Shown: piece by piece, positions 1 to 50,472 of the stretch
Layout of the letters: each line of letters starts with the position of its first letter
Position numbering within the stretch: position 1 is the stretch's first letter
Source of the DNA: Candidatus Methanovorans sp.
GTDB taxonomy: Archaea > Halobacteriota > Methanosarcinia > Methanosarcinales > Methanosarcinaceae
Length of the DNA: 50,472 bases
Assembly (NCBI GenBank): GCA_020793565.1
Contig: DQIP01000231.1
Span: forward strand, 1-50,472
Reading direction: 5' to 3'
Notes under the pieces: generated by a model
What the model saw: only the letters and a program-made list of their open reading frames with translations
What the model was told of the DNA's origin: nothing
Database searches by the model: none
Made by a program: the position numbers and the translations under genes

Positions 1-8930: not shown

Positions 8931-9922
8931 AACCTTACACCTCCCAGCAAAGCGATAAACAGGCCTGCAATGACAATATCTGCAGTTGATCCGGGATTTA
9001 TGCCTTTGTACAGCAGTTCGTCATCAAACTCTTCAACTGCAATGCGCACTGCACCAAAACCTGCCCCTTTCTGGTCAAACTCCATCAATATATTCCGCGC
9101 ACGCCCGGATACATAGTCAGCAGTAGTTTCATCAAATTTCGTCTGGATAAATGTATCCCTGTTTTCTGACAATATTTTCAGGAACACATATACTACAATA
9201 TCATTTACATCTAATTTCGATTTGCCGGATATGTCCGTATCTCCCATGCACTGAATTATCATTTCCCCGCAATGGGCACATCTTTTAAAACCACTGGTCC
9301 ATTCACCTGCGATCAGGTCATAACCTTTTGATATCTCCATGAGACCATACAAGGTAGTGCCTTCCTCACACAATGAGCCGATAGAACCGGAATCCTGCAA
9401 ATCGAATTCATCAACAGGGTTTACACGGACTTTGGCATCTTCAAATGACTTATAAAAATCGATCGCATCCTGTGTATTCGTATCTTTCACAATATCGTGC
9501 GCGTGCGATACAAGTTCTTCAATGGTAAATTCATGCTCCTTGTGAAGAATATCGCCAGCAGCCATTGCAAGCGGAACCAATAGAATAAATGCCCCGAAAT
9601 GGGTATTTCCCCCATTCTGCCATTTCGCACTCTCAAGTACCGCACTGTGAATAAGGGAGCCCACACCATTAGAACCCCTGTGATCCCTGTTCTTTGCCGC
9701 ATCTTCCATCACAGGATAGATACTCACAGCAGATGCCAGAAAATGCTCAAATCGCGTATCTTCATAATCATGATTCCTATCAACATTCCCAGGCTTTGGG
9801 AACGCTGATACTTCCATGACCATTGCAAGCTGTACGCAACGTGCTATGTAAGAAGCAGCTACAGCTATATCATCATTAAACTCATATTTGGATGCAAATA
9901 GCCGATCTGGTTTAAGATTCAT
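8927..9922 (-). CDS. CitG/MdcB-like triphosphoribosyl-dephospho-CoA synthase family protein
   Basis: MVMEVSAFPKPGNVDRNHDYEDTRFEHFLASA and GGNTHFGAFILLVPLAMAAG motifs. Start at internal Met (ORF track opens at 9940). Confidence 0.75.
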   Translation of the reverse strand: MNLKPDRLFASKYEFNDDIAVAASYIARCVQLAMVMEVSAFPKPGNVDRNHDYEDTRFEHFLASAVSIYPVMEDAAKNRDHRGSNGVGSLIHSAVLESAKWQNGGNTHFGAFILLVPLAMAAGDILHKEHEFTIEELVSHAHDIVKDTNTQDAIDFYKSFEDAKVRVNPVDEFDLQDSGSIGSLCEEGTTLYGLMEISKGYDLIAGEWTSGFKRCAHCGEMIIQCMGDTDISGKSKLDVNDIVVYVFLKILSENRDTFIQTKFDETTADYVSGRARNILMEFDQKGAGFGAVRIAVEEFDDELLYKGINPGSTADIVIAGLFIALLGGVRF

Positions 9923-11066
9923 TAACCGGAATTTTAGCATTTTCTAATATATAAGTTGCAAGGTTTTTCTTCAACCGCATATACTCCGCACCGGACAAAC
10001 CGATCATATTCATCACTCCATCACGCAAAAAGCATGGTTTTGAAAGTTTGCAGCACCATACAAGACTTCCAAAACAAGTATTGTCCCCGGGTTCAAGCAT
10101 CGTGCCTCTTGCAAATTCCATTTTCATGTTTGCAAATTCCTGCGCAGATAAACCTAATTTAGCAATCTTATTGTGCACTGCACATGGTTTTACAGGCAAA
10201 CAGCAAAATGCCAGTGCGCGAAGATCGCCTTCTCCGCCGCATATATGTTTTGGTGCATTATACCATCCGGTAGCCTGCTGTAAAGCTGTGATATCATCAA
10301 CCAGTTCAGATATAATGTTAGGATCGTTCAATACACCCCTTGCAACGGAGATCATATCCGCACCGCGTGCAAACATGTCCTTGGCATCCTTGAAACAGGT
10401 GATGGAATTATTGCCGATCAAAAACATCTTTGTGGAATCGCGAATATTGCGTATCATGCGAAGGTCCGCACCAGTTCCTTCTTTCATAGCATCAACATGT
10501 AAAATGTCGGCACCTGCCGATTCGATTGCCCTTGTCAGGACAATGTCATCAACAACATTTGTGCGAATCTTGACTGATACCACAACACCGGTCTCCTTGA
10601 TCTTACCGATCCAATCAACAAGTCGGGGAATGTCGCGCATAAGTGCTTCTCCAACTCCAATGCTGACCATCTCTTCCTGACGGCAATGTGCATCCAATTC
10701 AAGAATTGCACCAGCATCCCTGGCAATCATGGCGGCTTCGAGTAATGGTTCAATGGTTGTGCCCCGGACATTGACAGCCACAACATTGCCAGCCACAACA
10801 TTGCCATCTCCCATGTTTTCGATCTCACTTTTCAAAAACCCGAATGGATTATCAGAAATAAACTCGTCCCTGCCTCTTGCCATGAGTTTTGATGCCGCAT
10901 CGTTCGTTTTTTCATCAAGATTGAAACTCCCGATAACTACTAAACCTGCACGGTTTGCATGTTCATTAGCAAATGCACTGTTTGTTATTCCTGCCATCGT
11001 GGCAAGTGCAATCGGATTTTTAAAGGTGATATTTCCGGTATGGAGGTCAAATATATCATCAATCAC
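9912..11066 (-). CDS. Methanogenesis marker protein 9-like (TIM-barrel plus Cys-rich C-terminus)
   Basis: 384 aa; NPIALATMAGITNSAF, dihydroorotate/tRNA-dihydrouridine-like barrel, Cys-rich tail HICGGEGDLRALAFCCLPVKPCAV...CFGSLVWCCKLSKPC. Confidence 0.7.
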   Translation of the reverse strand: MIDDIFDLHTGNITFKNPIALATMAGITNSAFANEHANRAGLVVIGSFNLDEKTNDAASKLMARGRDEFISDNPFGFLKSEIENMGDGNVVAGNVVAVNVRGTTIEPLLEAAMIARDAGAILELDAHCRQEEMVSIGVGEALMRDIPRLVDWIGKIKETGVVVSVKIRTNVVDDIVLTRAIESAGADILHVDAMKEGTGADLRMIRNIRDSTKMFLIGNNSITCFKDAKDMFARGADMISVARGVLNDPNIISELVDDITALQQATGWYNAPKHICGGEGDLRALAFCCLPVKPCAVHNKIAKLGLSAQEFANMKMEFARGTMLEPGDNTCFGSLVWCCKLSKPCFLRDGVMNMIGLSGAEYMRLKKNLATYILENAKIPVNES

Positions 11067-11371
11067 GTGTTTACCTCAATTGTATTGTTTCTAAAGTTTA
11101 AAGATATTAGAGTCATGTTTTGAGTTGTGCAGAGTTATATTAAAAATTGAAATTGACTTTATACCTCTGTTTTTTTGTGAATAATGCATAAATACATATT
11201 AATGTATCGGCATGATGTTACTGCCAAAGAAGTCTACATATCGTATTATGGTACATTCGATGAGGCATTATATGGTTCACATATATACGAAATGCGGTTC
11301 TAATTCAGTAAACATTATTTAGAATGACCATCAACTGTTATACACTCAAAATATATACAAAATGGTGGTAC

Positions 11372-12253
11372 ATGTCAATTTTTGATTCTTTTACTTTATG
11401 GTTCTCATTGAACATCACAAACGCCCTGTTCATATTTGTAATTGTCATAGCCACTATAATTGTTGCAAGAATCGTTGACAGGCTGCTAAAGACCCAGTTA
11501 AAGCTGCTAAGTGCAAAAATGGACATTGATGAGACGATTTACGGGCTTATAAGACGTATTGCCGTTGCTACCGTGTACCTTATGGGTATAATAATCGTCG
11601 TTAGCAGTGTGCCGTTTCTTGAAAATATATCGTTTGCCATTTTTGCAAGTGCCGGATTTGCGGGACTTGTCGTAGGTATGGCAGCCCAGAGCAGTCTTTC
11701 CAACATAATTTCGGGCATATCATTAGCAGTGTTTCGACCGTTTGGAGTTGGGGACATTGTAACCATCCATGACGAATATGGAACAATATCTGACATCACG
11801 CTCGGTCACACAGTGGTGACGACATGGGATAACCGCAGGCTGATAATACCAAACCATATCATCAGTGACGAGGCAATAATCAACTGGTCTATCAACGATC
11901 CAACCATACTCTGGCCACTTGACATCGGTATTGGCTATGATGCCGACATTGACCATGCACGCAGCATAATGATCGAAGAGACAAAAAATCATGAAAATGT
12001 TTTACACCTCAACGACGTGCGTAAATATCATCCAGAGATTGTTGGCGGTAAAGAGATAAGGGTTGTCGTTACAGAACTTGGTGATTTTGCAGTAAACCTG
12101 CGCCTGACTTTCTGGGTAGCTAATCGCTCCGTGGCGTTTATTACAGGATGTGAAATCATTGAATCCATAAAGAAAAGATTTGATGCAGAGGGCATCGAAA
12201 TACCATATCCGTATCGAACTATTGTCTACAAAAAAGACATTGTGGAAAATTAA
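11372..12253 (+). CDS. Small-conductance mechanosensitive channel, MscS family
   Basis: Hydrophobic N-terminus; FAGLVVGMAAQSSLSNIISGISLAVFRPFGVGDIV MscS pore and beta domain; ORF opens at 11324. Confidence 0.9.
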   Translation: MSIFDSFTLWFSLNITNALFIFVIVIATIIVARIVDRLLKTQLKLLSAKMDIDETIYGLIRRIAVATVYLMGIIIVVSSVPFLENISFAIFASAGFAGLVVGMAAQSSLSNIISGISLAVFRPFGVGDIVTIHDEYGTISDITLGHTVVTTWDNRRLIIPNHIISDEAIINWSINDPTILWPLDIGIGYDADIDHARSIMIEETKNHENVLHLNDVRKYHPEIVGGKEIRVVVTELGDFAVNLRLTFWVANRSVAFITGCEIIESIKKRFDAEGIEIPYPYRTIVYKKDIVEN

Positions 12254-12279
12254 CCTGAAATACCGGGGAAGATCAGAAC

Positions 12280-13095
12280 ATGAAGTATATTGTATTCACA
12301 GATATTGACGGGACATTGATCGAACATGATACATATTCCTACGAAGCCGCAAAGCCCGCACTTTCAGCACTGAAAGAACAGGACATTCCGCTCATATTCT
12401 GCACCAGTAAAACACGGGCAGAGATAGAGGTATATGTAAAAGAACTTGACCTGGCATATCCGTTCATATCGGAGAATGGGGGTGCGATATTCATTCCGCA
12501 CAACTATTTTGACGTGGAATATGCTCACACCAAAGAGACGCCTGAATATGACATTATAGAGCTTGGCACTGATTATGGCACATTGAGAAAAAACCTTGCC
12601 GATATCCGAAGATCCGTGGACTTTGAGATCATCGGGTTTGGGGATATGGACGATGTCGGTGTCAGCGAAGATACCGGTCTTGACATAGAGTCCGCCAGAC
12701 TTGCAAAGATCCGGGAATATGATGAAGCATTCAGGTTAGGTAAGGGAGCAAATACGCCGGATGCAGAGAAACGTTTAACTGAACTCATAAAGTCTCATGG
12801 TTTGAACCATACGCGCGGAGGCAGGTACTGGCACATTATAGGTGATAATGATAAAGGAAAAGCAGTAACTATCTTATCAGAGATATACCGGAGGCAGTTT
12901 GATGATATCAGGACAATCGGGCTCGGGGATAGCCAGAACGATCTTCCGATGCTGCAAGCCGTAGATATTCCATTACTTGTCCGGAAGCCGGGTGGCCAGT
13001 ATGACGCATCCATAAAGGATGCAAGGATAAACAAAGTCAAGGGAATCGGACCTGTTGGCTGGAATATTGCAATACTCGATATACTTATGGCATGA
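12280..13095 (+). CDS. HAD-IIB phosphatase, mannosyl-3-phosphoglycerate phosphatase type
   Basis: FTDIDGTLIEHDTYSYEAAKPAL, CTSKTRAEIE, FISENGGAIFIP, GLGDSQNDLPML. Confidence 0.8.
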   Translation: MKYIVFTDIDGTLIEHDTYSYEAAKPALSALKEQDIPLIFCTSKTRAEIEVYVKELDLAYPFISENGGAIFIPHNYFDVEYAHTKETPEYDIIELGTDYGTLRKNLADIRRSVDFEIIGFGDMDDVGVSEDTGLDIESARLAKIREYDEAFRLGKGANTPDAEKRLTELIKSHGLNHTRGGRYWHIIGDNDKGKAVTILSEIYRRQFDDIRTIGLGDSQNDLPMLQAVDIPLLVRKPGGQYDASIKDARINKVKGIGPVGWNIAILDILMA

Positions 13096-13363
13096 TTATG
13101 CTGATTGTGATGTTATTACTGTTAATGTGAAGATATTTGCAAATATAGCGGATAGTGCAAGCTCTAAAAATGTGCTGAAATGTAGGAGAAAAGATATAAT
13201 GTAGAGGTAAAGATTAAATAAATCGGAAATAGGAGTGGATATTGGGCTAAAATGGGTGAATTCGGCCAAATGTTAACAAAATATTATTATAATGATGGAA
13301 ACATGCAGTTAATATGTCCTGAGTGGGTGAAAATCCGGGCTAAAACGACCGTTTCTAGTTGGA

Positions 13364-13422
13364 TATAATCTATAGGATTATGTAGTCCGAGTTAATTCGA
13401 CCGTAGGGAGGATTTTCTCGTC
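13364..13422 (-). repeat. Hairpin repeat unit (reverse)
   Basis: ATAATCTATAGGATTATGTAGTCCGAGTTAATTCGACCGTAGGGAGGATTTTCTCGT. Confidence 0.85.
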
Positions 13423-13522
13423 AGATAAATTATATCAATATTATTGTACCTTATCGGTCTGCGTCCATAACTGTTCCTGCTGTAAATTAAACGTTAACAG
13501 TTGTCTGCAACCTGTCGAATAA

Positions 13523-14581
13523 TTGGAGCGAGTGATGTCTGAACCAACAGAAAAATACAAAGTTGTAATAGTAGTTATCTTTTTAGCTGCATCTGCAAGC
13601 CTTATTTATTATTCTCATGCGGTACTTGAAACCGGTGTTCTTTTTACCCATTTATTTTATATTCCAATCATATACGCAACTATGTGGTGGAAAAGAAAAG
13701 GTTTGGTCGTTCCTATTTTTTTAGCCGTAATACTAAATCTCAGCCATATTTATATCAGAAAAGACATAATAACATATAATGACCAGATCCGATCCCTGAT
13801 GTTCATAGTCATTGGTTTCATGGTTGCTGAGTTGAGTGATAAAGTATCAAAAGGAGAGAAAGAACTTAGAAAATCCCATGAGAAACTAAAGCATAATGCT
13901 GTAGAACTTGCAACAATTAATGAAGAACTGGTAGCGTTCAATTATTCGGTTTCACATGATCTCCGCTCGCCCCTGCGAAGTATCGATGGGTTCAGCCAGG
14001 CACTGCTGGAAGACTACACCGATAAACTTGATGCCCAGGGTAAAGATTACCTTACGCGTGTACGCGTCGCCAGCCAGAAAATGGCCCAGCTCATTGATGA
14101 CCTGCTAAATCTTTCGCGTATGACGCGCACTGAGATGCAGCGTGAGGTTATAGATTTGAGTGCTCTGGCGCAGGGCATTGCATCTGAATTCCAGAATCGA
14201 GAGCCTGAACGCCATGTGGAGTTTGTTATAGCAGAAGGAATGGAAGTAAATGGAGACAAGAGGCTGCTTATGGTGGTACTGGAGAACCTGCTTGGCAATG
14301 CCTGGAAATTCACAGGAAAGCATCCAGAAGCAAGAATAGAATGTGGGGTTACACAGGTTAACGGTAAACCTGCATATTTTGTACGCGACGACGGCGCTGG
14401 TTTTGATATGACTTACGCTGATAAACTGTTTGGTTCCTTCCAGCGGTTGCACGGTACTACTGAGTTCCCCGGCACCGGGATCGGGTTGGCTACGGTAAAG
14501 CGCATTGTTCACCGACATGGCGGCCTGGTTTGGGCAAAAGGAGAAGTAGAGCATGGTGCAACATTCTACTTTACACTATAG
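13523..14581 (+). CDS. Membrane sensor histidine kinase
   Basis: N-terminal TM region; FNYSVSHDLRSPLRSIDGF H-box; VRDDGAGFDMTYADKLFGSFQRLH, GTGIGLATVKRIVHRHGG. Confidence 0.9.
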   Translation: MERVMSEPTEKYKVVIVVIFLAASASLIYYSHAVLETGVLFTHLFYIPIIYATMWWKRKGLVVPIFLAVILNLSHIYIRKDIITYNDQIRSLMFIVIGFMVAELSDKVSKGEKELRKSHEKLKHNAVELATINEELVAFNYSVSHDLRSPLRSIDGFSQALLEDYTDKLDAQGKDYLTRVRVASQKMAQLIDDLLNLSRMTRTEMQREVIDLSALAQGIASEFQNREPERHVEFVIAEGMEVNGDKRLLMVVLENLLGNAWKFTGKHPEARIECGVTQVNGKPAYFVRDDGAGFDMTYADKLFGSFQRLHGTTEFPGTGIGLATVKRIVHRHGGLVWAKGEVEHGATFYFTL

Positions 14582-14616
14582 TCATTATACAAGAATTGCC
14601 AAGGAGAACATAAAAT

Positions 14617-15081
14617 ATGCAAACAGGTGAAAAAAACGGCAAAATTATACTGCTGGTAGAAGACAATCCGGATGACGTAGAACTGACGTTACGTGCACTC
14701 AAGAAAAACAATATCTTGAACAAGGTAGTGGTAGCGAATGATGGCGTCGAAGCGCTGGATTATCTATTTGGCACGGGGGCATACGAAGGCCGCAACACCA
14801 GTGTTATCCCACAGGTGCTACTGCTGGATCTGAAATTACCCAAAGTAAATGGGCTGGAAGTGCTACAGCAAATACGAAACTACGGCCCGACGAAACTACT
14901 TCCCGTGGTAGTTCTCACATCGTCCATGGAAGAACATGATTTAATAGCCAGTTACCAGCTGGGCGCAAACAGCTATATTCGCAAGCCAGTCGATTTTAGT
15001 AAATTTATAGAAGCAGTGAAACAGCTGGGGTTGTACTGGCTTGTTTTGAATGAACCTCCGGTAATAGAAAGTGCAATTTAG
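14617..15081 (+). CDS. Response regulator, Rcp1-like receiver
   Basis: ILLVEDNPDDVELTLRAL...LLLDLKLPKVNGLEVL...VLTSS...KPVDF. Confidence 0.92.
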   Translation: MQTGEKNGKIILLVEDNPDDVELTLRALKKNNILNKVVVANDGVEALDYLFGTGAYEGRNTSVIPQVLLLDLKLPKVNGLEVLQQIRNYGPTKLLPVVVLTSSMEEHDLIASYQLGANSYIRKPVDFSKFIEAVKQLGLYWLVLNEPPVIESAI

Positions 15082-16599
15082 ATGAACATACCACTCCGAG
15101 TACTGATCGTCGAGGATTCAGAAGACGATGTTATTCTGCTGCTGCGTGAACTCAAGCGGGGCGGATGTAAACCGATATTTGAACGGGTAGATACAGCAGC
15201 AGCTATGACCGACGCTCTTGATAAGCGGACGTGGGATATTATAATTTCTGATTATTCCATGCCTAATTTTAGTGCGCCTGATGCACTAAAGCTGATGCAA
15301 AAAAGCGAACTGGACCTGCCGTTTATTATTGTATCTGGTAAAATAGGTGAGGATACAGCGGTATCTGCTATGAAAGCAGGTGTACATGATTACATCATGA
15401 AGAACAATATGGCCCGTTTGGTTCCTGTCATTAACAGGGAACTCCATGAAGCAAAGGCAAGACGGGAACATAAACAGGCAGAAGAGGCGCTGCAGGAGAG
15501 CGAAGCGAAAAATCGGGCTTTACTGGACGCTATGCCGGATATGATGTTACGTATCAGTAAAGACTGTACCATCCTGGATTTTAAGGCGGCAAAAAACCTT
15601 GACCCACAGGCTCCGAATAAATTTTTAAATATGAAATTGAATGAGATCTTGCCGTCAGAAGTAGTTCAGCAGGCCGTATATTTCACAGGGCAAACCCTGC
15701 AAACCGGTGAGACCCAGTTATTTGAGTTCCAGTTTGAAGAGAAGGGCAAATTGAATGTTTACGAGGCAAGGTTTGTGATTAGCGGACAAGACGAAGTCCT
15801 TGCCATTGTACGCGATATCACGGAGCGTAAGCAGGCTGAGATGTTACGCCTTGAAAATGAGCAACTTCTGTATGCAAATAAAGCCAAAAGCGAGTTTTTA
15901 GCTACTGTGAGCCATGAACTTCGTACTCCACTTACTTCAATCATCGGTTTTTCATTACTCCTAAAGGAGATGAAACACGGGGAATTAAACGAAAAACAGG
16001 AATCCTATGTGGACAATATACTGACAGGTAGCAGTCACCTGCTAAATCTTATTAGTGATATTCTTGATACGACCAAAATAGAAGCAGGGAAATTAGAACT
16101 GACCATTGGAAAGATGTCAGTGCATAAAGTCCTGAATGAAACACTTAACCTAATAAAAGAAAATGCTGAAACCCACAATGTAATCCTTAAAATCGAAATT
16201 GATCCTCAACTGAATGTTATAGAGGGCGATCAGCGGAGATTGAAGCAGATACTCTTAAACCTGCTAAACAACGCAGTGAAATTCAGCAAGAAAGAAGGAG
16301 GAACGGTAACCTTAACAACAAAAAAAGAAGGTGACATGGCAAAATTTTCAGTTTCGGATACAGGCATAGGGATCAGGGAAGATGATATTGGAAAACTGTT
16401 CAATATGTTCCAGCAGGTTGATACCGGAAACACCAGGCAATACAGCGGAACCGGGCTGGGTCTTGCAATTTCAAAGCAACTTGTGGAATTACATGGTGGA
16501 AGCATTATGGTTGAAAGCGAATATGGAAAAGGCAGCACTTTTTCGTTTTTGCTGCCGATTTCACAAAGTCCCGAAGGAACTTTACTTCATCCTTTTTAA
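15082..16599 (+). CDS. Hybrid receiver-PAS-histidine kinase; C-terminal 12 codons lie in an IS630 remnant
   Basis: Receiver ([14 protein letters not shown]...SDYSMPNF), PAS, HisKA ([19 protein letters not shown]), HATPase ([18 protein letters not shown]). Stop lies in sequence shared with 2545-2690. Confidence 0.9.
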
Positions 16600-16676
16600 G
16601 ATCAATTCCTATCATGTAGATACCATGATGCTTATAGGTCTCAAAAATGTTCCAAAACTAAACTGTTGTGACACTA
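16560..16676 (-). mobile_element. IS630-family 5'-end remnant (first about 18 transposase codons plus terminal region)
   Basis: Minus strand reads [18 protein letters not shown], matching MVEIKLEED*VKFPRDFV of the remnant at 2333-2690. Upstream region also shared. Confidence 0.75.
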
Positions 16677-17116
16677 GTGTCGTGTCAACTATAAAATGTC
16701 ATATTATTTTACCGAAACTGAAGGGAACGGAGCACCAGTTCCCACCATAGGTGGGACATTTCACTACTGCCAGATCCACAATCCAAACATACAATTATAA
16801 AATCTGCAAGTGCGACACCGCTTGATAACAGTATTGTATCTCTATATTTATGGTGTTGGAATGTGCCGCGCTGCACGCGTATGGTCGTGCCGTTATTCAC
16901 CTCTGCCTTTACCCCTTACGTTTGGAGACTTTTTATTATTTTCTGGAATGGTTCGAAAAACCACAGTGGGCACAGAGGGACACAGAGAAAAAAAGCAATG
17001 CTCCTCTGTGCTCTCTGTGTCCTCTGTGGTTAATTTTCTTAGCCATGATTCATTTCATCCAGAATTTATTAAAAAGTCTTACGTTTAGCAACATTGCATT
17101 GTTGACATGACACTAG
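16674..17116. mobile_element. IS630-type MITE with a nested smaller MITE
   Basis: Inverted termini cTAGTGTCGTGTCAAC ... GTTGACATGACACTAg. Second copy at 40243-40505 lacks the nested segment. Confidence 0.75.
16924..17078. mobile_element. Nested about 155-bp MITE with internal CACAGAGG hairpin
   Basis: Flanked by direct repeats TTACGTTT (16916-16923 and 17079-17086). TIRs GACTTTTTATTATTTTCTGG / CCAGAATTTATTAAAAAGTC. Internal inverted repeat CCACAGTGGGCACAGAGGGACACAGAG / CTCTGTGCTCTCTGTGTCCTCTGTGG. Confidence 0.75.
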
Positions 17117-17463
17117 TTATATGCGGTACAAATTTATTTATATATCCAAAACGTACTAATTCATGCTCTTAAAAGGATAGGAGGGTAACAGTTTTATCTA
17201 TGGGAACGTGATCCCAAACAAATTACTTGTTATCCCTCTCGGACTACTTGTTATAGTAGGCGACAAGATGTATTTTTTTGTTGCTCTTGCAATATGGGGC
17301 ATATACGAACAAATACCAATATTCAAATCCTGTCTTCCTGTCTAAAATTGCCAGCATAATCGCGCGCGGACCTTTGCGATTTTGATTGGAACAACATTTA
17401 CACGCAATTCCGTTCCACTCCACCGCAAGTTTTACTTATAAACCCCGACATCCAAATACCAAG

Positions 17464-20313
17464 ATGCCATTAAGCAACCTCATAATCAAAGGCGCAAAAG
17501 AACACAACCTCAAGAACATTGATCTCACACTTCCGCGCGACAAACTGATTGTTATAACCGGACTCAGCGGTTCGGGTAAATCGTCCCTCGCATTCGATAC
17601 GATCTATGCAGAAGGGCAGAGAAGATATGTAGAATCACTCTCAGCCTACGCACGCCAGTTTATCGGGCTCATGGAAAAACCGGATGTCGAGTACATAGAA
17701 GGACTATCGCCTGCCATTTCTATCGAGCAAAAAACCACAAGCAAGAACCCACGCTCAACCGTCGGAACGGTCACAGAAATATACGATTACCTGCGTTTGC
17801 TCTATGCACGAATAGGAGTGCGCCACTGTCCCGACTGCGGCAGGGTGATCGAGCCGCAGAGTGTTGACCAGATCGTTGACAGCATATTGGAGATCCCAAA
17901 AGGCACAAAGATCCACCTCCTTGCCCCGCTTGTCCGCGAACGCAAAGGTGAATATCGCAAGATGCTTGCTGAACTTGGAACAGAAGGATATTCTCGCGTC
18001 CGTGTCGATGGGGAAGTGGTATCACTCGAAGACATTGACACCATTGAACTTGGACGTTACCAAAAACACAATATCGAGATCGTTGTTGACAGGCTTGCCA
18101 TAAAGGAAGGGATCAAAGAACGCCTGTCCGATTCAGTTGAAACAGCACTTGAAAAAAGCGGTGGCACGATCATTGTTCACATACTTGGCGGTGAGGAACT
18201 GGTGTTCAGTGAAAACCTGGCATGTCCTGACTGTGGTATCGGGTTTGAGGACTTAGAGCCTGCCGCCTTTTCCTTTAACAGTCCGCAGGGCGCATGTCCG
18301 AAATGCCACGGACTCGGGACAGCAATGGAATATGACCCCGGACTCATCGTTCCGGACCCAACGCTGAGCCTGGGTGAAGGTGCGATCGAACCATGGGGTA
18401 AAAAAGATGGATACTACATGCAATCACTCACATCCCTTGCCCGCCATTTTAGATTCCCGATGAATGTTCCTTTTGGAGAACTTGAACCCAGGTTCCGGAA
18501 AATGATCCTGCATGGGACACATGAACTGATCCCTTTCGTACATACCGGCAGAGGTGGAAGTCTATGGGAACACAAAGGCAATTTTCGTGGCGTTATATCA
18601 TACCTGTCACGACTACATGACAGGGGCGAATCCGAAAGCACAAAGGAAAGGGTCCGCAAATATATCAGTACAAAACATTGCCTGGTATGTGATGGAAAAC
18701 GATTGAAACCTACAAGTCTGGCAGTTACGATCGATGATGTAAATATCATCAATATCACACAAATGCCGGTTGAAGATACACTCCATTTTTTTAGTGAACT
18801 CGAACCAAAACTTACCCCGCGCGAGTATGCCATTGCCCGCCTCATACTTAAGGAGATCAAATCCAGGCTTGGTTTTCTGGTAGATGTCGGGCTCAATTAC
18901 CTTACGCTTAGCAGGTCTGCAGGCACCCTCTCAGGGGGTGAGGCACAGCGTATCCGACTCGCGACCCAGATCGGTTCAAGCCTTATGGGCGTCCTGTATA
19001 TTCTTGATGAGCCAAGCATCGGCCTTCACCAGAGGGATAACCTGCGCCTGATCAATACCCTCCGGCACCTTAGGGATATCGGGAACACGGTCATTGTTGT
19101 CGAGCATGATGAGGAAACGATACACAGCGCAGACCATGTAGTTGATATGGGACCCGGGGCAGGTATACACGGCGGTGAAGTTGTGGCACAAGGCAGCCCA
19201 GTGCAGATCATGTCAAACAAAGAGTCACTTACGGGACAATACCTTAGCGGCAAGTTGAAGATCGAAGTTCCAAAGACCAGGCGCAGTCCAAAAGGTACAC
19301 TCACGCTTATTGGGGCGGCCCAGAACAACCTCAAGAACATTGATGTGGATTTCCCGCTTGGTGTGATGGTCTGTATCACAGGAGTTTCAGGGTCCGGCAA
19401 GAGTACGCTGGTGAATGAGACCTTGAACAAGGCACTTGCACAGAAACTCCATCGTGCACGCGACCGACCAGGCAAATACGACAAGATCACTGGACTTGAG
19501 AATGTTGATAAGGTCATCACGATCGACCAATCCCCGATCGGACGGACGCCGCGATCAAATCCTGCCACTTATACTAATCTTTTCACACCGATCCGGGAAC
19601 TTTTTGCACAAACCCAACTTGCCCGTGCGCGTGGTTATAAACCAGGCAGGTTCAGTTTCAATGTCCGGGGCGGCAGGTGTGAGGCTTGTTCAGGCGATGG
19701 TATAATCACTATCGAGATGCACTTTTTACCTGATGTGTATGTTCCGTGTGAAGTCTGTCACAGCAAGCGGTACAACCGTGAGACGCTTGAGGTTGAGTAC
19801 AAGGAAAAAACGATTGCAGATGTCCTTGACATGACTGTGGAAGAGGCACTTGGGTTCTTTGGGAACATCCCGAAGATCAAGAAAAAACTTCAAACGCTCT
19901 TTGACGTAGGATTGGGTTATATTAAACTGGGGCAGTCATCAACAACCCTCTCGGGCGGCGAGGCGCAGCGTGTGAAACTTGCAACCGAACTTAGCCGTAG
20001 GTCAACAGGGAAAACAGTGTACATTCTTGATGAGCCCACAACAGGGCTACATTTCGATGATGTGAAAAAACTCCTGGAAGTGTTACAGAGGCTGGTTGAA
20101 GGGGCCAATACGGTCATAGTCATTGAACACAATCCGGATGTTATCAAGACCGCAGACTGGATTATCGATCTTGGACCCGAAGGCGGGGATGGCGGTGGCA
20201 AGATTATCGCGGAGGGAACACCGGAAGATGTTGCGCAGGTGGAGGGGTCATATACCGGGGAGTTTTTGCGGCGGGTGCTGGGTTTGCGATTGGTCGTAGG
20301 AAACGATACGTAA
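17464..20313 (+). CDS. uvrA: Excinuclease ABC subunit A
   Basis: Two ABC ATPase cassettes, CxxC zinc motifs, LSGGEAQRI(R/K)LA signatures; start set at [21 protein letters not shown]. Confidence 0.97.
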
Positions 20314-20319
20314 GTAAAA

Positions 20320-21039
20320 CTACACGAACTTAATACCAATATTCTTCAACCTGTTACGAGAAGCGATATTGATTATTAGCGGTGTCAGCGATTCCACCAT
20401 TGCCGATGTTTCCAGAGGTCCCACATCAAGCGGGCGCAGGTTTGGTATATCCCGCACCAGGTCGGAGACGATATTTTTTGAATGTTCGCTGTTTCCACAC
20501 ACTCCTACATCGTAATTAAGTTCGGCGTCAAGATCAGCCAGGTTGTGCGACGGAACATTATGGAACGATGCAACAAGTTCCGTACCTTCCGGCAACAACA
20601 TGGCGATTTCCTGCGCTGCACTTCCTGCTGGCGGGGTTGTATAACAAAAATAGTTTACATAATAGTCTTCTTTTGGTACATCGATCATCAATGGGGATGC
20701 ATCGTGCTGGATGTGACAGCGGTCCTTTGCCATTGGAACAACAACCGAGATAATTATTTGTTTATCAAGCACCGGGCGTATCAGGTCAATAATTGACGGG
20801 ATGTTTTCATACCTGATAGCTAAAAATATAATGTTGGCATGTTCTGCTGCTGTTTTATTGTCTGTACCCGTAATCCCGGGTTCCATACCATAATTGGCCA
20901 AAATATCATTATACTCAGCAGCAGAGGCTTTTGCCTTTTCTGCATTGCGGGATCCTATGATCACTTCGTGCTTCTTGCTCATACGCAAAGCAAAGCCCTT
21001 TCCAATATTACCGGTTCCACCAAGTATCGAAATTTTCAT
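20320..21039 (-). CDS. fno: F420H2:NADP oxidoreductase (NADPH-dependent F420 reductase)
   Basis: MKISILGGTGNIGKGFALRMSKKHEVIIGSRNAEKA Rossmann motif and overall family pattern. Confidence 0.85.
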   Translation of the reverse strand: MKISILGGTGNIGKGFALRMSKKHEVIIGSRNAEKAKASAAEYNDILANYGMEPGITGTDNKTAAEHANIIFLAIRYENIPSIIDLIRPVLDKQIIISVVVPMAKDRCHIQHDASPLMIDVPKEDYYVNYFCYTTPPAGSAAQEIAMLLPEGTELVASFHNVPSHNLADLDAELNYDVGVCGNSEHSKNIVSDLVRDIPNLRPLDVGPLETSAMVESLTPLIINIASRNRLKNIGIKFV

Positions 21040-21084
21040 AACGGCACCATATCTGCTTTATCAATTAATAGGTATTGGTTTAAT

Positions 21085-21145
21085 TACGAGCAAATCCTCG
21101 TTACACCCGGATTAACTCGGACGATATAATTCTATATATATAACA
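21085..21145 (+). repeat. Diverged hairpin repeat unit
   Basis: ACGAGCAAATCCTCGTTACACCCGGATTAACTCGGACGATATAATTCTATATAT. Confidence 0.65.
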
Positions 21146-21299
21146 TATATAATATAAATAATAAACAAAGAATGCCGTAAATGTTGCACAACGTCCGGCA
21201 TCCTTGTTTAATGTTCATTTTTTAGAGTACATAATAAAATTATATAGTCCAGATAAATCCGACCGAAGGAAGGATCTGCTTGTTTTGGAAATTGTGGGA

Positions 21300-22547
21300 C
21301 TAAACCCATCCACGGTCACTCATTGCTTCAACCACTCGCTCAATTGCAACTACATAGGCAGCTACACGCATGTTGATATTGTACTTCTTGGATGTTTCCA
21401 GCACAGAGTGATATGCGGGTGTGATTTTCTTGTCCAGGCGATCGTGGACTTGCTCCTCGTCCCAGTAATACATATAGAAGTTTTGTACCATTTCGAAATA
21501 TGAAACTGTCACACCACCTGCATTACACAGGAAATCAGGTATCACGTGAACACCGTTCTTGTGCAGGATCTCATCTGCATCCGGTGCAGTTGGACCGTTT
21601 GCCAGTTCAGCAACGATCTTTGCCCTGACCTTACCAGCGTTCTTTTCAGTGATCACATTCTCCAGGGCTGCAGGCACGAGTATGTCAACATCGAGTTCCA
21701 GGATATCTTCGTTTGAGATTGGTGTTGAACCCGGGAAGCCTATGACTGATCCAGTCTTTGCCTTGTGCTCACTAACAGCTTCGGTGTCAAACCCACCTGC
21801 GTTGAATATACCGCCTTTGCTATCTGTTATTGCTACAACCTTTGAACCAAACATAGATCTGGCAAGGTGTGCTGCAAATGATCCTGCATTCCCATAACCC
21901 TGAACTGCAAATGTTGCTTTCCCAAGGTCTATGCCAAGTTCTTTTGCTGCTTCACGGATAGTGATCATACCGCCTCTTGCAGTTGCATCGCCACGACCTG
22001 CTGAACCGCCTACGCTTAACGGCTTACCGGTAATAACTCCAAACTGGTGTGTTCCGGCCGTCTTTGAGTATTCATCCATCATCCATGCCATCATCTGGGG
22101 AGTTGTATAAACGTCAGGTGCAGGAATATCCTTGTCAGGACCAACAACCGATGACACACGGTAAGCATATCCACGGCATAATAGTTCCAGTTCTCTTTTA
22201 GACATTTCTTTTGGATTGCAGATTACTCCACCTTTTGCTCCACCAAGAGGAAGGTCAAGAAGTGCACATTTCCATGTCATCCATGCTGAAAGTGCTCGCA
22301 CGGTATCAACAGTTTCTTCCGGGTGGAACCGGATTCCGCCTTTTGTAGGACCCTTTGCGTTATTGTACTGGACCCTGAATCCCTGAAATACCTTGATTTT
22401 ACCATCATCCATCTTAACAGGTATGGAGATGTGTAATTCTTGCATTGGGACTCGAAGGATCGCGTGTACACCTGGATCCATATCCATAATTTCTGCACAC
22501 ATATCTAATTGCTTTTGTGAATATTCAAACAGGTTCAATTGTTCCAT
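21300..22547 (-). CDS. gdhA: Glu/Leu/Phe/Val dehydrogenase (glutamate dehydrogenase)
   Basis: [52 protein letters not shown] and [14 protein letters not shown]. Confidence 0.95.
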
Positions 22548-22876
22548 CTATTTAGCCTCCGGTTTTAATATTGTTTATAGTATATGACTCATAAATATTT
22601 TTTAGCCCATGATTGTATAGTAGGTTGTTAGGCAATCATTCACCTCTTTCATCACTCATAAATCAATCGGTTCATAAAGATAATAATACGGGAGACTTTT
22701 TATTATTTTCAGGTCTACACGAATATGCGCCCAAATTCGCAGATATTACATAAATATTTCTACTGTTCTTCGGTAATCAAGAAACAAAGCAACTCAATAT
22801 TTGCAAGCAGTACGAAATTTCAACTAAAATCAGATAGTTACCACTAAGATCTTTATGCCAAAAGGACAATTAAGTC

Positions 22877-23460
22877 TCAACCGTACTTAATTTTTGCTCG
22901 ACTTAAAGGAGAAAAACCTCTCCAAGGGCCAGTATTGAAACATTTTTTGTTCATTGACACGAATAGGTTATAACAAAAATTCGATAGCCCGTCAACAATT
23001 TTAAATGATCTGGCCTGATTCACAATATCATTCATCAAAGCGAAAAATTGTTCCATCACATTGTTAGTTTCTGGAGTGAATCCCATCTCTAACAATCGTC
23101 TATTGTTAAAATAGATTTTTTTGGAATATGAAACCACTTTTTTCGAAGCTTTTGATAAATCCATCTCTGAATCCATCTTTATAATGTTCTTATGACACAG
23201 CGTTGACTCGATAACTGTTTCAGCAACGATCAAATCATTTGCAAGTTCATACAACTCTACTTCCTGTAACGGAATATTTTCAATACTGTCAAACTCCTCA
23301 CGATATTTTTTAGCAACATTTTCCAATTGATGAAAAACACAGAATGAATGGACGGCCTTGGGTAAAACGCGTGCTACCGCACCAATTATTGCCCTCTCTT
23401 CGTCAGAAACAACTTTTAAAATATTCTCTTCAGATCAATACCTTCGCCACATTTGATGTG
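22877..23460 (-). pseudogene. MULE-like transposase C-terminal remnant
   Basis: Open frame reads VVSDEERAIIGAVARVLPKAVHSFCVFHQLENVAKKYREEF...TNNVMEQFFALMNDIVNQARSF. Disrupted near 23434. Confidence 0.65.
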
Positions 23461-23569
23461 GATATAATATAGTTTTTGTGACATAGCCATTCCAGCACTT
23501 TGTCAAAATCCAGTGATTCATCCATCCAATAACCAAACTGTTTTAACATATGGGTGCATACATATTTCT

Positions 23570-23989
23570 ATGGGTCGGAATAGGATATATCAAATTGCCA
23601 AACAAATAAGTTTGAACGATTTGGAAAAAACGATCAAAGGAAAAGAAAAGGAACTTCGTGTACTGAAAAGGCTTTACTTCATACGATTTCTCTATCAGGG
23701 ATGCGTTATAGAAGAAGCAAGTGAAAAGCTCGGGATTACCATGCCGACTGCTTATGAATGGCTCAAACGGTGGAACAAATCAGGATATGACGGACTTGTT
23801 CCAACCTTCAACGGAGGTCCAAAACCAAAACTTAGCGAAGAGGAAATCGAGATCTTAAAAAACCTACTCAAACACAAAGATGACTGGAAATTAAAAGAAG
23901 TTCGCAAGCTGATCAAAGAGCAATTTGGTGTTGAGCATTCTGAAATGCACGTCTGGAGGATTATGTTAAAGCTGAAGCAAGCACCCTAA
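23570..23989 (+). CDS. IS630-like helix-turn-helix protein (orfA-type), no DDE partner adjacent
   Basis: QGCVIEEASEKLGITMPTAYEWLKRWNKSGYDGLVPTFNGGPKPKLSEEE...WKLKEVRKLIKEQFGVEHSEMHVWRIM. Confidence 0.75.
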   Translation: MGRNRIYQIAKQISLNDLEKTIKGKEKELRVLKRLYFIRFLYQGCVIEEASEKLGITMPTAYEWLKRWNKSGYDGLVPTFNGGPKPKLSEEEIEILKNLLKHKDDWKLKEVRKLIKEQFGVEHSEMHVWRIMLKLKQAP

Positions 23990-24078
23990 TACGCTTAATG
24001 GGAAATAATTTTTAACGAGATATGTACTAACAAATTATTTGAAAAAATAACTTAAATATGTTATGTTAAAGAGGTACC

Positions 24079-25222
24079 ATGTTTGACACTTTGACTATTT
24101 TATCGTGTTTAAATAGTTGCTTAGACACAACGACATTGAACCGTTTGAAAACAATCGTAACAGCCATGTTAACCATGACAGGGCGAATAACCATGCTTGG
24201 GATATCACGTTGGACTAATGAGGGCGGCAGTTACCGCACGGTTCAACGTTTCTTCAATACCAAGATCCCATGGGAAAAAATTCATTGGCGCTTGATCAGC
24301 CAATGTTTTTTGGATGCAGATGACACATTTATTCTAGCCGGCGATGAAACAGTTGTGACAAAAGCCGGAAAGACTACATATGGCCTCAATCGATTTTTTT
24401 CATCCATCTATGGAAAAACGGTTCCAGGTTTAGATTTTTTCACATTATCATTGATAAGCACAAAGCAACGAACCTCTTACCCATTAATGACTCAACAAAT
24501 GACTCATACTGAAGATAAAAAAAACGACAAAAAACGCAATTACTGCAGAAGATCGTAAAAATAAGCGAAATAAAAGTGAATCCTCTACAAAAAGAGGGAG
24601 AGGTAGGCCAAAAGGCAGTACAAATAAAAACAAAGAGGATGTCGAACTATCATCATATCTATGCACAATTCAGAGTATTCTTAAGGGAGTGTTGAAGTTA
24701 ATTGGTTCCACCATTCCGATCACATATATTGTACTTGATGGTGCATTTGGGCATAATAATGCTTTACAAATGGTTAGACAATGCAAATTGCACATTATTT
24801 CAAAATTACAATATAATTCTGCACTCTATTTCCCGTATAAAGGCACATATCATGGGCGTGGTGCACGTAGAAAATATGGTGATAAAATTGACTATAACTG
24901 CATCCCATCCAAATATTTGAAAGAAACCACTACTGAAAAGTCAGTTCAAATAGAGATTTATCAAATGGCTATGCTGCACAAGCTTTTTGCTAAAAAGCTA
25001 AATGTGGTTATTATCGTTAAAACCAATCTCAAAACACATGCACGGAAGCATGTGATTTTGTTCAGCAGTAATCTGAATTTGGCCTATGACAAGTTAGTCG
25101 ATTATTATAAACTACGTTTTCAGATTGAGTTTAACTTTCGAGATGCAAAACAATATTGGGGTCTGGAAGATTTTATGAATGTTAAGGAAGTTCCCGTAAC
25201 TAAGGGATTTCCCAATAAATAA
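24079..25222 (+). pseudogene. IS4-superfamily transposase, frameshifted and 3'-truncated
   Basis: Two ORFs (24079-24558, 24689-25222) of one protein; frame change at the A8 run 24517-24524. Second ORF has YYKLRFQIEFNFRDAK (YREK signature). Its end is replaced by the ISAzo13-like element. Confidence 0.8.
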
Positions 25223-26621
25223 TTTACCCAAATATGGGGTTTATAGTTACATCCCACTTTGGTAAATTTTCCAATCTTTCAATTCTCTCTTCGCAGATTT
25301 TCATTGCTTCTTTTGTTAATTTAACCCCTTTCTGGTAAACTTTATCGACAAGATGAACGACGGGGTATACACCATTCCATGTCATAGTTTCAGCCCATCC
25401 GATGACTTTATAAATGGAAGACAAAAGTGTGCCATTCCAATGCATCTCTAAAACCCCCCAACATCGTTCAATCGGGTTATATTTGCTGTGGTAAGGTGGA
25501 TAATAAACCAACCTGATTTTTAAACCTGTTTTATCAGCAAATTCAATTATCCTTTTGATGAATTGAGTTCTATGGCTGTTTATATGGGGTCCATTGTCCA
25601 GATTTATGACCAACTCTTTAATATGGCTGTGACGTTTTTTATTTTCCTCCCACCATAGTTCCAAACTATCTGCTATAAAGTCAGTGGTCTCATTTGATGT
25701 TCCGAATACGATCGATATGTGATCATTCGATGGTTCAAATATTCCAAAAGGAACCATTTTGAGATCTGGATCCATATCATGATCTAAAGCCCCCTCTGGT
25801 TCTTTTTCTCTCGTTTTTCCACCTCTGGAGAACTCTCCTACGTTTACTTTAGCTTTTGTATCAATTGAAATCCTCAGTACATCTGGATTGTCATCTACAT
25901 AACGATTGATTGCATCAACGTTTTTAAAAATCTCATCAGTTTCAGGAATCTTTTTGAGCGGTTTGGTCTTCTGAATCCGCTTCAAATTATACCCCATTCT
26001 CTTTAGAATATTCCCCATCGTATTTTCACAGGGTAGTTCGTCATTTGTGTACCCCTTTTCGTCAATCAGGGTTTGACGGACTGTTTTTGCCGTTATCCTT
26101 GTATACAAAAAAGGCGTCTGAAATTTTGGGTCGGCCTGACTTTTCGGATTAACTATTGATCGTATATCATCGACGAGTTCAGGCATTTTTTCCTCGGTCT
26201 TCTTGTTGCCACGAGCAGAAAAATTATTTAGACATCTTATACAAGTAATTAACTCGGCCATACCCGTCTTAACCGTTTCTCTGCCCCAACCAAATTCACT
26301 TTCTGCTTTACGAGCATTACTGTCCAGTAATTTAATGGTAACCTCGCCAATGTATTCTCTTCTATTAGCAGCGCTCATTTTGTTCGCCGCACTCTTAATG
26401 ATCGACTTTATGTCCTCTGCTATCTCACTTATTTTCATCTTGCAAACCATCCCTCATGATTCATTGAATCCGTTATGGGATGGTTTGTAGTAAAAAATTT
26501 CCAAATATTACCCAAATATTGGTATATGGGACTCTAGTATTTCTACGAGTTGTCACTTGATGAAAATATTAGTATGTGAATCAAGAGAGGGAAAATGGGT
26601 AAATTATTATTTGTGAGTTAC
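25196..26621 (-). mobile_element. ISAzo13-like insertion sequence, apparently intact
   Basis: Imperfect terminal inverted repeats GTAACT...AAATAATTTACCCA (left) and TGGGTAAATTATTATTTGTGAGTTAC (right) around one transposase. Confidence 0.7.
25224..26450 (-). CDS. ISAzo13-family (Rhodopirellula-type) transposase
   Basis: 408 aa; ISIDTKAKVNVGEFSRGGKTREKEPEGALDHDM..., NLDNGPHINSHRTQF, YYPPYHSKYNPIERCWGVLEMHWNG. Confidence 0.85.
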   Translation of the reverse strand: MVCKMKISEIAEDIKSIIKSAANKMSAANRREYIGEVTIKLLDSNARKAESEFGWGRETVKTGMAELITCIRCLNNFSARGNKKTEEKMPELVDDIRSIVNPKSQADPKFQTPFLYTRITAKTVRQTLIDEKGYTNDELPCENTMGNILKRMGYNLKRIQKTKPLKKIPETDEIFKNVDAINRYVDDNPDVLRISIDTKAKVNVGEFSRGGKTREKEPEGALDHDMDPDLKMVPFGIFEPSNDHISIVFGTSNETTDFIADSLELWWEENKKRHSHIKELVINLDNGPHINSHRTQFIKRIIEFADKTGLKIRLVYYPPYHSKYNPIERCWGVLEMHWNGTLLSSIYKVIGWAETMTWNGVYPVVHLVDKVYQKGVKLTKEAMKICEERIERLENLPKWDVTINPIFG

Positions 26622-26695
26622 CTTATATTACAAAAAACCCCCAAACATAACACTTTTTTTAACACCCACAATCAACTATCCAGTTAAAATAACCA

Positions 26696-28792
26696 CTAAA
26701 ACTTTGCCCTCAACCTCTCATAGAACGCCTGTTCATCTCCATCTGTTTTCCTCGACAAACGCTCAACTATCAACTCGGGCGTGCTTTTTGCAATACAATT
26801 GTAGCGCGGGGTCCGCTCTACGATCAGGTTCAGGTCAGGATCAAGCCCGCTTGCTTCGATCCCGTCCACCCTGACACTGCACTCCGTGTTTTCCAGTATC
26901 AACTCCGGCAGGTGTGACACGAACACAGCCATGCTGTTCCTGTTCTCTGACAGGACTTCGAGAATGCCTGCAATGATCCTGGCAGACGCGCCGGGCTCGG
27001 TTATGGATTCCAGTTCATCCACCAGGACCACCTTGCCCGAATCATCCGCAACCACTGAGAAATCCTTGAGAGTGGTCTCAAATGCACCTGCATCCAGTGT
27101 TCCTTTCGATTTTGCAAAATAGTAAAACCCGTCCGACACCCTGGTATGAAGTGACTTTGCAGGTGTCGGGAATCCCATGTGAGCGAGAATGATACATTGT
27201 GCAAGCAGTTCAAGCATTGAGGTCTTGCCTCCTGAATTCACACCACTGAGCAGCACAACCCTGCTTTTGTCCTCAGGGCTGTGAACCGTATCGCCAAGCG
27301 AGTAATCTATCGGAGTAACTTCACCATTCCGCGATCTTAAGAACAGGTTCTCTCCCTTCACAAACCCGATCCCTGCCTTGTCGATCAACTCCGGCATCGT
27401 AAGACCATACTCATGTGCAAAACAGCCAATCGCAAACCCGACATCAAAATCAAGTACCTTGCGAACCATATCCCGCACAATATCGCGGTATCCGTGCAGG
27501 GTTTTTGATATGTTCCGTTTGTGTTCGATCTTCATTTTCCGGATATTATGCATTACGTGCTGTTTTAGTGCATTTGCCTGGTTTCGGTCTACTTCCACAG
27601 GATGTACGATCTCATCAGGGAACAATGACTCTGCTATCAGCATCTCTTTTTTGCGGAGTCCGAGTTCACTTGATATCCGCTCTTTTGTCTCCCTGGTAAC
27701 AGTGCGGTATGAGTTGGACACTTCCTTCCCAAGCATCTCTTTTAATTCCACATCCCCGCTCATCACCTTAAGCATATCCTGACCGCTGATGGTCAGTTTG
27801 CTTTCTGTCAGGCACCTGTCCAGCCTGGTATTAGCGTCATGCACAGCATTAGAAATACAGGCATCCATGTTTTCAATAATAGAATTCGACCTGTCAATGT
27901 CCGGATCATATCCGGCTTTCACATCCCCGGTTTCATCGATCATTGCAAGTGCCTGTCCAAGTTCACCAAGTTCTTTATCGTCAATTTGTTCAAAGAACAT
28001 GACACCGGTTTCGCGTATCGCCTGTGTAACTGCAATCGAGCATTCGATGGTTGCAAGATTCTTTGCAAAAAAGCCTATCACCTGCTCAGGAACTACCTGC
28101 CAGTCTTCAAGCCTTTCCAGGTCGGATACATATTCAGGTTCAATATCTTCCGGAAAATCGAATCCAAGGAAACCATCACCTGATGCAATGACATGCGAAT
28201 AACCACGCGCCACATCCACAAATTCAGAAGGCGTACTTATCATCTGCACATCAATGGCACTGCCAAACCTCTGGCGCGCATACTCGAATTCCTCATGGTT
28301 GGCAGTGATGATCGCACGCTCGCGTATCCTGGGTGGATCGTACTTGAGATTAAGGGGACGAATGCCGGAAAGAAGATCCAGGAAGTCGCTATTATCCCTG
28401 AGCAATCTTGCAGTGTCCATATAGTATGATACTGACTCGCGCACGGATTCTATCCTGTCAATTTTGGCTGCGGGATAGGGGATATATATATGAAGTTTAT
28501 CCTTTGCATACCGTGTGTGTGCGAACTGTTTTATGAGGTCTAGCAGCCGTTCATAGATGTCCACGGACTCTTTTGTTTTCAGGAAATCGGATATCGATAC
28601 TCCTTCCACCTTTGCGCGTACCTCGTGCACAAGGGATATCGCATACCTCTGGCCAATTCCTTCAACTTCTGATATGCTGGCAATATCTCCATCAAGTATT
28701 GCACCAAGCGCAGCCTCCTCGCTCCCGAAATGGCAGATGAAACGCTGTGCCATCTTCTCCCCGATGCGCGGAATATCCTGCAGGGTTTTCAT
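26696..28792 (-). CDS. MutS-related ATPase with N-terminal helix-hairpin-helix
   Basis: IPRIGEKMAQRFICHFGSEEAAL HhH; VVLLSGVNSGGKTSMLELLAQCIILAHMGFPTPA Walker A; VLVDELESITEPGASARI Walker B. Confidence 0.85.
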   Translation of the reverse strand: MKTLQDIPRIGEKMAQRFICHFGSEEAALGAILDGDIASISEVEGIGQRYAISLVHEVRAKVEGVSISDFLKTKESVDIYERLLDLIKQFAHTRYAKDKLHIYIPYPAAKIDRIESVRESVSYYMDTARLLRDNSDFLDLLSGIRPLNLKYDPPRIRERAIITANHEEFEYARQRFGSAIDVQMISTPSEFVDVARGYSHVIASGDGFLGFDFPEDIEPEYVSDLERLEDWQVVPEQVIGFFAKNLATIECSIAVTQAIRETGVMFFEQIDDKELGELGQALAMIDETGDVKAGYDPDIDRSNSIIENMDACISNAVHDANTRLDRCLTESKLTISGQDMLKVMSGDVELKEMLGKEVSNSYRTVTRETKERISSELGLRKKEMLIAESLFPDEIVHPVEVDRNQANALKQHVMHNIRKMKIEHKRNISKTLHGYRDIVRDMVRKVLDFDVGFAIGCFAHEYGLTMPELIDKAGIGFVKGENLFLRSRNGEVTPIDYSLGDTVHSPEDKSRVVLLSGVNSGGKTSMLELLAQCIILAHMGFPTPAKSLHTRVSDGFYYFAKSKGTLDAGAFETTLKDFSVVADDSGKVVLVDELESITEPGASARIIAGILEVLSENRNSMAVFVSHLPELILENTECSVRVDGIEASGLDPDLNLIVERTPRYNCIAKSTPELIVERLSRKTDGDEQAFYERLRAKF

Positions 28793-29661
28793 GCATCCAC
28801 CTCGCATCTGTCATCGAAAAACATCTCCAGCGTGCAATTTGATATCCCTCGCTCGACCTTGTACCTGTCCGCCTTAGCCATCTTGCTCATGCCGGCAGAA
28901 CTTTTTGGCTGCATCTTCTTTGCAAGATTACGATTCCTGCGACTTTCGATCATCTGGGAATTATAGAACACATCCCAGAGTTCATCGATATCAGCTAACT
29001 CGTCGTCATTTGGTGACGTTGGTGCATGCAGACTTTTCACAAACGCTGCCGCCATCTTTGTGAAGTGGTCAAGACCAACCAGTTCCCCATTACCGACCCA
29101 TGCATCATTGCCGGATATGACAGCAACGGGGACATCAGGGTTCTTTTTAGCCAGCCACCTGCAAAAGATATCGGCAATATCGTGAACCGAATCGATCTCG
29201 ACTGTGAGGATACCGTTGACAAAACCCGGGCGCGCGAACATGCACATTCTCTGCCACGCACGGGTGACATCGCGCATATAGTTGTAATACCTGCGTGCAA
29301 CTTTCGTCTTTGCGGTATAGAGATGTTCTGCACTGCCGTTGCATGAGACGATCAATTGCACAAGTTCAGCCGGATCCGCCTTACTGTGCCGCAGTACAAG
29401 ATCGATATACTGCACAGGTCTTGTATCGGTGCGTGACATCCTTGCAGGGCGTTTACCAAGTACTTCCAGAACCAATTTTCCCGTGTCCCTGACCGGAGTG
29501 AAACCAAGCCTTACGACCCTGTCTTCTGTTCCGGTAAAAGAGAGTTTTTGTTCCAGTTCACGCATATCTTTCGCAAAGACAAGTTCGGCATCGTGATGCT
29601 CTTTAAAGGCAGAACATGCAAGAAGTACCCCGTCTACATCTGTCTTGAACGCTATTATCAT
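28789..29661 (-). CDS. DUF4130 / TIGR03915-type putative DNA metabolism protein
   Basis: 290 aa; KVARRYYNYMRDVTRAWQRMCMFARPGF...ILTVEIDSVHDIADIFCRWLAKKNPDVPVAV; 4-bp overlaps with both neighbours. Confidence 0.7.
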   Translation of the reverse strand: MIIAFKTDVDGVLLACSAFKEHHDAELVFAKDMRELEQKLSFTGTEDRVVRLGFTPVRDTGKLVLEVLGKRPARMSRTDTRPVQYIDLVLRHSKADPAELVQLIVSCNGSAEHLYTAKTKVARRYYNYMRDVTRAWQRMCMFARPGFVNGILTVEIDSVHDIADIFCRWLAKKNPDVPVAVISGNDAWVGNGELVGLDHFTKMAAAFVKSLHAPTSPNDDELADIDELWDVFYNSQMIESRRNRNLAKKMQPKSSAGMSKMAKADRYKVERGISNCTLEMFFDDRCEVDA

Positions 29662-30788
29662 GAGCCGGTCTCCAGTGCTTGAAATGAATATAAATTAGTC
29701 TGCTTGCTGCCGTTGATCTCAATGAACGGACGGGCGCGTGAGATCACAACACCCATACGTACAAGTTCCTGTTCCGATGCGACCGGACGCGCCTGCATGA
29801 TGCGATTCGCGCTTACAGGACCGATACCGGGCACCATGAGCAACTCATCACGCGCCGCCGTGTTTATGTCCATCGGGAAATGATCCGGGTGCGCATACGC
29901 AAGACGCATTTTTGGATCGTCATTTGCAAGAAAACCGTTATCATTGAATATCACATCGAAATCCGATGCCTTCATGCCATAATCTTTCATCAGGAACGAT
30001 GCCTGGTACAGTCTGTTCTCGCGCCATTTCGGTGAAGGAATGCCGTTTTGCAGGGGTGTATCCGGCACAGGATCAAAACTCATAAAATACGGACGGCGGA
30101 GTGCATACCTATCCATGAACTTGTGTACGGTACTGATTATTTCCCTGTCAGGCTCACCGGCTGCCCCCACAACGAACTGCGTATCGTTCGCACCTACAAT
30201 GCGACCGCCATATCCAGCCTTACGTCTTTGTTTCTTGATCAGGTCGCGCGTCCATTTCAGGCGGGTCAGGATGTCATTATTGTAATCGAAGTTAGGACAT
30301 ATCTCGGAATAGTTGACAGAACTCGTGGTCTCTGCATTCACCCCGAACTTGTTAGCATGGCCTGCGATCTCCTCAAGAAGATATTTCGGGGTGCCGGGCA
30401 TCACCCTCGTATGAATATATCCTGTAAATCCCTGCCCGCGCAGAAGCCTTACTACCTCAAGCTGCCGCTCGGCTGTTTTTTCTGCATCACCGATAATGCC
30501 TGATGAGAGGAATAAGCCCTCGATAGCGTTCTTGCGGTAGAATGACCATGTTATTTTTACAATTTCCTCCGGTGTCAGGCTTGCACGCACCGTATCGCGC
30601 CCGCTGCGGTTTGGACAATAGGCACACTCTCCCGTGCATGAATTTGTGAGCAGTGTCTTGTAGAGCTGGATACAACGACCGTCGGGTCCAAAAGCGTGGC
30701 ACACTGCGCTCTGGTTGCAACTATCGTATTTTGTGCCCTGTGAAAGTATACGCATGCGTTCGGTGAGTGTCAGGTAGTGTTCGTTCAT
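29658..30788 (-). CDS. TIGR03916-type putative DNA modification/repair radical SAM protein
   Basis: SCTGECAYCPNR CxxxCxxC-type cluster motif; C-terminal HhH ARDELLMVPGIGPVSANRIMQAR. Confidence 0.85.
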   Translation of the reverse strand: MNEHYLTLTERMRILSQGTKYDSCNQSAVCHAFGPDGRCIQLYKTLLTNSCTGECAYCPNRSGRDTVRASLTPEEIVKITWSFYRKNAIEGLFLSSGIIGDAEKTAERQLEVVRLLRGQGFTGYIHTRVMPGTPKYLLEEIAGHANKFGVNAETTSSVNYSEICPNFDYNNDILTRLKWTRDLIKKQRRKAGYGGRIVGANDTQFVVGAAGEPDREIISTVHKFMDRYALRRPYFMSFDPVPDTPLQNGIPSPKWRENRLYQASFLMKDYGMKASDFDVIFNDNGFLANDDPKMRLAYAHPDHFPMDINTAARDELLMVPGIGPVSANRIMQARPVASEQELVRMGVVISRARPFIEINGSKQTNLYSFQALETGS

Positions 30789-31025
30789 TTTATAGTAGAA
30801 GCATCTGCAATTATATAATCTCGAGCCAAGCGGGGTGAAAGTGTTTCAAAAATATCATATAGGCTGATCCAACACTCTTTTTACAGAACAGGTGCCATCA
30901 TTTGTGCGGGCTTGTACAAACTCATATGCGAAATTTTCCATCTTGAACAGGAATTTAACCCCCGATCACCCAGGCAAAAAAGTATTTTACCACCAGTGCA
31001 TAGTATATCTGGAGCTTAAACTAAA

Positions 31026-32060
31026 ATGGTTGATGAAATATCCATAATCGAATTTTTTATTGTAATCATTCTTGTTACACTCTCTGCATTTTTTTCATCG
31101 GCTGAGACCGCATTTATATCAGTAAACAGGATAAAAATGTTGCACTTGTCTGAAGAAGGAAATCGGAATGCTAAGATAATCCATGAGGAATTGCAGCATC
31201 CGGAGATCTTTATCACCACAATACTTGTGGGGAATAATATCGTAAACGTTGCATCGTCCGTACTTGTGACAGCCATTGTGCTTGAGTATTTCGGGAACGC
31301 CGGCATCGCTATCGCAACAGGACTTATGACAATCGTCATACTGGTTTTTGGTGAGATCGTACCAAAAACGTTTGCTGCAAAACATGCAGATACATATTCA
31401 CTCAGGATCGCAAAACTCCTGCTGATTTTAACAAAGGTCATGTATCCTGTAGTTGCCGTATTTGCAGGGATCACACACATCATTTTCCGTATATTGGGGG
31501 TCAAGGAAAAGATAAAGAACCCGTTCATCACAGAGGAACAGATCAAACTCCTGATGAAGGTAGGTGTGGAAGAAGGTGTTTTTGAACGGCATGAAAGGGA
31601 ATATATCCAGAATATCTTTGAATTTACTGACGAATACGCAGAAGACATCATGACTCCTCGCAGCGACCTGGAATGTATCGAAAATCAGAGTGTCTTGAAT
31701 AAAGCGCTTGAAAAATGCAACCAGTCCGGCCATTCAAGGCTTCCTGTATGGGAAGGTAATCCGGACAACGTCATTGGAATGATATTCGCAAAAGACCTGC
31801 TGAGATTCAGTGACACCGAACTTGCCACGAAAATCGTAAAAGATATTCTGCGCCCGATTTTAATCGTAGGGGCAAGGCGAAAGATAGCCTCGATCTTTCG
31901 GGAACTGCAGACAAGAAAGATGCAGATAGCAATTGTTGTTGACAAAAACAAAAAGGTCATAGGCATTGTAGCGATCGAAGATATTTTAGAAGAGATTGTA
32001 GGTGAGATACTTGATGAGTATGATGTTGAAGAGATCGAGCAGGAAAATGCGATCAATTGA
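31026..32060 (+). CDS. CNNM/CorC (hemolysin-like) membrane protein with CBS domains
   Basis: SAFFSSAETAFISVNRIKMLHL DUF21; EDIMTPRSDLECI and VDKNKKVIGIVAIEDILEEIVGEI CBS pair. Confidence 0.9.
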   Translation: MVDEISIIEFFIVIILVTLSAFFSSAETAFISVNRIKMLHLSEEGNRNAKIIHEELQHPEIFITTILVGNNIVNVASSVLVTAIVLEYFGNAGIAIATGLMTIVILVFGEIVPKTFAAKHADTYSLRIAKLLLILTKVMYPVVAVFAGITHIIFRILGVKEKIKNPFITEEQIKLLMKVGVEEGVFERHEREYIQNIFEFTDEYAEDIMTPRSDLECIENQSVLNKALEKCNQSGHSRLPVWEGNPDNVIGMIFAKDLLRFSDTELATKIVKDILRPILIVGARRKIASIFRELQTRKMQIAIVVDKNKKVIGIVAIEDILEEIVGEILDEYDVEEIEQENAIN

Positions 32061-32173
32061 ATCTTACTTTCCGCACATCTCATTTGGTTTTAAATCGTAT
32101 TTTATCCCATTGAATTTCCGAGAGCACTCCCAATTATGCTATAGTTGATGTAACCAACTTGTTCAGGCTTGCA

Positions 32174-32232
32174 ATGAGAAAATTCTCGCTACGGTCGAAT
32201 TAATTTGGACTATATAATTCTATAAATGATAT
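32174..32232 (+). repeat. Diverged hairpin repeat unit
   Basis: GAGAAAATTCTCGCTACGGTCGAATTAATTTGGACTATATAATTCTATAAATGATAT. Confidence 0.7.
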
Positions 32233-32782
32233 CCTATAAAAAATAATAATTAGAAATAATAATTATTCAATTGAGGTGGGTTTTGGGACAGCCTGTAATG
32301 ATGAATCCCACTGCGCTATCGGATAAGAATCTTCTGTATGCAATTTCTATACCATCTCTGGAGATATTTATTTTTTCAGCCTGTCCCGTCATCTCAGCGC
32401 CCTCTGTGTCTCAGTGACAAACAAATAGTATGGCAGAACCACATCCATGCTACCGCCCCGACCTCCACATAATTCAATTTTAGCCTCCCGAACTAAATAT
32501 CCCCATTAATAAAATAAAGCCTTCATTATGCTTATATCCATTGGTGTTCGGTTAAGGAGTTTTGGATCAGTTCAATGGATGTATGCTATTTAGCACGATT
32601 TTTCTCTTAACCCCCATCTTCGTCAGTATGAAATAAAATAGCTATCATTAGACCGCACCCATTTTTGAATATGTTCTACACCATCTTACCCTATCGATTT
32701 CAAGTAATTGTTCATTCCCAAATACTCCCATTTGACCTATAGGTTAACCTACCTTGTCACCAAAACAGCATCGGTGATAACA

Positions 32783-33613
32783 ATGTCCCTGGAAATCTCG
32801 AAAGAATATCTATCAACCTTTAATCGTCGAATTCAAACACAGATTTATAATGAGATACGGCGAGACTATTCATTCCCCCGTATAATCTGTCGAACACTGT
32901 CAGAGCTCTTTAACTCTTATTTCGACCTGTATTTTAGCAGCCAACGAAAAGAAGGTCAGATTATCTTCTCCGCCGTTTCCAGAGATGTTCCCCCTGGTGT
33001 ACCAGTAGAAGAAATGCACTTAATTCCAGTTAGGCTAACCCTTTACGAAGGAGACGATTGCACAGTCAAGAACCAGCAGGATCTGTTAGATAAGCGAATC
33101 ACCCGCCTAAGTAACGAAGCATATGTACAGGGTACTCTACTGACGCAGGCAGATATGGCCATCCTTCTCGGTGAAAGCACAAAGACCATTATGCGACATA
33201 TAACAGAGTTGGAAAACAAGGACAAGTTGATACCAACCAGAGGAAAATGGAAAGACATCGGTCCAGGAGTGAGCCACAAAAAGCGGATACTGGAACTCTA
33301 TCTCAAAGGTTATGAATATACCGAGATCGAGAGAAATACCAAACATACCGGTGCAGCTATCATGCGGTACGTAAAAGATTTTAGCAGAATGCTTGTACTA
33401 ACAGACGAAGGTTTCAATGACACAGAACTCAGGATCATCACCGGACTTTCAGACAAGACAATTCAGGAATACAAAGACCTGATTGAAATCTATTCTACGC
33501 CTGATTATCAGGAGCGACTAACTCAACTTAGGAATATATTCCGAAAAAAAACGACACACGAAATAAACAAGGAACCAACTCTCATAAACAATTCAGGAGG
33601 ATCAAAGAAATGA
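32783..33613 (+). CDS. DUF1670 domain-containing protein (multiple HTH segments)
   Basis: LLTQADMAILLGESTKTIMRHI...PTRGKWKDIGPGVSHKKRILELYLKGYEYTEIERNTKHTGAAIMRYV. ORF opens at 32708. Confidence 0.75.
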   Translation: MSLEISKEYLSTFNRRIQTQIYNEIRRDYSFPRIICRTLSELFNSYFDLYFSSQRKEGQIIFSAVSRDVPPGVPVEEMHLIPVRLTLYEGDDCTVKNQQDLLDKRITRLSNEAYVQGTLLTQADMAILLGESTKTIMRHITELENKDKLIPTRGKWKDIGPGVSHKKRILELYLKGYEYTEIERNTKHTGAAIMRYVKDFSRMLVLTDEGFNDTELRIITGLSDKTIQEYKDLIEIYSTPDYQERLTQLRNIFRKKTTHEINKEPTLINNSGGSKK

Positions 33614-34353
33614 AGGTTCCCCCTATGATTGAGGCAAAGGTAACTAACTCTCTGCAGGGTTCGATTCTTACTTTGATCCAGAAAGATTACCAGTTCATAA
33701 CTGGCGAGAAAATACAGAACCTGTTTGTTTCTGATCTTGTTGATTTGGTGGAAAAATGCTATCGAGAACCATGGCAATTGGACGTAGGACAGATAATGTG
33801 GTTTGGAGTTAAAATTCTGGAAAAACCGAATTATGGTAAAAATAGCAAAAATACTCCACTCACGCCGGTTGTTCTGACGTTAATCTCTAAAGATGATATA
33901 GATATGAAGAATGCTGGACACACTGGTAAAGAGATCAAAGAAATGAAGGTTGCGAGGCTGTTTAAGGAGGCATATGAACAAGATGTACTAATTACGCATG
34001 ATGATGTGGCATTTCTGCTTCATTCCACTATAAACACCATAAGTCGCTACGCAAGGAATTACATGAAACGAACAGGTGAAGTGTTGCCCACTCGGGGAAT
34101 TATTCATGATATTGGACGTGCAATTACTCACAAGAAAATTATCCTCAAATTGTACAAGAATGGATATCAGACTCCTGATATTTCAAGGATGACAAATCAC
34201 ACGGAACAAGCATGTGACCGGTATATTAAGGCATATAAGAAGGTGGAAAAACTAAGCAAGACCATGAACAGTGATGAAATTGCCCAAGTATTAGAGATGA
34301 GTAGGTCTCTTGTAGAAGAATACATAAATATTTTAAATGAGGAGGAAGATTAA
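33610..34353 (+). CDS. DUF1670 domain-containing protein, second paralogue
   Basis: VLITHDDVAFLLHSTINTISRYARNYMKRTGEVLPTRGIIHDIGRAITHKKIILKLYKNGYQTPDISRMTNHTEQACDRYI; overlaps gene 1 by ATGA. Confidence 0.75.
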   Translation: MKVPPMIEAKVTNSLQGSILTLIQKDYQFITGEKIQNLFVSDLVDLVEKCYREPWQLDVGQIMWFGVKILEKPNYGKNSKNTPLTPVVLTLISKDDIDMKNAGHTGKEIKEMKVARLFKEAYEQDVLITHDDVAFLLHSTINTISRYARNYMKRTGEVLPTRGIIHDIGRAITHKKIILKLYKNGYQTPDISRMTNHTEQACDRYIKAYKKVEKLSKTMNSDEIAQVLEMSRSLVEEYINILNEEED

Positions 34354-34908
34354 TGAATGTGATGAATTACGGCAAGTGTGGAGACCTATGGGTCAAATGG
34401 GAGTATAGTAAATATTTGCAATCGAATGCATCCAAAATGTTTTTTTGCGCATCCGTTATGGGCATGAGTTTCAGTATCTGGGATATATATCCTTTCAAGC
34501 CCAACTTTTCAATTTCAGCTCTCTCCAATGATTTATTTTATATGTTATAACTATCATATAAAGTTCACGGCTTTGGATTCTGCCTCACATCTAAAAAAGT
34601 TAACAAAATGTCGATTTAGTAAAAATCGAGAGGAGTGGACGTTAGAAGAGATTATTTAGGATGGAAAATGGTGAATTTAGGAGTGATACTGGAGAACATG
34701 GGTTAACCGAATACCAATGTACTCATATCTAACGATTTCTTGCTTTGAATCCTGAGGTGGTTACTAACCCTTACCCAAATTTCATCGAGGGCTTTATGCA
34801 TAAAGTACGTCCTGTGGAAAAAAATCCTGAATATTTTTATAAGGTCGGGTCATAATTCTACATTATACACAGAGCCCAACCACAAACTATCTTTAATTTC
34901 AATACTTA

Positions 34909-35808
34909 TTGCAGGCAATGATCGCTAACGTAATCAGGACATTTAAAAAACTTGACAATAAGGACTTCAGGGTACTGACCGGTATAGAGCTCGGGATGAA
35001 GAACTTTGAATGGGTGCCTGTGGAAGAAGTGCAAAAATTCACAAAATATCCGTATGGTGCACTACAGAACAAGTTTCGTTTGCTCATGAAAGACAATCTG
35101 GTCATTCGCACGATTTTGCCATATGAAGGCTACCAGATATATTTCGATGGCTACGATGCACTTGCATTGAACACTTTAGTAAAACGGGGCACGATCAGTG
35201 CGATCGGGGATGAGATCGGGGTTGGCAAAGAATCAGTAGTGTATGAGGCTATAAAAGAGCCAGAACTTGCCATGGGTAAAATGACACCTGTTATTATAAA
35301 ATTCCACAGGGAAGGAAGAACAAGTTTTACACAGGTAAAAAGAATTCGTGAACATCTTGCAGACAAGGAACATTTCTCGTGGATATATGCAGCACGCCTG
35401 TCAGCAAAGCGTGAATATGAGATCATGGAAATGCTCTATCCGGAAGTATCGATCCCAAAACCTATCGACCATAACAGGCATGCTCTTGTTATGGCAATTG
35501 CAAAAGGTAGCCTACTTGCCAAAACCAGACTTCTTAAACCTGAATGGTTCCTGCATGAGATCATTTCCCAGATCAGGATGACATATTCACTTGGTGTCAT
35601 ACATGCTGACCTGAGCGAGTATAATATTTTTGTATACGAGTGTGGCGTACAATTTATTGACTGGCCGCAGTATGTAAATCTAGATCATCCGCAGGCGGAT
35701 GAACTGTTAAAGAGGGATGTCTTCAACGTGCTTGCCTTTTTCAAAAGGAAATATGGTATCGAAATGGATGTTGATGATGTAGTTTCAGGAATCAAGGATG
35801 GCATATAG
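34909..35808 (+). CDS. rio2: RIO2 serine/threonine protein kinase
   Basis: N-terminal winged helix; GDEIGVGKESVVYEA, IRMTYSLGVIHADLSEYNIFV, FIDWPQYVNLDHPQA. Confidence 0.93.
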   Translation: MQAMIANVIRTFKKLDNKDFRVLTGIELGMKNFEWVPVEEVQKFTKYPYGALQNKFRLLMKDNLVIRTILPYEGYQIYFDGYDALALNTLVKRGTISAIGDEIGVGKESVVYEAIKEPELAMGKMTPVIIKFHREGRTSFTQVKRIREHLADKEHFSWIYAARLSAKREYEIMEMLYPEVSIPKPIDHNRHALVMAIAKGSLLAKTRLLKPEWFLHEIISQIRMTYSLGVIHADLSEYNIFVYECGVQFIDWPQYVNLDHPQADELLKRDVFNVLAFFKRKYGIEMDVDDVVSGIKDGI

Positions 35809-35825
35809 TTGATTGGAATATAAGC

Positions 35826-36195
35826 ATATTGTGTTTGTTTAGATGGTTTTGATAAAATGTATATGCATAATTTATATTGCAAAACCCCGCACAGCAATAC
35901 CGCCGCAGGCGGCGTAATCCAGACATCATGAAAAATATACCCCGGTCGAATAAAATTGAACATTTTCAATAACATTGGTGTGTAGGGCGGATATGAAACT
36001 AATAATAACACTTTGACGAGAAAATCTTCGCTGACGCTCAGATTAACTCGAACTATATAATCCTATAAATTATATACTACGAGAAAATTCTCCCTACGGT
36101 CGGATTAACTCGGACTCGTTCGCGCCAGTGATTTGGGAATGCACCGCCCGATGCGGATTGCTTCGGCGTCAAAAATTGCTAAACAAATATCATAT
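35826..36195. mobile_element. MITE-like element, copy B (contains two 63-bp hairpin units)
   Basis: Ends ATATTGTGTTTGTTTAGATGGTTTTGAT and TCAAAAATTGCTAAACAAATATCATAT (inverted); internal segments homologous to 6696-7120. Confidence 0.65.
36016..36116 (+). repeat. Hairpin repeat, one full unit plus a partial unit, inside MITE copy B
   Basis: Units start at 36016 and 36079 (period 63). Confidence 0.85.
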
Positions 36196-36552
36196 ATTAG
36201 GTCAAACGTTGCGACGATATAACCAACCGCAGCAGAGATTTGGGGTATAATAATTTTGATTAACCTATTATTGGCATATATTTTAGACACGTTTTCCTGA
36301 TTAAGTTGGATCATAAGCACCTAAGATCCTATGCACCTAATGATCCTATGGCACCTATTAGGCTGTTATACTACTCCGCAAGTATAATTCACAGTTATCT
36401 TGTAATAAAACCGATGCATGAAGGTTAATTGATAACCAAGAGTTACAAAAAACTGACGAGGATTAGTATACCTATCGGTAACGGAGGAATACAACACCTG
36501 CGGGGATTATTAACTCGTATTAAAATCAACAACAAATGTACCAAAAAGATGA

Positions 36553-37794
36553 TCACAGGACAAACTCATCACCATTGGCAGGCGCATGTGCTTCCACACC
36601 GATTTCTTGTCTGATCCATTCTGCAAACATTTCCGTATTGTCACCGTGCATCACAAAGACGTTTTCTGTACCAGTGTCGCAGAATTCTTTCACAATATCC
36701 TTCAGTTCCCTATCACCGCAGTGAGCCGAGAAATCATACTGCTCGACCTTTGTACGAAGATGCTGGATGATCCCGTCGTTATCGATGATCCCATTATCAA
36801 CAGCCATCCTTCCGTTCGTACCTTCTACCTGATATCCTGAAAGCATGATCTTTGACTTCGGGTCATTGTACAACTTGTTTATATAATGAAGCACAGGTCC
36901 CCCGTTCAGCATTCCTGCTGTCGTGATGATGACAGAAGAATCCAGGGGTATGGACTCCCGTTTTCTTCCTTTTACAATAAATGCATTCTTGTATGCCTTT
37001 TTAAGATGTGTGTGATTTCGCAGGTAATCAGGATGTTGCATCATAAGTTTGTATGCCATAGTACCCATTCCATCAACATAAGGATGTATCCCATGTGCAT
37101 CCAGCAACATCAATATCTCCTGCGTTCGCCCGATCGCAAAAGCAGGTATTATAACAGTACCGCCGATATCAAGTGTCTCATGGAGCGAATCCATAAAAGC
37201 AGACTCTACTTCCTTTCTGGCAGGATGTTCTTCACCAAAATACGTACTTTCGATCACAAGCGTATCTGCGGTTGGAAAATCTCCTGCAGATGACACTAAT
37301 CTTGTATTTGTTGTACTGATATCCCCGGTGTAAAATAAACTCTCTTTGTTTTTTGATTCAATATGAATGGATACTGCTCCTGGAATATGACCGGCATCGT
37401 AGAACTCAACATTATATCCCTGTGTGGTGAATTGAACACCTGTATCAACTTTAGTTGTCCGCTGCACAAACTTGCGCAGGTCTTCACTGTTGTATGGTGC
37501 ATATACACCGTTTGCCTGTGCGATCTTGAGCGTATCCTTTGCAAGCATGTTTGCAAAATCAGCTGTCGGAGGCGTCATGTAGATTTCAGGATCAATGTCC
37601 ATAAGATTCGGGACCGCACCGCAGTGGTCAAGGTGACCATGTGATACCAATACGGTTTTCGGATGCATTCCGTTTAGTGGATAGAGTGGTGACTCTCCCG
37701 GTTTCATTCCGTAATCGATCAGTATCTTTTCGTCCAGAAAGACTGCTGAGCGCCCGACTTCCTGACACCCACCTTTGAATTGAATTTTCATGCT
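36553..37794 (-). CDS. Beta-CASP metallo-beta-lactamase fold ribonuclease-like protein
   Basis: LVSHGHLDHCGAVP, VESTYFGEEHPAR, VIIPAFAIGRTQEILMLL, ITTAGMLNGGPVLHYI, HCGDRELKD. Confidence 0.9.
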   Translation of the reverse strand, partial: SMKIQFKGGCQEVGRSAVFLDEKILIDYGMKPGESPLYPLNGMHPKTVLVSHGHLDHCGAVPNLMDIDPEIYMTPPTADFANMLAKDTLKIAQANGVYAPYNSEDLRKFVQRTTKVDTGVQFTTQGYNVEFYDAGHIPGAVSIHIESKNKESLFYTGDISTTNTRLVSSAGDFPTADTLVIESTYFGEEHPARKEVESAFMDSLHETLDIGGTVIIPAFAIGRTQEILMLLDAHGIHPYVDGMGTMAYKLMMQHPDYLRNHTHLKKAYKNAFIVKGRKRESIPLDSSVIITTAGMLNGGPVLHYINKLYNDPKSKIMLSGYQVEGTNGRMAVDNGIIDNDGIIQHLRTKVEQYDFSAHCGDRELKDIVKEFCDTGTENVFVMHGDNTEMFAEWIRQEIGVEAHAPANGDEFVL

Positions 37795-37839
37795 CATAAC
37801 CTCCAACATATGATTTTCAGTTTTAACTTTAATTTTAGT

Positions 37840-40071
37840 CTACAATATGGAATCCTGCCAGCCCTTGATCTTCTTAATACTAATACCAGTTGTCTTTGAC
37901 AATTCGAACGCATCAGCTTCGATCAGTTCATCCACATTCACAATGCCGGCACCTGAGAGTTTTTGTACTGTAACTTTACCGATGCCTGTGATATCAGCAA
38001 TTCTATCCGGACGTGGCGTCTTTGGTCGTTTAGCTTTCTCGGCTTCTTGTGAAGCCTGCCATTCAATGAAATTACAATTCGGACATCCAAGGTTCCATGG
38101 ACGCCTGCCGGGTGTGATAATGCGTATATGGTAGAGTCCGTGTTCTTCGCACAGCTTGTCAGTCACAATAACCTGTCCGCTCTTTGGAAGCGGAAGTGAG
38201 AAATTGCAATCAGGATAGCCTTCACATCCGATAAAGCGTGACCCTCTTTTTGACCTGCGAACCATAAGTTGTGAGCCACATTTTTTGCAGGTGCCGACGA
38301 CCTTATCTTCCCGAAGTCCGGTCCGTAGTGATTCAGAGATGTTATCCTTGTTCTTTTCGAGTTCCGAAAAGACTGAATCAAGCATTTCTCTTGATTCTTT
38401 GATCACGTCATCTTCCTTGACACTCCCAACTGCTATCCGGTCCATATCTTCTTCAAGTTTACTGGTCATATCAGGTTTTGTGATGGTAGAGGCATATTCA
38501 CCAAGTGCTTCAACGACCGCGTATGCGGTCTTGGTTGGTTGTAGCGGATTCCCGTGAACATAAGCTCTTGAGTATAATTTGCTTATGATGTCATGTCGGG
38601 TTGCCTTTGTGCCAAGTCCAAGTTCATCCATGATACGTATCAGACGCCCCTGTCCATATCTTGAAGGTGGTTTTGTCTCCTTATCGATCATCTCGGTCTC
38701 CCGAACAGTTAATCGATCTCCTTCTTGAAGCACCGGCAAAAGCCTGTCTTCAGGTGCATTGTATGGATAGTACCATCTCCACCCTGGCACTGTAAGGCGA
38801 GCACCGTTTACCTTGAATTGCTCGCCATTGATATCAAATTTGACGCGCATGGTTTCCCATTCTGCCGGATCTGCAAAGGTTGCAAAGAATCGTCTTACAA
38901 TTAGCTCATATACTTTCCATTCATCCTCTTTGAGTTCGGATTTATTTGCAAGTGAAGCAGGAAATATTGGAGGGTGGTCTGTCGTTTCCTTTTTCCCGCG
39001 CGTTGGGACTAGTTTTTTATTTTTGAGAAGTTGTTCTGCGTACTGCTTGAATGAACTTGCTTTGAACAGTTCGATCTGCGCACGCATGTCAACTGATTCC
39101 GGATATACTGTGTTATCTGTTCTTGGATATGAAATAAAACCGCTTGTATAAAGAAATTCGGCAATTCTCATGGAATTTGCAGCCGAAAAACCAATTGAAC
39201 TTGCAGCGCCGATAAATTCAGTTGTGTTGAACGGTGTGGGCACCTTGTCGATCTTTTTTGATTTCACAACGCTTGATATGACTGCATCATTACCAATGTC
39301 GAGTTTTGCCAGTATGGAATCTGCTTCCTGCTGATCCCAGAATCGGCTGGTCTTGTGTTGTACAAGGAATGTTTCTCCGTTCTGGTCTGAAAGAGTTGCA
39401 AATATTTCCCAGTAAGGTTTTGAAATAAACGCATCCCGCTCTTTTTCCCTATCTACTATTATTGTAAGTGTTGGTGACTGTACCCTGCCGACTGAAAGGA
39501 ACATTCTTCCAAGTCGCCCTGCTGATATGGATACATATCGGGTAAGGGCAGCACCCCATATCAGGTCAATGACCTGTCTTGAATGACCTGCGTCGGCAAG
39601 ATCGAAGTCAACTGACACAGGATTTGCAAACGCTTCATTGATCGCTTTTGGAGTGATCGCACTGTAATGCACACGGTCGTACGAAACATCAGGGTTCACC
39701 TTTTGTATTATCTCAAGGGCTTCGGCACCGATAAGTTCCCCTTCCCGATCGTAGTCAGTAGCGATCGTGATTTTCGTGGCAATTTTTCCGAGTTTCTTAA
39801 GGGCGGAGACGATCTTTACCTGGGTAGGCGTTGAAATGATCTCTGCATCGATTAGCAGTCTCGCATCAACTTTCTGCCAGTTGTTATATGTTTTTGGAAA
39901 ATCAACTCCAACTATGTGACCGCTAAGCCCCATAAAGATCGTTTTCCCGGCATCAATGCCATATTCATAGGTATCCACTCCGCTAACGCGAACCTGTTTT
40001 GGTTTCTTTGGTGCGAGAATAGCAGCAATTCGCTTTGCTGCAATATGTTTTTCTGCTATTATGAGATGCAT
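37840..40071 (-). CDS. topA: DNA topoisomerase I (type IA)
   Basis: TOPRIM N-terminus MHLIIAEKHIAAKRIA; FISYPRTDNTVYP active site; Cys4 zinc ribbon; C-terminal HhH. Confidence 0.95.
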   Translation of the reverse strand: MHLIIAEKHIAAKRIAAILAPKKPKQVRVSGVDTYEYGIDAGKTIFMGLSGHIVGVDFPKTYNNWQKVDARLLIDAEIISTPTQVKIVSALKKLGKIATKITIATDYDREGELIGAEALEIIQKVNPDVSYDRVHYSAITPKAINEAFANPVSVDFDLADAGHSRQVIDLIWGAALTRYVSISAGRLGRMFLSVGRVQSPTLTIIVDREKERDAFISKPYWEIFATLSDQNGETFLVQHKTSRFWDQQEADSILAKLDIGNDAVISSVVKSKKIDKVPTPFNTTEFIGAASSIGFSAANSMRIAEFLYTSGFISYPRTDNTVYPESVDMRAQIELFKASSFKQYAEQLLKNKKLVPTRGKKETTDHPPIFPASLANKSELKEDEWKVYELIVRRFFATFADPAEWETMRVKFDINGEQFKVNGARLTVPGWRWYYPYNAPEDRLLPVLQEGDRLTVRETEMIDKETKPPSRYGQGRLIRIMDELGLGTKATRHDIISKLYSRAYVHGNPLQPTKTAYAVVEALGEYASTITKPDMTSKLEEDMDRIAVGSVKEDDVIKESREMLDSVFSELEKNKDNISESLRTGLREDKVVGTCKKCGSQLMVRRSKRGSRFIGCEGYPDCNFSLPLPKSGQVIVTDKLCEEHGLYHIRIITPGRRPWNLGCPNCNFIEWQASQEAEKAKRPKTPRPDRIADITGIGKVTVQKLSGAGIVNVDELIEADAFELSKTTGISIKKIKGWQDSIL

Positions 40072-40242
40072 TGATCACTCCGGTCTTATAATATGATTGG
40101 ATATTTGTATGTGCCAAATATTTTTGTAAGTTGAAAGTTGTTATTCTTGAAGTCTCTTTTTATAATAAAAGGTTTTGATTGGTTAGGACATTGATTTTTA
40201 TATAGTATATAAGCTATGGGATTATGGTATTTGTATAAATGA

Positions 40243-40505
40243 TTTATCAAGTGTCATATTATTTTGCTGAAACTGAAGAGACCGGAGCACCAGTTTTCAT
40301 TATAGGTGGGACATTTCACTACTGCAAAATCCACAATCCAATCATACAATTCTAAGATATGCAAATACGACACCGCTTGATAACAGTATTGTATCCCATA
40401 TTTATGGTATTGGAACGTGCCGCGCTTAAGCGCGTATGGTCGCGCCGTTTTTCACATGCCTTGACCCCTTCCGTTTAGCAACTTTGTATTGTTGACATGA
40501 CACTA
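40243..40505. mobile_element. IS630-type MITE, second copy (lacks nested insertion, left end deleted)
   Basis: Nearly colinear with 16694-17116: GTCATATTATTTTGCTGAAACTGAAGAGACCGGAGCACCAGTTTTCATTATAGGTGGGACATTTCACTACTGC ... GTTGACATGACACTAGTTGC. Confidence 0.75.
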
Positions 40506-40694
40506 GTTGCTCAGTGATCAGTCTAACAAAATTACCAAAAAATTCACCAACGATTTTGACAATTACAGGGATCACATGGAAAATGACTGTAAATATTTCA
40601 TTTAGCAAATTTCGACCAATTAATGTACTGATTTTGAGGGGAAACCGGGAATTATGTATATTTATTGTTAATAATTTTTAACTGTAAAATGGAT

Positions 40695-40715
40695 GACCTG
40701 CATATTATGCAGGTC
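40695..40715. repeat. Perfect 21-nt palindrome
   Basis: GACCTGCATA-T-TATGCAGGTC. Confidence 0.7.
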
Positions 40716-40745
40716 CTATCTGAGTTTTAATTATATCTTAAACCA

Positions 40746-40768
40746 GTTGTATGCACCACGCATACAAC
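40746..40768 (-). terminator. Hairpin just downstream of argG
   Basis: GTTGTATGC-ACCAC-GCATACAAC, perfect 9-bp stem ending 12 bp beyond the argG stop. Confidence 0.5.
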
Positions 40769-40779
40769 CACATACACCA

Positions 40780-41961
40780 TTATTTTTCAACAAAACGCCT
40801 GTACATCCTTGCCTGGAATCCATGATACTTGGCAAATCCTTCTGCGTCCTTTTGGTCAATGGATGCAGTATCAAATGAGACAAGTTCCTCTGAATACAGG
40901 GCATATGGCGATGTGCGTGCAAGTATGCTTACGCTGCCTTTGTATAATTTAACTGTCACTGTGCCGGTTACACGCTCCTGCGTCTTATCGATGAATACAT
41001 TGAGGTCAGCATACAGGGGCTCGTCCACAAGCCCATAATATGCAAGTTCCGACCACTGTGCATCAACCATTGCCTTAAACTTAAGTTCGGCACGGGTAAG
41101 TACCAATTTTTCCAGGTCCCTGTGGACAGCCAGCAGGACTGTTGCTGCAGGATGTTCATAATTCTCGCGCGCTTTTAATCCAAGCACGCGATCTTCGATC
41201 ATATCAGTGCGTCCAACCCCGTGAGAACCTGCGATCGTATTTAATTTATCGATCAACTCGACCCCACCAAGATTTTCACCATCAATTGACACCGGGACAC
41301 CATTTTCAAACCCGATCACCAATGTCTGTGCAGCTGGTCCACTTTCCGGTGATACTGTCCACTCATATATCTCTTCAGGAGGAATGTACCCCGGATCTTC
41401 CAGTTTACCACCTTCAATACTCCGGCTCCAGATGTTCTCATCCACACTCCAGGGTTTAGCTGTTGTCACAGACACAGGAATGTTATGTTCCCTGGCATAT
41501 TGGATCTCCCACTCGCGAGTCAAATTCATATCCCGCATGGGTGCGAATACATCCATATCCGTAAGCCTGAACACTGCCTCAAAACGTAGCTGGTCATTGC
41601 CTTTTCCAGTGCAACCATGTGCAAGCGCACTTGCACCTTCTTTTTCTGCGATCTCTACAACTTTTTTGGCAATCAATGGACGTGCAATGGATGTACCCAT
41701 CACGTATCCTTCATAATCCCCGTTTGCCTTTATAAGCGGAAATATATAATCCTGCACAAATTCATCCCGGACATCCAGAGTATAATGCATGTCGCTTATA
41801 TTCCTTGCTTTCTCTTCTGCTTTAGCAACATCCTCACGTGGTTGTCCCACATCCACTGCAACTGTAATAACCTCGTCGCAGCCATATTCCTCTTTTAGGA
41901 TTGGAATGCATATGGATGTGTCCAATCCACCTGAATACGCCAACACTACTTTTTTTAACAT
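40780..41961 (-). CDS. argG: Argininosuccinate synthase
   Basis: [31 protein letters not shown]; 393 aa. Confidence 0.97.
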
Positions 41962-42026
41962 GATATCATTTCCTTAAATATAGTCACAATTTTAACATTA
42001 TGTGAAAAAGTTATATTTCATATACA

Positions 42027-42165
42027 ACGAGAAAATCCTCGCTATGCTCGGATTTACTCGGACTACATAATTTTACAAATTATATACAACAAGAAAATCC
42101 TTCCTACGGTCGGATTTACTCGGACTACATAATTTTACAAATTATATACAACAAGAAAATCATTG
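42027..42165. repeat. Tandem array of hairpin repeat (two full 62-bp units plus a partial third)
   Basis: ACGAG/ACAAGAAAATCC...GGATTTACTCGGACTACATAATTTTACAAATTATATACA starting at 42027, 42089 and 42151. Confidence 0.85.
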
Positions 42166-44042
42166 ATTTTTCGATTTAATACCTCACTCAATACTTTGCC
42201 ATCAACCTTGCCCCGGAACTCTCCCATGACAACACCCATCAAAGGTCCTACTGCAGCCATGCCTTTTTCCTTAACAAAGTCCTGCCGGTCTTTGACAACA
42301 CCCTCTATAAACGTCTCGATCTGTGCAGTATCGATCCCAACAAGTCCCAGGCTGGAGATGGCATCTTCTGCACTCATGGACGGATCACCTGAAAATGCCC
42401 GCAATAACTTGCCAATTCCCTCTTTTGCCACACTACCACTGGAAACCAGATCGAATATGTGCATAAAATGTTTATACATTATACGCTCAACTGCCACACC
42501 ATCGCGTTTTAGTTCGGGAACTGTGCCGGTCAATGTACGAACTATCAGGGTAGCACTGACATTTGGATCATCTGCAAAACGTGCGATAAGATCCTCAAAC
42601 AATGGCAGGTCTCTTGAATATACGATCTTATCTGCGAATTCGTTATTTAAGCCAAACTCCTTTGTAAACCGCTTTGCCCGTTCCGTCAGGAGTTCTGGCA
42701 ACTCGATCGATCCAAAGTACTCAGCAGATATCTCAATCTGGGGTACGTCTGTTTCAGGATACATTCTTGCAGCACCGGGAAGTGGACGCATATATGCAGT
42801 GTTACCATCAGGAAGTGCGCGGCGCGTTTCCTCTGGCACAATTTCAAGTGATTCTTCTGCGCGTATGATAACAGCCTCCATCGCACCACGCGCACGTTTT
42901 TCCCTGTCAGCAACCATGACAACCGCATCTCCCTCATGCGCACCGACTGCATCGCGAAGTGACACAACTTCCTCTTTAGTTATGCCATAGTCCGGCAGTT
43001 CATCAGTATGGAATATGCCGCCAACACCAGATGTTTTTGCACGATCTGAAAATTCGGTTCCAAGCCGGCGTCCGGACTGGATCTCCCTGCCAATAAGTCC
43101 TTCAAATCCAGGAAGAAGCACTGCAAGCACCTTGCCGTTCTTTAGTGACTTTTTGATGACTTTTGATTGTGTATTTCCAAAAATACCCGTAACATCGAAT
43201 ATCTTATTGCACACGGATGCGCCCCTCCGGACAAGTTCACCCTTGATCACAAGGAGATTTGCTTGCCGCTCAACCTCATTTTCAACAATGGTCTCGATAA
43301 GGTCAAGTGCCTGCACACCTTTAACCTCAACGCGGGCACCTTTTGCTATGGAAATATTGACATCCTGCCTGATGGTACCAAGTCCACGTTTGACCTTACC
43401 TGTTGAGCGCAAAAGCATCCCGATCTGCTTCGCAGTCTCTTTTGCATGTGCAGGAGATATTATATCCGGCGCAGTCCCGATCTCGACAAGAGGAATTCCA
43501 AGGCGATCAAGTGAATAAAAAACCGAATCCCCGATTTCTTCGATCTTCTGGGCAGCCTCTTCTTCAAGGCACAGGACATCCACACCAACGTTACCTTCTG
43601 ATGTCCCAAGGTAGCCGCCATTGGCAAGGAATGCTGTTCTCTGGAACCCGGATGTGTTGGACCCATCAACCACGATCTTTCGCATCATGTGCAATTGGTC
43701 AACCGGGTGCATATTAAAAAGTTTAGTAATGGATAGTGCAATATCAAGGGCTTCCCTGTTCAACTCTCGCGGCGGCTCATCATCATTTTCAACAAGACAG
43801 GTTGTATCATACGCTTTGTAAACATACTTGCGTTTTACCTTTGTCTGCTCCAATGCCGCACGGTCAGTCTCGCCCATTTCGCTTGCTGTCGGGCGCAGGT
43901 ACCTGAAGAATTCAAAGTTCGACTCATCGGTGTTGCGTATCTTTGTTGGACATTTACAGAACATTTTCTCTTTTGAGTCCAATTGCTGGTGAATTTCAAG
44001 CCCGCACTTCAATCCAAGTTCAGCGTAGTCGAATTTTTTACT
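42135..44042 (-). CDS. gatE: Glutamyl-tRNA(Gln) amidotransferase subunit E
   Basis: [25 protein letters not shown], GatB-like core, AspRS-like insertion, YqeY tail. ORF opens at 44057. Confidence 0.95.
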
Positions 44043-44261
44043 CATGGTATACCACATATAATTTGATTATATTTCATATTCATCACTCATTTAATGGTCT
44101 ATTCAACAGACTGCCTGCGCATGTATAAAGTTATTGATTTTAAGAATTTATGTATTTCAATTTTCGAGTAGTATAATAGTTTATAACTTTTTGTATCTGC
44201 AATGTGGTGAATCGTATAAACCTCTTGCCAACATTATTTAATTATTGGACAGTCACTGATA

Positions 44262-44335
44262 TACTACGAAAATATCCACCCTGCGGTCGGATTAACTTGA
44301 ACTACATAATCTCATGGATTATATACTACGTGAAA
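44262..44335 (+). repeat. Hairpin repeat unit plus partial
   Basis: ACTACGAAAATATCCACCCTGCGGTCGGATTAACTTGAACTACATAATCTCATGGATTATATACTACGTGAAAAT. Confidence 0.7.
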
Positions 44336-44489
44336 ATTTTGTCAGATTCATTATAAAATATAGATGTGAATACGACAATCAACCTTAAATAATTCATGAT
44401 ATACTCTCGTCCCAGAACGAATCAACAACTTTAAACAACTTAACACTTAATTTATAGATCGCTGTAATTTTGGAACAAGGGGTAGTAAA

Positions 44490-45017
44490 ATGATACGACT
44501 TAGCAGTCTGATGCCAAAAGCATTTTTGATGGGAATCGTGGAACTTGTGGACATGGTCGGTCCGGAAAAAACCGACAGGTGGATCCTGTCGATAGGTAAA
44601 AAATTGGGTGAGCGGGAAGGTCCGGGTATTGAAGGTGCCAGGGAAAATAGTATTAATTATATGCCCATCTGCCCATTTGCGAATGAACTGATCGAGTTTG
44701 TGGAAATAAGTGGAGAACGTCCACCCCAATTCATGGATATTATCAAACACACAAATAAAATGAGAGAGGAATCTGGCAGGGGTTGGGAATTTCCTGCGAT
44801 ATCGAATATATTTTGCATACTTCACAATAGTTACAGGAAGCAAAGGGCTGAGATGGCAGGCAGCAAAATGCTGCACCTTGGTTGCAGGTCACCGCTTACA
44901 AAAACGATCGTATACAATGACAAAGCAATAGAAAAAGCAGGTATGTCCAGGGACGATGTCGATAAGGTTTTGGAAAAATCCGTTTGTGTATTCAAGATAG
45001 AGGATCCCAAGGAGTGA
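44490..45017 (+). CDS. Conserved-looking hypothetical protein
   Basis: 175 aa, good start context, no recognised motif beyond a Cys/His content; near-contiguous with the following GH15-like gene. Confidence 0.55.
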   Translation: MIRLSSLMPKAFLMGIVELVDMVGPEKTDRWILSIGKKLGEREGPGIEGARENSINYMPICPFANELIEFVEISGERPPQFMDIIKHTNKMREESGRGWEFPAISNIFCILHNSYRKQRAEMAGSKMLHLGCRSPLTKTIVYNDKAIEKAGMSRDDVDKVLEKSVCVFKIEDPKE

Positions 45018-45022
45018 GTTAT

Positions 45023-46252
45023 TTGAATCAGATTGAAGCACTCAAATTATATGAAAACAGCGTCAAGATATTGAAAAATAACCAGCATGAAAATGGAGGT
45101 TTTTACGCAAGTCCTCCGGGTACAAGATATCCTTTTATTTATCCAAGGGATCACTCGATCGATATTCTGGGTGCAATTGCCGGAGGACTCATGGATGAAG
45201 CTAAGAAAGGACTGGACTTTATGCTCCATGCCCAAAAACCTTCAGGTGAGTTCTCGCAGCGGTATGATGTTGACGGGAATGATGCCAGTTATAAGGATCT
45301 GCAGATCGATGGTAATGGTTTGGTCATTTTTGCGCTTGGAAAGTATTTCGAAGCGACAGGTGGCTCATTTTTTGAAGAGATGGCGGATAAGGAGTTTGTG
45401 CTGAAACACTGGGACACAATAGAAAAGGCTGTTGAGTTTATACTTATAAATAAGAATGAAGAGGTTGACCTAATACACACTGTAAATAGCATCCATGAGT
45501 ATCCTGCATACGAACACGGATTTGAGATATATGCGAATTCAGCATGTTGTGCCGGAATTTTTGCTGCTGTTAAGATGGGACATGCTATTGATAAAGATGT
45601 GTCCAAATGGGAATCTGAAGCCGATACGATAAAAAATGCTATACTGACACGCATGTACAGCCCCAGAAGACGGTCTTTCATTAAATGCATTCGGGTAAAG
45701 GATAAAAGCAGCAACCCGATCGGATATGATGCTTTTGCCTCTGCTGTGATCGATGTTGATGCTGTGGAATATTCTCCTGCGTATTTTGGACTGATCAATG
45801 AACATGATGTTAAGAACCTGGCTACTGTCAAGAGGATACATGAACAACTCTGGGATAAGGAGATCGGTGGATTGAACCGTTATCCTGAACTGTGGGGCCG
45901 GAACAATGGCGGGTATGGTCCGTGGTGCCATTTTACGTGCCAGCTCGCAAACCACTATATTACAGTTGATAATCAGGATATGGCAGAGATGTATCTTGGC
46001 TGGGTGGTTGACATGGCACACAATTACCTGCTTCCGGAACACATTTCGACGATTGAGAGATTCGAGATGTGGCTGGAAGATTATAGCAACGCAAAGATAC
46101 TCAGGGACAGTAAATTGACGATGATCGAAAATACCCGCAACCATCCGAAATGGAAGGACGGCCTGGCATACGTGACAATTCCGCTCATCTGGCCGCATGC
46201 GGAATATATGAGAGCATATGTCAATTATATGGATAAGTTCCAATCGCAATAA
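45023..46252 (+). CDS. Glycoside hydrolase family 15-like (glucoamylase-like) protein
   Basis: NGGFYASPPGTRYPFIYPRDHSIDILGAIAGG, alpha/alpha-toroid pattern. Likely TTG start at 45023. Confidence 0.7.
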   Translation: MNQIEALKLYENSVKILKNNQHENGGFYASPPGTRYPFIYPRDHSIDILGAIAGGLMDEAKKGLDFMLHAQKPSGEFSQRYDVDGNDASYKDLQIDGNGLVIFALGKYFEATGGSFFEEMADKEFVLKHWDTIEKAVEFILINKNEEVDLIHTVNSIHEYPAYEHGFEIYANSACCAGIFAAVKMGHAIDKDVSKWESEADTIKNAILTRMYSPRRRSFIKCIRVKDKSSNPIGYDAFASAVIDVDAVEYSPAYFGLINEHDVKNLATVKRIHEQLWDKEIGGLNRYPELWGRNNGGYGPWCHFTCQLANHYITVDNQDMAEMYLGWVVDMAHNYLLPEHISTIERFEMWLEDYSNAKILRDSKLTMIENTRNHPKWKDGLAYVTIPLIWPHAEYMRAYVNYMDKFQSQ

Positions 46253-46278
46253 AGAGATACAGTAATAGAAAAAGATGA

Positions 46279-46299
46279 TGCACGCAAAATGCGTGCATT
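46279..46299. terminator. Hairpin between convergent GH15-like and trpB2 genes
   Basis: ATGCACGCA-AAA-TGCGTGCAT, perfect 9-bp stem. Confidence 0.55.
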
Positions 46300-46310
46300 G
46301 GATATATTAT

Positions 46311-47615
46311 TTATTCGTTACTCAGTTCTTTGTTGAAGTACTTGTCATACGATGCCATGTCAAAGTGTCCATGACCGCTCAGGCCAAAGAGAATTGTCTT
46401 TTCTTCCCCTGTTTGTTTGCATTTGAGTGCATATTCGATCGTGGATTTTATGGCATGTGCTGATTCAGGTGCAGGCACTATTCCTTCACTTCTTGCAAAG
46501 GTTACTGCTGCATCAAATACTTCTATCTGGTGATATGATTCAGCACTGATGAATCCGTCAGCATAGAGGTTACTGATTATTGGTGATTCACCGTGATACC
46601 TGAGTCCTCCTGCATGTATTGCCGGTGGGATAAATGAATGTCCGAGTGTGTACATTTTAAGCAGTGGTGTCATTTCTGCGGTGTCACCAAAGTCATATTC
46701 GAATTTACCTTTTGTAAGTGTAGGGCATGCTGATGGCTCGACTGCTATTATTTCCGCATTGTGTTTCCCATCGATTTTATCTTTTATGTATGGGAAACTC
46801 AATCCTGCAAGGTTACTTCCGCCGCCGCAGCAGCCAATGACCACATCAGGATATTCATTAACTTTTTCAAGTTGCAACTGTGCTTCAAGACCTATGACCG
46901 TCTGGTGCATCATAACATGGTTCAGTACACTACCAAGTGAGTATTTTGTGTTTTCATTGAGTGCAGCATCCTCGATCGCTTCACTGATCGCAATTCCAAG
47001 ACTTCCGGATGTGTCAGGGAACTCTTCACGGATCTTTCTTCCAAACTGGGTATCGGGACTTGGTGATGGTACTACTGTCGCACCCCACAGGTTGATGAGT
47101 GATTTGCGGTATGGTTTCTGCTCAAAACTTGAACGTACCATGTAGACCTTACACTCCATGTCAAAGTAGTTACATGCAAGTGAAAGTGCGCTTCCCCACT
47201 GTCCTGCACCTGTTTCGGTGGTGATCCTCTCAACACCTTCTTTCATGTTATAGTATGCCTGTGCAATGGATGTGTTTGGCTTGTGGCTGCCAGCCGGGCT
47301 TACACCTTCATGTTTATAATATATCTTTGCCGGTGTGCCGAGTATCTTTTCAAGCCTGTGTGCCCGATAGACAGGTGAGGGTCTCCATAACCTGTAGATG
47401 TCCCTTATCTCATCAGGGATGTCAATGTAACGCTCAGAGGACATTTCCTGTTCGATCAATGCCTGCGGGAAAAGAGGTGCCAGTTCATCGGGACTGATCG
47501 GCTCATTGGTAGCAGGATTTAGTGGCGGTTCAAGCGGCGTTGGCAGGTCCGCTACTATATTGTACCATTTTTTTGGCATTTCATTTTCATCAAGTATGAT
47601 CTTTGTGGATTCCAT
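46311..47615 (-). CDS. trpB2: Tryptophan synthase beta chain, TrpB2 type
   Basis: [58 protein letters not shown]; 434 aa length typical of TrpB2. Confidence 0.92.
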
Positions 47616-48048
47616 TTCTCAAGCCTCTTTATTGTGAATAGAATTAAAATATACTATTTGCTCAATTTAATCTTATAAAGCCTTTTTCTTTGGATATGCT
47701 TTTAGGTAAAAGTCGGATTATATATCTCTCTACACATGAGATTTTTCACACAAAACCGTGAATGCCAAAACTATATCTTTTATGAGTCATATAATAATGT
47801 TTACTTATTTGGGTGTTGATTAAATTGTTGAGATGTTTATTGACGGACAAGATTAAAAATCGCAAAGATGAGATGTCATATACAGGCCTTGGACTTAAGT
47901 CCGGGGTATAGTGACTGCAGAGGAGGGGGAATTTTTGCTCGGTTAAATTATTATCAATCCAAAACAATTTCTTCAAATCCAAAAATTAAGCGCATGAATC
48001 ATTTAAATTGCAATATTATTTAATCTGTTAATTTATAGGTATTATAAT

Positions 48049-48849
48049 ATGGAAGTTTTAGAAATAATTACTTATTTAGGTGGCTGGGCCGTATTAACAG
48101 TAGGTATCTCAGTATTTGTGGGAAAATTTTTTGCAGAAAGAATGGCTGATAAATTGAAAATTAAATGGAGTGGAGAACAAGAGGAAAAATTAGAACAATT
48201 ACGTGCTGAAATTACTCGTGAACACTCTATTTTTACAGCAATTTTAAATTCATATTCATCCAGTCATCAATTTTCCCAATCAGACAGAATTAAAGCTGTT
48301 CAAACACTGTGGGACAATATATTAAAAACAAGGAATTTAGGAAGTTTTCCCTCATTCTTTTTTGATGTATTATTAGAAAGCGAATACAATACAATTGATA
48401 AAAAGAATCCGGTTATGATTAAACTCAATTCTCTTTCATTTGAGAAAATCGTTGAAGAAATAGGCCCGATTATTGAAAGTGTTGAAAATTTCAGGCCATT
48501 TCTGGGGGAGCATCTTTGGAGTTTATTTAAAATATACACAATTTTAGTTAGTCGCGTTTCAATTTTATTGATAGAAGGAAGAAAAAATAATGATATTAAA
48601 TCTTGGCATAAAGATGAGTATATTCAATCCATTCTTAATGAAATTTTTGATGAAAAAGAAATGCATTCCATTACTTCGGGAATAATGGGTTCTTTCAAAG
48701 TAGCAACAGAATTATTAGAACAAAAAATATTATTTGAAATTTTAAAAATAATCTCTGGAGAATTAGCTGCTGAAAGCAATTTATCAAAAGCAAAAAAGTT
48801 ACAGGAATTAATTGGACAAGAGAAAAATTACAACAATTTGACAAAATAA
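48049..48849 (+). CDS. Hypothetical protein with single N-terminal transmembrane helix
   Basis: 266 aa; IITYLGGWAVLTVGISVFVGKFFAERMADKLK. Confidence 0.6.
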   Translation: MEVLEIITYLGGWAVLTVGISVFVGKFFAERMADKLKIKWSGEQEEKLEQLRAEITREHSIFTAILNSYSSSHQFSQSDRIKAVQTLWDNILKTRNLGSFPSFFFDVLLESEYNTIDKKNPVMIKLNSLSFEKIVEEIGPIIESVENFRPFLGEHLWSLFKIYTILVSRVSILLIEGRKNNDIKSWHKDEYIQSILNEIFDEKEMHSITSGIMGSFKVATELLEQKILFEILKIISGELAAESNLSKAKKLQELIGQEKNYNNLTK

Positions 48850-48963
48850 TTTTAATTGTATTAGCATTATATTTATGCGTTCAATTTCTGCCCTCCTTTA
48901 AATCACAATCTTGCACCTTAATTAAAATAATAAGACTGTGTAAACCGGCATTAATGTAAAAAA

Positions 48964-49023
48964 CATGAGCATCAACTGGGATGCCTCGGATTTTGCGAAG
49001 CAATCCGAGGTCGTTGACTCATG
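48964..49023. other. 60-nt composite hairpin, possible structured RNA or DNA element
   Basis: Outer CATGAGcATCAAC / GTTGAcTCATG; inner CCTCGGATT / AATCCGAGG. Confidence 0.5.
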
Positions 49024-49181
49024 CTCGTTCTTGCGCATCCGTTGAAATATTTTGAACCAGAAAAACAATTTTGTATAAAACAATAAGAGGAGGAAGTGGA
49101 TTTGTATCTGATTATTGAGATTAGATAGATAGGTATATACGTAATATCTAATAATACGTTAAGCTAACACAGAGGGATGAT

Positions 49182-49895
49182 ATGCCAGACAATTTTTTAA
49201 AGCAAGTAATATTAAGGTTGGACTTTCTAAGTGAAATAGACCGTTCTCAGCAGGTATTGGAGGACATAACGAAAGATGTTTCAGATATTCTTCCAGAGTT
49301 CGAAACTCGAGATATAGTATCTGTAGAAATGACTATTGATCAAGCTCAAAAAACCACAAAGGAAAGGCGGTATAAATCATTTTCATTTCGCAATAATACC
49401 ACAAATAACTCATTGGTTTTGGAACCAAGTGCAATTATTTTTGACCTCAAGGAATATAATAATTATGAAGAGTTCAAAAGGCTTGTACAAAAAGTAATTC
49501 AAAATTTGGGAGAGCAGACCCAATCTATAAAAGTATCGAAGATAGGACTTCGTTATATAAATCAGATAATTATTAAAGAAGGGAGTCCATTTGATTGGAC
49601 TAATCTTATTAAGGAACCACTTATTTGTAGTCTTAATTTCATCGAAAATCGAAGTGAACTATCAAGGTCTGTTGGGGTCATAGAATTAAATAAATCTGAT
49701 TATCATGTCCGATTCCAGTATGGGTGGTTTAATAGCGAGTATCCAAATCCAATAGCAAAGAAGGAATTTGTACTCGATTATGATTGTTATTCAGATGATG
49801 AAATTGACATTTCGTCCATCATTAGTCAAATTCGTATACTCCATGATGAAATTAAAAACTTATATGAGCAGAGCACTTATACAGAGAACTTATAA
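49182..49895 (+). CDS. TIGR04255 family protein
   Basis: 237 aa; ILRLDFLSEID...NNSLVLEPSAIIFDLKEYNNYEEFKRLVQKVI...SKIGLRYINQIII. Confidence 0.7.
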   Translation: MPDNFLKQVILRLDFLSEIDRSQQVLEDITKDVSDILPEFETRDIVSVEMTIDQAQKTTKERRYKSFSFRNNTTNNSLVLEPSAIIFDLKEYNNYEEFKRLVQKVIQNLGEQTQSIKVSKIGLRYINQIIIKEGSPFDWTNLIKEPLICSLNFIENRSELSRSVGVIELNKSDYHVRFQYGWFNSEYPNPIAKKEFVLDYDCYSDDEIDISSIISQIRILHDEIKNLYEQSTYTENL

Positions 49896-49906
49896 GAATA
49901 TTGGAG

Positions 49907-50083
49907 ATGAAAAGAATGTCTTATAACAAAATCGGTGATTACTTTGGCGAGGCAAGAACGTTTGCACCAATGACCAAAAAAAAAGAAGAGGCGTATCCTT
50001 TCAATATAGATATTGATTTTGAAAAATATGAGAGGACGAAAGTAAAAAGAACGGTTTTGGGATATGCCTCTAAGCAAGATTGA
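49907..50083 (+). CDS. Small hypothetical protein
   Basis: 58 aa MKRMSYNKIGDYFGEARTFAPMTKKKEEAYPFNIDIDFEKYERTKVKRTVLGYASKQD, directly after the TIGR04255-like gene. Confidence 0.5.
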   Translation: MKRMSYNKIGDYFGEARTFAPMTKKKEEAYPFNIDIDFEKYERTKVKRTVLGYASKQD

Positions 50084-50472
50084 TTTAATGTACGTTACGC
50101 ATACTTCGAAACGAATCTGCCAAGGAGATATACTTCGAGATATAGATGCTATTGATTGGGATGTGGAATATAAAATTACTAAGATAACTCTGCCGTATGC
50201 CATCGTAATGACTCAAGATTGCGATCTTGAATGGGATTCAACAACAGGTCGGAACCAGCCGCTGAAAAACATGATAAATATCTACAAAACGTTTTGGTAT
50301 GCCCTGCTTACAATGCAGAAACATTCAAGAAAGGTGATCACTTGAAAGGTGAACCCAATGAATTGGAAGGTGAACCCAATGAATTGAAAATGAACACATG
50401 GGGTGGCAAAGATTATAATAAGATAAAACAACAAAACAATGCAAGATTCCATTATTTAGAACAAAATGAAGC
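50064..50472 (+). pseudogene. Hypothetical protein, apparent single-base frameshift, runs off window end
   Basis: Frame 1 KIDLMYVTHTSKRICQGDILRDIDAIDW...YAIVMTQDCDLEWD...QPLK continues in another frame as KKHDKYLQNVLVCPAYNAETFKKGDHLKGEPNELEGEPNELKMNTWGGKDYNKIKQQNNARFHYLEQNE. Confidence 0.6.

Follow-up and report, generated by a model that had tools for sequence, protein, structure and literature searches.

We propose, at a probability of roughly 0.7, that a pair of overlapping, paralogous DUF1670 genes and the two terminal repeats around it make up an IS-like archaeal element, the two proteins of which would together form the transposition complex. The pair lies in the window, by which we mean the whole 50,472-nucleotide stretch analysed here (contig 193 of the source genome, G000, whose contigs are given C numbers below). 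Near-identical copies at unrelated sites, uninterrupted target sites and ends conserved around distant relatives carry this reading. We call the element IS-like, and place it outside every named IS family, because no recognised transposase or recombinase domain or fold was found by sequence, profile or predicted structure. A family of proteins of unknown function would thereby be assigned to a transposable element that is widespread in archaea, as its gene pair. Genome annotation would gain as well, because DUF1670 genes are at present listed by their lack of a known function, with no link to a mobile element.

Structure of the locus

The first-pass annotation had described two nested inverted-repeat pairs around two DUF1670 ORFs that overlap by ATGA, and these features were all present. 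The inner pair, which forms the terminal repeats of Table 1, matches at 22 of 23 positions, and the outer pair (32539-32555 and 34703-34719) at 16 of 17. Neither is due to chance, since the best matches obtained in 300 dinucleotide shuffles of the flanks were 19 for a 23-mer and 15 for a 17-mer. The ORFs overlap at 33610-33613, both match PF07900, and on their strand they are the sole sizeable ORFs between the inner repeats. ORF1 most likely begins at the ATG at 32783, because the longer TTG start at 32708 falls outside the element. The exact ends of the element are ambiguous by the A-rich direct repeat AAATA, which occurs at 32720-32724 and again at 34410-34414.

Table 1. Features of the DUF1670 locus, in window coordinates
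Feature	Position	Strand	Description
DUF1670 IS-like element	32722..34409	+	~1.69 kb; second copy in C160, four contig ends, five empty sites
Left terminal inverted repeat	32722..32744	+	contains core CATTTGACC; core conserved across the family
Right terminal inverted repeat	34384..34406	-	extends into AGT 34407-34409, present in other copies too
ORF1, DUF1670 protein, 276 aa	32783..33613	+	PF07900 E=5.9e-78; AlphaFold2 pLDDT 78
ORF2, DUF1670 protein, 247 aa, paralogue of ORF1	33610..34353	+	PF07900 E=5.8e-85; AlphaFold2 pLDDT 86
Family A repeat, target of the DUF1670 element	32613..34702	.	ends CCCATCTTC / GAACATGGG; uninterrupted paralogues in C81, C146, C100, C1
Outermost MITE, 17-nt ends	32539..34719	.	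interrupted by family A; complete 189-bp copies elsewhere

By contrast with the earlier claim that both nested pairs bracket a single unit, the outer pair proved to be the terminal repeat of a separate MITE, complete copies of which, with the same 17-nt ends, lie at C167:128-316 and C47:2194-2382; the outer repeat was accordingly ruled out as part of the element. The nested picture arises because three successive layers of insertion are superimposed, and the order read from the sequence is the MITE, family A into the MITE, and then the DUF1670 element into family A. TTAACC stands on either side of the family A repeat (32607-32612 and 34703-34708), which is unrelated to the DUF1670 element.

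Two further repeats were seen in the vicinity. One, at 32170-32246, is an intergenic repeat some 70 bp long that is dispersed through the genome; its partial copies, at 82-89%, number more than 20 and include some within the window (13361-13419, 21088-21162 and 36081-36116). The segment 34733-34878, upstream of a RIO-kinase-like gene (34909-35808), recurs in C232 and C74 at 71-80%.

Copies and empty sites in the source genome

A second copy of the element, at C160:28895-30597, differs from window positions 32711-34413 by 1 mismatch in 1,703 bp, and the flanks of the two copies are unrelated. Contigs C141, C167, C168 and C200 start or stop inside the element with perfect matches of 77-99 bp, as would be expected of further identical copies collapsed in assembly. 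Five paralogous repeats elsewhere in this genome (C81, two in C146, C100 and C1) have the window flanks 32613-32719 and 34410-34527 directly adjoining each other, and there the site is TTCCCAAATATTTGC. Aligned at the junction, these paralogues read TTCCCAAATATTTGCAA, against TTCCC-AAATA-CTCCC...TATAGT-AAATA-TTTGCAA in the window, and on this sequence comparison they are empty sites of the DUF1670 element.

The proposal of a mobile element in the first-pass annotation is therefore borne out by near-identical dispersed copies, by terminal repeats conserved around other DUF1670 pairs, and by the empty sites that it had suggested looking for, which were found both in this genome and in other Methanosarcina-type genomes. 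It had also offered the alternative that the proteins are regulators with two operator pairs. HTH proteins beside inverted repeats would suit an immobile regulatory gene pair of this kind, but we regard it as very improbable: it is refuted by the empty sites and by the near-identical copies at unrelated sites, the distribution of the genes is patchy, and the outer repeat is that of a different element.

Remnants of the element also occur in this genome. A left end of about 26 bp survives as a relic in C40 (L215:2971), next to an IS1634-like transposase that is N-truncated, and a relic of the right end, 75 bp long and diverged, lies at L025:3976-4050 (C6).

Copies in other genomes

Among 101 related genomes, 25 contained PF07900, as did 58 of the 397 sampled from the phylum; the distribution is patchy, and many matches are fragments or contain stops. 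The named relatives are ANME-2 and Methanosarcinales records, and a search for viral, phage or plasmid copies of the element found none.

The closed 5,751,492-bp genome G445, which we take to be Methanosarcina acetivorans C2A, holds six copies that are 99.8-99.9% identical over about 1,696 bp. It also has a seventh at 96.5%, in which ORF2 is broken, and a single divergent DUF1670 pair. The six copies have sharp borders (...AAA|TACCCCC...GTTTAGA|AAA...), which the seventh shares except for TACTCCC. One copy splits an IS630-like gene that is intact in five relatives, and these carry ATAAAACC at the insertion point, which is exactly the predicted collapse and so identifies empty sites in other genomes. 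All eight DUF1670 loci of this circular-sized genome (L146-L153) lie on one strand, from 69 kb to 4.75 Mb.

In genome G029, two copies at unrelated sites (L092 and L093) differ by 1 base in 1,603 and have an ORF1 frameshift in common. Because the frameshift is shared by copies at different sites, it suggests help in trans, at least in that genome. A programmed frameshift was considered and set aside, as the change looks by eye like a plain loss of one base with no slippery site. One of the two copies also contains other insertions, close to its right end. In genome G075, a single open frame of 744 aa (L084:2220-4451) joins a DUF1670 ORF1 to the 3' part of an IS1634-family transposase, as would result from insertion of the element close to the C-terminus of the transposase.

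Conserved ends and insertion junctions

The first-pass annotation had held that the idea of a mobile unit would fall if other DUF1670 pairs lacked flanking inverted repeats, or if the locus were immobile and had no empty sites. The second condition is contradicted by the empty sites described above. As to the first, the repeats are present: divergent pairs, with proteins down to 25-30% identical to those of the window, show the same anatomy of ORF1 followed by ORF2 with inverted repeats just outside. Of 23 diverse DUF1670 loci, 16 carry the core CAWWTGACC on both flanks, matched at 8 or more of its 9 positions; when the flanks were shuffled, 200 times over, the number of such loci averaged 0.25 and never exceeded 2.

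Short direct repeats (AA/AAA, TT, TA, CT or GT) touch the ends of the element. Among 16 loci from other subfamilies, 13 had an identical dinucleotide at the two junctions, compared with an expectation of 6.6 when the partners were permuted (P=0.0008, corrected for the choice of offset, a value that is optimistic since the loci are related). These repeats could reflect either a real duplication of 2-3 bp or short homology at the crossover.

The DUF1670 proteins

Both ORFs cover the PF07900 model completely (positions 1-220 of 220), with scores of 261.7 and 284.6 bits against a curated cut-off of 25, and no other Pfam family exceeded its cut-off in either. Matches to PHROGs and NCBIfam were weak and mostly of HTH type. 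When the two families, of ORF1 and of ORF2, were compared by profile, the probability was 100%, identifying them as full-length paralogues, and dN/dS values of 0.07-0.21 show that both ORFs are under purifying selection.

The AlphaFold2 models predict a small N-terminal domain of two helices and two strands followed by three HTH units, the first of which is read as a winged HTH. The first-pass annotation had proposed comparing the predicted structures with known recombinases, and none matched. Foldseek returned nothing from the PDB at E<=0.001, the readable matches being HTH proteins (paired domain, Cbp1 and MntR), and the matches from BFVD were equally generic. An H...H...RY pattern noticed by eye in the alignment had raised a likeness to tyrosine recombinases, which was rejected when profile comparison gave a probability below 1%. 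Residues R116, E120, Q124, D132, R162, D167, H174, K175, H197, R204 and Y205 (ORF2 numbering) are invariant or nearly so in both paralogues and could be DNA contacts or an active site.

Possible mobilisation in trans

Terminal repeats that enclose genes other than a known transposase are also a feature of transporter IS and MITEs. In a reading of this kind the DUF1670 pair might be cargo, its ends recognised in trans by the transposase of another IS. The absence of a catalytic fold from both DUF1670 proteins speaks for this, as do the left end adjoining an IS1634-like transposase in C40 and the duplication in G029 of copies with a broken ORF1. We nevertheless judge it unlikely. In G445, the terminal repeat has 13 matches with at most 2 mismatches, every one of which is an end of one of the seven DUF1670 copies. 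With the repeat confined in this way no other element is seen to mobilise them; the repeated sites with 3 mismatches belong to a different MITE. The transposase in C40 is N-truncated at the very end in question, and the repeat is missing from its relatives in C187 and C13, so ends common to the IS1634 transposase genes were rejected and the C40 end taken as a relic by a truncated gene. Moreover, the ends stay conserved with DUF1670 down to about 30% protein identity, and both ORFs are kept by purifying selection. Unlike transporter IS or MITEs mobilised in trans, the element showed no transposase-bearing partner with the same ends in G445 or G000, although a partner whose ends have diverged could still exist.

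The other MITE of G445 is about 200 bp long (L246, L247 and L248), and its ends, AACCCTAATTTGACAGA, share 14 of 17 positions with the terminal repeat of the DUF1670 element.

Proposed mechanism

In the IS-like element that we favour, ORF1 and ORF2, probably acting as a heteromer, would use their HTH units to bind the terminal repeats, and would bring the two ends together and form the transposition complex. The pair would then carry out or direct insertion into A/T-rich targets, an event expected to leave at most a few repeated bases. For the cut-and-join step, the predicted proteins may hide an unrecognised active site, or they may recruit a host nuclease.

The second of these options, in which the role of the DUF1670 proteins stops at binding and pairing the ends while a host nuclease or recombinase cuts and joins, seems to us somewhat doubtful. 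It agrees with the HTH-only structure prediction, with direct repeats that amount to a few A/T-rich bases at most, and with the asymmetric ends. On the other hand, the invariance in both paralogues of several polar residues (R116, Q124, D167, H174, H197 and Y205 in the ORF2 numbering) is more than HTH folds usually need, an argument that is weakened in that DNA contacts could explain such residues, and no tyrosine recombinase domain was detected in G000, the assembly of which is 94.5% complete. Only tentatively would we go further and suggest that DUF1670 could be a new class of transposase or recombinase, in which two paralogous multi-HTH proteins act together through a novel active site in a widespread archaeal family.

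Relation to known systems

The DUF1670 element resembles insertion sequences in a length within 1-3 kb and in its terminal inverted repeats, compact ORFs, dispersed near-identical copies and empty sites. It differs from them in that no known enzyme (DDE, HUH, tyrosine or serine recombinase) was recognised in it, the place of such an enzyme being taken by two HTH-rich paralogues. Its proteins have a weak tandem-HTH likeness to Cbp1 and to paired-domain proteins, with no significant match, and those are DNA-binding proteins and not, unlike the DUF1670 pair, genes of a mobile element. No mention of DUF1670 or PF07900 was found in the literature searched.

With no known catalytic fold in the predicted proteins, the chemistry of the element's movement is directly testable. 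M. acetivorans, for which genetic tools exist, appears to carry recent copies.

Kamoun et al. 2013 (PMC3852290, Table 3) listed four IS of M. acetivorans with family unknown, no ISfinder similarity and a DR of 0; one of these is given 5 complete copies and an IR of 19 nt. Set beside this 5-copy IS, the DUF1670 element has 6 intact copies in G445 and repeats of similar length, and by this comparison of descriptions one of the unclassified IS may be the DUF1670 element.
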